This document shows positions 1-64,000 of a stretch of DNA of 64,000 nt, in pieces. Source of the DNA: an uncultured cyanobacterium (GTDB lineage Bacteria; Cyanobacteriota; Cyanobacteriia; Cyanobacteriales; Nostocaceae); the NCBI GenBank assembly GCA_903848645.1, contig CAINGU010000100.1:62001-126000 (forward strand), written 5' to 3'. The notes below the pieces were generated by a model that searched no databases, was not told where the DNA came from, and worked only from the letters and a program-made list of their open reading frames with translations. The position numbers and the translations under genes are program-made. Numbering within the stretch: the first letter of the stretch is position 1; each line of letters begins with the position of its first letter.

Positions 1-103
1 GTTTTATTTCAGCCATCTGTTCGCTCAAGACTGTACCACTATCCAGGTTTATACTACCTTGGGGTTTGAACAAAATCACTTGGCGTTCTTGTGTAAGAGT
101 CAT
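1..103 (-). CDS. STAS-domain protein (anti-sigma factor antagonist-like), 5' part only
   Basis: The first 34 codons of a minus-strand gene run off the left edge of the window. They begin MTLTQERQVILFKPQG and continue with a SINLDSG stretch. This is the usual opening of cyanobacterial STAS proteins, in which a short beta strand is followed by a G-x-L/I-D segment. STAS proteins of this size normally bind anti-sigma factors or switch kinases and are regulated by serine phosphorylation. The ATG at 103-101 is the only plausible start. The phosphorylation site and the rest of the domain lie outside the window, so the family call rests on the N-terminus alone. Confidence 0.55.
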   Translation of the reverse strand, partial: MTLTQERQVILFKPQGSINLDSGTVLSEQMAEIK

Positions 104-494
104 AAATTTAACTTAGTATTTGAAAAACAAAAGAAAGAGAAAATTGACATCAATACTGTTTATACTTCAACAACAAAACTACTGTTTTCGTAAAGTTATG
201 GGAATTTATAGTAGTGGCGTTGAGAAAGGGGTTTCAGTATTTATGCCGTATAATTTGTGATATATTTCTCTAGTATAAGCATAGTTCGCTGGTAATTTCG
301 GTAGCAAACTTATCATTTATGAAATTTCTATAACTTATTTAGAGTTTTATAACTAAATGTGAAGGAGTTAGGAGTCAGGAAGAAGAGGAAGAAGAGGAAG
401 AAGAGGGAGTTATTGTAGCGGTTTGATTGACAGCCTAGCCAAAAGCAAGCAAAGATATGGTAAAGGTAAAAATTTGTAAACTCGGTGGTGCTGG
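104..494. other. Intergenic region between the divergent STAS and dedA genes
   Basis: This spacer separates two divergently transcribed genes and should hold both promoters. It is AT-rich and has no convincing ORF. A purine-rich tract of GAAGAGGAA units lies at about 379-408. No operator could be assigned with confidence. Confidence 0.5.
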
Positions 495-1124
495 ATGTCT
501 TTTGAGCTAATTTCACTAGAAAACATCCAAGAAATTGCTCATAATTATGGTTATTTAGCAATTTTTTTGGGAATCTTGCTAGAAAATTTGGGCATTCCTC
601 TTCCTGGTGAAACCGTGACTATTGTTGGTGGTTTCCTTGCTGGTAGCAATGAATTAAATTACTGGCTGGTGCTTGGTAACGCTGTGGGAGGTGCTGTAAT
701 TGGTGGCAATTGCGGCTATTGGATTGGTAGAGTGGGCGGTTGGCCTTTTCTGCTGCAAGCTGGGAAGATTTTCCGCATTTCAGAAGTAAGACTATTGAGT
801 ATCAAAGAGCAATTTACTGAAAACGCTGCTAAAGCTGTATTTTTTGGGCGCTTTTTTGCCTTATTGCGAATTTTTGCTTCACCACTTGCGGGTATAGCGG
901 AAATGCCCTTTGGCAAATTCCTGATTTATAACGTGGCTGGGGCGACTGCTTGGGGTAGTGTCATGGTGACTTTGGCTTTTTTTGCAGGAAGAATTATTTC
1001 CCTGGAACAATTGGTGGCTTGGGTAAGTAAATTTGCAATTTTGGCGTTACTTATCTTAGTGGCTGTGATTGCTGTGCCAATTTGGTTAGAGTCCCGCGAA
1101 GTTAAACAGCAAACGGAAGAGTAG
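495..1124 (+). CDS. DedA family (SNARE-associated/VTT) integral membrane protein
   Basis: This 209-residue protein has the DedA/VTT layout. It has an N-terminal hydrophobic segment (about residues 18-32), the signature ENLGIPLPGE near residue 30, a glycine-rich re-entrant stretch (GNAVGGAVIGGNCGYWIGR), a basic FFGRFFALLR motif around residue 118 and two C-terminal transmembrane helices. The F/G-R-F pattern and the conserved Glu and Arg are those linked to proton-coupled lipid transport in this family. DedA members take part in undecaprenyl-phosphate or phospholipid flipping and in membrane homeostasis. The start at 495 follows a GGTGG-like ribosome site. The exact substrate cannot be told from sequence. 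Confidence 0.85.
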   Translation: MSFELISLENIQEIAHNYGYLAIFLGILLENLGIPLPGETVTIVGGFLAGSNELNYWLVLGNAVGGAVIGGNCGYWIGRVGGWPFLLQAGKIFRISEVRLLSIKEQFTENAAKAVFFGRFFALLRIFASPLAGIAEMPFGKFLIYNVAGATAWGSVMVTLAFFAGRIISLEQLVAWVSKFAILALLILVAVIAVPIWLESREVKQQTEE

Positions 1125-1137
1125 GGGACTCAATTTT

Positions 1138-1215
1138 AGATTTCGGATTTTGGATTTTGAATTGTGTTTAATTAACTCCAATCTAAAATCTAAAATCTAA
1201 AATCTAAAATTTTCT
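1138..1215. repeat. Short tandem repeats (ATCTAAAATCTAAA type)
   Basis: The spacer between dedA and argG carries GGATTTTGGATTTTG units followed by tandem ATCTAAA heptamers. The two halves are roughly complementary, so the RNA could fold into a weak hairpin between the two convergent genes. Such heptamer repeats are common in Nostocales spacers and recur at 10497-10533, 16252-16280 and 53640-53672. Confidence 0.7.
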
Positions 1216-1229
1216 TTCCCTATAGCCTT

Positions 1230-2429
1230 TTACTTGTTCTGTTGCGCCCAAATGCGGGTAGGTAGACCCCAAACGTAAATGAAGCCTTCAGCGGCTTTGT
1301 GATCAAATTGGTCTTCTGCGCCGTAGGTGGCTAAGTCGGGGGTGTAGAGGGAATTATCACTCCAACGGCCAACTATGGTGGCGTTACCTTTAAAAAGTTT
1401 TAACCGCACTACACCGGAAACTCTCTCTTGTGTTTGCTGAATAAAAGCATCTAAAGCAGCTTTGAGGGGGCTGTACCAAAGTCCGTTATACACAATTTTG
1501 GTATAGGTTTCTTCTATGCCTCGTTTGTACTGACTAACATCCGCTGTTAAAGTTAGGCTTTCTAAGTCACGGTGGGCGTTAATTAGAACTATCATTGCTG
1601 GTGATTCGTAGATTTCCCGTGATTTGATGCCTACTAAGCGGTTTTCAATCATGTCAATCCGCCCAATTCCATGATTACCAATGATTTTATTGAGTTGTTC
1701 AATTAACTCAACAGGCTCTTTTGATGTACCGTTGATGGTGGTAGGAAGCCCTTTTTGGAAACCAATTTCTAGATATTCCGGCTCGTTGGGAGTATCAACT
1801 ATGGCTTTGGTCATTTCATAGATTTCTTCTGGTGGCTCATTTGCTGGATCTTCCAATGTCCCAGCTTCAATACTGCGACCAAGTAAGTTTTTATCTATAC
1901 TGAAGGGAGAAGATTTTTTGACGGGTGCAGGAATACCAAATTTCTCACCATAAGCGATGGTTTGCTCCCGACTCATACCCCATTCTCTCGCAGGGGCGAG
2001 GATTTTCAGGTTGGGATTGAGGGCTGTACAGGATACATCAAAGCGTACTTGGTCGTTACCTTTACCTGTGCAACCGTGAGCGATCGCATCTGCACCATAT
2101 TTTGCAGCGGCTTCTACTAAAATCTTAGCAATCAAAGGCCGAGCCAGGGCTGTTCCTAAAGGATAGCGATTTTCATAGAGGGCGTTAGCCTGAATTGCCG
2201 GAAATGCGTACTCTTTAACAAATATATCCTTAACATCAGCTACCAAGGATTCACTTGCACCTGATTTCAGGGCTTTTTCTCGAACTGGTTCTAATTCATC
2301 TCCCTGGCCTAAATCTGCGGCTAGGGTAATTATCTCTTCTACTCCCCATTCTTGCTTTAAGTAGGGAATGCAAACAGAAGTATCTACTCCACCAGAATAT
2401 GCTAGAACAACCTTTTTAGCGCGACCCAT
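1230..2429 (-). CDS. argG: Argininosuccinate synthase
   Basis: This 399-residue enzyme joins citrulline and aspartate with ATP to form argininosuccinate, the penultimate step of arginine synthesis. The N-terminal P-loop of the N-type ATP pyrophosphatases is present as AYSGGVDTS (residues 9-17). Citrulline and aspartate contacts appear in the stretch [13 protein letters not shown]. The length equals the family norm. The open frame extends four codons upstream to a GTG. The ATG at 2429 was chosen because family members start with MGRAKK and a GGAG ribosome site precedes it. It faces dedA convergently and is probably monocistronic. Confidence 0.97.
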
Positions 2430-2538
2430 GAATTTCTCCACTTAGGAAAACAAAGAATGAGTCATTATTATATCTGACTTGCCTAGCGTATATTTTCTTG
2501 TGCAACGGTAACTTTGCGATATTTGTCTTATTCTGAAT

Positions 2539-3504
2539 ATGGGTAATAGTTTTTTGGGTGAAACTGTGTTTTTTAGTATTGTCATTCCTACTTATAATCG
2601 CTTACCAATTTTGGAAAAGTGTCTCCGCGCTTTGGAGAATCAGGAGTTAAGCAATAAAACTTATATAGAAGGCTATGAAGTTGTATTGGTAGATGATGGT
2701 TCTACCGATGGTACTTTGAATTGGTTGGCAACGCATAAAGATGAGTTTCCTCATGTCCGCTGTTTTGAACAAAATCATGCAGGTCCAGCAGCAGCGCGAA
2801 ATTTAGGGGTGGAAAAAGCCCAAGGTGACACAATTATTTTTATTGATAGTGATTTAGTGGTTTTGTCTAATTTCCTGCAAGCTCATACAAATGCTTTATT
2901 ACAGGGAAAAGAGAAATTAGGAAGCGGCAGTTTTTTTACTTACGGTGCTGTAATTAATACTTGTAATTTTGCCAATCCCACGGCTGAACCTTATAAAATT
3001 ACAGATTTTTCGGCGGCTTTTTTTGCTACGGGTAACGTCGCTATTCCTAAACATTGGTTAGAAAAAGCAGGATTATTTGATACTGGTTTTCAACTTTATG
3101 GTTGGGAAGATTTAGAGTTAGGTGTGAGGTTGAAAAAATTAGGTTTGCAATTAATTAAATGTCCTGAAGCTGTTGGTTATCATTGGCATCCACCTTTTAG
3201 TTTACAGCAAATTCCTAAGTTAATTGATCAGGAAATTCAACGGGGAAGAATGGGAGTTTTGTTTTATCAAAAACATCCTACTTGGGAAGTGAAAATGATG
3301 ATTCAAATGACTTGGTTTCATCGTTTATTGTGGGGGATTCTTTCTGTAAATGGGTTTTTGAATGAAAGAACTATGTCTCCGTTTTTGCAATGGTTGATTA
3401 ATATTGGTAAGCCGCAGTTGGCTTTGGAAGTTGCACGGATTTTCTTGAATTGGTATAATGTAAAAGGTGTTTATGCTGCTTATGAGGAGATGCAGGGTAA
3501 ATGA
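2539..3504 (+). CDS. Family 2 glycosyltransferase (GT-A fold)
   Basis: This 321-residue protein opens with FSIVIPTYNR and has the nucleotide-sugar motif VDDGSTDGT near residue 52. It also has a metal-binding D-x-D-like IDSDL near residue 112, and a C-terminal W-E-D motif (LYGWEDLELG) typical of GT2 acceptor sites. It has no multispan membrane region, so it is probably a cytosolic or peripheral enzyme adding sugars to polysaccharide or lipid carriers. No sugar-specific neighbours help to assign a substrate. A GTG at codon 10, just before FFSIVIP, is a possible alternative start. Confidence 0.85.
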   Translation: MGNSFLGETVFFSIVIPTYNRLPILEKCLRALENQELSNKTYIEGYEVVLVDDGSTDGTLNWLATHKDEFPHVRCFEQNHAGPAAARNLGVEKAQGDTIIFIDSDLVVLSNFLQAHTNALLQGKEKLGSGSFFTYGAVINTCNFANPTAEPYKITDFSAAFFATGNVAIPKHWLEKAGLFDTGFQLYGWEDLELGVRLKKLGLQLIKCPEAVGYHWHPPFSLQQIPKLIDQEIQRGRMGVLFYQKHPTWEVKMMIQMTWFHRLLWGILSVNGFLNERTMSPFLQWLINIGKPQLALEVARIFLNWYNVKGVYAAYEEMQGK

Positions 3505-3511
3505 TTGTTTC

Positions 3512-3552
3512 GCGCAAAGGCGCAGAGGCGCAAAGAGAAGAAAGAGGAAAGG
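3512..3552 (+). repeat. Dispersed CGCAGAGGCGCAAAG repeat
   Basis: The spacer after the glycosyltransferase carries the short repeat CGCAAAGGCGCAGAGGCG, a sequence that recurs in cyanobacterial intergenic regions. A related copy at about 48707-48730 marks the broken 5' edge of the hicB remnant. Confidence 0.55.
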
Positions 3553-3559
3553 AGTATGA

Positions 3560-4906
3560 TTAATGATGATAAATTCTTAGATATTCTCTAAAAATGGCAG
3601 AGAGATTAAATAATTTTTCATCAGTTTCTAATTTTGTTAATAAAAATCTTCTCGTTAATGATTGTAACCCGTTTATTATATCTATTGATGACAATGATAA
3701 AGACTGTTTTATCTCATCTCTGGATATAGGTTGATTATTTTGACTGATTTTTAATAATATCTCTTTTTCAATATCTGATAATCTCATCCATATTGAATCA
3801 AACAGAGATTTAAAGTCTTCTGTTAAGATTAAACTATTTTCTTTGATAAATTCTGAAACTTCAGCTTGAAAGACTTCTTTAATTAAGATGCTGATATACT
3901 GTAAATATTTAGGATGACTTTCATATAAGTTAATTAATTCTAACCAAGTTTCCTCGTTTTTTAATCCTTGATTTTTTAATATCTCTGTAGCTGGATTATC
4001 TAAACCTGATAGTTCTAAGGAATGAATTGGGTAAAGTTCACTATCTAATGATATCATTTCTTGGCATTTTTCTTGACTGATGATAATTAAACAACCTTGA
4101 TGTTCAATTTCTGTGATCATTTGTAGAAAGGTTTTATAATCTTGGTGTTCAGGTTTATATTGTCCAGCAAATTGACGATTAATAAAGATATTTTCTAAGT
4201 CATCTAAAATAATTAAGCATTTTTTATTTCTCAATATATTAAATAATTGGTTTAATTTATCATCTATAGTTTCTTTAGCTTCTTGTTTGCAAACATTTAA
4301 TAAATCATCAATCAGTAAATTTAGAGATTTAGGAAATTTTAAACTTCTCCAGATAATAACTTCAAATTGTTGTAAATTTAAATCAACAAATCTTTTGACA
4401 AGGGTAGTTTTACCAATTCCAGATAATCCTAAAACTGAGATTAAATGAGTATTTTGATTTAATATCCAATTAGATAAACATTCTAATTCTGTTTTTCTTC
4501 CATAAAAACGAGTAATTTTAGGTGATAAAGTTAAATCATGGTAAAAACATTTAGCTTTTTCTGTATTATTATTTTCTTGATAATTTGATTTTTCATAATT
4601 AGAATAACAATTAATATTATTATTTCCAAAACTAACAATCTTAGAACAATTTGTACCTCTTTCCAGAGTCCAGCAAAAATTAGATTTATTAACATCTTCC
4701 CCTAAAACCTCAGATAAAATTTTAAATAAATTCCTACTTTCATCACCAATATAACCCTCATCATAATCATAAATATTGGCAATTTGCTTATAAGTTTTAC
4801 CCTGAAATAGTTCTTCAATAATCTTTTTTTGCAGATCATCTAAATGTTTATCAGTCTTAGTAAAGACTAAATTATCTACAAATTGTAAAATTTCTGTAAC
4901 AGTCAT
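3560..4906 (-). CDS. HTH + NB-ARC-type STAND ATPase, no repeat sensor domain
   Basis: This protein has 448 residues. Residues 1-80 form a helix-turn-helix module of the type found at the N-terminus of cyanobacterial vWA-MoxR-associated and NB-ARC proteins (LDDLQKKIIEELFQG, then YKQIANIYDYDEG). A STAND ATPase follows, with Walker A GLSGIGKT at residues 160-167, Walker B LIILDD at 231-236, and a winged-helix-like region near the C-terminus. The WD40 or TPR sensor usually found after NB-ARC is absent, so the protein is short for the class. Homologues start with MTVTEIL, so the ATG at 4906 is preferred over the upstream TTG/ATG. STAND proteins act as ligand-triggered switches in signalling or defence; the trigger here is unknown. 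It is divergent from the methyltransferase gene. Confidence 0.75.
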   Translation of the reverse strand: MTVTEILQFVDNLVFTKTDKHLDDLQKKIIEELFQGKTYKQIANIYDYDEGYIGDESRNLFKILSEVLGEDVNKSNFCWTLERGTNCSKIVSFGNNNINCYSNYEKSNYQENNNTEKAKCFYHDLTLSPKITRFYGRKTELECLSNWILNQNTHLISVLGLSGIGKTTLVKRFVDLNLQQFEVIIWRSLKFPKSLNLLIDDLLNVCKQEAKETIDDKLNQLFNILRNKKCLIILDDLENIFINRQFAGQYKPEHQDYKTFLQMITEIEHQGCLIIISQEKCQEMISLDSELYPIHSLELSGLDNPATEILKNQGLKNEETWLELINLYESHPKYLQYISILIKEVFQAEVSEFIKENSLILTEDFKSLFDSIWMRLSDIEKEILLKISQNNQPISRDEIKQSLSLSSIDIINGLQSLTRRFLLTKLETDEKLFNLSAIFREYLRIYHH

Positions 4907-5076
4907 AAAACTAAGATACATCAATGCTTGTAGCCATTATAACTCAATCTCTTTCCAGATTATCAGGGTTTTTCAGGTATTTCGTTAAAATTTCTTAATA
5001 AAACATCAGAGAATATCCCAGATTTTCTGGTATGACAAAAAAGTAATTATGTATAAAAATGATTAATCAGGGTTTA

Positions 5077-5224
5077 AAAGATGTTTGTAAAGCGATTATA
5101 AATCGCAGCTACACAGACAAAACCCACCTGCGTGGGTTAGAAAATCTTGATTTTTATTAGCCCACGTAGGTGGACTTAGTTTGTGTAGTAGCGAATTATA
5201 TTCGCCCATATTTAAAACATCCTC
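5077..5224. mobile_element. MITE-like element, copy 1 (terminal repeat family GAGGNTGTTT)
   Basis: The element has diverged terminal inverted repeats (AAGATGTTTGTAAAG at the left, matching the complement of AAACATCCTC at the right). The core is a long imperfect hairpin whose arms begin CTACACAGACAAAACCCACC and end GGTGGACTTAGTTTGTGTAG. The core matches copy 3 (35365-35608) and, in half, 32541-32645. It ends 16 bp before the methyltransferase start, so it probably supplies or disrupts that gene's promoter. No protein is encoded. Confidence 0.75.
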
Positions 5225-5240
5225 ATAATGTGAGAAAATA

Positions 5241-6905
5241 ATGGTTAATCAACTTTATTATGGTGATAATTTAGAGGTTTTAAGACGTTACATTAAAGAT
5301 GAGTCTGTTGACTTATGTTATATTGATCCTCCTTTTAATTCCAAGCGTAATTACAATCAAATTTATAATAATATTGGTGGAGAAGATAAAGCACAAGCTC
5401 AAGCATTTATTGATACTTGGGAATGGGATGATCACGCTATTCGGGGAATAGATGAAATACTTACCAATTATCATGGTTTATTTACTCAACAATGTATTGC
5501 TTTAATTTCAGGTTTAAGTAATGTTTTAGGAAAAGGAAGTTTACTTGCTTATTTAGTGAGTATGACTTTAAGGATAACAGAAATTCATCGCGTTTTGAAA
5601 CCTACGGGTAGTTTTTATTTACATTGTGATCCTACTTCTAGTCACTATTTGAAGTTAATATTAGACGCTGTTTTTTGTTCTCAAGGAGGGGACTTTTTAA
5701 ATGAAATAACATGGAAAAGAAATTTTACAAAAAAAGGATCACAGTATAAAATGCTTCGTTATGCAAATAATTGTGACATTATATTTTTTTATAGCAAATC
5801 AAGCAAGTATTTTTTCCAAACACCTAAAACTAAATTGTCAAATCAAGATGATATCGAAAAAATATATAATAAAATTGATGAGGAAGGTAGAAGATATAAG
5901 TCAGAACCGATTGAATTACCTGCAATGATGGCGCGAGAAAATTTACGTTACGAATATAAAGGTTATTTACCTACTTATGGTTGGATGATGAATCGAGAAA
6001 AACTTGAAGAATTAGATAAACAAGGAAAGTTATTTTTTACTAAAAATGGAAAGCCTAGAAGAAAGAATTTTATTAAAGATTATACAGGATCAGAAGTAGA
6101 TAATCTTTGGATAGATGTGATACCATTAGGTCAAAAACAATCAGAATCTTTAGGATATCCAACACAGAAACCAGAAGCATTATTAGAAAGAATCATAAAA
6201 GCCAGTTCTAATGAAAATGATGTAATATTAGATGCTTATTGTGGATGTGGTACAACTATTGCAGTTTCGCAAAAATTAGATAGACAATGGATAGGAATTG
6301 ATATTACTTATCAAAGCATTAGTTTAATTTTAAAAAGATTAGAAGATAGCTTTGGTAAAGAATTTGTAGATACTATCAAACTTCATGGTATTCCTAAAGA
6401 TATAGAAAGTGCAAGAGCATTAGCAAATAAAGCCGATGATCGCACTCGTAAAGAGTTTGAAAAATGGGCAATATTAACTTATACTAATAATCGAGCCATA
6501 ATTAACGCTAAAAAAGGTTCTGATAAAGGTGTAGATGGAACTGTTTTATTTTATGGTGATAAAGGTGAACCAGAAAAGGTAATTTTTCAAGTAAAATCTG
6601 GTAAAGTCAAATCAGGAGATATCCGAGATTTACTAGGAACAATGACGCTAGAAAATGCCAGTATTGCCATATTTATAACCTTAGAAAATCCTACAAAAGA
6701 TATGTTAAAAACTGCCAAATCTGCTGGATTTTATCAAAATAAACTCATGACTCATAGTTGTGATAAAATTCAGATTGTGGCGGTTCAAGATATTATTGAA
6801 AATAAACAGAAGTTCACGATGACTTTAGCTTTTGAAGTTCTTAAAAGTGCGGAAAAACACAAAGAAGTGAGAGTTAATCAGATAGAAATGGATTTAGATA
6901 TTTAA
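5241..6905 (+). CDS. Site-specific DNA methyltransferase fused to an Mrr-like nuclease domain
   Basis: This 554-residue protein has a beta-class amino-methyltransferase at its N-terminus: motif IV DPPF at residues 29-32 comes before the AdoMet-binding motif DAYCGCGTT at about 331-339. The region from about 400 to 520 looks like the Mrr/PD-(D/E)xK nuclease fold, with GSDKGVDG (Asp432) and the QxK strand FQVKSG (Gln450, Lys452). Both activities therefore appear to lie in one chain, as in single-protein restriction-modification enzymes. DPPF suggests N6-adenine or N4-cytosine methylation; the target site cannot be predicted. No separate endonuclease gene lies nearby. The start at 5241 has only a weak ribosome site and follows element copy 1 directly. 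Confidence 0.85.
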   Translation: MVNQLYYGDNLEVLRRYIKDESVDLCYIDPPFNSKRNYNQIYNNIGGEDKAQAQAFIDTWEWDDHAIRGIDEILTNYHGLFTQQCIALISGLSNVLGKGSLLAYLVSMTLRITEIHRVLKPTGSFYLHCDPTSSHYLKLILDAVFCSQGGDFLNEITWKRNFTKKGSQYKMLRYANNCDIIFFYSKSSKYFFQTPKTKLSNQDDIEKIYNKIDEEGRRYKSEPIELPAMMARENLRYEYKGYLPTYGWMMNREKLEELDKQGKLFFTKNGKPRRKNFIKDYTGSEVDNLWIDVIPLGQKQSESLGYPTQKPEALLERIIKASSNENDVILDAYCGCGTTIAVSQKLDRQWIGIDITYQSISLILKRLEDSFGKEFVDTIKLHGIPKDIESARALANKADDRTRKEFEKWAILTYTNNRAIINAKKGSDKGVDGTVLFYGDKGEPEKVIFQVKSGKVKSGDIRDLLGTMTLENASIAIFITLENPTKDMLKTAKSAGFYQNKLMTHSCDKIQIVAVQDIIENKQKFTMTLAFEVLKSAEKHKEVRVNQIEMDLDI

Positions 6906-6981
6906 TCACTTTTGAGTAGCGACTGTGTTGAGGAAACGAAACCCAACACTTATTATATTTCTTTTGTCTTTATCACCAGAA

Positions 6982-7335
6982 TTATTCCATAACCTGTTCT
7001 ATAATCCCTTGAATAACTGCAACAGTAATATCCTCTTGATCAGATTTGGAATATACTGTTAATAAAATAATACTCGTGGCAGTTTGTAGGTAATAAACAA
7101 GTCTATATCCACCACTTTTACCCTTTTGAATATTACTATTTTTAACTCTAACCTTATAAACTTGATATTCCTCTCCTAAACCTATAAGACGATCACCTAT
7201 AATTTCTCCCTGTTGCAACTGTAAAATAGTAGGTTCAATATCATCACGAATTTTTCGATATCGTTTTGATAATTTATACAGTTGTTTCTCAAACTCAGGA
7301 GAAAATCGAATTGAGATAGAATTTATATTATTCAT
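6982..7335 (-). CDS. RelE/ParE-superfamily toxin
   Basis: This 117-residue protein begins MNNINSISIRFSPEFEKQLYKL and ends with the beta-strand core GGYRLVYYL and ILLTVYSKSDQED, the layout of RelE-like mRNA interferases. Basic residues in GKSGGYR and the YSKSDQ segment fit the RNA-binding face. A longer frame begins inside the antitoxin gene. The ATG at 7335 was chosen because it gives the normal RelE length and an 8-bp overlap with the antitoxin gene, typical of translational coupling. Cleavage of ribosome-bound mRNA is expected from family knowledge. Confidence 0.8.
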   Translation of the reverse strand: MNNINSISIRFSPEFEKQLYKLSKRYRKIRDDIEPTILQLQQGEIIGDRLIGLGEEYQVYKVRVKNSNIQKGKSGGYRLVYYLQTATSIILLTVYSKSDQEDITVAVIQGIIEQVME

Positions 7336-7570
7336 TCTCAATTCTCTCCCATAATTCACAAATAGGTCTAGTTTTACCTGATTTAACTTCTTCAAAAGCT
7401 CTAATTAAACTCTCTTTTATTTCCTGAATTGGAGTATCATCAGCATCAATATCATCTGTTTCTGGTAGAAGAATAATTACCTTGACAGTATTAAAATTAT
7501 CAATCTCTAAAGGATAATCTAGGGTTAATTGTCCTTCTTGTATTTTTCCAGTAACTTCTAAGGCTTTCAT
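7328..7570 (-). CDS. Antitoxin partner of the RelE-like toxin
   Basis: This acidic 80-residue protein comes first in a two-gene operon and overlaps the toxin start. The N-terminal strand pattern (LEVTGKIQEGQLTLD) resembles the short DNA-binding beta module of cyanobacterial antitoxins such as the one at 28732-28953. The C-terminal helix IKESLIRAFEEVKSG looks like the toxin-wrapping tail of RelB-type antitoxins. It would neutralise the toxin and repress the operon. The family of the DNA-binding fold is uncertain. Confidence 0.7.
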   Translation of the reverse strand: MKALEVTGKIQEGQLTLDYPLEIDNFNTVKVIILLPETDDIDADDTPIQEIKESLIRAFEEVKSGKTRPICELWERIENE

Positions 7571-7702
7571 AGTTTCTAGCTGCTTTTTGTTTAACTAATT
7601 TTGATGCAGAAGATATTTCTATTACATTTTATCATATTTCCTAGAATTATTTTTATAATATCATGCTATAATCAAATAAAAATTATATTCAAGTCCATCA
7701 CT

Positions 7703-7924
7703 ATGTCTTCCATAGAAATCACACAAGCAATTAACCAAATATCAGAATTATTCCATTTAGCATTAAATGGAGAAGAAATTATTATTACTGAAAACCAGCA
7801 ACCATTGTTAAAACTAACTGCACTCAAATCTAAATCTCAACGTCCTCCTTTATTTGGTACAGATAAAGATATCATTTCTATTGCTGATAATTTTGATACT
7901 CCATTAGAAGATTTTGAAGATTAA
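7703..7924 (+). CDS. Phd/YefM-type antitoxin
   Basis: This 73-residue protein begins MSSIEITQAINQISELFHLA and continues GEEIIITENQQPLLKL, the standard Phd/YefM dimerisation and DNA-binding fold. The C-terminal acidic tail would wrap the toxin. The frame stays open 34 codons upstream, but that part is hydrophobic and unlike the family, so the ATG at 7703 was chosen. Its stop codon lies two bases before the start of the PIN toxin. It is divergent from the RelE-type pair, so the two modules share a control region of about 130 bp. Confidence 0.8.
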   Translation: MSSIEITQAINQISELFHLALNGEEIIITENQQPLLKLTALKSKSQRPPLFGTDKDIISIADNFDTPLEDFED

Positions 7925-7926
7925 CC

Positions 7927-8313
7927 ATGCAAGTTTTATTAGATACTCATACACTTTTGTGGTTTTTCTCAGGCAATGAAAGTATTAGCATAACTGCTAG
8001 AGAATTAATTGAAGATACCAATAATCTCAAATATATAAGTTTTGCCAGTGTTTGGGAAATGGCAATTAAGCAAAGTAAAGGTAGGCTGAATTTGTCTGTA
8101 GCTATAGATGATTATATTCAACAAAAAATCCAACTGGCTGATTTTAAAATCCTAGATATTCAACTGAGTCATTTACAAACAGTTTCTAACTTGCCTTTTC
8201 ATCATAATGACCCCTTTGATAGATTATTAATAGCACAAGCTATGGTCAAAAATATCCCTATTATTAGTCGAGATTCGATGTTTGATTCATACAAGATTAA
8301 TCTTATCTGGTGA
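7927..8313 (+). CDS. PIN-domain toxin (VapC family)
   Basis: This 128-residue PIN nuclease begins MQVLLDTHTLLWFFSG, where the Asp is the first metal ligand. It has the mid-domain acidic residue in SVWEMAIKQ and the third and fourth acidic positions in HHNDPFDRLLIAQA, and it ends with SRDSMFDSY. VapC toxins cut RNA, often tRNA or rRNA, when not held by the antitoxin. The T-H-T-L-L-W opening marks the subgroup usually paired with Phd-type antitoxins, which matches the upstream gene. Confidence 0.85.
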   Translation: MQVLLDTHTLLWFFSGNESISITARELIEDTNNLKYISFASVWEMAIKQSKGRLNLSVAIDDYIQQKIQLADFKILDIQLSHLQTVSNLPFHHNDPFDRLLIAQAMVKNIPIISRDSMFDSYKINLIW

Positions 8314-8719
8314 TCTCAATTATTGAGAAGAGATTTCTTGATCTTCTCCCCTAAAACATAGATATGCTCATTTTTGAGATTTTTTCAGTAATAATTAACT
8401 TTATTTAAAAAAAATTAATATAGATTACAAATAATCACTAACATCATATTTTATTAATTTTATCAGGCAAAATTAGCAGTATGCTTAATGATAGACAATC
8501 TAGTTGTAATTTCACGTAATTAGGCGTAAAGAAACTTAATATTCACTACTTTTTTGCTTGTTGGTATTAGTTTGACTGCTAATCAGTTAATTTATGCCTA
8601 AATACTTCACTTGGTTGTTTAGCACATCAGAAAAAACATTCTGATAGCTTGCGTGGCGCAGCCATAGCTCAATACTAGCAGCAATAAACCACAAAAACCT
8701 TCACGACAAAGACGGAAAA
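8314..8719. other. Intergenic region, no gene seen
   Basis: This AT-rich spacer lies between the PIN toxin and the stress-protein gene. The only recognisable item is a small GCGTGGCG-type palindromic repeat at about 8650-8668. It probably holds the promoter of the downstream gene, but no box was clear enough to call. Confidence 0.4.
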
Positions 8720-9571
8720 ATGATCCAAAAAATTTTGCTGGCTGTCTCTGGCTTGGGACACGCGGAAGAAATGCTCAGGAATTTGAAAGAAATGCCTTCA
8801 TTTCGAGGAGCAAAAGTCACAGTTCTTCATGTTGTTACTCCCCAAAGCACTGCGGCTGTAATGACCGATAAATGGGAAGAAGGTGGCAAAATCCTTGCTA
8901 AGGCTATTCAGTATTTAAATTTAGATCCCAGCCAAGTTTCTTCTATTTTGCGTCAAGGCGATCCCAAGGATGTAGTTTGTCAAGTCGCTGATGAAATGGA
9001 TGCTGACTTGATTATTATGGGTTCACGGGGACTGAAGCGATTACAATCAATTTTATCAAATTCCGTTAGTCAGTACGTTTTCCAATTGTCTTCCCGTCCC
9101 ATGTTGCTGGTGAAAGATGACATTTATGTCAAAAACATTAAGCGGATTATGGTGGCAATGGATAATTCTGAATCTGCTAAAAACTCCTTAAATTTAGCTT
9201 TGTTCTTACTCCGGGGTGTTACGGGTGGACAATTAGTTTTAGCTAATATCAATACGGATTTAGGTGGCAAATTATCGGGAATTACTGATCTCAAACCAGA
9301 GAGAACTTCTGTGTTGGGAATGGCTATTGCAGAAGCAGAAAAACAATCTGTAGCAGTGCGTTGTGTTACCAGTAGTGGTAAACCTGGTGAAGAAATTTGT
9401 CGTTTGACTAACGAGTTGAATATAGACTTATTATTGATTGGTTCTCCAGACCGTCGCCCATCTATTGCTAAAAGTTTTGTTGATATAGATCGGCTAATTG
9501 GTTCGTCTTTATCTGATTATGTTCGTGTTAATGCTACTTGTCCAGTTTTGTTGGCACGAACTGTAGGTTAA
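8720..9571 (+). CDS. Tandem-domain universal stress protein
   Basis: This 283-residue protein is two UspA domains in a row. The first (residues 1-135) has the ATP-binding signature as MGSRGLKRLQS...SNSVSQYV followed by MLLVKDD. The second (from about residue 145) starts IMVAMDNSESAKNSL and has a degraded nucleotide motif (IGSPDRRPS), so it probably does not bind ATP in the normal way. Such tandem proteins act in stress survival as monomeric pseudo-dimers. The gene stands alone and ends at a strong terminator shared with psbM. Confidence 0.9.
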   Translation: MIQKILLAVSGLGHAEEMLRNLKEMPSFRGAKVTVLHVVTPQSTAAVMTDKWEEGGKILAKAIQYLNLDPSQVSSILRQGDPKDVVCQVADEMDADLIIMGSRGLKRLQSILSNSVSQYVFQLSSRPMLLVKDDIYVKNIKRIMVAMDNSESAKNSLNLALFLLRGVTGGQLVLANINTDLGGKLSGITDLKPERTSVLGMAIAEAEKQSVAVRCVTSSGKPGEEICRLTNELNIDLLLIGSPDRRPSIAKSFVDIDRLIGSSLSDYVRVNATCPVLLARTVG

Positions 9572-9597
9572 TTCCTTCGCATTAGCCATTCATAAAT

Positions 9598-9640
9598 AAA
9601 AACCCCTGCACTATATAAGTTTAGGGGGTTTTTATTTTAT
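9598..9640. terminator. Bidirectional rho-independent terminator
   Basis: The stem pairs AAAAACCCC (9598-9606) with GGGGGTTTTT (9624-9633) and is followed by a T-rich run. Read on the minus strand it also ends in a T tract. It lies between the convergent stress-protein gene and psbM and can serve both. Confidence 0.85.
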
Positions 9641-9650
9641 AGGGCAAGTA

Positions 9651-9767
9651 TTAACTATCTTTTCCACCTTGGCGGCTGGCAGTTTGGATGTAAAGCATGA
9701 TTAAAAATACAGCAGGTACTAGTACGAACAAAATGCTCGCTACAAAACCTAAATCATTAACTTGCAT
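9651..9767 (-). CDS. psbM: Photosystem II reaction centre protein M
   Basis: This 38-residue protein starts [18 protein letters not shown] and continues with one transmembrane helix ending LYIQT, an almost exact match to cyanobacterial PsbM. It sits at the dimer interface of photosystem II. The last residues (ASRQGGKDS) are longer and more polar than in some orthologues. It lies downstream of the ferredoxin gene on the same strand, with a spacer of about 88 bp, and ends at the bidirectional terminator. Confidence 0.95.
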
Positions 9768-9855
9768 AGCAAGATAGCCTTTTGTGTAATTTCCAGTCAA
9801 CTATTCTAGAATAGCATCATAGATGACAGAGTGAAGCCAAATTTTTTAAAAGCCC

Positions 9856-10152
9856 TTAAGGTTTGGTGATGACGCTAACGGGCCCATTAACTAGAGTTTG
9901 ACAAGCTAGACGGTAGTTATCAGGTTTATTTTTAAATTTGCGGTTTTCTAAATCTGTGCGGGGAGACAGGTTTTCTATGCCTTCGGCAATTTGGACAACG
10001 CAAGTAGTACATTGTCCAGCACCCCCGCAATTGGTCATTTTGCTGAGAAATTTATAAATATCAATACCATTTTCTACAGCTTTGAGTCGGAGATTAGCAC
10101 CATCTGCGGCGACTATTTCTTGATTCTCTTTGACAAATTTGATGTTTCCCAT
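9856..10152 (-). CDS. 2Fe-2S ferredoxin
   Basis: This 98-residue protein has the plant-type cluster motif: Cys42, Cys48 and Cys51 in [13 protein letters not shown], with the fourth ligand in RLACQT near residue 83. The first spacing (C-x5-C-x2-C) and the N-terminus differ from the main photosynthetic PetF, which uses C-x4-C-x2-C, so this is one of the accessory ferredoxins. It would carry electrons in the cytosol; the partner is not shown by sequence. It lies between psbK and psbM on the same strand. Confidence 0.88.
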
Positions 10153-10228
10153 AGTAAGTTCGTGGTAATTTAGGATGTGACTGGATTAATTATATTGATT
10201 TATTGCAAGATATTAAGAACTATTAATT

Positions 10229-10266
10229 TTATGCAAAAAAATAGGACAGGTGTATGTTACCTGTCC
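10229..10266 (-). terminator. Terminator downstream of psbK
   Basis: On the minus strand a perfect GGACAGGT/ACCTGTCC stem (10244-10251 with 10259-10266) is followed by TATTTTTTT. It lies about 20 bp after the psbK stop, so psbK and the ferredoxin gene are probably separate transcripts. Confidence 0.85.
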
Positions 10267-10287
10267 AAAAAATTGGCGATGGGTAAT

Positions 10288-10425
10288 TTATCTGAAACCC
10301 ACTGCTGCTTGCCAAACAAATGCAAGTAACAAGAAGAATACGGGAATAACAGGTAAAACATCTACCAAGGGGTCGAAGATTTGGTAAGCTTCAGGCAGTT
10401 TTGCTAGTAATAGTGCTGCTTCCAT
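10288..10425 (-). CDS. psbK: Photosystem II reaction centre protein K
   Basis: The protein has 45 residues. After the cleavable leader MEAALLLA, the mature part begins [14 protein letters not shown] and contains one transmembrane helix ([19 protein letters not shown]). This is a clear PsbK, which binds near CP43 in photosystem II. It lies about 155 bp downstream of tgt on the same strand, a neighbourhood also known from other cyanobacteria. Confidence 0.96.
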
Positions 10426-10496
10426 GTTTGTTTAAATCCACCTAATAATCAAATACAGCTTTTATATGCGATATGTATTTTATCATGGTTAGGGTA

Positions 10497-10533
10497 TCCA
10501 ATTTTGGATTTTGGATTTTGGATTTTGGATTGA
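10497..10533. repeat. Tandem ATTTTGG repeat
   Basis: About five copies of ATTTTGG/GATTTTG lie between psbK and tgt. This is the same short repeat family as at 1138-1215. Confidence 0.65.
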
Positions 10534-10580
10534 TTACAGGAATCTATCGGAGGGCTTATAACATCAAGGAATTATTGATT

Positions 10581-11735
<1,155 letters not shown>

Positions 11736-11850
11736 CTAAATTTATCAACCAACTTAACATTTTCTTAGGGGCAAGCACTAGAAAACACAATTTTCCTAGC
11801 ACAAAGCATGATTAGCATTTTTGAACCAGATTCTTAATAAATACAATAAT

Positions 11851-11886
11851 AAAACCCAGCATTTCTATTCTGCTGGGTTTTATATT
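11851..11886. terminator. Rho-independent terminator
   Basis: An AAAACCCAGCA/TGCTGGGTTTT stem with a 9-base loop lies at 11851-11881. On the minus strand it follows the PEP-CTERM gene by about 50 bp and is succeeded by TATTATTG. Confidence 0.8.
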
Positions 11887-11932
11887 TTAAAAAAAACACT
11901 TTAGATTTGTTAGTGGATATGTTTAAATGAGA

Positions 11933-12643
11933 TTAAGCTGTTTTTGATGTGCGCTTAACAACAGAGCCAGCACCCAAAAAGCCAAATGCTAGTAAACCCA
12001 AGATAGAAGCTGGTTCGGGAACTTGTGCGAAAGCATGGTTATCACTTTCAAAGGCAATACCAGTTGTTTTGAGAACTATCTTGTTGAACTCTTCGTTTGC
12101 ACCTTGTCCGAAGAAGTTAACATACGGATTGTCTTGAGGACTTGACTGATTACCACTAGCAGTAGTCCCAGGAATGTCTGCACCAGTAAAGCTTTTAATC
12201 AGATTAGCACCGTTATAAAAGGCAATCGAATTGTATCCGTCTACTGAACCCCAGTGCAAGCCAAAATAATTCTGTAGTTGAGAAAGAGTGATAGTTACAG
12301 TATCTGTAGCCCCTGCAACACCACTATTTTTTGGAGCAATGGTCAAGTATTGAGATGTATCTTTTTGTGATGCAGTTGAAGCTGGTGCAGCATAATTACT
12401 TGCTTTTGTGCCTGTAACTAAAGCACCACCAGTATATGTAGCCAATCCGCCTGGCGCTGGTAAACCACTGTTGAAGTCGATTGTTGTTGCGCCAACAACA
12501 GAGGACTTTATCCCATCTGAACCAGCAGGAGTACCGGAAAGAGTACCACCTGTGGTGATAGTGAAGGCATTAGCTGAGTTAGCAACTGCGAGAACAGCGG
12601 CTGTGGCAATTGTGACTACTGATAGTTTTTGTAGAATAGACAT
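11933..12643 (-). CDS. PEP-CTERM sorting-domain protein
   Basis: This 236-residue exported protein has an N-terminal signal peptide (about residues 1-26, ending in NSANAF) and a C-terminal VPEPASILGLLAFGFLGAG helix followed by basic residues. That tail is the PEP-CTERM signal, which is recognised by an exosortase. The middle is rich in Gly, Thr, Ser and Asn, has no catalytic motif, and probably forms a beta-rich surface domain. A stretch including NYFGLHWGSVDGYNSIAFYN resembles cyanobacterial PEP-CTERM proteins of unknown role. It has its own terminator and no operon partner. Extracellular matrix or surface function is an inference. Confidence 0.85.
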   Translation of the reverse strand: MSILQKLSVVTIATAAVLAVANSANAFTITTGGTLSGTPAGSDGIKSSVVGATTIDFNSGLPAPGGLATYTGGALVTGTKASNYAAPASTASQKDTSQYLTIAPKNSGVAGATDTVTITLSQLQNYFGLHWGSVDGYNSIAFYNGANLIKSFTGADIPGTTASGNQSSPQDNPYVNFFGQGANEEFNKIVLKTTGIAFESDNHAFAQVPEPASILGLLAFGFLGAGSVVKRTSKTA

Positions 12644-13140
12644 TGGTTTTACTGCGATTTATTACTATAAATATAATTACATAGAAAATAGACATTTATA
12701 CAGTCCGTGATCTAATTTTTACATAATCTTTATGGAATCTTTACAAGACAATTATTAAACAATTAGTATATTTTCTAAAAGCACACCCTAGCAAAAACCC
12801 AGAAAAACTTCATTCAGAAGGGTTTAGTTAGAGAGATTAATACACCATACCATTTATCCGTAAGCCAACAAAAAGACCAACCTTCCCACAGGCTGGTCTG
12901 CAAAAAAAACGTTGTTCGCGTTGTCTTCTTAGTAGAATGAAAACCAAATTGCACGTTCCCGAAATTTAACGAGCAACTTTTATTAACAAGATTGTAACAG
13001 CCAGTACAATTTTTTCATGAAAATATCTCAAAAAATATCTGTCCTTGGGTGAGTAGCTTTTCTATTCGAGGAAAGATGAGGGAACAGGGAACAGGGAACA
13101 GAGAAAAAATGACAACTGACAACTGACTAATGACTAATGA
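12644..13140. other. Intergenic region with a possible minus-strand small RNA and repeats
   Basis: The left part is the promoter region of the PEP-CTERM gene. At 12866-12995 there is a hairpin and poly-T on the minus strand preceded by a TACAAT-like box, which could make a short RNA. From 13080 to 13160 there are tandem GGGAACA and TGACTAA units running into the RqcH gene end. No ORF was convincing. Confidence 0.5.
12866..12995 (-). ncRNA. Candidate small RNA ending in a hairpin terminator
   Basis: On the minus strand a GTTACAAT promoter-like box (about 12990) is followed by roughly 115 nt with no ORF. This ends in an AGACCAGCC/GGTTGGTCT stem (12874-12899) and TTTTTG. The hairpin could instead terminate read-through from the RqcH gene 240 bp upstream. 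It does not match any cyanobacterial small RNA that I can recall, and the -35 box is weak. Confidence 0.3.
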
Positions 13141-13158
13141 CTAATGACTAATGACCAA
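13078..13158. repeat. Tandem GGGAACA and TGACTAA repeats
   Basis: Three GGGAACA units are followed by TGACAAC and TGACTAA heptamers. The last ones overlap the stop codon and final codons of the RqcH gene. Confidence 0.7.
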
Positions 13159-14868
13159 TTGCGGTTTTCCCCAAATAATAGTTTCTTGTTTATAAACTAC
13201 AAGTCCTGGTTTAGTGCCTTTCGGTTTGTAGACGTGCTTGGGTTGGGTGTAAACTACTGGTACTTGGTCACTTTGACGGGCGCGACTGAAATAAGCGGCA
13301 AGATTGGCACTAAATTGTAAATCAGCTTCTTCGGCGACTGTACCCGGTTCTAAACGCAGTAAGACATGACTCCCCGGAATCTCTTGGGCATGAAACCACA
13401 AATCATAATCCCCAGCGACACGAAATGTTAGTTGATCATTTTGAACATTATTGCGACCAATGAGGACTTCAAAGCCGCTAGGACTGCGGTAACGATGAAA
13501 ATTAGTGCCGGGGGTGTCGTTGCTGCTACGGCTGCGGTATTCTAAGTCTTCTAAATATTTTTGCCCAATTAGTTCATCACGGATTTCTTCTAAAGCTTGT
13601 AAATCTTCTAGAGTTTGGTATTTGTCTATTTGAGAAATTGCGGCTTCTACTTGTTCGAGATAGTCAATTTCTGCTTGGACTGCAAATAGTAAGGGTTCAA
13701 CAGCAGCACGGGCGCGTTTGAGCTTTTGGTGCTGTTTGTAAAGCTTTTGAGCATTTTGGACAGCGTTTTTATCTGGCAACAGGGCGATCGCTATGGGCTG
13801 TTCAGTTTCAAAATCTGGTAAAATTATTTCCTGCATTCCCGGTTGCCAATGGTGCAGGTTGGCCATTAATAAATCAGCTTTTTGGCGATATTCCTCAGCT
13901 TGATCTGATTGTTGCAGGCGATCGCTAAAAGTTTTCGCTTTAATCCTTAATTTACCCAAAATATTCAACAATTTCTGACTTAACTGATGACGCAGTTGTA
14001 CAAATAACTGTTCATTAAGCTGATCAGAATAATAACGGTAAAGTAACTCTTGGATATTTTTTGTGGGTGCAATTCCACCCCAACCCATCACTGTATATCC
14101 TGTTTGGGTCCAAGCCGGTTGGAATTTACCTAAATCTAAGGCTTGTAACCATTCTTGCCAACGTTGAAATAAATTTTGCCAATTATGGGGAGTAAGTGCC
14201 TCGGTGTTGGTATCTGGTTCGATGTTTGCCGCTAAAAGCATGGTATCTAGCAAAGCCGAACTTAAACCACTATAACTTTTGAGTAACTGGCGTTTAATCC
14301 CTCCTGGGACTAAACTTACCCGTTCTTGCCAGCGTTCAACAGATTCGCTTAAATTAGGGGTTTTGCCCGTCAGTTTTGGTGGTGTTTCGTAATTTTGTCC
14401 GGTTTGAATGGGACGAACGCTAGATTGTTGCTGACTAACTTGATGGGCTGCGGTGATAATTTCATTACTCGCATCAGTTAAAATCACATTACTATATTTA
14501 CCCATCACTTCCGCATAGAGGTGATACAGGGCGGTTTCTTCAGGACGGCGGGCAAATTGTAAATCAATTACCCGTTCCCAAGGAGAAATCGCTTCAATTC
14601 CTACCAAGGCCAACCCACCCAACTGGTGTTTTAACTGTTGACTAAAAGTAAAAGTATCTGGGGCGCGTGGTGGTGGTTCACTAATACAAATATGGGCGGC
14701 TTGGGGATGCCAAGAAATATCTAACCAACCCCGTTGATTTAAGGTTCGTAAAGCAATGGCAATGGTAAAGCGATCGCGCTGATATACTTGTTCTATGCGT
14801 GCAGGCAACCAATTAGCGCGGATTTCGCCACAAGCAGCAGTTAAAGCGGTAAAGTCAAGGGGTTGCAA
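13141..14868 (-). CDS. rqcH: NFACT-family ribosome quality-control protein (RqcH/Rqc2 homologue)
   Basis: This 575-residue protein has the NFACT-N domain at 1-200, a helical and coiled-coil middle (about 290-440) and an NFACT-R domain at about 450-565. The NFACT-R domain has the signature GFEVLIGRNNVQND and DLWFHAQEIPGSHVLLR. RqcH proteins bind stalled 50S subunits and, with tRNA-Ala, add alanine tails to trapped peptides. The conserved D-R pair of NFACT-N appears as Glu98-Arg99 (PWERVIDL), which keeps the Arg but changes the Asp. The older name, fibronectin-binding protein, is misleading. The final codons run through a tandem repeat, so the C-terminus may vary among strains. Confidence 0.9.
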   Translation of the reverse strand: MQPLDFTALTAACGEIRANWLPARIEQVYQRDRFTIAIALRTLNQRGWLDISWHPQAAHICISEPPPRAPDTFTFSQQLKHQLGGLALVGIEAISPWERVIDLQFARRPEETALYHLYAEVMGKYSNVILTDASNEIITAAHQVSQQQSSVRPIQTGQNYETPPKLTGKTPNLSESVERWQERVSLVPGGIKRQLLKSYSGLSSALLDTMLLAANIEPDTNTEALTPHNWQNLFQRWQEWLQALDLGKFQPAWTQTGYTVMGWGGIAPTKNIQELLYRYYSDQLNEQLFVQLRHQLSQKLLNILGKLRIKAKTFSDRLQQSDQAEEYRQKADLLMANLHHWQPGMQEIILPDFETEQPIAIALLPDKNAVQNAQKLYKQHQKLKRARAAVEPLLFAVQAEIDYLEQVEAAISQIDKYQTLEDLQALEEIRDELIGQKYLEDLEYRSRSSNDTPGTNFHRYRSPSGFEVLIGRNNVQNDQLTFRVAGDYDLWFHAQEIPGSHVLLRLEPGTVAEEADLQFSANLAAYFSRARQSDQVPVVYTQPKHVYKPKGTKPGLVVYKQETIIWGKPQLVISH

Positions 14869-15237
14869 AACAATTAACCCTTTGTCGCTACAAAATTACT
14901 TTCTTCTCTAGGATTTTGTTGATTCATCCTTTCATCCTGTTCATCCTTTAATCCTGGATATCCTGTTCGCGGAGCGTGGCGTTAGCCATTTCTGACAAAG
15001 AATATTAATTTAACATTTTTTGGCTCAAACTAATATAAGGGTTTAGCAGTGCTAAACCCCTACCCGGTTATTTATATTTATTTTAAGATAGTTCTTCCTT
15101 ATCAATTTTATGATAGCAAATTTAAAATCCGTTGTCAACCCCCAATACTCTCTTTTTGCGCTTTTTTCTGAGAGGATTTTATTTTGGAGATTCCTGACTT
15201 CTTTAAGAAGTTAAGGATCTCTCTCTCAATAGCATTT
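14869..15237. other. Intergenic region with palindromic repeats
   Basis: It contains short TTCATCCTG-like repeats (14921-14965), a GCGGAGCGTGGCGTTAGCC repeat (about 14968-14987), and a REP-like palindrome at 15017-15063. It also has a degenerate copy of the GACTTCTTTAAGAAGT palindrome (about 15195-15215), whose better copy lies at 51200-51232. No gene was seen. Confidence 0.6.
15017..15063. repeat. REP-like palindrome, left copy
   Basis: The sequence contains AACTAATATA followed by a GGGTTTAGCA/TGCTAAACCC stem. It matches 16148-16194 at 43 of 47 positions in the same orientation. The two copies bracket the broken Rpn-like gene. Confidence 0.85.
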
Positions 15238-15498
15238 TTAAGCAAATCTAGCTAATAATTCCTCACGGGATAATTGTAAAAGCAAAGGAGTAAATTCTTC
15301 TCTATTCATAGCAATGAGAGGGTTGATAATTGTTGCTAACTGTAAATCAACTGCCCCAAAACGCACTTGCAAGATACTTTCAATCATAGCGCGTCCTTCT
15401 CTTTCTATCCCTCTATCAAGTCCTAGTTTTTCTCCTTCTTGTCGTTCTTGTTTTTTAATCTCTTCTAATTGTTGTTGATACATTTCCGATAACTTCAT
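15238..15498 (-). pseudogene. C-terminal part of a frameshifted Rpn/DUF4351-type protein
   Basis: This 86-residue frame begins inside the end of the 15455-16102 reading frame. It has a charged helix (QQQLEEIKKQERQEGEKLG) followed by MIESILQVRFGAVD and ending LLLQLSREELLARFA. That is the usual C-terminal DUF4351-like tail of cyanobacterial Rpn/PD-(D/E)xK transposase-like proteins, in which it follows the nuclease-like domain in one chain. The two frames overlap by 44 bp, so a one-base change would rejoin them. It could be expressed alone from its own ATG, but a disrupted gene is simpler. Confidence 0.65.
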
Positions 15499-16102
15499 GG
15501 TTATGTACTAATTGTATAATATCCGCAAGGAACGGACTATTATTTGCTACTGCTTCTAATTCTTCCACTGCTTGTCTTTGTACTTTCCCTTTTCCTAAAA
15601 CCCTCAAAAACAGTGTTTCGGGTGTACTGGGTAGTTGATGAATCATCACAATTACGGTTTTAAATAATTTTGGGACAAAATAGATCCCCTTACCCCAGAT
15701 TGTTTCATCCAGAGTACCATTACAATTCTCTAAGATTTCTGCTGATGCTGTAGGTGTGAAAATCCATAGTTGGGGTAATTCTGTTTCATCTATTCGCGTA
15801 TCATTACGTTTTGCTTGCCGTTCTAAGTCTGCACGAACGTCAAATAATTTACCCATACAACTGCGAATTTCACTTTTGCTGACAGGGTTACGGAATGGTT
15901 CAAATATGTCATAATTTGTGGACATTCTCCCCAGTAATCCTAGTGTTTCTAGGCTTTGTGCTGGTTGGGGTGAAGGAATAAATAATACATCAATTTGTCT
16001 GACTTCTGCGGTGATATCTTTACTGGTTTCTACTTGTCCATAAGGTGTTAATAGTTCCGTTAGATATTGTTTTGCGAATTGATCATGTATAAAGCGCGTC
16101 AT
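15455..16102 (-). pseudogene. N-terminal part of a frameshifted Rpn-type nuclease-like protein
   Basis: This 215-residue part begins MTRFIHDQFAKQYLTELL and has the acidic strand segment EVRQIDVLFIPS, typical of PD-(D/E)xK-like Rpn proteins in cyanobacteria. After NNSPFLADIIQLVHN the frame runs into a short unrelated tail and stops, while the expected continuation lies in the next frame. The ATG at 16102 was chosen over an upstream start inside a repeat. It is flanked by matching palindromic repeats and may have arrived as a unit. Confidence 0.65.
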
Positions 16103-16147
16103 CAGATTGTAATTCCTGCTTTCATCTTGTTCATCCTGATTCTGATA

Positions 16148-16194
16148 TTTTTGGTTAAAACTAATATAGGGGTTTAGCACTGCTAAACCCCTAC
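16148..16194. repeat. REP-like palindrome, right copy
   Basis: It has a perfect GGGGTTTAGCA/TGCTAAACCCC stem with a one-base loop, preceded by AACTAATATA. It is the partner of 15017-15063. Confidence 0.85.
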
Positions 16195-16277
16195 GCATAT
16201 AGATTTTTCGTAATGTTGCAAAGGTTTAAATCTCAACCATTACGAGTATAATCCAAAATCCAAAATCTAAAATTCGG

Positions 16278-16556
16278 TTATCCTTGCCAGGGTGAAGGAA
16301 TAGGAGTGGTCGAAATTACCTTTTCTGCCATTAGTCTCACCGCGCTTTTCCCACAACTGGGGCATTCTACTTCTAAATACTGTGAAGATGATACGTCTAC
16401 CTCAGATAATATCCCTTGTTTGCAGTGCCAACACTCACAAATCACCCTGCATACTGGTTGGTTGCAGTCAAGGATTTTGACGTGCTGAAAATTTTGGGAT
16501 TCGCTGTCTGGTTTCCTGGGTTTAGGGAATTTTTTGATTTCTTGAACTTCCATCAT
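16278..16556 (-). CDS. Small zinc-ribbon-like protein of unknown function
   Basis: This protein has about 92 residues. It contains CECWHCKQG and CPSCGKS, four cysteines in two C-x2-C knuckles about 25 residues apart, which fits a zinc ribbon. No enzyme motif is present. The frame extends to a TTG upstream; the first ATG of the MMEVQEIKKF start was chosen. Conserved small zinc ribbons of this kind occur in cyanobacteria without assigned roles. Nucleic-acid or protein binding would be a guess. Confidence 0.6.
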   Translation of the reverse strand: MMEVQEIKKFPKPRKPDSESQNFQHVKILDCNQPVCRVICECWHCKQGILSEVDVSSSQYLEVECPSCGKSAVRLMAEKVISTTPIPSPWQG

Positions 16557-16678
16557 TTCACCGTCTAACTGCAAGTATGTTTAGAGCTTACTTGATGCTT
16601 TCCTATCTTACAACTATGCACGAATAGTCAATTGTCAGTTGTCATAGGGAAGAAATATTCCTCCCTGTTCCCTGCTGC

Positions 16679-17947
16679 CTATTTACTAACTAATGCAGGT
16701 TGTCGGACAGATTGCTGCAACAGTTGAGTATATAGTTGATCTAGCTGACTAGCTACACCATTCCAGCTAAATTTATTGATCACACGTCTTTTTGCTGCTT
16801 TTCCTAATTCTTGCTGCCAAACAAAATTACTGAGAATTCTATCAATAGCGTGATTAAAAGCCGGGACATTTTGCGGCGGTACTAATAAACCAGTTTCTTC
16901 ATTGACAACGGTAAATTGCAGTCCACCGACATCACTAGCAACTACAGGTGTACCACAGGCCATGGCCTCGATAGCTACTAATCCAAAGGGTTCATAGTGA
17001 CTGGGAACAACACAAACATCTGCCGCAGCGTAATAAGCTGGTAATATCTCCCGACTCAGACAACCAGGAAAGGATGTGCATTCATTCATGCTTAATTCGT
17101 TGACAATTCCAGCAATGCGATTGCGTTCTTTTTCATCACTATTCCCAGGTGTACAACCACCACCAATAATCAACTGCAATTGTTTTGATTCATAAAACTT
17201 AGATTCCCGCATTGCCCGCACTAGGGTTTCTATGCCTTTGCGAGGGTCAAATCTACCTACATATAACACCACTTTAGCTTCTGGAGCAATTCCTAAAGTA
17301 GCTCTTGCGGCTTGTTTTTCCACTGAACCAAACTGTTGAATATCTGTACCGCAGGGAATAATATCAATTTTACCTTTTTGGGAAACAAGCGATCGCATAT
17401 GTTCTAGTTCCTGGGGACTGGTGGCAACAATTCTTTCTGCTGTTTCTAATACTTGTTTTTCTACTATTAAACGTTGACTTGCCACCAGGGGAATATTTTC
17501 AATGGTGTTATATTTGATCACTCCTAAAGAGTGGTAGGTATGAACCTGTTTAGTTCCTTGCCTTTTCTTTAATTCCATTCCTACCCAGCTAGATAACCAA
17601 TAATTAGTATGAACTAAATCATATTTAATCCCAGCTTCTTTTTGGAATTTCATTAACTGATCTACAAATTCTGGCAAATGCTGAAAACCTTGATCTCGTG
17701 GCACAAATTCCACTGGTCCTGCTGTTAAACGAATAGTTCGACAATTGGGATGATGTTGTACTATCGTTTCTTGATCAGCACTCACTCTCCTGCTAAACAT
17801 ATCCACTTGCCATCCTAGCTGTGCCAGGGCTTCACCCACTTGACGGACATAAACATTTTGTCCTCCTGCCTCTTCTCTGCCTATTTCAATTGCTGGATCA
17901 CCGTGGACTGAAATTAAAGCAATGTGTTTTTTAGTGGTAGCTTTCAT
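16679..17947 (-). CDS. GT4 glycosyltransferase, probable sucrose-phosphate synthase
   Basis: The protein has 422 residues in a GT-B fold. The N-terminus has HIALISVHGDPAIEIG and EEAGGQNVYVRQV, the nucleotide-independent acceptor motif shared by sucrose-phosphate and sucrose synthases. The C-terminal donor site has VGRFDPRKGIETL and the E-x7-E motif EPFGLVAIEAM. Length and motifs fit the single-domain SPS of heterocystous cyanobacteria, which makes sucrose-6-phosphate from UDP- or ADP-glucose and fructose-6-phosphate for osmotic balance and heterocyst carbon supply. No sucrose-phosphate phosphatase gene is adjacent. A different GT4 sugar transfer cannot be excluded. Confidence 0.7.
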   Translation of the reverse strand: MKATTKKHIALISVHGDPAIEIGREEAGGQNVYVRQVGEALAQLGWQVDMFSRRVSADQETIVQHHPNCRTIRLTAGPVEFVPRDQGFQHLPEFVDQLMKFQKEAGIKYDLVHTNYWLSSWVGMELKKRQGTKQVHTYHSLGVIKYNTIENIPLVASQRLIVEKQVLETAERIVATSPQELEHMRSLVSQKGKIDIIPCGTDIQQFGSVEKQAARATLGIAPEAKVVLYVGRFDPRKGIETLVRAMRESKFYESKQLQLIIGGGCTPGNSDEKERNRIAGIVNELSMNECTSFPGCLSREILPAYYAAADVCVVPSHYEPFGLVAIEAMACGTPVVASDVGGLQFTVVNEETGLLVPPQNVPAFNHAIDRILSNFVWQQELGKAAKRRVINKFSWNGVASQLDQLYTQLLQQSVRQPALVSK

Positions 17948-18181
17948 AAATTTGTGATGTTCCTGGTTTTAACAAGATAGAAGGAAGTTCAGAATTTGTG
18001 CTTATTAAACTTAATCTGTGTTTTTTGGGGAACTTTGAATAATTAATATTGATTCTATTGTAATTATTACCAAAATATTGGTTAATATCCCCCAAATTCT
18101 ATATTTATATTTAATACCTTCAATAGATATTTCCTTTAGCTTTATATATAGATGAATAAATATATCTATCACGGTATATTA

Positions 18182-18411
18182 GAGGTTGTTTGATAGCGAA
18201 GCGTGGCGTTAGCCATAAAGTATTATATGAAACACATAATCTCCAAAAACCTAACCCCCCTTCCCTACCTCTCCCTAACCCTCTCCTAAGAGAAGAGGGA
18301 AGCGGAAAAACTTTTGTTAGCTGGAATGGGAGTTTTAAAGCCTCTCCCCTGGTAGGGGAGAGGTTTACCAGAGGGGTCTGTTTACACATTAAAAACTTTT
18401 AAAACATCCTC
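18182..18411. mobile_element. MITE-like element, copy 2
   Basis: The left end GAGGTTGTTTGA and right end AAAACTTTTAAAACATCCTC are inverted repeats, and TTA flanks both sides (18179-18181 and 18412-18414). The core is a CCTAACCCCC/GGGGAGAGG-rich hairpin segment related to 34421-34540 rather than the core of copies 1 and 3. No coding sequence is present. Confidence 0.75.
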
Positions 18412-18713
18412 TTAATTAATCCATGATAAAACTCATTTGAATTAGCAAAGCTAAATTCTAATACTAGATATTTGCAATTAGCTATTTACAAATTTCAGGC
18501 AATCAAAATAATTTCAACTAATGTTAAATACACTAAAGTTCATTTGCCAAAAATATCACCTTAATTTTCATCATTTTTCAAAGCAGCGATTTGATTAAGA
18601 TAAGTGTATTTGCTTATATTATTCCTACATTATCAGAATTTTTGTTAATTTAGATACAGTTTTAGCAATAAATCGCAAATTTCGTGTAATCATGCGCTCA
18701 AACGTCAAAAAAT

Positions 18714-18760
18714 CCCCAAAATAAACAGTGCAGATAACCGTAGGTGGCTACCTGCACTGC
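18714..18760 (-). terminator. Terminator downstream of the RRM protein gene
   Basis: On the minus strand a CAGTGCAG/CTGCACTG stem (18726-18733 with 18752-18759) is followed by TTTATTTTGG. It lies about 115 bp after the RRM stop codon, leaving a long 3' untranslated tail. Confidence 0.65.
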
Positions 18761-18873
18761 TTGTTGATCGTATTTGGTCTTTTGCGGGTGACGAAAGAAA
18801 TTTGTCCACGCTGAAACTGACACCCAATAAGCTTTAAGAATTACTCTCAAAGCACATTAGTTAAACAGACAAT

Positions 18874-19380
18874 TTAGTTGGTAGTTTGTGCAGCTAACAT
18901 CTGTTTAAGCTTTTCTAAGTCCGCTGCCCAACGAGGATCGGGACGAAAAGCTTCGTTATCAACGCTGGTAGCAGTCTCACGCGCACCACCACCACCACCA
19001 CGCCGAGATTTTTTGCCTCTATCCCGACGGACACCTTCTTTATTGCTGCTAGGAACAGGAGAGCTAGTACCTTGACCTTGAATAACTGGTTTGGGAACTT
19101 GTGGTTGTTCTTCGCCTTCTTCACCTTTAGTCCGTGGTAAAGCTTTTTCTAGCTTGATGGCTGTATCTTTGAACAATTGACCATTATATTTTTCAATAAT
19201 TTGATCTGCTTGTTCGTCATTATTCACTGTTAAAAAACCGAAACCACGACATTTGCCTGTTTTCCGGTCTTTAATTAGTTTAGTGGTGACAGCATCGCCT
19301 TCTTCTGCAAAAACAGCTTGCAACTCTTGACGATCTATTTCTTCTTTTGGCAAATTTCCTATATATAGGCGAATGGACAT
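18874..19380 (-). CDS. RRM-domain RNA-binding protein with Gly/Arg tail
   Basis: This 168-residue protein has one RRM at residues 1-82 with RNP2 as LYIGNL and RNP1 as RGFGFLTV. A low-complexity tail follows, with QPQVPKP, Ser/Pro runs, KKSRRGGGGG, and a conserved end (RPDPRWAADLEKLKQML). Cyanobacterial RRM proteins bind single-stranded RNA and many are cold-induced; some localise mRNAs to the thylakoid. The C-terminal WAADLEKLKQML helix is a distinct conserved element that may bind a partner. It is transcribed alone, with its terminator at 18714-18760. Confidence 0.9.
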   Translation of the reverse strand: MSIRLYIGNLPKEEIDRQELQAVFAEEGDAVTTKLIKDRKTGKCRGFGFLTVNNDEQADQIIEKYNGQLFKDTAIKLEKALPRTKGEEGEEQPQVPKPVIQGQGTSSPVPSSNKEGVRRDRGKKSRRGGGGGARETATSVDNEAFRPDPRWAADLEKLKQMLAAQTTN

Positions 19381-19845
19381 GGACTATACCTCCAAATTGG
19401 GATTAAACAGGGCAAGACAAAAACAATCAATTGGCTTTGGCTTTTGAATAGATACTATGGACTAAATCTGCCAGAAACCAATTTTTTCAATCCAAACTAT
19501 CAACTTATAGAATACAGTTTTTTGTTGGGATCAAGCTTATTTGGCACGAAAGCGCATCTGCACTCGTCGGCTAATATCACCTTAATTTTAGGAATTGTAA
19601 ATTTAATAGCCAACTATCCACCACAGTAAATTCATTCTTCTTAATTCTTGCCCGCAGAATAAAATACCATTGCTTAACATTATCATGGTATTTTCTACGT
19701 AGCTAGTTCAGCAGAAACTTTTCCGCCAATAGCCAAGAGTATCATTACATCGTAACATCAAATACATTTTTCAGGCAAGAGGCAAAAGAGGCAGGGGGCA
19801 GGGGGGAATATTTCTTCCCAATGACCAATGATCAATGACCAATAT
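19381..19845. other. Intergenic region with RRM gene leader and repeats
   Basis: The part nearest the RRM gene is its long 5' leader on the minus strand. The 61-codon plus-strand frame at 19444-19629 has no family features and is probably chance. Tandem ATGACCA/ATGATCA repeats lie at 19818-19845. A GAGGCAAAAGAGGCAGG purine repeat lies at about 19776-19805. Confidence 0.45.
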
Positions 19846-21972
19846 CTAAGAACCTGTGAGCATAATATAAGCACCCCAGGCTTGAGCGGAAACTGCAATC
19901 ACGGTAGACCAAATAGGATGAGGGCTATTAATTTTTTTGCCACTTTGAGTTTCTAGGGTGTGAATGTCTATCCAGGGAGTTCCCCCGCGTCGTAACCAAC
20001 CTGTAACAGTGATCTGTCTGCCAATCAATTCTTGAGGATTGAATGACTTTCCTACCCAGGGAATATGATGTAATTTCATTAAACCTTGGCTAGATTGGAG
20101 GATGAGGTCTTGTGCTAGACAATTGCCAATACCAGGACGGCCTAACAGTTTACCAGTAAAACGGACTTTAATGCTATCAATTGGTAAAATAGTGGGATTT
20201 GCTAATAGGCTAGTCAGGTTTTCATCTTTTTGGACATTGGCAGCAGTAATATCGGGAAATAAGGCATTTATTCGCATTACTGTGCCAATACTAAAACCAA
20301 TCAACATACAACCTGTAATAAAAGACCAATTATCATATATCCACTTCAAGTTTAACAAATGTAAGGCATAAGCTGTTTGCCAAACTAACCAAATCAGACC
20401 GGCGAATACAACACCAAGGGGGATTCCCAACCAAGGGGCAATTTGTAACCAGAAGGATTGCGGCTTAATCAGGATGGGCTTTGGTGGGTTTGTTTGATGT
20501 AATTCAGTATCTAAATGCCAACTGCGGGCTATTTGACAAAGGCGTTCTATGCGATCGCCCATCAAAGGATGACAACTATTAATTGTCAACCATTGCCGAT
20601 AGGGATGAAAGTTTTCCCATTTTAAAAATGATTCAAAAGGTAGATGACCAGCCGTGCTACCTAAAATTATACTGTGTTGATATGCAACCGGGGCAAGGAG
20701 GTTGAGGCTTTCTAATTGCCAAGAGGTACGTTCTTGGAGACTGATATCATGAGCTATGCCAATGGAGATTTTCAGTAAAGCGCGAATTAGTCCATTGGGA
20801 TTACCTGTAATTTCTGCTGATAGGCGATCGCTATGGTCAAGCCGTAACCGGGCATTAAGCAAGGCTGTACCAGTGAAAACACACCAAATTGAATATGTAA
20901 TAGCAGCTAAAAATGTAGCTGGCCAACGCCAAATTTTACTTTGATGTTGATTTCCCCAAACTGATATTTGCTGATATAGTCCATAGAATGGTAAGGTTAC
21001 TAACAGGACTAGGGACATGACTATGAAATCCCAACGCCCAATTTGCCCTAAAGATAAAGCATAGATAGCAGCTATTTCGTCATCTGCCAGTTGTTCTAAT
21101 AAACCTTGACTAACAGTTATTCTGGCTGTGCGGGGGAGGTTGCCATAGCTGATCATCATGGGAGCAGAAATTGGCAAGATTCTCAGTTGGGGACTTGGCC
21201 AGCGCCGCTGTTGACAAGTGCGTTGTAATACCCTGGATGTCTCACGACTATAGGAATTTAATTTCTCTTTGGTTAACTCTTCTTGACCAAAAAATCTTCC
21301 TAGTATCCAGTCGAGTAACCAAGGAGATGATACCATTAAGATGACAAATAATCCTAAGATCAAAGAACTAGGATCACGATATAAAATCTGGATGGGTTCT
21401 AAGTAGGGCAGTTGATATAGAATTTGATTGGTTAAGCCCAATACTAATTTAAACATTTCTCGGCACATCCAAAATAGTGCAATGAATGTTCCGAGGGCAA
21501 GTAGTCGAGAGGGAATGATATTAGGTTTGCGTAAAGGTTGCCAAACTTTAGCGCGTCTGGCATTCCGCCAATAAATGCTAATTGGATTGATATTCGTGTT
21601 ACCATCAGCACCAACATAAGCGGTTTGTGGCTTTTGTTGGGAAGGGTTTAAACTGGGAATAACTCTAGTATTGGTTTTGCGAGATTTTTGTTTCTGGTTT
21701 TTGCGTTTATGCAGGTGTTCAAGAGCAAGTGTTGCCCACTCTTGAACTTGGGGATTACTATTGGCAATGAGATTTTGGCACAGGGCGATCGCCTTAGAGA
21801 CTTCGCCAGTGCGAGCATAAGACATAACTAACCCAACCTGTGCCTGTAAACAAATCTTTTCTTGGTTTTGGTCTTTGGCCAGTGGTTCAAGGTTAGCGAT
21901 CGCTGTATAGTAATTCCCCTGCTTGAGAGCAGCTAAACCAGCCTCCAAACATGATTCAGCGTGGGAAGGCAT
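19846..21972 (-). CDS. TPR-membrane protein with a degenerate M48 (HtpX-like) peptidase domain
   Basis: The protein has 708 residues. Residues 1-90 form TPR-like helices. Membrane segments lie near 155-175, 200-225, 320-340 and 355-375, with more near 515 and 545. The M48 fold is recognisable by LLEQLADDEIAAIYALSLGQIGRWD-like spacing, but the zinc motif HExxH has become L306-S-L-G-Q310. The usual third ligand region (E-x-x-A-D) reads LDHSDRLSAE. It is therefore probably not a metalloprotease. A small C-terminal domain (about residues 590-690) has an OB-like pattern. It may act as a membrane scaffold or adaptor. It lies about 90 bp downstream of prfC on the same strand. Confidence 0.75.
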   Translation of the reverse strand: MPSHAESCLEAGLAALKQGNYYTAIANLEPLAKDQNQEKICLQAQVGLVMSYARTGEVSKAIALCQNLIANSNPQVQEWATLALEHLHKRKNQKQKSRKTNTRVIPSLNPSQQKPQTAYVGADGNTNINPISIYWRNARRAKVWQPLRKPNIIPSRLLALGTFIALFWMCREMFKLVLGLTNQILYQLPYLEPIQILYRDPSSLILGLFVILMVSSPWLLDWILGRFFGQEELTKEKLNSYSRETSRVLQRTCQQRRWPSPQLRILPISAPMMISYGNLPRTARITVSQGLLEQLADDEIAAIYALSLGQIGRWDFIVMSLVLLVTLPFYGLYQQISVWGNQHQSKIWRWPATFLAAITYSIWCVFTGTALLNARLRLDHSDRLSAEITGNPNGLIRALLKISIGIAHDISLQERTSWQLESLNLLAPVAYQHSIILGSTAGHLPFESFLKWENFHPYRQWLTINSCHPLMGDRIERLCQIARSWHLDTELHQTNPPKPILIKPQSFWLQIAPWLGIPLGVVFAGLIWLVWQTAYALHLLNLKWIYDNWSFITGCMLIGFSIGTVMRINALFPDITAANVQKDENLTSLLANPTILPIDSIKVRFTGKLLGRPGIGNCLAQDLILQSSQGLMKLHHIPWVGKSFNPQELIGRQITVTGWLRRGGTPWIDIHTLETQSGKKINSPHPIWSTVIAVSAQAWGAYIMLTGS

Positions 21973-22059
21973 ACAAACTTTGGGACTCCAATCTGTTCTG
22001 GGTTACAAATAGCACTAATTGAGATACCCTGATAATTGGTAATTGGTAATTGGTGATTG

Positions 22060-23688
22060 TTAATTTTCTACTGGTTGTTGATGGGAAAAGACGGGAGCGA
22101 TAGCACTTAATTTCAACTCTGGATGATCACCTTCTAACTGTTGACAATTCCATTCATTGCGGAATAACAATACTGGTCGTCCCATGCTATCTTTAACAGT
22201 GGTGGTATTGAATAAACGTCCCACTTGCTTTAAAGCTTCCCAACCACCCTCAACCCAGCGGGCAACACTATAGGGTAATAAATCGAGAATAGTTTCTACA
22301 CCATACTCATTTTGTAAGCGGAACTGTACTACCTCAAATTGCAATTGACCAACCGCTGCTAAAATTGGCTCACGCTTGGCTTCATCAGTTGAGTACATAA
22401 TTTGGACAGCACCTTCTTCTCGCAATTCAGAAACACCTTTTTGAAACTGTTTAAATTTTGAGGGGTTGGGATTTCTCAGCGTGGCAAACAGTTCCGGAGA
22501 GAAATAAGGAATTCCCTCATATTCTAACTTTTGTCCTGTATAAATTGTATCGCCAATTGCGAAAACACCCGGATTATTTAAACCGATTACATCCCCTGGA
22601 TAAGCGACATCAATAGATTCTCTTTCTTGGGCAAACAGTTTTTGCGGACGAGATAGACGGACAACTTTGCCAGTTCGAGCATGATTTACTGTCATATCTT
22701 TTTCAAACTTGCCTGTGCAAACCCGGACAAAAGCCACTCTATCTCGGTGTTTGGGGTCCATGTTCGCTTGCAGTTTGAAAATAAATCCAGTAAATTCTGG
22801 ATAGGTAGGGGGAATATCGCCAACACTACTGCTATGTGTACCTGGTTTGAGAGCAAAATCTAGGAAGTTCTTGAGGAATAATTCCACCCCAAAGTTGGTC
22901 ATGGCACTACCAAAGAACACTGGGGTCATTTTGCCGGCGTGTACTAAGTCTAAATCTAGTTCTGGACAAACTCCTTCTAAGAGTTCTAATTCGTCTTTAA
23001 GTTGGTGGTAGAGTTCTTTTTCTATTAATTCTTCAAGTCGCTTATCGCCTATATCGAGGATAGTTTCTTTTGCTTCTTTACTACCATGGGAACTGCGTTC
23101 AAATAAATGGATTTGCTGCTGTTGACGGTCAAATACGCCTTTAAAGCGATCGCCCATACCAATCGGCCAATTCACTGAGTATGTCTGTAATCCCAACTCT
23201 TTCTCAATCTCATCCAATAATTCTATCGGTTCTCTGCCTGGACGGTCGAGTTTATTCACAAAAGTAAAAATTGGGATGCCCCGCATTTTACAGACTTCAA
23301 ACAGTTTTCGGGTTTGGGGTTCTAAACCTTTCGCCGCATCTATCAGCATTACCGCATTATCGGCTGCGGCTAAAGTCCGATAGGTGTCTTCACTAAAATC
23401 TTGGTGTCCTGGAGTGTCGAGTAAATTAATTTGACAGTTGCGATAGGCAAATTGCAATACAGTAGAGGTTACGGAAATTCCCCGTTGTTGTTCCATTGCC
23501 ATCCAGTCAGAAGTCACTTTCCGCTGGTCTCTGCGGGCTTTTACCGCTCCAGCTTCGTGAATAGCACCCCCGTATAATAATAGTTTTTCAGTTAATGTAG
23601 TTTTACCAGCATCAGGGTGAGAAATAATCGCAAAGTTGCGACGTTGTTCCACCGCTTGACCTAGTTCTGCTTGCAGTTCAATGGACAT
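22060..23688 (-). CDS. prfC: Peptide chain release factor 3
   Basis: This 542-residue GTPase recycles RF1 and RF2 from the ribosome after peptide release. G1 is SHPDAGKTT (residues 23-31), G2/switch I covers [10 protein letters not shown]3 is DTPGHQDFS and G4 is NKLDRPGRE. The signature of RF3 rather than EF-G is the [12 protein letters not shown] block. The length is normal for RF3 (about 530). The gene stands upstream of the M48-like gene on the same strand and could be co-transcribed with it. Confidence 0.96.
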
Positions 23689-24342
23689 ATCTCTAATTTA
23701 TTTGTAACTTCATTAAATGTAATCTTTTTCAGGGCTAGGAAACAAATTTGTAAATTCTATTAATTCTCACAAAATAGAACGAAAGGCACGGAAGCCACTT
23801 GGCAATAGATGCGTGGAGGAAGTGCCAACGGCGTATCCCTGCGGGAGCCGGAGGCTCTATTTATTCGCCGTGAGATGATAGAATTAATTAGCAAGTAGGA
23901 ATAACCATCAACGCAAAGAAGTGTTTTATTAAGGAGAAACCCCTGATTTATCTCGTCTCGGTATAGCTGCAGCCTGGGTAAACAAGCAATGGTAAATCAT
24001 GGAGCGTTTAACATTAAAAATTGATGGACTCACAAAAGCAGCAAAAAAAATCAAAAGTAAGCGCAATTGCAATACCTATCGTACTGGTAGTTGCCTTGAG
24101 CGTCTAGGAGGATAATTGACTATCCTTTTTAAGCAGGTCTTAAAGAATCTGCGTGTCTTTAGACCGCAGAGTGTCAAATTTGATTTAATCTTAATATGGT
24201 TTACGCTATCAGAAATTTATCAGTGAGGTAGTTGACAAATCCCGGACTTTCCATTACTATAACATTATAGTGGCAATCTATGCGCCCATATATATAAGAG
24301 TTATATTATTCATAGTTAAATTCAGTTGCTTACAATTGCAAA
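23689..24342. other. Long intergenic region with a small ORF candidate
   Basis: This spacer of about 650 bp between prfC and the deacylase gene contains a GCGGGAGCCGGAGGCTC palindromic repeat (about 23840-23858) and a 38-codon frame at 23999-24115. The flanking parts are AT-rich. The segment around 23930-24115 looks less random than the rest and may be the remains of a gene. Confidence 0.45.
23999..24115 (+). CDS. Candidate small basic peptide or gene remnant
   Basis: A 38-residue frame starts MERLTLKIDGLTKAAKKIKS and ends CLERLGG. It is basic, has two Cys, and has natural-looking codon use, but no clear ribosome site precedes the ATG. I do not recognise a family. It could be a short peptide or the tail of a decayed gene. 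Confidence 0.25.
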   Translation: MERLTLKIDGLTKAAKKIKSKRNCNTYRTGSCLERLGG

Positions 24343-25473
24343 TTATATAGTCGCTAATACGAATTCTCCTTCGTTAACAGAGTTATTTATGGATATATCA
24401 TAAACCAAACCTGTTTTCTCAGCATAAACAGGAATAGTTGTGGGTAATTCACCGATTTTATTAAACGTGAGAACTTGATATAGCAAATCTCCCTGATTAA
24501 CTGAAGTCCCTAATGTAGCTTTAGATAAAATCATTCCTCCTACGGGACTCCAATATTTTTTGAGTTGACTGAGTGAACGAAAAATAGTTTGATGAGATAT
24601 GGTTTCTGGTTGGGTTAAATCCTGTATGTTTAAAATACCTTTTTGAGTTAAATAATTTTTAATTCCGCGCACTCCTTGAGATACTGAATCTGGATTCATT
24701 TGCATTCCCGTTCCTAATTCTAAAGTCCATGCTTCTATATCAAATCTGATTTTTTCTCCGGTTAATTTTAATAAAGCATTCTCTAAAGCTAACCAGGGTT
24801 TCATGAATGATTCATCAAAAGCATCACCATCATATTCATCAAATAGAATAGCATAATTGAGGAGAAATAAATTAACACTATCTTCTCGATTTTGGAAATA
24901 ATAAAGGTATTCTATTCCTTCTCCAGTGTGACTATGTAAATCAATGACGTAATCTGCATCTAAATAAAGAGATTGCAGCTTATAGCGATATTTATCAGTT
25001 AATTGTACACTACTAGGGGAATTGATTTGATCTAAAAGACTATGGAAACTAGATTTAATTTTTTGAAGAAAATTATGCTTAATACTATATATATCTAAGC
25101 CAATTTGAGAACGAGCAAATTCTTCTATATCATCATGTTCTTTTTCGTAATCCCAAAAAATTCTATTCCAATTTTTACTATCATAAATATTGAATCTACC
25201 TGTTGAAAAATTATGAGTTCGTTGGTTAACAGCTAAGGGATTACAAACAGGAACAAGCCAAATTTCTCCTATTAACTGAGTATTATTTAATGTCATTAAG
25301 AAATCAATGATTTGGTAAATAACAGCATTACCAACAATTTCCGCACCATGCAAATTAGATTGGATATATACCTTTTTACCCGATTTAGCACCAACAAATT
25401 TATATATTTGGAGAGAAAGAAACTCACCAGAAGCGAGTTGAAAAAGGGGAATAGTTGAAATAGTTGGAATCAT
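24343..25473 (-). CDS. AstE/AspA-type zinc deacylase (succinylglutamate desuccinylase/aspartoacylase family)
   Basis: This 376-residue M14-like carboxypeptidase-fold protein has the first zinc ligands in SNLHGAEIVGN (H-x-x-E) and the third in VIDLHSHTGEG. The catalytic Glu is probably in TLELGTGMQ. The C-terminal domain (about 300-376) is the beta-barrel/biotinyl-like lid common to this family (PVGGMILSKA and later TGLVYDISIN). Such enzymes hydrolyse N-acyl amino acids or similar amides; the substrate is not known here. Length fits the AstE-like subgroup found in cyanobacteria. It is followed 55 bp away by the PLD gene on the same strand, without evident functional link. Confidence 0.85.
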   Translation of the reverse strand: MIPTISTIPLFQLASGEFLSLQIYKFVGAKSGKKVYIQSNLHGAEIVGNAVIYQIIDFLMTLNNTQLIGEIWLVPVCNPLAVNQRTHNFSTGRFNIYDSKNWNRIFWDYEKEHDDIEEFARSQIGLDIYSIKHNFLQKIKSSFHSLLDQINSPSSVQLTDKYRYKLQSLYLDADYVIDLHSHTGEGIEYLYYFQNREDSVNLFLLNYAILFDEYDGDAFDESFMKPWLALENALLKLTGEKIRFDIEAWTLELGTGMQMNPDSVSQGVRGIKNYLTQKGILNIQDLTQPETISHQTIFRSLSQLKKYWSPVGGMILSKATLGTSVNQGDLLYQVLTFNKIGELPTTIPVYAEKTGLVYDISINNSVNEGEFVLATI

Positions 25474-25527
25474 TTATATATCTATTTTACTGGTAATGGG
25501 ATTTACCAGAGATAATGGTTTGTTGAT

Positions 25528-26934
25528 TTAGGAGCATTTTTTAACTTCCGCATCAATTTTAGATTTAATCTTTTGTGGTAAACCTGGTTTGATTTTACCA
25601 TAAAGTCTGTCAAATTCTTGCTGAAAATGATTTGCAACCGTCGGATTTTCGATCACTATTAATGTTTCATCATTGCCATTATTAGCGGCTTTTGACCAAT
25701 TATGTGAACCTGTAATTACGGTTTTGTTATCAATGACTGCAAATTTATGATGTAATAAATCACCTTTTGCTAAAATGGGGACTCCCACGGTAGAAATAGG
25801 ATTTTTCCAAGGACGGTTATCAACTTCATATTTACAATTATTACTTAAAGCAAATCCCATCATATCCAAAGCTTCACTGTAGGTACGATAGGCAAATTGT
25901 GGTTCAATTAAAGCTCGAATTTGCACATTTTGATTATGACGTTGTTCGAGAATATTGGCAAGTTGTTGATCAGAAAATACAAATAATGCTAAATCAACGG
26001 TTTTTGTACTTGTAGATAAAGTTTTAGCAATTAACCCATTGCTGCTAATATTCCAAGGTTCAGTGGGAGAAGTTGGAGAAAAATGAATTGTAATTTTGCT
26101 ATTACCTAATGTGATTGTTTGCGGTTTACGGACAGGTTTTCTCACTCCAAATTTACTATCTGGGTTTCCTTCAACTCCGTCACCCCAGATAATATTAAAC
26201 TCTTCCGTTATTAGTTTTGCTAATTCAGGACTATCAATTTTTAGTAAATTATTGGCATTTCCTAAACTGCTAGGATTTGTAAAGTCTCCAGATGTATCAC
26301 TTAAGGTAAAATTAGCAGAAGTAATAATCACAAAACGATGATCAACAATGACAAATTTATGGTGCATTAAACTGCTACCTTTTGAACCATCAGCAGTATC
26401 ATCTATCCAAGGAATTTGAGCATTTTGAATAATTGCTAATCCATCCCGTTGACTAATTTCCTCAGATGTGATTTGATTATCTTGGTTGATATCAACAAAT
26501 TTCCGAAATTCATTATATCGTTCTTGTTCTCTTTTCCCTAACTTGGCTATTTCTGAGGAAGTGAAACTACTCCAAGGACGAGAATATTTATTTTCTAAAA
26601 TTAACCTGACCTTGACCCCAGATTTCTGTTTTTCTGCTAATATTTGAGCAATTTTTGGTAAACGCAATTCTTGTACAGCTATATCAACAGTAGATTTAGC
26701 TTGGGAAATGGTGTCAACAATCTGCTTTTCTAAATCATCTCCTAACCGGGTTTTGTGCCGATAGTTTTCTTGATATTCTGAAGATTGGGAATTATTGAAG
26801 TAAACTTGAATTAAAGGATCTTGGGGTAATGGTGCTAAACGCTGGTTTGATGATTGGACTTGTTGACAACTAATCAGAGTGAAAAGTAATAAAAATATAT
26901 AAGGAAAATAACGGATTTGTGGGAAAATAAACAC
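25528..26934 (-). CDS. Phospholipase D-family lipoprotein with an inserted EF-hand
   Basis: This 468-residue protein has a lipoprotein signal (hydrophobic residues 10-20, lipobox LISC with Cys23), so it is likely anchored outside the cytoplasmic membrane. Two HKD motifs are present: H191-x-K193-x4-D198 and H395-x-K397-x4-D402, each followed by the S/N of ITSANFT and ITGSHNW. Between the first half-domain's core strands lies DINQDNQITSEE (148-159), a canonical EF-hand loop. PLD superfamily members cut phosphodiesters in lipids or nucleic acids. The EF-hand suggests calcium binding, as also seen in some other cyanobacterial PLD proteins. The substrate, lipid or DNA, cannot be told. Confidence 0.85.
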   Translation of the reverse strand: MFIFPQIRYFPYIFLLLFTLISCQQVQSSNQRLAPLPQDPLIQVYFNNSQSSEYQENYRHKTRLGDDLEKQIVDTISQAKSTVDIAVQELRLPKIAQILAEKQKSGVKVRLILENKYSRPWSSFTSSEIAKLGKREQERYNEFRKFVDINQDNQITSEEISQRDGLAIIQNAQIPWIDDTADGSKGSSLMHHKFVIVDHRFVIITSANFTLSDTSGDFTNPSSLGNANNLLKIDSPELAKLITEEFNIIWGDGVEGNPDSKFGVRKPVRKPQTITLGNSKITIHFSPTSPTEPWNISSNGLIAKTLSTSTKTVDLALFVFSDQQLANILEQRHNQNVQIRALIEPQFAYRTYSEALDMMGFALSNNCKYEVDNRPWKNPISTVGVPILAKGDLLHHKFAVIDNKTVITGSHNWSKAANNGNDETLIVIENPTVANHFQQEFDRLYGKIKPGLPQKIKSKIDAEVKKCS

Positions 26935-27061
26935 AGTAATCTGATAAAAGTAAATTACAGGGATTTTAATGTATTTATATCATACCCTGAATTAATTTCT
27001 TCCTTTGCGTGAAACTTTTACCTAAAAATCGCAATACGTAAATTATTAATTCTTAATTTTT

Positions 27062-28198
27062 ATGCAAGTATATCTAGATTACAGTGCAACTACTCCCACT
27101 CGTCCAGAAGCGATCGCTATTATCCAAACAATCTTAACTCAACAGTGGGGTAATCCTTCCAGTTTACATGAATGGGGCAACCGCGCCGCCTTGGTTGTGG
27201 AAACAGCACGAATGCAAGTTGCGGGATTAATTAACGCTGTTCCCGAAGCTATGATTTTCACTTCTGGGGGAACGGAAGCTGATAATTTAGCAATTATGGG
27301 GGTAGCGCGATGTTACACTGTTCCCCAACATCTGATTATTTCCAGTGTAGAACATTCAGCGATCGCCGAACCAGCGAAAATGTTAGAAAATTGGGGTTGG
27401 GAAATTACCCGTTTGGGAGTAAATCATCAAGGAAGAGTCAACCCCGAAGACTTAAAAGCAGCTTTGCGAGATAACACCGTCTTGGTATCTGTGATTTATG
27501 GACAAAGCGAAATAGGAACAGTCCAACCCATTGCCGAATTAGGGGAAATTACTCAAATACACGGTGCTTTATTTCACACTGATGCAGTGCAAGTTGCTGG
27601 ACGTTTACCCATAGATGTGCAGACTTTACCTGTAGATTTATTGAGTTTATCTAGTCATAAATTATATGGTGGTTTGGGTGCAGGGGCGTTATATGTGCGT
27701 CCGGGAGTGAAATTAAAACCGCTGCTGGGTGGGGGTGGACAGGAGGCTGGACTGCGTTCAGGGACTCAAGCAACGCCCGCTATTGCTGGGTTTGGGGTAG
27801 CTGCGGAGTTAGCAGCACAGGAATTAGAGACAGAAAGGGTTAGATTAATGGGGTTACGAGATCGCCTCTTTGATATTTTAGCAGATGTTCCCTGTTTAAT
27901 GCCTACAGGTGACAGAATTCACCGTTTACCCCATCATCTTAGTTTTTACTTAGAAGCTGCGGACGGGGAAAAAATCAGCGGTAAAACATTGGTAAGGCAG
28001 TTAAATTTAGCCGGAATTGGGATTAGTGCCGGTGCTGCTTGCAATAGTGGAAAATTAAATCCTAGTCCCATTTTATTAGCAATGGGATATTCTGAGAAAG
28101 CGGCTTTGGGAGGAATTAGATTAACTTTAGGAAAACAGACAACGGCAGCGGATATTGATTGGACTGCGATGGTTTTAAAACAGGTTTTACAAAGATAG
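27062..28198 (+). CDS. Cysteine desulfurase (NifS/IscS family)
   Basis: This 378-residue PLP enzyme removes sulfur from cysteine for Fe-S clusters and thio-cofactors. It has YLDYSATTPTRPEA at the N-terminus, the PLP lysine K200 in SLSSHKLYGG, and the catalytic Cys327 in the loop SAGAACNSG. Motif order and Cys loop place it in group I (NifS/IscS). No nif, suf or isc genes are adjacent, so which pathway it feeds is open. It starts just downstream of an AT-rich leader. HIP1 sites lie at 27108 and 27358. Confidence 0.93.
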   Translation: MQVYLDYSATTPTRPEAIAIIQTILTQQWGNPSSLHEWGNRAALVVETARMQVAGLINAVPEAMIFTSGGTEADNLAIMGVARCYTVPQHLIISSVEHSAIAEPAKMLENWGWEITRLGVNHQGRVNPEDLKAALRDNTVLVSVIYGQSEIGTVQPIAELGEITQIHGALFHTDAVQVAGRLPIDVQTLPVDLLSLSSHKLYGGLGAGALYVRPGVKLKPLLGGGGQEAGLRSGTQATPAIAGFGVAAELAAQELETERVRLMGLRDRLFDILADVPCLMPTGDRIHRLPHHLSFYLEAADGEKISGKTLVRQLNLAGIGISAGAACNSGKLNPSPILLAMGYSEKAALGGIRLTLGKQTTAADIDWTAMVLKQVLQR

Positions 28199-28206
28199 TT
28201 TTTGGT

Positions 28207-28275
28207 ATGGATTAATCTCAACCGATTGAGAAGTCATCATTACTATCAATTGTGCCAGAGGAAATCCCTTGTTAT
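28207..28275. repeat. Direct repeat downstream of the VapBC pair (left copy)
   Basis: The 42-bp core from TCATCATTACTATCAATTG onward (28234-28275) matches 28979-29020 at 40 of 42 positions. Similarity continues weakly leftwards to 28207. The right copy is the vapBC promoter region. Confidence 0.85.
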
Positions 28276-28312
28276 TAACATTAGCGGTAACTCCTTTGTT
28301 AACTAATGGATG

Positions 28313-28714
28313 TTAATCTCGCCAGTTCTCAATTTGCAGGTTTGGAATTCTTTCAAACTCCCGAACGTTAGCAGTTACAAGAATTAGTTCATGGGTTATT
28401 GCCGTTGCAGCAATGAGTACATCGTAAGCACCTATCGGAGTTCCTGCCTGTTTTAAAAAGCTCCTGATTTGAGCAGTTTGCTCTGCTTCTGCTGCTGCAA
28501 AAGGTAAAATTGTAACAGAATTAAGAAAGGATATAATCAGTGGTTGAATTTTGATAGCTCGTTGTGGATTAATTGCTAATCCATACTTCAATTCCATTGA
28601 TGTCACTGCGGAAACAGAAATATCGTCAGGGCAAATCAGCTTTAGTCGTTGTAATGTATTTGGATCACCTTTGACAAAATCACTTACTACACAAGTGTCA
28701 AGTAAATATTGCAT
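28313..28714 (-). CDS. PIN-domain toxin (VapC family)
   Basis: The protein has 133 residues. It begins MQYLLDTCVVSDFVKGD, with the first acidic ligand in LLDT and the second in SAVTSMELKYG. The third cluster is IGAYDVLIAATA and the fourth is VTANVREFERI. This is the classical VapC layout, distinct from the 7927-8313 toxin, which belongs to another PIN subgroup. It should cleave a specific RNA unless bound by the antitoxin encoded 17 bp upstream. Confidence 0.9.
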   Translation of the reverse strand: MQYLLDTCVVSDFVKGDPNTLQRLKLICPDDISVSAVTSMELKYGLAINPQRAIKIQPLIISFLNSVTILPFAAAEAEQTAQIRSFLKQAGTPIGAYDVLIAATAITHELILVTANVREFERIPNLQIENWRD

Positions 28715-28731
28715 AAATTCAATTAAAAATA

Positions 28732-28953
28732 TTAAACTGAAAATATGGTTTCATCAGGTGGCAGTAATTCATCTCGGTAGGACTCAAAGGTAATACTATC
28801 TGCAAAACCTTGATGTTGCAAAATTAGATTTGACCAAGTTCTAGTTTTGTTTTCTAGGAATGTAACTAATACAGTGCTTTCGTGAATGCCATTTGGTATT
28901 TCAGCAAGTTGGATTTTTCCATCTTTATAAATTCCCTGAACGGTTTTTAGCAT
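28732..28953 (-). CDS. Antitoxin partner of the VapC-type toxin
   Basis: This 73-residue protein begins MLKTVQGIYKDGKIQLAEIP, a beta-rich module that is common in cyanobacterial VapB-like antitoxins. The tail is acidic (SYRDELLPPDETIFSV) and would cover the PIN active site. It is the first gene of the operon. Its promoter region lies in the direct repeat 28952-29020, whose second copy is found past the toxin gene. Confidence 0.8.
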   Translation of the reverse strand: MLKTVQGIYKDGKIQLAEIPNGIHESTVLVTFLENKTRTWSNLILQHQGFADSITFESYRDELLPPDETIFSV

Positions 28954-29020
28954 GGATTAACCTCTATAAATTGGGTGATCATCATTACTATCAATTGTGC
29001 CACAAGAAATCCCTTGTTAT
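28952..29020. repeat. Direct repeat at the vapBC promoter (right copy)
   Basis: The repeat spans the antitoxin start codon and the upstream control region. It matches 28207-28275, most strongly over the last 42 bp. It probably contains the toxin-antitoxin operator. Confidence 0.8.
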
Positions 29021-29115
29021 ACCCCCACGCAACGAGAAGAGTTAGCAGATGATCATCATTAAGTACCTGAGCAAAATTAATTGAATATTTTTGGAACAAA
29101 TAAAAATCCCTGTAG

Positions 29116-29155
29116 TTCTTATCTGTTCCCTGTTCCCTGTTCCCTGTTCCCTCCC
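29116..29155. repeat. Tandem CTGTTCC repeat
   Basis: Four CTGTTCC heptamers occur in the spacer after the RNA helicase gene. They are the reverse complement of the GGGAACA unit found at 13078 and 63460. Confidence 0.75.
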
Positions 29156-29191
29156 CAAATGTACAATTATTTTGCACAACTACTTATAATA

Positions 29192-30532
29192 TTACCTACG
29201 TTTACCAGAACGACGTGGTGTAGGAGAACTAGGACCAGACTTTTTATCACCTGCTGCTGTGCGTGAAGAAGGCTGTCTAGGGGACTTTTGGGAAGCAGAT
29301 TTAGGAGCAGAACGACGAGTCCGCTGATTCCCACCACCAGAAGGAGCTTTGCGTCCATTGGGAATTGGTTCAGCCTTAATTTCCGGGTTCACAGCAAAAC
29401 CAGACACCACTTCTTTAGGTAAACGCTGCTCAATTAGTTGCTCAATATCCGCTAACAAATGATGTTCATCAACACATACGAGGGATATCGCTTGACCTTC
29501 CGCCCCAGCGCGTCCAGTCCGTCCAATGCGATGGACATAATCCTCTGGGACATTGGGTAAATCGTAGTTAATGACGTGGGGTAGTTCGCTGATATCAAGA
29601 CCCCGCGCAGCAATATCCGTTGCTACCAATACCTGCAAAGTCCCATCTTTGAACTTAGCTAAAGCGTGTGTTCGCGCTCCCTGACTCTTATTACCGTGAA
29701 TAGCCAAGGCTTGAATGCGGTCTTCTCCTAGCTGCTTCACCAACCGGTCAGCCCCATGCTTAGTGCGGCTAAACACTAATACTTGATACCATTTATTTTC
29801 CCGAATCAGATGGGAAAGTAATTGGCGCTTCCGTTCCCGGTCAACGTGGTAAACTTTTTGTGATATCGTAGCCGCAGTCACATTCCGGCGTGCAACTTCA
29901 ATCATTGTCGGGTTATTTAGTAACCCAGCCGCCAGGGTTTTAACTTTATCAGAGAATGTGGCAAAAAATAGCAAATTCTGACGTTGTTTCGGCAAAAGTG
30001 AGAGGACGCGGCGAATATCATTAATAAAGCCCATGTCCAGCATTCGATCTGCTTCATCCAGTACCAACACTTCTACACGGGATAGGTTTACAGTCCCTTG
30101 TTGAACATGATCTAGCAGTCGTCCGGGGGTGGAAACTAAAATATCTATGCGGGTTCTCAATTTCTGTTTTTGGGGACCAATACTCACGCCCCCAAACATC
30201 ACCATGGAATTCAGATTTAAGTATTTACCATAATCACGGACACTTTCTTGCACCTGTGCAGCGAGTTCACGGGTAGGTGTCAGAATTAACGCCCGAATTG
30301 GGGGAAATCCCTGAGAATTGCTGGGAACGCTCTTATGAGCAGACAAACGATGTAACAGGGGCAGAGTGAAGCTGGCAGTTTTACCAGTACCAGTTTGCGC
30401 TCCAGCCATAATATCACCCCCAGCCAATACCACAGGGATAGCCTGTTTCTGGATTGGTGTGGGTTGATCATATCCCCGCTCAGTGACAGCACGGACAATT
30501 TCAGGGGACAAGCCGAGATCAAAAAAAGACAT
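29192..30532 (-). CDS. DEAD-box RNA helicase (RhlE-like)
   Basis: This 446-residue protein begins [16 protein letters not shown] with the Q motif at [10 protein letters not shown], motif I AQTGTGKT, motif II VLDEAD, motif III written FATFS instead of the usual SAT, and motif [12 protein letters not shown]. The last 70 residues are basic and low-complexity ([17 protein letters not shown]), typical of RhlE-type RNA tethering. The ATG at 30532 follows GGAGTTCT and was chosen over an upstream frame. It unwinds RNA in ribosome assembly or decay, often under cold stress in cyanobacteria. Confidence 0.93.
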
Positions 30533-30739
30533 AGAACTCCAAAAATAACATCGGCCTGTCGCCAATCACGGCTTCAGTCTTAGGCGGACGAATGGTTTAA
30601 AATGCTAAATGGGCAGTAAGCACCAAGACTAGGAGCAAATCCCACAGTCATCTATCATAGCAGAATTATTGCTAAATCTGAATGTGGTTGTTGATTCTCC
30701 CTTATCCTGACAATTTAGTTAAAATTTCACATCAGAAAA

Positions 30740-31708
30740 ATGAGTAAAAATCTGCAAGGCAAAATAGCATTAGTCACAGGTGCTACCAGAGGGATTGGTA
30801 AAGGAATTGCTGTAGGTTTGGGAGAAGCTGGTGCTACTGTATATATTACAGGACGCACTCTTGAACCTACTAATGATGATAGTCTCAGTGGTAGTTTACA
30901 GGAAACTGAAACCGCCGTTGTCGAAGCTGGTGGTATTTGTGTTTCTGTGCAAGTTGATCATAGTGATGATGAGCAAATTCGGCAACTTTTTGAACGGATT
31001 GAAAGAGAACAAAATGGTCAATTAGATATTTTAGTTAATAATGTTTATGCAGGAGTAGAAGCCATCAGAAAATCCTTTGGTAAATCCTTTTGGGAGTCTG
31101 AACCGAGTTTTTGGGATGCTGCTAATAATGTGGGTTTACGAAGTCATTATGTGGCTAGTATTTATGCCGCAAGGATGATGACAAAACGGAAAAAAGGGAT
31201 TATTTTTACTATTTCTTCTTGGGGAGGAATGTCTTATATTTTTAGTGTTCCCTATGGTGTGGGGAAAAGTGCTTGTGATAGATTAGCCGCAGATATGGCT
31301 AAAGAATTAAAAGATTATCATGTGACTTCTTTAGCTATTTATCCGGGTATTGTGGGTACGGAACAGATTACAAGTTTTGCCAAAGAACAGAGTTTAGAAA
31401 ACGGTAATTCTTCATCATTTGGTGATGGTTATAATTGGGAAACACCGTTATTTACTGGGAGAGCGATCGCTCATTTAGCATCTGATGATAATATTATCAA
31501 ATATACAGGTAAAATCCAAGTTGTCGCTGAAGTTGCCAAGAGATATGGATTTGTAGATCAAAATGGCAATCGTCCTGTATCTTTACGTTCTTTGAGGTTT
31601 ATTTTACCAAGGGTAATCCCTTTTTTAAGAAATTATGCTTGGTTAATTCCTGATTTAACAATACCTTGGTTAGTGATTTTCTTCTCTATGATTAGTAGTA
31701 GATTTTAG
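30740..31708 (+). CDS. Short-chain dehydrogenase/reductase (DHRS1-like)
   Basis: The protein has 322 residues. The NAD(P) site is TGATRGIGKG (residues 14-23), NN in VNNVYAG marks the structural Asn, the catalytic Ser is in TISSWGG, and Tyr and Lys are in YGVGKSACD. The extra C-terminal part (after residue 255) with two hydrophobic segments resembles the membrane-associated DHRS1 group. It reduces or oxidises a carbonyl or alcohol; the substrate is unknown. It is divergent from the helicase gene. Confidence 0.88.
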   Translation: MSKNLQGKIALVTGATRGIGKGIAVGLGEAGATVYITGRTLEPTNDDSLSGSLQETETAVVEAGGICVSVQVDHSDDEQIRQLFERIEREQNGQLDILVNNVYAGVEAIRKSFGKSFWESEPSFWDAANNVGLRSHYVASIYAARMMTKRKKGIIFTISSWGGMSYIFSVPYGVGKSACDRLAADMAKELKDYHVTSLAIYPGIVGTEQITSFAKEQSLENGNSSSFGDGYNWETPLFTGRAIAHLASDDNIIKYTGKIQVVAEVAKRYGFVDQNGNRPVSLRSLRFILPRVIPFLRNYAWLIPDLTIPWLVIFFSMISSRF

Positions 31709-31801
31709 GGATTGGGATTTTTTACAGGTGTCTATTGTGATCTTAATTTTCAGAAAAATAGTATACAATAAATAAAAAGTCATCAAGTAGTGGATAAAAT
31801 C

Positions 31802-32470
31802 ATGGTTAACCAACTTTTAATCAATGATATTGATAATTGTGATGTACCAGATGTCAACCTGCTAGTCACCGAAGATGATACACCCGTGGATAATCTCGCA
31901 TCTGAAAAACAACAGCGTCTTTTAGTTGGTTCTCTTTATAGTTCCTTAAAAAATCAGGTTTTTCTCGCAGCAGCTAATGTTGGTGTTTATCATACTTATG
32001 GTGAACCTGCTATAGTTCCTGATGTATTTATCAGTTTTGATGTTGAAGTTCCTGAAAATTGGTGGGAAAAACAAAACCGTTGTTACTTAGTTTGGAAATT
32101 TGGTAAATCACCGGAAGTTGTCATCGAAATTGTCTCTAATCAAAAAGGTGAGGAGTTAGGTAAAAAACTGAAAATCTATGAACAAATGCGGGTATCTTAC
32201 TATATTGTCTATGACCCAAATCAACAATTAGGAGAGCAAGTTTTAAGAATTTACACTCTCAAAGCTAGACGTTATATAGAAACTACAAACAACTGGTTAG
32301 ATGAGATTGGCTTAGGTATAACTTTGTGGACAGGAGAATTTGAAGGTAGACATAGTTCTTGGTTGCGTTGGTGTTATGAAGATGGTACTGTCTTACCTAC
32401 TGGTGATGAACGCGCTCAATTATTAGCGGAAAGATTAAAGGCTTTGGGTGTAGACCCTGATAGTATTTAA
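31802..32470 (+). CDS. Uma2-family (DUF820) endonuclease-fold protein
   Basis: This 222-residue protein has the PD-(D/E)xK-like fold of DUF820: PDVFISFDVEVPENW, then VVIEIVSNQKGEELGKKLKIYEQ. The Asp of PDV, the Glu of VIEIVS and the Lys of the following helix form the presumed active site. The ending AQLLAERLKALGVDPDS is the usual tail. Families of such proteins fill cyanobacterial genomes and are not firmly assigned to a function. A GTG four codons upstream is an alternative start. Confidence 0.85.
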   Translation: MVNQLLINDIDNCDVPDVNLLVTEDDTPVDNLASEKQQRLLVGSLYSSLKNQVFLAAANVGVYHTYGEPAIVPDVFISFDVEVPENWWEKQNRCYLVWKFGKSPEVVIEIVSNQKGEELGKKLKIYEQMRVSYYIVYDPNQQLGEQVLRIYTLKARRYIETTNNWLDEIGLGITLWTGEFEGRHSSWLRWCYEDGTVLPTGDERAQLLAERLKALGVDPDSI

Positions 32471-33072
32471 AGGTGATTAAGTAGGGATAAAGCGCAATAC
32501 TAAACCCTGATAAATGTAGTATAAAAACTGGAAAATTTTTGCTTTTAAACCCACGTATCCCTTACAAGACCGAAGGAATAGGTGGGTTTTGTCTGTGTAG
32601 CCACCTATCCCTCACGGGTGCTGGAAGCATCTTTCTAATCGCCAGGTGAAGTTATTGCAAACCGTATAATCTCGTAGCAACAATATTGTCTTCTTCATTA
32701 GTTGCTATCTACCCGAAGTATTAAATATAATTTTTATTTTTTAAGCTTTTGCAGATAGTAGTTTTACTATCAATGGTGGGGTTTATCGCTAATTCATGCT
32801 GATTATTCCTATTAGGTAGAACATAGTTATATATACGCAAATTAAGTATGTGCAACTCTATTCAAACAATATGTATTTATATAAATAAAACCCTGATATA
32901 TAAAATTTTCAGGCATTTCTATATGTCAATCTTCATAAATCAAGAGCTTTAATTAAAGCTTTGATGAAGTTGCGAATAAAACATAGACACAAGAATCCAA
33001 TCATGCAAAAGTATATTCAGTAGTCAAAAAGTTTTGCAAAAAAAACAACACACCAATACGGGAATATAAAAA
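32471..33072. other. Long intergenic region with half of a MITE-like core
   Basis: The part 32541-32645 is a half copy, in reverse orientation, of the core of element copy 3 (ACACAGACAAAACCCACC on its minus strand). It has no matching partner end, so it is a relic. The remainder upstream of the PEP-CTERM gene is AT-rich and should contain its promoter. Confidence 0.6.
32541..32645. repeat. Half copy of the ACACAGACAAAACCCACC element core
   Basis: Read on the minus strand it runs from GGCGATTAGAAAGATGC to the AAACCCACCTATTCCTTCGG arm, as in copy 3 at 35417-35477. Terminal repeats are absent. Confidence 0.75.
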
Positions 33073-34242
33073 ATGTTAACAACATCCTCTCAAAAAATAC
33101 TAGGTTATGTAGCTCTCGGAGTTTCATCCTTCACTGTGTTCATGGCTTCTCAAGTACCTCAAGCCTACGCAGCTAGTTTAAGTTTTTCCGCTACAGGAAC
33201 TAACTCTGCAACAGGTAGCAGTCTAGCATCATCAGTTACTTTTAGTGACTCGTTAAACCCAGGTAAATTGACTGTCACTCTTACTAATACTGGGACAGGT
33301 GCAAAAGAGCCTTCTGATGTTCTGACTTCACTTTTCTGGGACTACAATGCTGATTCCCCTTCAAACGTATCGTTATTTTCAGCCACAGCAGGAAAAGTAA
33401 CTACAGAGACTGGTAACATCACCACCAGTAATGTCGATCTTCTTAATATTGGTACAACTAAAGCGGGTAAGACTACTTATAGTCCAGAATGGGCATTTGC
33501 ATATAAGTCCACTGGCTTAGGTGGAGCTTCTTCTACTGGTTATGTACCAGTAACTCAAAACTATGGACTTGGTACTGCTGGCTTAGGTATTTTTCAAGGC
33601 ATAGGTGGCGGAACCCAACAGGCCTATGGCATCATAGATGGCTACAACAGCGGTGCGAATTCACCAATACAAGACAATCCTTTTGTTAACAATACTGCAA
33701 CTTTCGTTTTATCAGGTACATTTGATATTAGTAAGATTGGTAACATTCGCTTTCAGTATGGTACAGCACTAAATGAAGGCTACACAACCCCAACACCTAC
33801 TCCAACACCTACTCCAACACCAACCCCAACACCAACACCCACTCCAACTCCAACACCCACTCCAACACCCACTCCAACACCTACTCCAACCCCAACACCT
33901 ACTCCTACTCCAACCCCAACCCCAACCCCAACACCAACACCAACACCAACACCAACACCAACACCTACTCCAACACCTACTCCAACACCCACTCCAACAC
34001 CAACACCAACACCTACTCCAACACCCACTCCAACACCAACACCCACTCCAACACCCACTCCAACACCAACACCAACACCAACCCCAACACCAACACCCAC
34101 TCCAACACCTGCTCCAACACCCACTCCAGGTCCTTACTACACTCCAACTCCTCAACCTAAGAAAATTCCTGAACCTACTGCAACAACAGCCTTTGGCTTA
34201 TTTGCTCTAGCTGCACTCAGATTAATCAAGAGAAGATTTTAG
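33073..34242 (+). CDS. PEP-CTERM surface protein with a long Thr-Pro repeat linker
   Basis: This 389-residue exported protein has a signal peptide (about residues 1-35, ending QAYAAS) and a beta-rich domain (36-236). A run of alternating Thr-Pro dipeptides follows (about residues 238-352), then the sorting tail [21 protein letters not shown] and basic residues. The tail is the PEP-CTERM signal that is cut by an exosortase. The globular part shares the [11 protein letters not shown] and QDNPFVNN pattern with the other PEP-CTERM protein at 11933. The linker would hold the domain away from the cell surface and is a likely glycosylation target by its Thr content. A terminator follows. Confidence 0.88.
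33784..34132 (+). repeat. Coding tandem repeat of CCAACACCTACT units
   Basis: About 29 twelve-base units (CCAACACCTACT and synonymous variants) encode Thr-Pro-Thr-Pro. The third codon positions vary among A, C and T while the amino acids stay fixed. The opposite strand carries long open frames here that are only shadows. Confidence 0.95.
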
Positions 34243-34616
34243 TTAACAAATAGTCACTTAAGTGACTATTAACAACAGATATTAAAGGGTCGGTTTTCCT
34301 GTCATGTTCGCAACAAATGGCTGGAAAACTGACCTTTTTTATTTGCTTTTTTATTTTTGATATCATAAATAGTAAATTACTCCTAAGTAAGTGGGCGTTA
34401 AAAAATATAATATAAACCTAACCCCCCAACCCCCTTACCTACGAGGGAAGGGGGAGTCAAAGCCTCTCCAGTATTAAGAGTTATTCCTTTTCCCTCTCCT
34501 TGTAGGAGAGGGTTAGGGAGAGGTAGGGGAGAGGTTTTATATTTAATTGTGCCAAGCTACTTACTATAGAGAAGTTGCGTGTAATATCTCTAGATTGGGT
34601 GAAGAAAAATATAACT
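34243..34616. other. Intergenic region with terminator and GC-rich hairpin repeat
   Basis: It contains a palindrome AATAGTCACTTAAGTGAC (34252-34271), a rho-independent terminator at 34288-34341, and a repeat at about 34418-34545. That repeat has CCTAACCCCC-type arms pairing with GGGTTAGGGAGAGG and is similar to the core of element copy 2 at 18250-18360. No gene was seen. Confidence 0.6.
34288..34341 (+). terminator. Rho-independent terminator of the Thr-Pro PEP-CTERM gene
   Basis: GGTCGGTTTTCC pairs with GGAAAACTGACC (34288-34299 with 34323-34334) and is followed by TTTTTTATTTG. Confidence 0.85.
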
Positions 34617-35330
34617 ATGCCTATATTAAGCACTACGGGAAATACGGAAACAGTTCACAGTCAAGCTGGGACAATGATAGAGTTGCATTCTGTTTCCAAA
34701 ACTTATCTTCATAGTCATCATGCTTTACTTGATGTTAGTCTGCAAGTAAATAAAGGAGAATTTCTATTTATTACGGGTGCTAGTGGTTCTGGTAAATCCA
34801 CACTTTTGAAAATGCTCTATGGTGCGGAATTACCTACCCAGGGAGAAGTGATAGTTGATAATATTAATGTAGCCACTTTAGAAAACTATGGTTTATCATT
34901 ATTGCGTCGTCGTATTGGCATTGTTTTTCAAGACTATAAACTCATTCCCCAGCGCACAGTTGCCGAAAATATCACTTTTGTATTACAAGCACAAGGTTAT
35001 ACTCGCAAAGAAATTCAACGTCGCTTAGAACCAACTTTAAAATTAGTGGGTTTATTATCTAAAGCTGACAGATTTCCAGATCAACTTTCTGGGGGAGAAC
35101 AGCAGCGGGTAAGTATTGCGCGAGCAATTGTAGGCACACCACCTTTACTATTAGCTGATGAACCTACGGGTAATCTTGATCCTGATAATTCTTGGCAAGT
35201 AATTGAAATTTTTCAAAAGTTAAATTCCTTTGGGGCAACGGTGATTATCACTACCCATGATGAGCAATTAGTAAGGCGTTGTCATCATCCAGTGGTGCAA
35301 GTTAAAGATGGAAAATTATATCGAAAGTAA
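34617..35330 (+). CDS. ftsE: FtsE-type ABC ATPase
   Basis: This 237-residue ATPase has Walker A GASGSGKS (about residues 54-61), the signature LSGGEQQR, Walker [13 protein letters not shown] and switch His in ITTHDE. It has the FtsE hallmark [14 protein letters not shown]. FtsE with the membrane partner FtsX controls septal peptidoglycan hydrolysis in cell division. No ftsX lies next to it, so the pair is not adjacent here. The frame extends to a TTG upstream; the ATG of MPILST was chosen. The N-terminal 20 residues before IELHSVSK are variable. Confidence 0.88.
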
Positions 35331-35364
35331 TTAAATATAGCAGGAATAAGTCTAAAGCTTTTTA

Positions 35365-35608
35365 GAAGGTGTTTGAAAAGTCTAAATTCATACTAGCCCT
35401 GGCGATTAGAAAGATGCCTTCGGCTCCCGTAAGGGATACGCGGCTACACAGACAAAACCCACCTATTCCTTCGGAACGCTACGCGAACGTGGGTTAAAAA
35501 GCTTAATTTTTCGCTAGTCCACGCAGGTGGACTTGGTTTGTGTAGTAGCGTTCGCCCTTGGCGTGGCGAAGCCATATTATATTCGCCCAAAACTTTTCAA
35601 ACATCCTC
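35365..35608. mobile_element. MITE-like element, copy 3
   Basis: The left end GAAGGTGTTTGAAAAGT and right end ACTTTTCAAACATCCTC form imperfect inverted repeats flanked by TTA (35362-35364 and 35609-35611). The core has the ACACAGACAAAACCCACC hairpin arms, as in copy 1, with small GGCTCCCGTAAGGGATACGC- and GGCGTGGCGAAGCC-type inserts. The right TTA is the complement of the menH stop codon. Confidence 0.8.
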
Positions 35609-36403
35609 TTAGAGAAAATTTTGAATATGTTGCACAAATGCTAAAGTATTTTCTAGGTGGATATTATGTCCAACTTGAGGAATTATTTGTAATTTAGCAA
35701 AGTTACATTTTTCAGTTATTGCAATATTAATGCCAATAAACTTTTCATCTTTTTCACCAACTAATAATAATAGAGGAATAGTATTTTTAATTAACAATTC
35801 CCATAAATAAGGTTGAGAACCTGTTCCCATAAACTGCAATGATTTGACTAAATTGAGGGGATGATTGGTTAATCTACTGGCTATCATAGATTGGTATTGA
35901 GGATGATTTTTGATATCTCCAAAAATAGGCCGTTGATACCAATTATTGAGAAAGTGATAAAAATCATCTTTATTGATCATTCTAGTTAATTTCTGAGCTA
36001 TTTGAGCATCACTTTTAATTCTCGTTAATCTTGCTGTTTCTGTTGCTAAACCTGGGGAAGCAGATTCTAAAATAACTTTAATAAATCTGTGGGGAAAATG
36101 CAGGGTGAGATATAAAGCTAATCTTCCTCCCATTGAATAACCAATTAAATAACATTGGTCTATTTTTAATTGATCTAATAATTGTATAATAGCTGTGGCT
36201 GTAGAGGCCATTGTATAGCCTTCATCATCTAAAACCTGAGTTTTCCCATGTCCAGGTAAATCAATAGTCAGATAGGAAAAATTATTATATAGTAATTTTA
36301 TGGCTTCGTCAAATTCATGAATATTACCCATAAAGCCATGTAGAAATAGAATTAGTGGTTTATGAAAATTACCTGTTAAAGAATAATTGAATATATATGT
36401 CAT
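35609..36403 (-). CDS. menH: MenH-like alpha/beta hydrolase (SHCHC synthase, phylloquinone pathway)
   Basis: This 264-residue alpha/beta hydrolase has the oxyanion motif FLHGFMGN, the nucleophile Ser90 in LIGYSMGGR, Asp219 in VGEKDEKF and His246 in VGHNIHLE. The GYSMGGR elbow and length fit MenH, which forms 2-succinyl-6-hydroxy-2,4-cyclohexadiene-1-carboxylate on the way to phylloquinone of photosystem I. No other men genes are in view, so another hydrolase role is possible. It starts directly after the stop of the histidine kinase gene. Its stop codon coincides with the element copy 3 target duplication. Confidence 0.75.
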   Translation of the reverse strand: MTYIFNYSLTGNFHKPLILFLHGFMGNIHEFDEAIKLLYNNFSYLTIDLPGHGKTQVLDDEGYTMASTATAIIQLLDQLKIDQCYLIGYSMGGRLALYLTLHFPHRFIKVILESASPGLATETARLTRIKSDAQIAQKLTRMINKDDFYHFLNNWYQRPIFGDIKNHPQYQSMIASRLTNHPLNLVKSLQFMGTGSQPYLWELLIKNTIPLLLLVGEKDEKFIGINIAITEKCNFAKLQIIPQVGHNIHLENTLAFVQHIQNFL

Positions 36404-37948
36404 TTAAGAAATAACCTGGATAGGAATCTCAATTTGAAATTCTGTACCTTTTTCAGGACTAGAAAAACAGCGGATTTTACCTTTATGTTCTTCAACAATA
36501 ATTTGGTAAGTAATAGATAATCCTAAACCAGTTCCCTTACCTACAGGTTTTGTTGTAAAAAAGGGATCAAATATTCGTTGCTGATTTTCTTTGGGAATAC
36601 CAATTCCATTATCAGCAATGGCAATTAAAATAAAATTAGATTCTACTAATTTAGTAGTAATGGAAATTTGGGGATTTTCTACTAATTGTTTAGTTTCTAA
36701 AGCATCAATAGCATTGGTTAAGATATTCAAAAATGCCTGGTTAAGTTTTGCTGCATAACACTCTATTAGTGGTAAATCATCATATTTCTTAATAATTTCA
36801 ATGGCTGGAGAATCTAATTGTTTATGAAATTGAGAATGAAGTATCATGAGAATACTGTCTATATTTTTATGAATATCAACTTTTTTGATTTCAGTTTCAC
36901 CTAAGTGAGAAAAAGTTCGCAGAGACAGCACAATATCGCGGCTGCGACTTGTACCGATTTCCATTGATTTTATAACTTTTGGTAAATCTGATTTAATAAA
37001 ATCTAAATCAATTAATTTCGTAAGAATCTTTATTTCTATTTCTTTATCAACTTTGAAATGATATTTTTCATAAAGTTCTACTAGTTGTAATAAGTCTGTC
37101 ATGTATTGGTGAAGATGAGGGAGGTTAGGATGGATAAAATTGATAGAATTATTAAGTTCGTGAGCTATTCCCGCAACTAGCTGTCCCAAACTACACATTT
37201 TTTCCTTTTGGATAAGTTGAATTTGGGTTTTTTCTATTTCCTCTAATGCTTCTTGAATTTTATTATCACTAATTGTTAAATTTTTTAATGTGTGAAAAAG
37301 CAAGATGAAAAAATTTATTAATGCTAGGCATAAACCTGCTGTTTGAATAATTTGTAATGTATATGTTCTATTATTAGATATATTCTGCTGTTCTGTAGTG
37401 ATTTGATTCATTAAGTTTAGTAATTGCAGATTATTCTTATTTGAATAAGCTATGGCATCTTGTAATGATTGCTGAGGAATTTTATTTCTAGAGGAAATAA
37501 TAGGTTCAATTTTGAGTTTATATGGATTCCAAATTGCTTCAGATTGAGTGAGTAGATTTTTAATTTTAGTATTTTGCATAGCGGGAATAAATACTGGTTT
37601 TCCATCACTACCAGTTACGGTTTTTCCTATTTTTAATCCTATTAAAGTTTGATCAAATTGTTTGTAAGCCTGTGCTAATTCATCCTGTGGAATAGTGATT
37701 GTTTGTGCGGTCTGTGTTGCTATTTGTAATTGTAAGATAGTTTTCGAAATTCTTTGTGATAACATTCGCTGACGACCAGACAAGTTAATAATTATAGCAT
37801 CTTCTTTTAATTGAGAAGATATCAAAAAATTAGGAAGAAGAACACCTAAATCAAAACACAAAAATAGAGCCGCTGAAAGAAAAATAATCCGGTATTTTCC
37901 TGGAAAAAATAAATATTTAGGCACTATTTGCTGAAATTTTGCTATCAT
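36404..37948 (-). CDS. Membrane sensor histidine kinase with PilJ/NIT-like sensor
   Basis: The protein has 514 residues. There are membrane helices at about 21-43 and 200-220. The outside domain between them has the SGRQRMLSQRISK motif of the PilJ N-terminal/nitrate-sensor-like fold, which binds small anions in related proteins. The kinase has the H box with His263 (GIAHELNNSIN), an N box in LTNAIDAL, and G boxes IADNGIGIP and GKGTGLGLSI, so it is complete. No response regulator gene is next to it. It is followed without spacing by menH, so the two may be co-transcribed. Confidence 0.87.
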   Translation of the reverse strand: MIAKFQQIVPKYLFFPGKYRIIFLSAALFLCFDLGVLLPNFLISSQLKEDAIIINLSGRQRMLSQRISKTILQLQIATQTAQTITIPQDELAQAYKQFDQTLIGLKIGKTVTGSDGKPVFIPAMQNTKIKNLLTQSEAIWNPYKLKIEPIISSRNKIPQQSLQDAIAYSNKNNLQLLNLMNQITTEQQNISNNRTYTLQIIQTAGLCLALINFFILLFHTLKNLTISDNKIQEALEEIEKTQIQLIQKEKMCSLGQLVAGIAHELNNSINFIHPNLPHLHQYMTDLLQLVELYEKYHFKVDKEIEIKILTKLIDLDFIKSDLPKVIKSMEIGTSRSRDIVLSLRTFSHLGETEIKKVDIHKNIDSILMILHSQFHKQLDSPAIEIIKKYDDLPLIECYAAKLNQAFLNILTNAIDALETKQLVENPQISITTKLVESNFILIAIADNGIGIPKENQQRIFDPFFTTKPVGKGTGLGLSITYQIIVEEHKGKIRCFSSPEKGTEFQIEIPIQVIS

Positions 37949-38059
37949 GATTTAATATTTTAAAATAGATGCTCTGACATATAGAAACCAAAAAATATTC
38001 TCAGTGGTTTTGATCTACCCAGTTAATAATGGCAATGGATATTTTTGAGTCTGCTAAGG

Positions 38060-38443
38060 TTAAGGTAAAAACCGATCTAAAGCCGCTTTGAGTTGTTCAA
38101 TTTCTACATCAATATTACCTTCTTGGGCGGCTCTAGCGATACACTCAGTTAAATGTTCATCCAAAATAATGCGTGCTACTTTATCTATTGCCCCACGCAC
38201 AGCAGCAACTTGTAATAATACATCAGGACAAGGGGTATTTTGCTGTACCATTGTCTTAATTCCCCGAACGTGTCCTTCTATACGGGAAAGACGATTGACA
38301 ATTTTTCGTAAGGACTCTTCACTATGGATATGAGCATGAATAGAATCACCCTGATTATGTGGATTATCTGTATGATTGTGGTGATGTTCTCCTAACTCTG
38401 ATGCAGCCAAGGAGTCGTTAGTTACTGGGTTTGCTCCATTCAT
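38060..38443 (-). CDS. CsoR/RcnR-family metal-sensing repressor, InrS-like
   Basis: This protein has 127 residues. An N-terminal His-rich segment (HHHNH, then HAHIH, residues 20-40) precedes the all-alpha CsoR fold. Cys72, His97 and Cys101 have the spacing of the metal ligands of the family. His40 is 32 residues before Cys72, as His21 is before Cys53 in the nickel sensor InrS of Synechocystis, so nickel or cobalt sensing is likely. Such proteins repress efflux genes until metal binds. The frame extends upstream; the ATG at 38443 was chosen because MNGANP-type starts suit homologues, and 38473 is the alternative. It is divergent from htrA. Confidence 0.75.
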   Translation of the reverse strand: MNGANPVTNDSLAASELGEHHHNHTDNPHNQGDSIHAHIHSEESLRKIVNRLSRIEGHVRGIKTMVQQNTPCPDVLLQVAAVRGAIDKVARIILDEHLTECIARAAQEGNIDVEIEQLKAALDRFLP

Positions 38444-38709
38444 AGGTGATTGTCTTAATATTTGTTCTGGCATTTTGGCGTTAATCAATATTTTAGCCCA
38501 GAGAGCGCAGTGAAAGATTTGAATAAAGCCTGAGTAGAAAATTTTACCTAGAGGATCTTTGCGGTTAATTAGCAATTATGACAATCACAGAAACTTAAAA
38601 TTGAGTAAAAATGTCAATAAACTAGAATCCTGATTTAATCTGTAAAAATAGGCGTAGATAGATTTATCAAGAAACAGCAAAAATTAGGCTTGTAGATTAG
38701 GTTGTGATT

Positions 38710-39921
38710 ATGCGATTTTCCAAATTAGCCCGGTCTATCCGAAAATTCAATACCCATATTTTAGCGATTTTTCTGGGAGTGATATTGACTGTTACCTCCC
38801 TGCGTGTGTTACCTTCAGCAGCAGAACCGGGTCCCAATCCTGTCACTGAGTTATCAACAAAAGTTGCTCAAAAGCCATCTTCCGCTACCGCTGTCATTGG
38901 TAGTCATAGTTTTGTGACAGCAGCAGTAAATCGTGTAGGCTCGGCAGTAGTGAGAATTGATACTGAACGAACGATTACTCGCCGAAATGATCCAATGCTG
39001 GAAGACCCATTTTTTCGGCGGTTTTTTGGTGATAGCTTTCCCCAACAATCACCAACTGAACAGTTACGAGGTTTAGGTTCTGGTTTTATTCTCGACAAAA
39101 GCGGCGTAATTCTTACCAATGCTCACGTAGTTGATAAGGCTGATAAAGTTACAGTCCGTCTCAAGGATGGTCGCACTTTTAAAGGTAAAGTTCAAGGCAT
39201 TGATGAAGTTACAGATTTGGCTGTAGTTAAGATTAATGCTGGTAAGGATTTACCTGTTGCCCCTTTAGGTGATTCTGATAATGTAGAGGTAGGAGATTGG
39301 GCGATCGCTGTGGGTAATCCGTTAGGATTTGATAATACTGTCACTTTGGGTATTGTCAGCACCCTGAAACGTTCTAGCGCCCAAGTAGGAATCAGCGATA
39401 AACGGTTAGACTTCATTCAAACTGACGCAGCTATTAACCCTGGTAATTCCGGTGGACCATTATTAAATGGTTTAGGAGAAGTGATTGGAATTAATACCGC
39501 AATTCGCGCCGATGCGATGGGGATTGGGTTTGCAATTCCTATTGATAAGGCTAAAGCGATCGCTGCTCAATTGCAACGTGATGGTAAGGTTGCTCACCCC
39601 TACTTAGGTGTACAAATGGTGACATTAACACCGGAATTAGCAAAACAAAATAACACTGATCCTAACTCCATGTTTGCGATTCCTGAAGTCACCGGTGTTT
39701 TGGTGATGCGGGTTGTCCCTAATTCTCCGGCTGCAACTGCGGGTATCCGTCGCGGAGATGTAATTGTGCAAATTGATAACAAAGCCATTACCAGCGCTGA
39801 ACAGTTGCAAGGTGTGGTAGAAGACAGTACCCTTGGTCAAACTTTACAGGTAAAAGTGCAAAGAGGTAATCAGACACAGATGCTTTCAGTCCGCACCGCT
39901 GAGTTGAAAGACCTTTCTTAG
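38710..39921 (+). CDS. HtrA/Deg-family serine protease
   Basis: The protein has 403 residues from the ATG at 38710. An N-terminal membrane anchor or signal (about residues 16-36) precedes a trypsin-like domain with the triad His139 (LTNAHVV), Asp169 (VTDLAVVKI) and Ser247 (NPGNSGGPLL). A single PDZ domain follows (about 295-395, YLGVQM onwards). One PDZ and the anchor fit the cyanobacterial HhoA/HhoB/HtrA group, which degrade damaged envelope and thylakoid-lumen proteins under light or heat stress. Which paralogue it is cannot be assigned. Confidence 0.92.
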   Translation: MRFSKLARSIRKFNTHILAIFLGVILTVTSLRVLPSAAEPGPNPVTELSTKVAQKPSSATAVIGSHSFVTAAVNRVGSAVVRIDTERTITRRNDPMLEDPFFRRFFGDSFPQQSPTEQLRGLGSGFILDKSGVILTNAHVVDKADKVTVRLKDGRTFKGKVQGIDEVTDLAVVKINAGKDLPVAPLGDSDNVEVGDWAIAVGNPLGFDNTVTLGIVSTLKRSSAQVGISDKRLDFIQTDAAINPGNSGGPLLNGLGEVIGINTAIRADAMGIGFAIPIDKAKAIAAQLQRDGKVAHPYLGVQMVTLTPELAKQNNTDPNSMFAIPEVTGVLVMRVVPNSPAATAGIRRGDVIVQIDNKAITSAEQLQGVVEDSTLGQTLQVKVQRGNQTQMLSVRTAELKDLS

Positions 39922-40052
39922 TTAGTTTAAAGTATGGGGGTATGCTTCAGTGTACCCCTGACTATATCTGTAGAAATTATTTTCACACCCATAGGCTCAC
40001 CTCAACCGAGAATCAAGCTATCATTTTCGGAAAAAGAGCAGGGTATCTGAAT

Positions 40053-41900
40053 ATGTGTCAACATTGTCAGCAGGTGATAACAGAGCTAGATATTAATATT
40101 GAACTTTTCTTTCAAAAGTTAGATATTCTGCCAAATAAAAAGCAACTTAGTGAATTTGATCAGACAATTATTTGTCAATCACTTTTGGGATATTCTCGAC
40201 AACAAATAGCTAATATAGTCAATTTATCTGAGCAAAATATTAGGGATAGATTGAGTAAATATATCTATCCTAGAATAGCAGAATTAATGCAAGTTGACCA
40301 AGAGCAAATAGCTGGTAACTGGGTAATAATTCTCAATTTTTTACTTAATACCAATAATGGTTATAAATTAAATCCTGCCCCTCAATTAAATAATGATAAC
40401 TTCCAAGGAAGTTTTGGCAGACAAATTTTTCTTTATCCACCTAATCCAGAAATTGTTAAGTTGCAGATTGAAGGAACACAATTTTATCAACAAGGACTTT
40501 ACTATCAAGCCTTAAAGTGCTTTCTTTGGGCTTGGAAAAAAGAATTAGAGATTTACGGAATTGGTAATCCAGAAATTTTAATTTATATTAATAACTGTTT
40601 GATTGAATACAAGCAATCGCTTTTACAAACAAGAGGAATTGAAGTTTATACTCTAGCCGTAGTTGTGCCATTTTATCACAATCATGGTCATGTTGCGGCT
40701 GAAATTTTGCGAGGCATAGCCCAAATTCAATTACAATTAAATTTACCAATATTTGACAAAATTAATTTAGAAAAAGAGATCAACTTAGAGGACATTAGAC
40801 CTCATACATTTTTTACTTTAAATAATACAGTTCATCCTCTAGCTTTACGGATTTTAATTGTTAATGATCCTAATAATTTGTATGCTTCATACAACCAAAC
40901 AGCAGAGAATTTAGCTAATTTAGCATCACAATTAAATTTAATTGCTATTATTGGTCACTATTCCAGTGAAATGACTAAAAAGGCACTACAATTTTATTCT
41001 CAAAAAGGTCTGGTTTTAGTAAATTCTAGTAGTACATCTAATGAACTTTCCTATTTATCTGGTGGTGAAAGCTTATCATTTTTTAGATTAACTACTCAAG
41101 ATAACATTAATGCCAAAAAATTAGGTGACTATTTAAAGAACATACTTGCAGTTAAAAGTCAACCAAAAGTAGCTATTATCTATAACAAAAATAGTAGTTA
41201 TAGTAATTCATATAGAAATTCTATTAAGAAATATCTAGAAGAATATGAAAAATCATTTATTTTGCTATCAGAATGTAGTTATATCAGTGAAAATTACTAT
41301 CAATTTCAAAAATATATAGAAGATATTAAACAAAAAGGTGTTGATATTATTATTGTAATTCCCGATGGAGGAATTGAATCTAATTCTCTCAATAATACTG
41401 GGCTGATTAGCAGATTAAATCTCAATAATTGTCTAATAGCAGGTTCAGCTACCTTTTATCATGAAAATGTTTTACATTGGATTGATGAGCAAAGTCAGAA
41501 TAACTTAGTTAATCAAAATAATTATCAAATTATAGCCTGTATTCCTTGGCATTGGCACAGTCAAGAAAATGGCTGTAATGGAGAGAATCAATTAGCCAAA
41601 AACTTTTGTGAAATAGGCAAAGAATTATGGGGAGAAGAAAAGTTAACATGGCGTAGTGCAACTGCTTTTGATTCAGTCTTAATAATTTTGAGAACTTTAG
41701 AAAAACATAACAAATACATTCAGGATAGTCAATCTTTACTGATCAAGATGAATCAATATTTTAAAGAACAGAAAAAACAAGTGAGAGGAGTTACAGGAAT
41801 TATCGAATTTGATGAAAATGGCGATCGCATCAATCCTCCAGCAGAAATAGTAGCTGTAAAATGGGATGCACAGCAGCAAAAATGGCAATGGACAGTTTAA
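40053..41900 (+). CDS. Cytosolic HTH protein fused to a periplasmic-binding-protein-like (LIVBP type) sensor
   Basis: The protein has about 615 residues. It starts MCQHCQQVITELD, with no signal peptide or membrane helix. Residues 30-85 are an HTH module (EFDQTIICQSLLGYSRQQIA) of the same type as in the STAND ATPase at 3560. Around 140-200 there is a short helical region. The rest is a type 1 periplasmic binding fold with the family signature IIGHYSSEMTKKAL and VLVNSSSTSNEL. Such domains bind amino acids or similar ligands, but normally outside the cell. Here the protein is likely a cytosolic sensor or regulator. The upstream ATG at 39942 gives 37 poorly formed residues and was rejected. The duplicated control region of the next two genes follows it. 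Confidence 0.75.
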   Translation: MCQHCQQVITELDINIELFFQKLDILPNKKQLSEFDQTIICQSLLGYSRQQIANIVNLSEQNIRDRLSKYIYPRIAELMQVDQEQIAGNWVIILNFLLNTNNGYKLNPAPQLNNDNFQGSFGRQIFLYPPNPEIVKLQIEGTQFYQQGLYYQALKCFLWAWKKELEIYGIGNPEILIYINNCLIEYKQSLLQTRGIEVYTLAVVVPFYHNHGHVAAEILRGIAQIQLQLNLPIFDKINLEKEINLEDIRPHTFFTLNNTVHPLALRILIVNDPNNLYASYNQTAENLANLASQLNLIAIIGHYSSEMTKKALQFYSQKGLVLVNSSSTSNELSYLSGGESLSFFRLTTQDNINAKKLGDYLKNILAVKSQPKVAIIYNKNSSYSNSYRNSIKKYLEEYEKSFILLSECSYISENYYQFQKYIEDIKQKGVDIIIVIPDGGIESNSLNNTGLISRLNLNNCLIAGSATFYHENVLHWIDEQSQNNLVNQNNYQIIACIPWHWHSQENGCNGENQLAKNFCEIGKELWGEEKLTWRSATAFDSVLIILRTLEKHNKYIQDSQSLLIKMNQYFKEQKKQVRGVTGIIEFDENGDRINPPAEIVAVKWDAQQQKWQWTV

Positions 41901-41910
41901 TAATAAAAAT

Positions 41911-42007
41911 TGTTTCACACTTGTCGTCAAAATTTTCTACGCTTGAAGCATAAATCTTGAAAGTCTTACCGCTAGATTATATTTATAGCATTCAGGTAAG
42001 AGAATTA
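41911..42007 (+). promoter_or_regulatory. Duplicated upstream region, copy A
   Basis: The 45 bp starting TGTTTCACACTTGTCGTCAA match 42795-42839 at 40 of 45 positions. The distance from repeat start to ATG is 97 bp here and 96 bp there, and both end with TATAGCATT-N-AGG ahead of the start codon. The region should hold a promoter and a shared operator. Confidence 0.7.
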
Positions 42008-42571
42008 ATGGCTAGACGAAATCTATTGTTTTTTATTATTCAGACCATGATCAAGTTTTGCATAGGTTGTGGCTTCTTAGTATCAGTGTTTTTTGCACTT
42101 GCTTCACCTTTGTTAATTAGCTGGGGGATAGGCGCAGTAGATGCTGTAAATTGTCAACGTTTAAATCCAAATAATACTATTTGTGAATATCAATCTTGGC
42201 GTTTGTATGGATATTGGCATGGAATTCAAAATTTTCAACTACAAAATGCTGAAATTAATAATACAAGCGATTATCAAGGTTGTAGTTACACAATTAATTT
42301 AATAACAGATAAAGGTAAAGTTTATTGGCGTGAATATCAGTGCTATTTCGGGTTAGTACCCCAAGAAGCTAAGACAGATTTAGCTCAATTTCATAATTTA
42401 TTCAATAGTAATTCTGAACCATTATTGCGAATTAAACGAAGTAATAGTTTGCTAATGAATCTTTTTTTATTCGCTATTTCATTTTTATTTTCCATTTTCT
42501 CTTGGGGTCCCTTATTTGTGGTTGTTTGTAGTATTTTGCTATACCCCTATTCTCAAAAAAACAAAGCCTGA
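42008..42571 (+). CDS. Small two-helix membrane protein of unknown function
   Basis: This 187-residue protein has a first membrane helix near residues 10-42 (IKFCIGCGFLVSVFFALASPLL) and a second near 155-185. Between them is an approximately 100-residue outside loop with four Cys (NCQRL, ICEYQ, GCSY, QCYF) that could make disulfides. No family is recognised. The ATG at 42008 follows AGGTAAGAG and was preferred to an upstream TTG. It shares its control region with hyuA, so it may belong to the same response. Confidence 0.6.
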   Translation: MARRNLLFFIIQTMIKFCIGCGFLVSVFFALASPLLISWGIGAVDAVNCQRLNPNNTICEYQSWRLYGYWHGIQNFQLQNAEINNTSDYQGCSYTINLITDKGKVYWREYQCYFGLVPQEAKTDLAQFHNLFNSNSEPLLRIKRSNSLLMNLFLFAISFLFSIFSWGPLFVVVCSILLYPYSQKNKA

Positions 42572-42890
42572 CAGTATTTCAAAAAATATAAAAGTGAATT
42601 TTGTTGAATTTTGCTTGCAAATTAGAGTTTACATAAGCTGTTGTGCATTTAATTTATATATCAGAAGGAAGCAAGATGCTCCCACTACAAAAATGTAAAA
42701 TTTTTGTTTTCTACAATTTAGCTGCACATCAGCTTACAACCTAGTTAATTTCTGTTTCTGAACTCTTTAAATAAACTAAACTAATTTTTCATAATGTTTC
42801 ACACCTGTCGTCAAAATATTCTATGCTTGAAGTAGAAATACTCCAAATATTGTTGTTATTGTATTTTTATAGCATTGAGGAAATTAAATA
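42572..42890. other. Intergenic region with duplicated control region, copy B
   Basis: It holds the second copy of the approximately 97-bp control region (42795-42890). The left part is AT-rich, with a GCAAGATGCTCCCACTAC fragment that recurs in other spacers. No gene was seen. Confidence 0.55.
42795..42890 (+). promoter_or_regulatory. Duplicated upstream region, copy B (hyuA)
   Basis: It is the partner of 41911-42007. It ends with TATAGCATTGAGGAAATTAAATA before the hyuA ATG, where GAGG is the likely ribosome site. Confidence 0.7.
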
Positions 42891-44990
42891 ATGTTAAAAG
42901 TATTTGCAGACAGAGGTGGCACATTTACAGATATAGTCGCTGTCACTAATAATCAAACAATAATCAACAGACTTTCAAAACATCAAGAACGGTTTTTAAT
43001 CGTTCCTCTCCCTAACCAAGAATGGATAATAGTCTATAAATTACTATCAGAAAATCCTGAACAATATCAAGATGCAGCAATTCAAGGTATTCGGGATATT
43101 CTGGGCATTTCCAACCAAGAACCTATTCCTACTGAAGCCATAGAAATAGTTAAAATGGGGACAACAGTAGCCACAAATGCACTGTTAGAAAGAAAAGGAG
43201 ATCGGGTAGTTTTAGCTATTACTAAAGGCTTTAAAGATGCGTTAAAAATTGGTTATCAAAATCGTCCAAATATCTTTGCTAGGCAGATAATTTTACCCAC
43301 CATGCTTTATGAGCAGGTAATTGAAATAGACGAACGTTATGATGCTCATGGTCAGGAATTAATAGCCGTCAATATTGAAAAAACAAAACATGATTTACAA
43401 GCGGCTTATGATACAGGAATCAGGAGTTGTGCCATTGTTTTCATGCACAGCGATCGCTATCCTAAACATGAACAACAAGTAGCACAAATAGCCCAAGAAA
43501 TCGGCTTTACACAAATCTCCATATCCCATCAAGTTAGTCCATTAATGAAATTAGTCAGTCGAGGAGATACAACCGTAGTAGATGCTTATTTAACTCCGAT
43601 TTTGCGGCATTACATTAACCAAGTAGCCAGTCAACTACCTGGGGTTAAATTAATGTTCATGAAATCTGATGGTGGCTTAACCGACGCACAACAATTTCAA
43701 GGCAAAGATAGTATTTTAAGTGGTCCTGCTGGCGGCATTGTTGGTGCAATTCAAACCAGTAAAAGAGCGGGCTTTGAATTAGTAATTACCTTTGATATGG
43801 GCGGAACAAGTACAGATGTTGCCCACTTTAAAGGAGAATATGAAAGACAATTAGATTCAGAAATTGCTGGAACAAGAATGAGAGTTCCCGTATTAGCAAT
43901 TAACACAATTGCTGCTGGAGGCGGTTCAATTCTCTTTTTTGATGGTTCTAGTTATCGTGTCGGACCCCAATCAGCAGGTGCAAATCCTGGGCCAGCTTGT
44001 TACCGACGTGGGGGACAATTAACCGTCACAGATGCTAATGTCATGTTAGGAAAAATTCACCCTCAATATTTCCCCTCTGTGTTTGGAATTGCAGGCAATT
44101 TACCCTTAGATAAAGATATCGTCAAAAAGCTATTTATTCAACTATCCCAGGAGATTTTAGCCGCTACAGGAAACACTTCTACACCCGAACAAATAGCAGC
44201 GGGATTTATTGCTATTGCTGTCGAAAATATGGCAAATGCCATCAAAAAAATCAGTTTGCAACGTGGTTATGATGTCACAAAATATGTCCTTTGTTGTTTT
44301 GGTGGTGCAGGTGGACAAGTTGCTTGTTTAATTGCTGATACTTTAGGAATGAAAAAGATATTTCTTCACCCCTATGCAGGAGTTCTTTCTGCTTATGGCA
44401 TGGGATTAGCTGATGTTCGCTCAATTAAAGAAACTGGAGTAGAAAAGCCTTTAAATCAAACATTGATTCCGCAGTTACAGCAATTAATGATATCGCTAGA
44501 AAACCAAGCAAAAAATACTATTAACTCCGATAAAACAAATAGAGAAAAAATAGTCCGAAAAATTAACTTAAAATATGATGGAACTAACTCTACATTAAAC
44601 ATTAATTTTGCCGATAATGTGGCATTAATGCGAAAAGAATTTGAAACTGAACATAAAAATAGATATGGTTTTATTCAAGCAGAGAAAACCTTAATTGTTG
44701 AATCAGCCTCAGTAGAAGTAATTCAAAAAATGGACACTCCTGAAGAACCATTAATTACTCGTAATTGTCCTTTAAATGAAGTTCCCGCACCTGTGGAAAT
44801 AGTAAAAATGTTTACGGCTGATAAATGGCATGATACCCCCGTTTATCACCGGGATAATTTACAACTAGAAGATAGTATTATCGGACCTGCAATCATTATC
44901 GAAAAAATTAGCACAATTGTAGTTGAACCCCACTGGGAAGCCAGATTAACTGATAAAAATCATTTAATTTTACAACGCCATTTTTTGTAG
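42891..44990 (+). CDS. hyuA: Hydantoinase/5-oxoprolinase subunit A
   Basis: This 699-residue protein belongs to the actin-like ATPase half of ATP-dependent 5-oxoprolinases and N-methylhydantoinases. It has FADRGGTFTDIVA at the N-terminus, KMGTTVATNALLER, TFDMGGTSTDVAH and CCFGGAGGQVACL. With subunit B it opens the 5-oxoproline ring to glutamate using ATP. The match to the 5-oxoprolinase type is suggested by KLLSENPEQYQDAA, common to eukaryotic OPLAH and its fused bacterial relatives. Its last Leu codon and stop fall inside the left repeat of the inserted element at 44985-45165, so the C-terminus may have been altered. Confidence 0.9.
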   Translation: MLKVFADRGGTFTDIVAVTNNQTIINRLSKHQERFLIVPLPNQEWIIVYKLLSENPEQYQDAAIQGIRDILGISNQEPIPTEAIEIVKMGTTVATNALLERKGDRVVLAITKGFKDALKIGYQNRPNIFARQIILPTMLYEQVIEIDERYDAHGQELIAVNIEKTKHDLQAAYDTGIRSCAIVFMHSDRYPKHEQQVAQIAQEIGFTQISISHQVSPLMKLVSRGDTTVVDAYLTPILRHYINQVASQLPGVKLMFMKSDGGLTDAQQFQGKDSILSGPAGGIVGAIQTSKRAGFELVITFDMGGTSTDVAHFKGEYERQLDSEIAGTRMRVPVLAINTIAAGGGSILFFDGSSYRVGPQSAGANPGPACYRRGGQLTVTDANVMLGKIHPQYFPSVFGIAGNLPLDKDIVKKLFIQLSQEILAATGNTSTPEQIAAGFIAIAVENMANAIKKISLQRGYDVTKYVLCCFGGAGGQVACLIADTLGMKKIFLHPYAGVLSAYGMGLADVRSIKETGVEKPLNQTLIPQLQQLMISLENQAKNTINSDKTNREKIVRKINLKYDGTNSTLNINFADNVALMRKEFETEHKNRYGFIQAEKTLIVESASVEVIQKMDTPEEPLITRNCPLNEVPAPVEIVKMFTADKWHDTPVYHRDNLQLEDSIIGPAIIIEKISTIVVEPHWEARLTDKNHLILQRHFL

Positions 44991-45165
44991 GTTGGGTTGA
45001 GGCTTTGCAAAACCCAACAAAATCTCAGAAATATTGCAATACTGCTCGGTTAAGCATTTTTTAGGCATTATAGATAACAATATTTCAAGAGTCTGAGCCT
45101 ATTTTATGCCCTTAATTGAGGAGTATTGGGAAATGTTGGGTTTCGTTTCTCAACCCAACCTACAA
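44985..45165. mobile_element. MITE-like element between hyuA and hyuB
   Basis: The 17-bp inverted repeats TTGTAGGTTGGGTTGAG (left) and its exact complement (right) bound an approximately 181-bp sequence. Inside, AAAACCCAACA and TGTTGGGTTTCG are secondary arms. The left end supplies the last codon and stop of hyuA. A partial relative (GAGGAAACGAAACCCAACA) lies at about 6931-6949. Confidence 0.8.
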
Positions 45166-45196
45166 TTTTACTTATACTCAAAATATAGGACTCAAA

Positions 45197-46753
45197 ATGA
45201 AAATGTACACCACATCTCAACCAGATCCCATTCGGTTAGAAATATTCAAAAATCTCTATCAATTCATCGCCGAACAAATGGGAATTGTTCTGCAAAATAC
45301 AGCAGCATCAGTTAATATTAAAGAAAGATTAGATTTCTCCTGCGCTATTTTTGATTATTCAGGATTATTAGTTGCCAATGCCCCGCATATTCCTGTACAT
45401 TTAGGTTCAATGAGTGAAAGTGTCCGCAGTTTAATTAATGATCAAGGTGACACCATAAAAGCAGGAAATGTTTATTTATCTAATAATCCCTATAATGGTG
45501 GAACACATTTACCTGATGTAACAGCAATTACTCCGGTTTTTGACACAGACGAAAAACAAATTATTTTCTATGTTGCTTCTCGGGGACATCAATCTGATAT
45601 TGGTGGAATTACTCCCGGTTCTATGCCTCCTCACAGTACCACAGTGCAAGAAGAAGGAATTCTTTTTGATAATTTTCTCTTAGTTGAACAGGGACATTTC
45701 CGAGAAATAGAAACAAAAAAATTACTCTTAAATCATCCCTATCCAGCCCGCAACCCTGATCAAAATATAGCAGACTTTAAAGCCCAAATAGCTGCCAATG
45801 AAAGGGGAGTTCAGGAATTAAATAAAATGGTTGTACAATACAGACTTGAGACAGTTCAAGCTTACATGAATTTTGTTCAAGACAATGCAGAAGAAGCAGT
45901 CAGAAAAGCAATTGATGTTCTCAAAGATGGTGCATTTATTTATGAAATGGATAATCATGCACAGATTAAAGTTAAAGTTACTATTGATAGGAAAAATCGC
46001 AGTGCTATAATTGATTTTACTGGAACATCTCCACAACTAAATAGTAATTTTAATGCCCCCAAAGCTGTAACCCAAGCAGCAGTTTTGTATGTTTTCCGTA
46101 CTTTAGTTAATGATAATATTCCTCTTAATGCTGGGTGTCTTAAACCTTTAGAAATTATTATTCCTAAAGGCTGTATGTTAAACCCAATTTATCCCGCAGC
46201 AGTAGTCGCTGGTAATGTAGAAACTTCGCAAACTATTGTTGATGCTTTATATGGTGCATTGGGTGTTATGGCTGCTTCCCAAGGAACGATGAATAATTTT
46301 ACTTTTGGGAATGAGAAATATCAATATTATGAAACAATTTGCGGTGGTTCAGGTGCGGGGATGAATTTTAATGGTACTGATGCAATTCATACTCACATGA
46401 CTAATTCCCGTTTAACTGATCCAGAAGTTTTAGAAACCCGTTATCCTGTGCAAGTAGAGAGTTTTAGTTTGCGTTCTAATAGTGGTGGTAAAGGCCAATA
46501 TTCAGGTGGGAATGGGGTAATTCGTCGGATTAAATTTCTCCAACCAATGACAGCAAATATTCTTTCTAGTCATCGTTTAATTCCTCCCTTTGGTTTGAAT
46601 GGTGGAGAACCTGGAAAAGTTGGAAGAAACTGGATAGAACGTGAAAATGGAACTAAAGAAAATTTAGGTAATACAGCTACAGTAGAAATGCAAACTGGGG
46701 ATATTTTCGTCATAGAAACTCCTGGAGGTGGAGGATTTGGTAAAGTTTCCTAA
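45197..46753 (+). CDS. hyuB: Hydantoinase/5-oxoprolinase subunit B
   Basis: This 518-residue partner of HyuA has the family blocks [58 protein letters not shown] and the end [15 protein letters not shown]. The ATG at 45197 was chosen because the upstream open frame runs into the element. Many cyanobacterial and eukaryotic 5-oxoprolinases carry A and B as one chain. Here they are two genes 206 bp apart, separated mainly by the element. Confidence 0.92.
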
Positions 46754-46799
46754 ATGATTTTAACTTTCTTGTCGCATTTCTCGAAATTTATTACCCCAA

Positions 46800-46904
46800 A
46801 TGAGTCCTACTTGTCATATTTACTGGGGAATTGAACGAGAGGATATTGTTTTGGCTTTTCATGATACAGAAACTCGTAAGTTGACGGAGTTTGCTGTAGC
46901 TTAA
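46800..46904 (+). pseudogene. C-terminal remnant of a XisI-like protein
   Basis: A 34-codon frame ends GIEREDIVLAFHDTETRKLT then EFAVA. That is the usual C-terminus of XisI, the fdxN-element excision controlling factor family (G-x-x-x-x-DIVLGFH ... TEFAV). The N-terminal three quarters are missing and no XisH gene is near, so it is a relic. Confidence 0.6.
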
Positions 46905-46945
46905 TCAAAAATAAAGAAATATCATTTATTACAAAGGAGAAATAA

Positions 46946-48385
46946 ATGTCTGTCATTTTTTTGGCTGAATGTGGAAGTAAACAACAAGCTGAAGTATTTT
47001 CTCAGCATTTTGAAGGAATTTCTTGGACTCTTATAGATGATATTGAGTCTGAATGTCATCCAGAAATTAAGCAAGATTTTGAGGGCAACTGGTGGTGTAG
47101 CTTATCTGCAACTGGAATAGATTGGACTCCTGCTAACAGAGCAGAAGGAAATTATCTTCATTATCAGATTGTGCAATTACAAATAATCCATTTACAAGAT
47201 TTAAAATCAGCCCCTCCTTTTCGTTATGGTTTTATGGTGGAACTTGAAGATAAAGACTTAAATGGGTTATTAACTGATAGCAGTTCGCAAGTAACCTATA
47301 GTCAGTTAATCACTCGCCAATCTTCTGAAAATCCTCAAATAAAGCTTAATATACCTACTTTATTTGTTCATGTAGTAAAGGCTAGACTTATCTTACCTGA
47401 AATACTTTGGCAGCAAGTGGGATCACCTTCAAATTTTGAACCATTTATACAAGGTTATGTTTGGTTACCACCATCACCCACAATTATATCAGGGGGAATG
47501 CAAGCACCACCGAAAGATGTTATTACAGAAAAAACTATAAGGATAGTTGTCGATCCTAACCAAGCAGAAATTTATATTCAACAAGCACATGAATTAATCA
47601 ACCAAGGGCAATTTATTAAGGCGTTAGATAATTTGGAAAAAGCTCAAAAGTTAAATCCATTTTCTACTGAAATTCATAGATTTAAAGCATTTACTCTTTT
47701 TTCCTTGAACAGATTTGATGAAGCCTTACAACATTGTGATTTTGCGATACAGTTTGCTTCACCTCAAAGCGACAATCTACTTATAGCTTATCAACTAAAA
47801 GGAGACATACTCTATGAACAAGGGGTATCATTAGGGTTGCTAGGACGACATCAAGAGGCAGCAGTTGCTTTTGATAATTGTTTAAAAGCACAAGTAAATC
47901 CAAATCAAAGAGAGAATAGCAGTATATATCACAACAAAGCCAGTGCTTTGTGGAACAGTGGCAATTGGGAAGAGGGTTTAGCTTGTTATAATATGGCAAT
48001 TCTCTTAAATCCAGATTATGGAATGGCTCACCGTGATAAGGGAAGTTTACTACAAAAATCAGGACGATATGAAGAAGCTTTATTATCACTTAATGAAGCT
48101 GTACGATTGATGCCTGACAGTAAAATGGCACATTATTTGAAGGGGATTTGTTTAGATATGTTGGGCTACAACCAAGAAGCTTTAGAATGCTTTGATACAG
48201 CAATAAGGTTAAATCCGCACTTTGCTAGTGCTTATCAAGGTAAAGGAATTGCACTCGATAAGCTAGGAAGATATGAAGAAGCTTTGCAATCTTTAGAATA
48301 TTCACTGCAATTAGATCCTCTCTCTTCTAATACTCAAAACAGTATTAGAATTGTTAGAAAACATCTTAGTTTCGATTCTTTTTAA
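46946..48385 (+). CDS. Tetratricopeptide-repeat protein with an uncharacterised N-terminal domain
   Basis: The protein has 479 residues. The first 190 contain no recognised domain (WSLSATGIDWTPA-like and QVGSPSNFEPFIQGYVWLP stretches, with a beta pattern). Residues 205-470 carry about seven TPR units (for example AIRLNPHFASAYQGKGIALD). It is probably a protein-protein scaffold. It follows hyuB and the XisI remnant but has its own ribosome site (AAAGGAGAAATAA). Its last four bases overlap the remnant of hicB on the other strand. Confidence 0.7.
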   Translation: MSVIFLAECGSKQQAEVFSQHFEGISWTLIDDIESECHPEIKQDFEGNWWCSLSATGIDWTPANRAEGNYLHYQIVQLQIIHLQDLKSAPPFRYGFMVELEDKDLNGLLTDSSSQVTYSQLITRQSSENPQIKLNIPTLFVHVVKARLILPEILWQQVGSPSNFEPFIQGYVWLPPSPTIISGGMQAPPKDVITEKTIRIVVDPNQAEIYIQQAHELINQGQFIKALDNLEKAQKLNPFSTEIHRFKAFTLFSLNRFDEALQHCDFAIQFASPQSDNLLIAYQLKGDILYEQGVSLGLLGRHQEAAVAFDNCLKAQVNPNQRENSSIYHNKASALWNSGNWEEGLACYNMAILLNPDYGMAHRDKGSLLQKSGRYEEALLSLNEAVRLMPDSKMAHYLKGICLDMLGYNQEALECFDTAIRLNPHFASAYQGKGIALDKLGRYEEALQSLEYSLQLDPLSSNTQNSIRIVRKHLSFDSF

Positions 48386-48707
48386 AGGTTAATATCCTCA
48401 ATTACAGGAATATCTAAACCTAAACGTAAACGCAAAGCTAACCAATCACTTAATGCTTCTCTTAATTCACAACGACAACCTTCTAAGAGGTTGTTTGAAA
48501 AGTTTTAGGTTGTGATTTTAGGCACTTACAGATCCCCCCTAACCCCCCCTTAGCAAGGGGCGAACTAGAGTCAAAGTCCCCCTTAAAAAGGGGGATTTAG
48601 GGGGATCTAAAAATATTTGATACACCATGAGGAACTTTTCAAACACCCTCTAAGGTTTGATAATTTGCCCATACTCCCTGTAAACCTGGAATTTCACCAT
48701 TCCATTT
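48382..48707 (-). pseudogene. hicB-type antitoxin remnant broken by an inserted element
   Basis: Reading the minus strand across the inserted element (48487-48650) restores a HicB-like C-terminus: WNGEIPGLQGVWANYQT, then LEGCRCELREALSDWLALR ending IPVIEDINL. The two parts join exactly when the element and one TAA copy are removed. The 5' side stops at a GCGCAGAGGC repeat near 48707, so the N-terminal part is lost. The toxin partner hicA is not found. Confidence 0.75.
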
Positions 48708-48800
48708 CGCGCAGAGGCACAAAGAACGCACCAGAGATGACTTGAGAAAAATCACACATCGCGCTAGTCTTCATTAGCGTCAACCCGTGAAACTCAAACC
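48386..48800. other. Spacer before the GH116 gene
   Basis: It holds the broken hicB antitoxin gene, element copy 4, and the CGCAGAGGCACAAAG repeat (about 48707-48730). The remaining part, 48730-48800, likely holds the GH116 promoter; no motif was clear. Confidence 0.6.
48487..48650. mobile_element. MITE-like element, copy 4 (in hicB)
   Basis: The left end GAGGTTGTTTGAAAAGTT and right end ACTTTTCAAACACCCTC are inverted repeats, with TAA on both sides (48484-48486 and 48651-48653). The core is a GATCCCCCCTAACCCCC / GGGGGATTTAGGGGGATC hairpin. It interrupts the hicB reading frame, and removing it together with one TAA restores that frame. Confidence 0.85.
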
Positions 48801-51185
48801 ATGACAAATCACCCCCAAATACCCCCCTGCACCTGGAAACGTCCCATTGGACTAGGCTGGGAGAAACCCTACACCGTCCGTTACCCTAGTAATATTGATG
48901 ATGGTCCCTGGCACGGAATGCCCCTTGGTGGCTTTGGTGCAGGGTGTATAGGACGTTCTTCACGGGGAGATTTCAACCTGTGGCACATTGACGGAGGAGA
49001 ACATACCTTCAAAACTGTTCCCGCTTGTCAATTTAGTATCTTTGAATCTGGACAAGCTTACGCATTATCTACCCAACCTCCAGAAGATCATACACTGCAA
49101 TCTTGGCAATGGTATTCACCTTCTCCCCTCTCTGTGAAAGGAGTGAGTTCAGGTACATATCATGCACTTTATCCCCGCAGTTGGTTTGTTTATGAAAATG
49201 TCTTAAAAACACAATTAACCTGTGAGCAATTTTCCCCAATTTGGGCAGATAATTATCAAGAAAGTAGTTATCCTGTAGCGGTTTTCTTGTGGAAAGTACA
49301 CAACCCTACAAATGCCCCAATTACTATTAGCATTATGCTAACTTGGGAAAATATGGCAGGTTGGTTTACTAATACTTTAAAATCTCCCGAAGTTAGAGTG
49401 AGAGATGATGGAAGTCCAGTTTATGAATATCTACCACGCTGGGGAGAAAGTCAAGGAAATTATAATTGTTTAGCAGAAGATGATCAATATTTTGGTTGCG
49501 TTTTAGGTCAAGTTTCTCATAGTCAAACTGTTCAAGAAGGTGACGGAACTTGGTGTATTGCAACTGCAAAGAATCCCCAAATTGAGATATTTCATAATTC
49601 CCGATTTAATCCGGTTGGTAATGGTGAAGATGTTTGGCAAAGTTTCTCAGAAAATGGTTCTTTACCTAATTATCTAGATGAAACTCCCGCAGATGAAAAT
49701 ACTCGTTTAGGTGCAGCAATTGCGGTACGTTTCACTTTGCAACCTGGGGAACATTTAGAAGTTCCTTTTGTGCTGAGTTGGGATTTTCCAATCACAGAAT
49801 TTGCAGCGGGAGTCAACTATTACCGCAGATATACAGACTTTTTTGGTTGTAATGGTGAGAATGCTTGGCAGATTGCCACTACTGCTCTTAAAGAATATCA
49901 GAATTGGCGATCGCTCATTCAAAACTGGCAAAACCCCATTTTGGCAAAATCAGATTTACCTGACTGGTTCAAAATGGCCTTATTTAACGAACTTTACGAT
50001 TTAACCAGCGGAGGAACTCTCTGGAGTGCTGCCTCAGAAATTGATCCCGTTGGTCAATTTGCCGTGCTAGAATGTTTAGATTACCGTTGGTATGAAAGTC
50101 TAGATGTCCGGTTATACGGTTCTTTTGGACTGTTGATGTTATTTCCTGAATTGGAAAAATCGGTAATTCGCGCTTTTGCTAGGGCAATTCCCCAAAGTGA
50201 TGACAGAACTAGAATTATCGGTTATTATCTGACTATCAAATCCGAAAGTCCCAACGCAATTCGTAAAGTTGCCGGTGCGACACCTCACGATTTAGGCGCA
50301 CCCAATGAACACGTTTGGGAAAAAACCAATTATACTAGTTACCAAGATTGCAATCTGTGGAAAGATTTAGGTTGTGATTTCGTTTTGCAGGTATATCGAG
50401 ATTTTCTGTTTACCGGTGCAAATGATATCCAGTTTTTAGCAGATTGTTGGGATGCTATTGTGCAAACTCTCGATTATGTGAAAACATTTGATCTCGATGG
50501 TGATAGTATACCAGAAAATTCTGGCGCTCCTGACCAAACTTTTGATGATTGGCGTTTACAAGGTGTTAGTGCCTATTGTGGTGGTTTGTGGTTAGCTGCT
50601 TTAGAAAGTGCGATCGCTATCAGTGATATTTTAGCAGAACACAAAGACACAAAAACGCAAAAATCAATTTATCAAACTTGGTTAAATCAATCTAAGCCAA
50701 TATACCAAGAAAAGCTGTGGAATGGTGAGTATTACCGTTTGGATAGTGAAAGTGGTTCTGAGGTGGTGATGGCTGATCAATTGTGTGGGCAATTTTACGC
50801 TCGTTTATTGAGTTTACCAGATATTGTCCCCAGCGATCGCGCTTTATCTGCCTTAACAAAAGTATATGATTCCTGTTTTCTCAAGTTCCAAAATGGTAAA
50901 TTTGGTGCTGCTAACGGTGTTCTTCCCAATGGTTTACCAGAAAATCCCAATTCTACACATCCTTTGGAAGTTTGGACAGGCATCAATTTTGGTCTAGCAG
51001 CCTTCCTTGTGCAAATGGACATGAAAAATGAGGCAATGCGGTTAACGGAGGCTGTGGTGAGGCAAATTTACAACAATGGTTTGCAATTCCGCACCCCGGA
51101 AGCTATCACCGCTAATGGTACTTTCCGTGCTAGTACCTATCTCCGGCCTATGGCTATTTGGGGAATTTATTTGCTAATTCGTTAA
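48801..51185 (+). CDS. GH116 family glucosidase (glucosylceramidase-like)
   Basis: The protein has 794 residues. The N-terminal beta-sandwich begins GMPLGGFGAGCIGRS and is followed by an (alpha/alpha)6 barrel. The predicted nucleophile is Glu432 in WYESLDVRLYGS and the acid/base is Asp578 in APDQTFDDW, the positions used by GH116 enzymes. There is no signal peptide, so it acts in the cytosol. Bacterial members hydrolyse beta-glucosides or glucosyl lipids. Cyanobacterial homologues are common but unassigned, and the natural substrate here is unknown. It ends at a strong hairpin (51200-51232). Confidence 0.9.
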   Translation: MTNHPQIPPCTWKRPIGLGWEKPYTVRYPSNIDDGPWHGMPLGGFGAGCIGRSSRGDFNLWHIDGGEHTFKTVPACQFSIFESGQAYALSTQPPEDHTLQSWQWYSPSPLSVKGVSSGTYHALYPRSWFVYENVLKTQLTCEQFSPIWADNYQESSYPVAVFLWKVHNPTNAPITISIMLTWENMAGWFTNTLKSPEVRVRDDGSPVYEYLPRWGESQGNYNCLAEDDQYFGCVLGQVSHSQTVQEGDGTWCIATAKNPQIEIFHNSRFNPVGNGEDVWQSFSENGSLPNYLDETPADENTRLGAAIAVRFTLQPGEHLEVPFVLSWDFPITEFAAGVNYYRRYTDFFGCNGENAWQIATTALKEYQNWRSLIQNWQNPILAKSDLPDWFKMALFNELYDLTSGGTLWSAASEIDPVGQFAVLECLDYRWYESLDVRLYGSFGLLMLFPELEKSVIRAFARAIPQSDDRTRIIGYYLTIKSESPNAIRKVAGATPHDLGAPNEHVWEKTNYTSYQDCNLWKDLGCDFVLQVYRDFLFTGANDIQFLADCWDAIVQTLDYVKTFDLDGDSIPENSGAPDQTFDDWRLQGVSAYCGGLWLAALESAIAISDILAEHKDTKTQKSIYQTWLNQSKPIYQEKLWNGEYYRLDSESGSEVVMADQLCGQFYARLLSLPDIVPSDRALSALTKVYDSCFLKFQNGKFGAANGVLPNGLPENPNSTHPLEVWTGINFGLAAFLVQMDMKNEAMRLTEAVVRQIYNNGLQFRTPEAITANGTFRASTYLRPMAIWGIYLLIR

Positions 51186-51582
51186 ATCTAACATTCTTTA
51201 GATCCCCGACTTCTTTAAGAAGTCGGGGATCTTGTCCTTCTCAGAAGGTAGGGGCGCAAGGACTGCGCGTTAGCAGCTAGACCAAATATTGACAAACTTA
51301 AGAAAGTTTTTAGATTTTATGTGTAGTTTTATTTGGTATCTTTAAGAAACAAAAGCCAAATTATTGAAAAATATCCGCTTTGACTAAATATAGACATATA
51401 AATCTATTGTGTTGTACCGCTGCACTACACAAGCATTTGGGAAAATAACGACATTAAAAAATAGAAGTCTCCAGCGCAGAGCCAATAGCTTTTAGCAAAA
51501 TTAGCTATAGTTAATAATGAGCAAGATTACTTGTTTTGTGATTATCCAACTCATCAACGCTGACCTGATGCGTTGCTAAATT
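51186..51582. other. Intergenic region, terminator and AT-rich sequence
   Basis: After the terminator at 51200-51232 the spacer is AT-rich with a GTAGGGGCGCAAGGAC fragment at about 51248-51263. No ORF of note was seen. The convergent membrane-protein gene ends at 51583. Confidence 0.5.
51200..51237 (+). terminator. Hairpin terminator of the GH116 gene
   Basis: An AGATCCCCGACTTC/GAAGTCGGGGATCT stem with a TTTAA loop lies 15 bp after the stop codon, followed by TGTCCTTC. The same GACTTCTTTAAGAAGT core appears degenerately near 15195-15215, so it is also a dispersed repeat. Confidence 0.75.
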
Positions 51583-51879
51583 TCAAGAGTCAGTGCGGAG
51601 AATTTGATAGCGGTAATAAACGTAGATATCAAACAGCGCCCCAACAAAGCCGCAGGTTAAACTAATTGTCAAGAGACCGTTGAGGGAACTACCACTGCCG
51701 AAAGTGGCAAGAAAATGCAGAATTTGGATAGAGACATCGGAAACAATCCCTTGTAGCCCAGGAATATAACTAAAAAGGGATAAAACTAGCAACATACCAC
51801 CAACGAGGAACACAGGGACAAGAAAACTAAAAATGGTGGTCAGGACTAAAGATCGGAAAAAGTTACTAAAAATAGTCAT
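51583..51879 (-). CDS. Small membrane protein of unknown function
   Basis: The protein has 98 residues from the ATG at 51879. Two hydrophobic helices are visible (about 8-35 and 62-84), with FDIYVYYRYQILRTDS at the end. No family is recognised. The frame extends 18 codons upstream, but MTIFSNFF gives a normal membrane-protein start. Its neighbours do not suggest a role. Confidence 0.55.
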   Translation of the reverse strand: MTIFSNFFRSLVLTTIFSFLVPVFLVGGMLLVLSLFSYIPGLQGIVSDVSIQILHFLATFGSGSSLNGLLTISLTCGFVGALFDIYVYYRYQILRTDS

Positions 51880-52219
51880 TGTGAGACAGGGGTAGTGGGT
51901 AACTTGAGAGATAGCCGAAAATTTATCTGCCACTTTCTAGAATACTGGCGATCGCTCCCAAATATTCATTTCGTCAAGAATCTTAAGTTTTCATTAAATT
52001 ACACTGGTACTAGTTACCCCAAGTGAATTGGATATTGTTGATGTTTAAAATCTGTAAAACCCTGAAATTATCAGGATTTACATCTCAGTGTGCAGTTTAA
52101 TAGAAGTAAAAACACTGTAAAAACCCGCTCAATTTTATGAGACTAGCCGTAAACTAAGTTAATAATTTAATAAAAAAGTAAGACACTGACAGGAGCGCAT
52201 AGCTACTAGGACAAAAGAT
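51880..52219. other. Intergenic region between divergent membrane protein and GT4 genes
   Basis: The promoter regions of both genes lie here. A HIP1 site is at 51947. A TGTAAAACCCTGA/TCAGGATTTACA hairpin is at 52053-52082, without a clear T tract. The leader ends with GACAGGAG, a likely ribosome site region for the GT4 gene. No ORF was seen. Confidence 0.5.
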
Positions 52220-53482
52220 ATGAAACCTGCTTCTATAAATCCTCAACGGATTTTATTTTTACATCCCAACTTTCCCGCCCAATTTCGCCACCTGGCTACG
52301 GCTTTAGCTCAAAATAGTAATTACCAAGTTGTATTTGGCACTAATCGCCAAGAAGGAACAATCGCTGGTGTACTGAAGGCTATTTATGAACCTTCCCGTC
52401 AAGCTACCGCACCAACTCATCATTATGTCCGCAATTTAGAAAATGCCGTGATTACAGGACAAGCTGTATATCGCATGGCTGAACAACTAAAAGCCCAGGG
52501 TTTTGTCCCAGACATAATTTATGGTCATTCTGGTTGGGGTCCAACATTATTTATGAGGGAAATTTTTCCCAAAGCTAAATTACTGTGTTTCTTTGAATGG
52601 TTTTATCATGCTCGTGGTAGCGATGCCGATTTTGACCCCAGCGACCCCCTAAGTACAGATGATCAATGCCGCATTCGGATCAAAAATACCCCAATTCTCT
52701 TAGATCTATACAATTGCGATCGCGGACTTGCTCCCACTAATTGGCAGCGTCAACAATTTCCTCCAGAATATCATAGTAAAATTACTGTTTGTCACGATGG
52801 TATTGATACTAAATTTTTTAAACCCAATCCGGGAGCTAAATTAGTTTTACCCCGGATTAATCTTGACCTTTCCCACGTAGAAGAATTGGTAACTTATGTA
52901 GGCAGGGGAATGGAACCTTATCGGGGTTTTCCCCAATTCATGGAAGCAGTAGCATTAATTCAACAACGACGACCTCACACTCATATTGTAGTTGTAGGAG
53001 AAGATAGAGTTGCCTATGGAAAAACTCTCCCCGATGGTAAAACTTATAAACAATTAATGTTAGAAAAATTAGATTTGGATTTATCTAGATTGCACTTTAC
53101 CGGTGGATTACCTTACCATGAATATCTGCAAGTATTACAAGCTTCCTCAGCCCATATTTATTTAACCCGTCCCTTTGTTTTATCCTGGTCAATGTTAGAA
53201 GCAATGGCCGCTGGATGTTTATTAGTAGCTTCTAATACTCCACCAATGTTAGAGGTAATTAAAGATGGCAAAAATGGACTGCTGGTAGATTTCTTTTCTC
53301 CCCAGGAAATTGCTAAAAAAGTAGATGAAGCTTTGGATAATCCAGAAGATATGTTCTCTATTCGTGCCAAAGCGCGAAAAACAATTATCCAGAATTATGA
53401 TTTAGAAACCCTTTTACCACAGCATTTAGATTGGTTATTGGGTAAGAAAACCACCGTTAAGTCTCATGGTTTTGCTAAGTAA
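52220..53482 (+). CDS. GT4 family glycosyltransferase
   Basis: The protein has 420 residues with a GT-B fold. It begins RILFLHPNFPAQFRHLA, the usual start of a large cyanobacterial and proteobacterial GT4 group, with NWQRQQFPPEYHSKITV and VCHDGIDTKFF in the middle. The donor site has TYVGRGMEPYRG and SWSMLEAMAAGCLLVAS. The second Glu of the E-x7-E motif is kept in MLEAM while the first is changed, as is common in this group. It probably acts in exopolysaccharide or glycolipid synthesis. It lies upstream of the lipid-transport cluster on the same strand but with a 215-bp spacer. Confidence 0.85.
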   Translation: MKPASINPQRILFLHPNFPAQFRHLATALAQNSNYQVVFGTNRQEGTIAGVLKAIYEPSRQATAPTHHYVRNLENAVITGQAVYRMAEQLKAQGFVPDIIYGHSGWGPTLFMREIFPKAKLLCFFEWFYHARGSDADFDPSDPLSTDDQCRIRIKNTPILLDLYNCDRGLAPTNWQRQQFPPEYHSKITVCHDGIDTKFFKPNPGAKLVLPRINLDLSHVEELVTYVGRGMEPYRGFPQFMEAVALIQQRRPHTHIVVVGEDRVAYGKTLPDGKTYKQLMLEKLDLDLSRLHFTGGLPYHEYLQVLQASSAHIYLTRPFVLSWSMLEAMAAGCLLVASNTPPMLEVIKDGKNGLLVDFFSPQEIAKKVDEALDNPEDMFSIRAKARKTIIQNYDLETLLPQHLDWLLGKKTTVKSHGFAK

Positions 53483-53514
53483 TGTGATTGACATAGCACA
53501 CCGAAAAATTTTAG

Positions 53515-53680
53515 ATTTTGGATTGGGAATTTTCGGTACAAGCCCTGCCCCTTCAGGGCGGAATTAATCCAAAATACTCGCTGCGCTGCGTACGCTTCGC
53601 TAATGCCAATCTAAAATCAGAGAAGCTCCACACTTTAGGAAGGAGTAAATCCAAAATCCAAAATCCAAAATCTATTGACT
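53515..53680. repeat. Repeat-rich leader before the MlaE-type gene
   Basis: It contains ATTTTGGATTGGG, CCCTGCCCCTTCAGGGCGG palindromic and AATCCAAAATCCAAAATC repeats. The open frame through it is chance. Translation should start at 53698. Confidence 0.6.
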
Positions 53681-53697
53681 CCCAGAAAATTAAACTC

Positions 53698-54504
53698 ATG
53701 CAGCGAAGCTTAATTCCCATGACCAAATCCAGTTTAGGAACATGGAGTCAGCGATTGCTGGCCGCGATATTTTTAGGTGGACAAGTCTTATTTCATCTCC
53801 TTCAAGGCAAAATTCACCGCCGCAACACCCTAGAACAATTAGCAATAGTCGGACCCGACTCCTTCTTTATTGCCTTATTAACAGCTATATTTGTGGGTGC
53901 AGTATTCACAATTCAGGTAGCACGGGAGTTCATCAACTTTGGGGCTGGAAACCTCGTTGGTGGAGTATTAGCAGTAGCATTGACTAGAGAACTTACCCCT
54001 GTATTGACAGCAGTAGTTTTAGCAGGACGGGTAGGTTCAGCTTTTGCAGCAGAAATTGGGACAATGAAAGTCACAGAACAAATAGATGCTCTGTTAATGT
54101 TAAAAACAGATCCTATTGATTATCTAGTCATTCCCCGGCTTCTGGCTTGCTTTATTATGCTGCCAATTTTAACTTTGCTATCCTTAGTGACAGGAATGTC
54201 TGGAGGATTGCTCATAGCCACCCATATTTACAACCTTTCAGATACAGTATTTTTAGACTCAGCCCGGAACTTTCTCGATATGTGGGATATTGGCAATGCC
54301 ATGATTAAAGCCTCTTGCTTTGGTGTATTAATCGCTATTATCGGCTGTAGTTGGGGTTTAACCACTACCGGAGGTGCTAAAGGTGTGGGACAATCTACCA
54401 CAACTGCTGTTGTCACTGCCTTATTAGTTATATTTATTAGTAACTTCTTTTTATCTTGGGTAATGTTCCAGGGTCTAGGTAGTGGAGTTTCACCAGGAAA
54501 GTGA
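53698..54504 (+). CDS. MlaE-type ABC transporter permease (Ycf63 family)
   Basis: The protein has 268 residues with five to six membrane helices and the conserved MlaE blocks ALTRELTPVLTAVVLAGRVGS and EIGTMKVTEQIDAL. The TxGGAxGVG pattern near the C-terminus (TTGGAKGVGQST) is also conserved. MlaE and plastid TGD1 proteins move phospholipids or glycerolipids across the envelope with an ATPase and an MCE-domain partner, neither of which is in this window. The ATG at 53698 was chosen; the upstream frame is repeat sequence. DUF3119, DUF3086 and plsY follow, a cyanobacterial lipid cluster. Confidence 0.9.
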   Translation: MQRSLIPMTKSSLGTWSQRLLAAIFLGGQVLFHLLQGKIHRRNTLEQLAIVGPDSFFIALLTAIFVGAVFTIQVAREFINFGAGNLVGGVLAVALTRELTPVLTAVVLAGRVGSAFAAEIGTMKVTEQIDALLMLKTDPIDYLVIPRLLACFIMLPILTLLSLVTGMSGGLLIATHIYNLSDTVFLDSARNFLDMWDIGNAMIKASCFGVLIAIIGCSWGLTTTGGAKGVGQSTTTAVVTALLVIFISNFFLSWVMFQGLGSGVSPGK

Positions 54505-54558
54505 TTTAGAGGTAAGAGACAAAATTAATTAGGAATTATAGAAGTAGGAGAAAAGATT

Positions 54559-54948
54559 TTGACTAGTTCATTGACACCTAACACCATATCAACAATAGAA
54601 TTGAAGCCAAGTTACAATATTCCAGTTGTCTTAGTTCTGGGTGCTATTCCCATACTGTTGATACAACCTTGGGTAGGAGGCATATTAACGCTATTGGGTT
54701 TGTTTTTAATGTTGCAAGCTGTAACACTACGGTTTCAATTTACCGCTACCGATTTTGATCTTTATAGAGGAGAAAAGTTAATTCGGCGTTTTCCTTACCA
54801 AGAATGGCAAAACTGGCGGATATTCTGGAATCGAGTTCCCATTTTGTTCTATTTTAAGGAAGTTAACAGTATTCACTTCTTGCCAATTTTATTTGACCCC
54901 AAAACCTTAAAATCTTGTTTAGAAGAACGTTGTCCCAGAATAGATTAG
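54559..54948 (+). CDS. DUF3119 family protein
   Basis: This 129-residue protein has two hydrophobic segments (about 22-55) followed by FQFTATDFDLYRGEKLIRRFPYQEWQNW, typical of the cyanobacterial and plastid DUF3119 family. It lies 54 bp downstream of the MlaE-type gene, as in other cyanobacteria, and may be an accessory of that transporter. The start is a TTG after GTAGGAGAAAA; no in-frame ATG gives a sensible N-terminus. Confidence 0.85.
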   Translation: MTSSLTPNTISTIELKPSYNIPVVLVLGAIPILLIQPWVGGILTLLGLFLMLQAVTLRFQFTATDFDLYRGEKLIRRFPYQEWQNWRIFWNRVPILFYFKEVNSIHFLPILFDPKTLKSCLEERCPRID

Positions 54949-55020
54949 ATTTGTTAGCTAGTTAATTGTATATTTTGGGAAAGATATTTTTTGTATCATG
55001 GAAAATTTAGATTAATATTT

Positions 55021-56196
55021 ATGAACCCAGAGGAATCTCAAACACCAGAACCAATAGATGAATGGTTGGAACAAATAGAAGTGCAACCCCCTACAGATGA
55101 ACTACCAGAAACCCCATCTGCTGATTTAGAATTAGAAACTGAAGCATCTGATGAATTGGTAACGTCATTAACCAAGGAAACAACAGCAATAGAATCGGAA
55201 CATTCACTATATAAACAGGCATCAGAAAAATTAACCCAGTTACAGCAAAGGTCAGCAGACCTAAAAGCGGAAATTGCTGAATTGGAAATTACATACAAAA
55301 CCCTTCAGACCCAAGTAAGTGTAACTCAAACCGCACTCTCGCAAGTTGTCCAAGAGTCATTATCACAGTTAGAACAACGCAAACAAGCTTTACAAATTTC
55401 TGTAGAACAACTCGAACGTCGTCAAGAACGAATTCGCAATGAAATGCGGACTACTTTTGCTGGAACATCTCAAGATATAGCAATTCGAGTCCAGGGTTTT
55501 AAAGACTATCTCACGGGTAGTTTACAGGATTTGGCATCAGCAGCGGAACAAATGCAACTTGTCCAACCTGTGAGAGAACGGGAAAAGCCAGCAGCTAGAG
55601 AAGCTAAACCTGTTAAAGAACAATTAGAAATGCCACAACTTGGCCAGCAGCAGTTTCAGGATACTACTAAAAAAATCCGCCGCTTGCTTGACCAATACCG
55701 CAACCAACCAGATTATTATGGACCACCTTGGCAGTTACGCCGGACTTTTGAACCAATTCACGCGGAAAGACTATCAAATTGGTTATTTACGTTAGGTGGA
55801 AGGGGTGCTTTGCGGACAATGGGTAGCCGCTTACAAAATATTTTAATTGCTTCGTCGGCAATTTCGATATTACATCAATTATATGGCGACCGTGTGCGAA
55901 CTCTGATTTTAGCAAATACGCCAGAACGTTTAGGTGAATGGAGACGGGGTTTACAAGATTGTTTAGGTATTGGTCGTCCTGATTTTGGACCGGACAGGGG
56001 AGTAGTATTATTTGAAGCCGCGACAGCTTTAGCCCAGAAAGCAGATAGATTAGTTAAAGCCGACCAAATGCCTTTAATTATTATTGATGATTCTGAGGAA
56101 CAAATCAGTTTAGGTTTGTTACAATTCCCTCTCTGGTTAGCTTTTGCCCCTGACCCGAAAACTATGAAAGATCGGGATTTTGATGATGATTTTTAA
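55021..56196 (+). CDS. DUF3086 family protein
   Basis: This 391-residue protein has an acidic, Glu/Pro-rich start, a coiled coil from about residue 65 to 140, and a C-terminal DUF3086 domain from about 210 to the end (LLDQYRNQPDYYGPPWQLRRTFE). DUF3086 is found in cyanobacteria and has no known function. Its place after MlaE and DUF3119 suggests an envelope-lipid role. The ATG at 55021 is preferred over one ten codons upstream because the downstream frame starts MNPEE, as homologues do. Confidence 0.85.
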   Translation: MNPEESQTPEPIDEWLEQIEVQPPTDELPETPSADLELETEASDELVTSLTKETTAIESEHSLYKQASEKLTQLQQRSADLKAEIAELEITYKTLQTQVSVTQTALSQVVQESLSQLEQRKQALQISVEQLERRQERIRNEMRTTFAGTSQDIAIRVQGFKDYLTGSLQDLASAAEQMQLVQPVREREKPAAREAKPVKEQLEMPQLGQQQFQDTTKKIRRLLDQYRNQPDYYGPPWQLRRTFEPIHAERLSNWLFTLGGRGALRTMGSRLQNILIASSAISILHQLYGDRVRTLILANTPERLGEWRRGLQDCLGIGRPDFGPDRGVVLFEAATALAQKADRLVKADQMPLIIIDDSEEQISLGLLQFPLWLAFAPDPKTMKDRDFDDDF

Positions 56197-56423
56197 TTAG
56201 AGACTTCCAATTAAAAAAATATCCTAAAATTTCTTGTGGTGCAGGCATCTTGCCTGCTAATAATACAAGGACGGGCAAGATGCCCATCCCACAAGATTAG
56301 ATCATCTTTTTTGTGGAGTTCTCTTAGTTATTAGTTATTAGTCAGTGGCAAAACAAATAACAACTGACAACTAACAACTGACAACTAATAACTGACAACT
56401 GACAACTGACAACTAATAAATTT
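56197..56423. repeat. Spacer with repeats before plsY
   Basis: A GCAGGCATCTTGCCTGC / GGGCAAGATGCCCATCC pair (56233-56296) is followed by tandem TGACAACTAA units (about 56330-56420). The second group is the reason why the plsY start has no normal upstream sequence. Confidence 0.7.
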
Positions 56424-57119
56424 ATGTGGTTAAGTTTGTGTGGAGTGGTGGTTTTATTAGCTTACCTATTTGGTTCTTTTCCGACTGGATATTTAGCAGG
56501 TAAGCTATTAAAAGGAATTGATATTCGGGAAGTTGGTTCTGGTTCAACTGGTGCAACTAATGTTTTGAGAACTTTGGGTAAAGTTCCAGGGGCATTTGTG
56601 TTATTTATTGATGCTTTGAAGGGTGGATTAGCAATAAATTTAGGTTATGCTTTATTTAATATTGCTTCTAGTCAGAATTTAATTCCACCAACTGTAAATA
56701 TCGAAATTTGGCAACCTTATTTAGTTACTTTAACTGGATTAGCTGCCCTTTTAGGCCATAGTAAATCAATCTTTTTAGGCTTTACTGGTGGTAAATCTGT
56801 GGCTAGTGGTGTGGGAATTTTGTTAGCGATAAGTTGGCAAGTAGGATTATCAACACTAGGAGTTTTTGCCGTAGTAATTGCTATTTCCCGAATTGTGTCT
56901 TTAAGTTCTATTGCTGGGGCTGTTGCTGTTTCTATTTTAATGGTGATTTTTCAGCAACCTTTAGCCTATATTCTTCTTGGTTTTGCTGGTGGTTTATATG
57001 TAATTATCCGTCACCGCACCAATATTGAGCGATTAATTGCCGGGACAGAACCAAAAATTGGGCAAAAGGTAGAAACACAAACAGAACAAACTACTGATAG
57101 CAGAATTCAGGAGTCATAA
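56424..57119 (+). CDS. plsY: Acyl-phosphate glycerol-3-phosphate acyltransferase
   Basis: The protein has 231 residues and several membrane helices. PlsY motifs are present: GSFPTGYLAGK, GSGSTGATNVLRTLGK, KGGLAINLG, GHSKSIFLGFTGGKSVASG and a C-terminal IIRHRTNIERLIAGTEPKIG. It makes lysophosphatidic acid from acyl-phosphate and glycerol-3-phosphate, the first step of membrane lipid synthesis. Its 5' edge is a tandem repeat, so the promoter may lie further upstream in the cluster. Confidence 0.95.
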   Translation: MWLSLCGVVVLLAYLFGSFPTGYLAGKLLKGIDIREVGSGSTGATNVLRTLGKVPGAFVLFIDALKGGLAINLGYALFNIASSQNLIPPTVNIEIWQPYLVTLTGLAALLGHSKSIFLGFTGGKSVASGVGILLAISWQVGLSTLGVFAVVIAISRIVSLSSIAGAVAVSILMVIFQQPLAYILLGFAGGLYVIIRHRTNIERLIAGTEPKIGQKVETQTEQTTDSRIQES

Positions 57120-57249
57120 GTCATAAGTCACGAATAAAAGACTTTCCCTCCCCCTCGTCCTTTTTTTTGACAAACTTGCGTTTACTAATTGATGCGTAAA
57201 ACGATATGATATAAGACATCACTTCAGTCATCAAAATAATGAACGCGCT

Positions 57250-57525
57250 ATGAAAACAGAAACCGTTCGCACGACATTAACCATTCCCAGGGAACTCCTA
57301 GAAGCCACAGATAAAGCAGTTTTAGAAGGAAAAGCTAAAAATCGGAATGATTTTGTCGCTCAGGCTTTACGAAGAGAATTAGCAGTGCAAAAGCGCTCCG
57401 AAATTGATGCTGCATTAGCAGAAATGGCCAATGACCCAGATTACCAGGCAGAAGTCCTCAAGTTAGAATTAGAATTTGCGACAGCGCAGTGGGAGGCCTT
57501 GCAGTTAGGGGAATCTCCAAGATGA
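57250..57525 (+). CDS. Ribbon-helix-helix antitoxin (MazE-type)
   Basis: The protein has 91 residues. It starts with the RHH DNA-binding strand and helices (TVRTTLTIPRELLEATDKAV, then NRNDFVAQALRREL). The tail is acidic (EIDAALAEMANDPDYQAEVLKLELE) and would wrap the toxin. Its stop codon overlaps the toxin start in ATGA. It would repress the operon from the promoter near 57190-57240. Confidence 0.88.
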   Translation: MKTETVRTTLTIPRELLEATDKAVLEGKAKNRNDFVAQALRRELAVQKRSEIDAALAEMANDPDYQAEVLKLELEFATAQWEALQLGESPR

Positions 57526-57866
57526 GAAGGGGTGAGGTGTATGATGCGCGTCTAGAAACGACTGAAGGCTCAGAACAGGGAGGAACTCGCCCAGTAATCA
57601 TTGTCAGTCGTGATGTGATTAATCTATCCAGCCCAGTAGTTTTAGCAGTACCTTGTACCACTTATCAAGACGGGAAGCGAGTTTACCCGACTCAAGTTTT
57701 AATTCTATCACCAGATGGCGGACTTAAGAAAGACTCAATCGCAATGGCAGATCAGGTGCGGGTGTTATCTAAAACCCGCTTTTTGCGTTTAAGAGGTGTA
57801 CTTTCTGGGGTGGTAATGGCACATCTGGAACAAGCGTTATTAATTGCCCTAGATTTATCGGGGTGA
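57522..57866 (+). CDS. MazF/PemK-family mRNA interferase
   Basis: This 114-residue toxin starts MRRGEVYDARLETTEGSEQGGTRPVIIVSRD, the standard MazF opening with the catalytic Arg in GGTRP and VVLAVPCTT in the core. DSIAMADQVRVLSKTRF carries the second active-site region. The start was set at the ATGA overlap with the antitoxin; an upstream frame is not family-like. It cuts mRNA at short motifs that cannot be predicted here. Confidence 0.92.
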   Translation: MRRGEVYDARLETTEGSEQGGTRPVIIVSRDVINLSSPVVLAVPCTTYQDGKRVYPTQVLILSPDGGLKKDSIAMADQVRVLSKTRFLRLRGVLSGVVMAHLEQALLIALDLSG

Positions 57867-58060
57867 AGTAATTCAATATTAGGACTTCTACAGCACTTTC
57901 CGGTGTTATGAGGTACATATCCAGCGGGCAAGATGCCCGCACTACAAGAGTTTCATAATTCAAGTTTGTACCTCATTAGAGCGAAATTTACTGTATCTAT
58001 TTGATTTTTTAACTATCCGTAGGGTGGGCAATGCCCACCACAGGTTTTTGTGAGCATTGC
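57867..58060. other. Convergent spacer
   Basis: A GCGGGCAAGATGCCCGCAC palindrome (57926-57944) and a GTGGGCAATGCCCACCAC palindrome (58024-58041) lie between the MazF and DUF3685 gene ends. They are dispersed repeats and may also act as weak terminators. Confidence 0.6.
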
Positions 58061-59776
58061 CTATTCGCTCTTCCTGCGTGGTCTTTTTTCTGTTAATGAA
58101 ACACTGCCAATTCCTTGTAAAATACCCCGGCCAATTAAACCTAAACCTTTGCCAATTACTTGAGTCAGCACAAAAACAATTCCACTTCCTAAAAAACCTA
58201 CTAATGATTGTATGCGTGGGGAAATGGCATCTCGAAATTCTAGCATTAATGTTACCCCTAGAGGAATACCAGAAAGTTCTGCTAATTCTTGGTTACGAGC
58301 GGCATAAATTGATATTTTAGCAATACCACGAGACGCAAAAACGAATAATTCATAACGGCTTTCAAAAATTGTTTGTGCTTCCGTTATATATTGATGTAAT
58401 TTGTATTTCCAAGATAAGTTATTTCTAAATTTTTCCATTTCTCTCGTGGAAATTATTTGACGATGATAAAAGTTTTGTTTGATGGTTTCTACATCTGCTA
58501 AATAATTTAATAATGGTTGAATTACACTATTAGCTATATGAATAAATAAATTTTCTAAAATTACTAATGCTTGAGATTGAGCTTCTTTGCTGGCTGCTGG
58601 ATAAGACATATTATCAATATATAAATCTGTCAATAATACCAAATAAGATAATAATTCAAAAAACAAGGGAACTTTCTTGATTATTTCTGTTTGTGAATCT
58701 GTGGTTTTATCTAATAAAAACTTAACTAGGTTGATTTCTTGTTTATCTAATATCACATGAGAGTAATTACCAAAAAAATTTGTAATGGTGAATTGCCATA
58801 AATCCATTAAAATCTGATCTTGTAAATTAAATAGTTGATTTCTGTCAAAATTAAAAGCACGTATTTCATCCAACTGCTGAGAAAATTTACGGAAGATAAT
58901 ATAAAGCAACTCTCGCTTTTTATCTTCTCGGAGAATATCAATTTCTAAAGGTGTATTAGTCAGATTATCTAAAGGAAATTGCAGTTTACTTAAACATAAT
59001 GTTAATAATTCAGCTTGCAGTTGTTGAGAACTAACTACAGGTGGTATATTAATCAATGGTTGTGTATCTGGTTTGATAGTAGCTTGGTTGAGATGGGCAT
59101 CTAATGATGGTAATTGATTTTCTGGTAGTATTTGTTGTCTTTCCGGGGGTACTATCAATAAATGATTAACAACCCAACGAGCCGCTAAAAGTTCGCGTCG
59201 TTGTCCTGCTAAAATTACCTGATCTAATAGGTTGATTCCCGGTATTTTTAATTCTTCTGTGACTTGATGGAGAGTATGATTAATGTAGTTAATTCCTGAA
59301 CTTTGTAAGTTATTTCGCAACTTGACAAATGGTAGAGAAGATAAGGGAGGATGAGAAATTTCTGGATCTGTGAACCAATAATCACCACCATTGGCTACCT
59401 TTTCAAGAATGGGGACTAATTGAGAAATGGATATACCTTTAGGACAATACCCATTTATCCCTGCCGCTTTTGCGGATATGAGTAATTCTGGTTGAGATAT
59501 AGAACTAAGGAGTAATACAGCTATCTGAGGGTATAAAGTTTTCAGTTGTTTACAGAATTGCCATCCCAATCGCTGATTATCTAATGCTAAGATGATTAAT
59601 TTAATTTGCCGAGGATTTTTAGCTAGTATTTCTGCTAAAACCTGCAAAGCAGCAGTATCCGTAGCAACATCTGCTATGACCTGTAAATTAGGAATAGCTT
59701 CCAGTGTTACCTTTAGTCCTAAACGGAAAATGGGATCTGGGTCAATTAATAAGAATTCTAAAGGGGAATCACTCAT
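58061..59776 (-). CDS. Receiver-like domain + DUF3685 protein
   Basis: The protein has 571 residues. The first 130 resemble a response-regulator receiver: FLLIDPDPIFRLGLK with the acidic pair, then IILALDNQRLGW where the phospho-acceptor Asp would sit, and LLSSISQPE and GYCPKGIS, with the Lys in place. The DUF3685 domain (about 190-560) is helical with two hydrophobic stretches near the end. DUF3685 occurs in cyanobacteria with no known role. The ATG at 59776 was chosen over a TTG four codons upstream. It is divergent from the NACHT gene. Confidence 0.8.
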   Translation of the reverse strand: MSDSPLEFLLIDPDPIFRLGLKVTLEAIPNLQVIADVATDTAALQVLAEILAKNPRQIKLIILALDNQRLGWQFCKQLKTLYPQIAVLLLSSISQPELLISAKAAGINGYCPKGISISQLVPILEKVANGGDYWFTDPEISHPPLSSLPFVKLRNNLQSSGINYINHTLHQVTEELKIPGINLLDQVILAGQRRELLAARWVVNHLLIVPPERQQILPENQLPSLDAHLNQATIKPDTQPLINIPPVVSSQQLQAELLTLCLSKLQFPLDNLTNTPLEIDILREDKKRELLYIIFRKFSQQLDEIRAFNFDRNQLFNLQDQILMDLWQFTITNFFGNYSHVILDKQEINLVKFLLDKTTDSQTEIIKKVPLFFELLSYLVLLTDLYIDNMSYPAASKEAQSQALVILENLFIHIANSVIQPLLNYLADVETIKQNFYHRQIISTREMEKFRNNLSWKYKLHQYITEAQTIFESRYELFVFASRGIAKISIYAARNQELAELSGIPLGVTLMLEFRDAISPRIQSLVGFLGSGIVFVLTQVIGKGLGLIGRGILQGIGSVSLTEKRPRRKSE

Positions 59777-59871
59777 TAGTATACTCAATTATTTACTTAT
59801 TTTTGTTTATTGATCAATGTGTTATAAATTGCATGACAATTTCGATATACAGCCATTTACTATGTAATTAA

Positions 59872-62800
59872 ATGAACTTGAGTATTAGGCACTGGTTAAA
59901 AGAGCGTCATCTAACTATCAACGAAAACAAAGAATTGTCCACTGGGCAAATCGGTGCTATTGCCTATCGTATCGTCCACGAGATAGAGTCCAAAACCCTG
60001 ACACCATTTGACATTTGTACTTTCGCTGAGGTATTAGTATTACCACTAAATATGGTGTTGCAAGAAATACCTCTTCTATCCCAGTTAACGGCAAGTGTCT
60101 TAGGTAGTTTCAGTCAAAAACAGGCATTAAGACGTAACGAAGGAACATGGTTAGCGTTTCAAATTGCCTATCTCCAAGCTTTACAACAGATTCTGCTTCA
60201 GGAAGCTAGTCTCAATAGACAATGGTTGGATAGAGCTATTATTCCTATAAACCCTATTAATGGGGAAATAGAAGAACTTACCCTTTTAGATAGCAAATTA
60301 GAAGAATTGCTTAAAAATCTCAGTCCAGGTAAGTTAACAGATAAACAAGCTGAACAAGCACTTGCTTTGGTTGCGGACTCATTGCTAGTTCAACAAATGA
60401 ATAGTGCTACACTAGCTTGGTTAGTGGCTAATGGTGCAGAAGAAACAGAAGCTAAATTGTTAATTAAACGGTTGCTGCACTCACTTCCAGGTCACTTACT
60501 CATAGTTATTACTAATAATGCTGCCCCCTTAGCTCAACTGCAAAAATTTGTCCGTTTGGGTAATTCATTACCCCCAGATACTATTAACTCACAAATTGAA
60601 TTATCCGGTATAGTTAACTTCTCCACAGTTGCGGATAAAATTGATTTATACCGAGAATATTATCGAGCCAGTTTACTGCAAAGTCGCAGTATGCCTTTAT
60701 ACATAGAATCCTTTGCTTTGAAGGATATATATGTTCCTCTTACTGGTTTATTATGTGACAAAATTGCTGATGATGTTGAGAAAAAAGATGTCAAACCTTT
60801 AGATTTAATGGCTTGGGGTCGGGAACAATTAGATGATTTAACAACTATTGCGGTAATTGAATCAGAATCTGGTTATGGTAAAACTACTTTTTGCCAAACT
60901 TGGGCAGCAGAAATAGCAGAGGAATATTACCCTACTTGGATACCAGTTTTGATTCGTTTACGAGATATTAATTATGGCAAAAATTTGGCAGAAACTCTTA
61001 ATTCTGCTTTTTCTGTCAATGAAAAAATTAATCTAGGAAATTGGCTAGAACAGGATTATCCTCGGTGTTTGTTGCTTCTAGATGGCTTGGATGAATTATA
61101 CCCAATTGGGCAAAATAATCGGGCAAAAACGATTTTTATTGACCAATTGCTTAAATTTCAATCTCAGGCTAAACATAAAATTGTATTAACAAGTCGATGC
61201 AACATACTGGCTAAAATTGCTCCCGAATTATTAGCAATATCACAAAAAATCACAATTCAGGCATTGGATATAGATGAACTAAGGCAATGGTTTCAACATT
61301 GGTCAGTAGTACAATCTTTATCTATTGCCCAAAACTTCTTTACGTTCTTAAAAAAGGCTGGTTTATTTGCTAAACCATCAAATTTATCAGGATTATCTAG
61401 TCTGGTGCGTCAACCATTAATGTTGTATCTGTTGGGGATTTTACACCGTGAAGGACTACTAGAAGATGAACTGTTGGAATTAGGAGTTCATAATCAACAG
61501 GGGAATTATGCACCTTTATTGTGGGAAATATATCATCGTTTAAGTCGCTGGTTGTTAGGTTATCCGCAAACAAATGGCATCAAAACTATGTTATTACGCG
61601 CTGGAACTAACCACATTCATCGGACACCAGAAGCGATCGCTAATTTACTTATGGGTTGTCATCCCCAAGATTTACTCAATCAAATGCAAAATATCGCTTT
61701 GAAAATTCTCCATAGCGATCGCTATCAAGTTAACTTACCTTTAGAATCAACTAACCAAAACTTACCAGTTTTTTACTTTCGCTCACGTCTCATCAATACA
61801 GAGAAAGAATCAAAAATCAGCGTTGAATTCTCTCACCCTAAACTAGGAGAATATCTTTGTGTCCAAGCTATAGTTAGTCAACTACAAGCACTGACGCAAC
61901 AACAAGAAGATACTTATGGAAAAATTACCTTTATCATTAATTCTCCCATAAGTTTTGCCCAGCAAATTTATCAACTATTTGGTTATGGTATTCTCTGTCA
62001 GGATCTGGAAATACTTCTCCTAGAAGGATTACAAAAACAGCAAAATCAAGGATTTTCTTTGGTAATTTTGTATCAACGTTTAGAAGATTTTTGGCGTGAT
62101 TACTGTCAAAGTCGTTGGTTAAATGAAGGGATAACCCATCAAGCTTGGAATTATTTACAAACTCTCCACAACCCTATTAATGTTGAGCAAATAAATGCCG
62201 CAGTTGGATTAAATGTATTTTTACTGCTTTGTCATCTTGCAACCGCAGCCAAAACAACTTTTTGGCCTTGTGGTAATCCCTCAAATTTAGCAGAATTCTA
62301 TCCTCATGCACTCATTGAGTTAATGAATCGCATAGGAATTCTACACAAACACGCTTTTTCATCTCGGATCTTCTCCCAATTACTAACTGGTATTAATCTT
62401 TCTGGTGCGTCATTATCAAATGTGATGTGGAATGGTGCTAATCTTCAGGGTGTTAATTTATCTGATACAGAATTAATCGGTGCAAATTTAGTTAACACCA
62501 ACTTACAACAGGCTAACTTACAACGAGCCAATCTTAGCAACGCAAACCTCAGTGGTGCAAATCTTCAACGAGTCAGTCTTACTAATGCTAACCTCACCAA
62601 TGCTAATCTCACTAACGCTAATTTAACAGGAGTAAATCTCAATTCCGTCAATCTCACTCAAACTTGCTTATTTGGGGCTATCCTAGACGATGCTGATAAG
62701 GAATTTGCAGCCATTAATGGTGCTTTATTGTCACCAAATGACTTTCCTTCTGTAATTGATTTACAGTTAAATGAGCTATACTCTAATACTGAGATTATTC

Positions 62801-62925
62801 CCAGCAATAGTGAAACCGGAATTTGGGTATCTAATACATCATCCATTCATCCACCAATTCAAATAGCGGAAGGTATTCCTCTCTTAACAACAGACTTGAA
62901 TGAAGATGATTATGATCATCAATAA
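59872..62925 (+). CDS. NACHT-type STAND NTPase with pentapeptide repeats
   Basis: The protein has 1017 residues. The N-terminal helical part (1-300) is not a recognised domain. The NACHT NTPase has Walker A ESGYGKTT (residues 332-339) and Walker B LLLLDGLDEL (residues 400-409, core Asp404-Asp407-Glu408). A helical region follows. From about residue 845 to 960 there are pentapeptide repeats (A-N-L-x-x units such as ANLSNANLSGANL). This layout is common in filamentous cyanobacteria, where the repeats probably sense a partner and the NTPase triggers an effector. The N-terminal part could be the effector, but no nuclease or TIR motif is visible. Defence or signalling roles are both possible. Confidence 0.85.
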   Translation: MNLSIRHWLKERHLTINENKELSTGQIGAIAYRIVHEIESKTLTPFDICTFAEVLVLPLNMVLQEIPLLSQLTASVLGSFSQKQALRRNEGTWLAFQIAYLQALQQILLQEASLNRQWLDRAIIPINPINGEIEELTLLDSKLEELLKNLSPGKLTDKQAEQALALVADSLLVQQMNSATLAWLVANGAEETEAKLLIKRLLHSLPGHLLIVITNNAAPLAQLQKFVRLGNSLPPDTINSQIELSGIVNFSTVADKIDLYREYYRASLLQSRSMPLYIESFALKDIYVPLTGLLCDKIADDVEKKDVKPLDLMAWGREQLDDLTTIAVIESESGYGKTTFCQTWAAEIAEEYYPTWIPVLIRLRDINYGKNLAETLNSAFSVNEKINLGNWLEQDYPRCLLLLDGLDELYPIGQNNRAKTIFIDQLLKFQSQAKHKIVLTSRCNILAKIAPELLAISQKITIQALDIDELRQWFQHWSVVQSLSIAQNFFTFLKKAGLFAKPSNLSGLSSLVRQPLMLYLLGILHREGLLEDELLELGVHNQQGNYAPLLWEIYHRLSRWLLGYPQTNGIKTMLLRAGTNHIHRTPEAIANLLMGCHPQDLLNQMQNIALKILHSDRYQVNLPLESTNQNLPVFYFRSRLINTEKESKISVEFSHPKLGEYLCVQAIVSQLQALTQQQEDTYGKITFIINSPISFAQQIYQLFGYGILCQDLEILLLEGLQKQQNQGFSLVILYQRLEDFWRDYCQSRWLNEGITHQAWNYLQTLHNPINVEQINAAVGLNVFLLLCHLATAAKTTFWPCGNPSNLAEFYPHALIELMNRIGILHKHAFSSRIFSQLLTGINLSGASLSNVMWNGANLQGVNLSDTELIGANLVNTNLQQANLQRANLSNANLSGANLQRVSLTNANLTNANLTNANLTGVNLNSVNLTQTCLFGAILDDADKEFAAINGALLSPNDFPSVIDLQLNELYSNTEIIPSNSETGIWVSNTSSIHPPIQIAEGIPLLTTDLNEDDYDHQ

Positions 62926-62968
62926 TTAGTGATTGGTAATTACTCTCTGTAGCCTGTAACCTGCTATA

Positions 62969-63415
62969 CTAATCACTTGGTTGCTGGCGATAACCATAAA
63001 AGTTAATAGTATATTCAGAAATCTTTATCCCTGTTTGTGCTTCTACTTGACGTAACAAGTCATCGGGTAGCTCTATATGCACATCTAAGATTTGATTTGT
63101 ATCTATACAATTAACATGACTGTGGGTATCACTAATATTTCCGTATAATCGCCCATCGCAATGTTCAATACATTCTATAATGCCTTGGCTAGATAAAGCT
63201 TCTAGATTTTGATAAACTGATGTATGTCCTATCTCCTTACCTTCTTTATTAAGACGATCATAAATCTCCCTAGCAGAAAGATGTTCCTTAGCTTGCCAAA
63301 GTAATTCTAAAACAAAACGACGCTGACGACTGACACGCATCCCCAAGACTTGACACCGAAGTAGAGCGTCTTCTAAAGAACGAATAGATTTAGGAGAACT
63401 TGCTTGCTTGTACAT
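62969..63415 (-). CDS. Fur-family regulator, PerR/FurC-like
   Basis: This 148-residue winged-helix protein has GMRVSRQRRFVLELLW, the recognition helix region EIGHTSVYQNLEAL and the regulatory metal ligands in DTHSHVNCIDT. The structural C-x-x-C pairs of Fur and Zur are absent, as in the peroxide sensor PerR (FurC) of Anabaena. It probably represses peroxide-defence genes. Its promoter region lies in 63416-63500. Confidence 0.75.
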   Translation of the reverse strand: MYKQASSPKSIRSLEDALLRCQVLGMRVSRQRRFVLELLWQAKEHLSAREIYDRLNKEGKEIGHTSVYQNLEALSSQGIIECIEHCDGRLYGNISDTHSHVNCIDTNQILDVHIELPDDLLRQVEAQTGIKISEYTINFYGYRQQPSD

Positions 63416-63457
63416 ATTTCAGTTTGTTAACTTTTAGGAAGTAGTAACCGCTATAGC

Positions 63458-63490
63458 AGGGAACAGGGAACAGGGAACAGGGAACAGAGT
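63458..63490. repeat. Tandem GGGAACA repeat
   Basis: Four to five GGGAACA heptamers lie upstream of the Fur-family gene. They match units at 13078 and 29116. Confidence 0.75.
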
Positions 63491-63701
63491 TGAAAATCTT
63501 GTAGTGTATGGTTTTTTAGATAAATTTTGTATCTCATTCAAGTGCATACCGCACTAATGTAATTGATAAATTCTTAATTTAAAACAAACTCATTACAACT
63601 TTAACTTAAAATTCGTCTAAATGTCTACCTAAAGGGGTTAAAAAGCTGCTACTGTGGATTCTCAACACTGTTGAGCAAGTAAGAAAGTAGCTATCATTCC
63701 C

Positions 63702-64000
63702 ATGACAATCACAATCACCCTCAACAACGACTCTATTTATAGTTTAGATTTATCCTCTGCCTTAGCGGTGATTGAACCACTGCTGCAAGAGGGAAACATT
63801 TCCTCCCATGAACAGCAACTACGTTTAGAAATTAATTATGAACGCGTTGAAAATGATCCACGGGAATTATCAGAAATTCCAGAGGTAAGGCTGTGGTTTG
63901 TGCGTCTTGATGCCAAGTATCCTTGGTTGCCATTTTTACTAGATTGGAAAGCGGGAGAATTAGCTCGGTATGCAGGTATGTTAGTACCTCATCAGTTTAG
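63702..64000 (+). CDS. CRR6-family NdhI maturation factor, N-terminal part
   Basis: A reading frame starting MTITITLNNDSIYSLDLSS runs off the right edge. The segment ELSEIPEVRLWFVRLDAKYP followed by WLPFLLDWKAGELARYAGML is the CRR6 (DUF1817) signature. In plants CRR6 is needed to assemble NdhI of the photosynthetic NDH-1 complex. About 99 residues are visible, and the C-terminal third is outside. The ATG at 63702 is the likely start. Confidence 0.85.
   Translation, partial: MTITITLNNDSIYSLDLSSALAVIEPLLQEGNISSHEQQLRLEINYERVENDPRELSEIPEVRLWFVRLDAKYPWLPFLLDWKAGELARYAGMLVPHQF

Follow-up and report, generated by a model that had tools for sequence, protein, structure and literature searches.

A duplicated, probable operator-promoter box before hyuA and a membrane-protein gene in a Nostocaceae genome, and the regulator that probably reads it

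Results

The fus-hyuA locus and its repeated box

The window, by which we mean the whole 64,000-nt stretch of DNA that was analysed, carries on its forward strand the gene fus (40053-41900), which encodes a probable regulator of 615 aa with a predicted N-terminal helix-turn-helix, a helical middle and a C-terminal Peripla_BP_6/ANF_receptor domain, followed by a gene for a membrane protein of 187 aa that has hydrophobic stretches towards each end (42008-42571). Downstream lie hyuA (42891-44990; Pfam PF05378, PF01968 and PF19278), for the 699-aa subunit A of a hydantoinase/5-oxoprolinase, and hyuB (45116-46753; PF02538), for its subunit B, in which homology begins, as judged from tblastn starts, about 27 residues inside the open frame. 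The open frame of fus runs from 39942 and is longer than the gene; as protein conservation starts at 40053 and the part upstream contains stops in relatives, we place the fus start at 40053. Automatic annotation may set this start too early, within 39942-40052 and over a proposed fus operator, CTATATCTGTAG-9-TTCACACCCATAG (39962-39994), whose half-sites are 21 nt apart and which stands 91 nt before the fus ATG.

Two copies of a longer box, each combining proposed operator half-sites with a promoter, precede the membrane-protein gene and hyuA. Copy 1 (41911-42007; profile score 64.7 bits) begins 97 bp before the membrane-protein ATG at 42008 and contains the half-sites TCACACTTGTCG (41915-41926) and CTACGCTTGAAG (41937-41948). 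Copy 2 (42795-42890; 83.7 bits) begins 96 bp before the hyuA ATG at 42891, with half-sites TCACACCTGTCG (42799-42810) and CTATGCTTGAAG (42821-42832). The copies are identical at 40 of their first 45 bases and both close with TATAGCATT-N-AGG, so that the preliminary description of this DNA, which had reported a 45-bp repeat with 40 matches and a shared ending 97 and 96 bp before two start codons, is confirmed in its coordinates and its details. A repeat search of the window extends the ungapped similarity to 102 nt at 74% identity, and a 38-nt pattern found twice in the window occurs in 0 of 100 shuffles, which excludes chance as the source of the pair.

That description also proposed a scan of the genome for further copies, and the scan returned the same two. 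In the genome of origin (119 contigs, 99.99% complete) only two copies stand out by BLAST (third match at E 0.24) and by element profile (third match at E 0.12), and an 18-nt pattern allowing up to two mismatches gives 2 matches, with 1 forward and 1 reverse for the reversed control pattern; these counts refer to box-type queries, and further target genes with the shorter fus-type site may have been missed. A 23-nt stretch between the membrane-protein gene and copy 2 (42670-42692) was considered as a dispersed repeat and rejected: it is single in the window, and its exact copies elsewhere all belong to overlapping loci that cover the same place.

The hyuA box across relatives

Genes resembling hyuA are present in 144 of the 150 relatives searched, and many of the upstream regions read have in common an element of about 95 bp with the consensus TCCACACCTGTCGTCAAAATATTCCACACcTGAAGTAGAAATACTC...TTGTTATYCTACTTYTAGA...GAGGAA-ATG. 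A profile built from 16 box copies finds matches in 104 of 217 family genomes (E <= 0.01), a count that includes weak matches with E above about 1e-5, and in 30 of 388 genomes sampled from the order (E <= 1e-4). Loci matched in named records come from Nostoc, Scytonema, Rhizonema and Pelatocladus. Of the 67 profile matches whose surroundings were examined, 60 fall no more than 60 nt upstream of a hyuA start, although the hyuA gene is itself truncated in two of these cases (in G045 and, for its first copy, in G026). Three others are followed by a decayed hyuA start (G026 contig 10, G162 contig 175 and G177 contig 120), and one is displaced by 171 nt (G017). The other three stand before different genes, namely the membrane-protein gene of the window, a 61-aa frame of G065 and, on contig 81 of G017, an unrelated frame. 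Boxes also occur before hyuB (G418, G445) and before a fused oxoprolinase-type gene (G103, G349). When 84,980 species genomes were scanned for the exact pattern, 10 matches came up, 8 of them cyanobacterial and all of these before hyuA; the remaining 2, in Bacteroidales and Woesearchaeota records, look like chance. Compared across these genomes, copy 2 is the ancestral promoter of hyuA, common to many Nostocales. In one locus (L168, from G045) hyuA is broken after about 54 residues, with fus and the box intact.

An added membrane-protein gene between two boxes

The membrane protein has no close relative among the 84,980 species genomes, and weak relatives (23-34% identity) were found in 7 genomes of the 149 others searched, with one more in its own genome. 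The related genome G154 shows the simpler arrangement of fus, one box and hyuA without the membrane-protein gene, and this single-box state identifies the gene plus one box copy, 884 bp together, as an addition. The gene sits exactly between the two operator copies. On sequence comparison, copy 1 is thus a duplicate of the hyuA box that now precedes the membrane-protein gene, and the gene seems to have been placed under hyuA-type control by duplication of the operator. The equal spacing of the two copies, which the preliminary description had taken as a sign of co-regulation, loses its force as independent evidence, being inherited from the duplication of one old promoter.

Copy 1 might instead be a relic, the fossil of a duplication or recombination at the hyuA promoter that has no role for the membrane-protein gene. 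Orphan boxes before broken hyuA starts do exist elsewhere (G026, G162, G177, G103), and the second box before the 61-aa frame of G065 is worn. Against this, copy 1 scores higher (64.7 bits) than the single box before an intact hyuA in G154 (37.5 bits), it has retained the full 97-bp spacing to the ATG, and no hyuA remnant follows it. We consider this explanation unlikely, though one to be kept in mind.

Other genomes also have sequence between two boxes: a D-glutamate cyclase gene in one, a 61-aa frame in another, and in a third what looks by inspection like a toxin-antitoxin cassette. In Scytonema tolypothrichoides VB-61278 (G026; L085, 1505-2696) a box with a truncated hyuA start is followed later by a second box with an intact hyuA, and the opposite-strand frames between them resemble, to the eye, a toxin-antitoxin pair. 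In G065 (L071, 779-888 onward) the worn second box and then the small hydrophobic 61-aa frame lie between fus and the hyuA box. In G103, a member of another family (L294, 3234-4470), the order is fus, box, decayed hyuA start, D-glutamate cyclase gene, second box and fused oxoprolinase-type gene.

The comparison with G154 (locus L321) revealed a further feature. A block of 1990 nt (39961-41950 of the window) is 96.8% identical in the two genomes, running from the base before the fus operator (39961) to the end of the copy 1 half-sites (41950); identity falls to 81-90% in the flanking genes, and the spacer immediately beyond the block cannot be aligned. Bounded by operators on both sides, the block looks like an exchanged operator-fus-operator unit. 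That this unit is an exchangeable regulatory cassette, with the operators also serving as borders of recombination, is a speculative extension that we consider improbable; if it were true, new genes would enter the regulon via recombination at the operators.

Fus as a probable sensor protein with a predicted helix-turn-helix

The predicted sensor domain of Fus lies above the curated cut-offs of PF13458 (34.2 bits, cut-off 31.7) and PF01094 (34.2 bits, cut-off 25.4), and a PDB profile search returned 9 sequences at E <= 0.01, all of the Leu/Ile/Val-binding-protein type. The full-length model has a mean pLDDT of 50, and use of the prediction was restricted to the N-terminal domain, the first 96 residues, modelled at pLDDT 86. 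Nearly all the top structural matches of this domain are LuxR/NarL or sigma region 4 domains, with Z at most 7.0, and the best Foldseek hit has an E value of 0.2. By sequence, Pfam Sigma70_r4_2 matches at E 0.012, which is below its cut-off, and no Pfam helix-turn-helix family reaches its cut-off; no LacI-type helix-turn-helix is among the Pfam matches to E 10, a range in which the HMMER filters limit weak matches. A helix-turn-helix in Fus is therefore likely, and it may be of the LuxR/NarL or sigma-4 type, though sequence and Foldseek comparisons assign it weakly.

A related site before fus

The site at 39962-39994, absent from the preliminary description, is of the same type as the box, shorter and more diverged, with its half-sites spaced at 21 nt as against 22 nt in the hyuA box. 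Upstream of fus, relatives and the window have in common a conserved element, C.ACATCTGTAGAAATTATTTCCACACCCATAG, whose half-sites resemble the ones in the hyuA box. A count of this fus consensus (28 of 32 regions) is circular, the consensus having been drawn from the same sequences, and the fair test is a matrix derived from 42 hyuA sites alone, by which the region upstream of fus exceeds the 99th percentile of 1,280 shuffles in 23 of 32 cases, with the sites mostly 87-94 nt before the start. Of the nine regions that fail, one (L176) has only 33 nt of sequence and four more are Nostoc-type loci with a worn first half-site. Applied to both strands of the window, the matrix gives 23.6 for the membrane-gene site, 20.6 for the hyuA site and 17.3 for the fus site, the last barely ahead of the next, unrelated site (16.3). 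By half-site pattern there are, then, three sites of one type in the window, before fus, the membrane-protein gene and hyuA, all held within one 3-kb stretch. G445 has a full-length box before fus itself in addition to the one before hyuB. Taken together, the sites suggest that fus is probably autoregulated.

The upstream unit of the box follows fus

For 177 hyuA loci we scored a distal 22-bp unit, a proximal unit and a core separately, calling the distal unit present at >= 14 of 22 positions, a threshold that shuffles reach in 1.7% of cases, and the core at >= 14 of 19. Of the 39 genomes with fus, 35 keep the distal, upstream unit, as against 18 of the 133 that lack fus. Within 11 mixed genera it is kept in 27 of 30 genomes with fus, where permutation gave a mean of 12.05 and a largest value of 20 over 20,000 permutations, although permuting within genera removes relatedness only partly. 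The core promoter part is kept at 75 of 177 loci, and in 37 of the 116 genomes that have neither fus nor the unit. Four of the 39 genomes with fus fall below the unit threshold: G226 and G231 at 13 of 22, G035, and G254 with a partial fus. Among the 18 genomes that keep the unit without fus, at least one (G044) has a match no better than chance. When fus was counted against the box, G017 was entered by hand as having the box, which lies 171 nt further upstream there, and G233 has no scored hyuA locus.

This pattern makes Fus the likely reader of the hyuA box, on comparative grounds. The preliminary description had guessed at the same protein, the fusion of a helix-turn-helix and a binding protein, from its adjacency, and the guess gains support from the link between fus and the unit and from the site before fus. 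It could be argued that another, more widespread regulator reads the box, that fus is a mere frequent neighbour, and that its loss usually takes the neighbouring half of the box with it. In keeping with this, the 18 genomes above retain the unit with no fus detected, fus remnants lie beside worn boxes in G004 and G191, and fus and hyuA are at most 3 kb apart on one strand in 26 of the 39 genomes with fus, which would make joint deletion easy. However, where fus is unlinked to hyuA the unit is still kept in 9 of 10 genomes, the exception being G035, with a distant fus and hyuA. Furthermore, three genomes carry two hyuA genes each, of which the one adjoining fus has the unit (17, 18 and 21 of 22) and the other lacks it (12 each), a difference within the same genome. 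The related site also stands at a constant distance before fus. We thus judge a different reader to be a rather poor prospect.

Discussion

We propose that the 97-bp repeat is a Fus-read operator together with a promoter, through which Fus controls hyuA(-hyuB) and fus, and whose duplication recruited the membrane-protein gene; on the comparisons above we regard this model as probable. A small molecule would be sensed by the Leu/Ile/Val-binding-protein-like domain of Fus, which would bind the upstream part of the box via its N-terminal helix-turn-helix, the target being two half-sites like CCACACCTG(T/A)(C/A)G placed 21-22 bp, or two helical turns, apart. From these sites Fus would act on hyuA(-hyuB) and on fus itself. 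Duplication of the hyuA operator/promoter around the inserted membrane-protein gene would then have brought that gene under the same control, with its expression presumably driven from copy 1.

Read as an extended -10 element, TGTTATYCT would have transcription begin about 22 nt ahead of hyuA, which puts the proximal half-site at about -48 to -26 and the distal one at about -70 to -49. This position of the half-sites, upstream of the conserved core promoter, suggests activation rather than repression by Fus. A sigma-70 promoter scan was uninformative, with 14 sites where 16.8 were expected. In G103 and in Nostoc mirabile the same cluster includes a gene for D-glutamate cyclase (PF07286), which makes 5-oxoproline or glutamate plausible ligands; the ligand is perhaps one of these or a related amide or amino acid.

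A structured, riboswitch-like RNA leader would also account for a conserved stretch directly before a metabolic gene, and a GAAGTAG...CTACTTC inverted repeat is present in many copies of the box. The consensus fold of 16 sequences nevertheless has 0 pairs and zero energy, a result that favours a DNA element, and the upstream unit would fall upstream of the inferred transcription start, so that we find an RNA leader very improbable. A dispersed repeat or mobile element, a reading that the preliminary description had tied to further copies at unrelated places and that could appeal to the two similar copies flanking the inserted gene, can be set aside almost entirely, as the genome of origin has no third close copy and the box occupies the orthologous position before hyuA in many genomes.

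Several known systems resemble the proposed one in part. AmiC of Pseudomonas is a Leu/Ile/Val-binding-protein-like cytoplasmic sensor that controls amide-hydrolase genes and works with AmiR by antitermination. Fus has in common with it a sensor of this type tied to hydrolase genes, but its predicted helix-turn-helix is part of the one polypeptide, and the box showed no RNA structure. Regulators of the LacI/GalR family join a helix-turn-helix and a periplasmic-binding-protein-like sensor in one cytoplasmic protein that binds near promoters, as Fus would. LacI, however, uses a LacI-type helix-turn-helix with Peripla_BP_1/3-type sensors, and the sensor of Fus matches Peripla_BP_6/ANF_receptor. 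LuxR/NarL (GerE) one-component regulators have a helix-turn-helix domain that the predicted helical N-terminal domain of Fus resembles at modest scores, and sites upstream of a core promoter, as is proposed here; Fus differs in the N-terminal position of this domain and in its Leu/Ile/Val-binding-protein-like sensor. As for the target genes, the window genes possess the HyuA and HyuB domains common to hydantoinase, 5-oxoprolinase and caprolactamase genes, although they lie far below the cut-offs of the NCBIfam caprolactamase models (CapA 335.9 of 1000 bits, CapB 177.5 of 1000 bits).

Searches of the open full-text literature, followed to the opening lines of abstracts, gave no report of this operator. 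The system is probably a one-component regulator that controls its own gene along with genes of the hydantoinase/5-oxoprolinase type and whose operator has been duplicated. This reading provides a probable function, that of a transcription factor, and a probable binding site for a widespread, uncharacterised cyanobacterial protein type, and would link that type to hydantoinase/5-oxoprolinase-type metabolism. The locus would also be a natural example of operator duplication adding a gene to a regulon. Finally, in G017 contig 81 (L173, 2268-2345) a 42-bit box lies downstream of a fus paralogue of 27% identity, with no hyuA, and may belong to another regulon.
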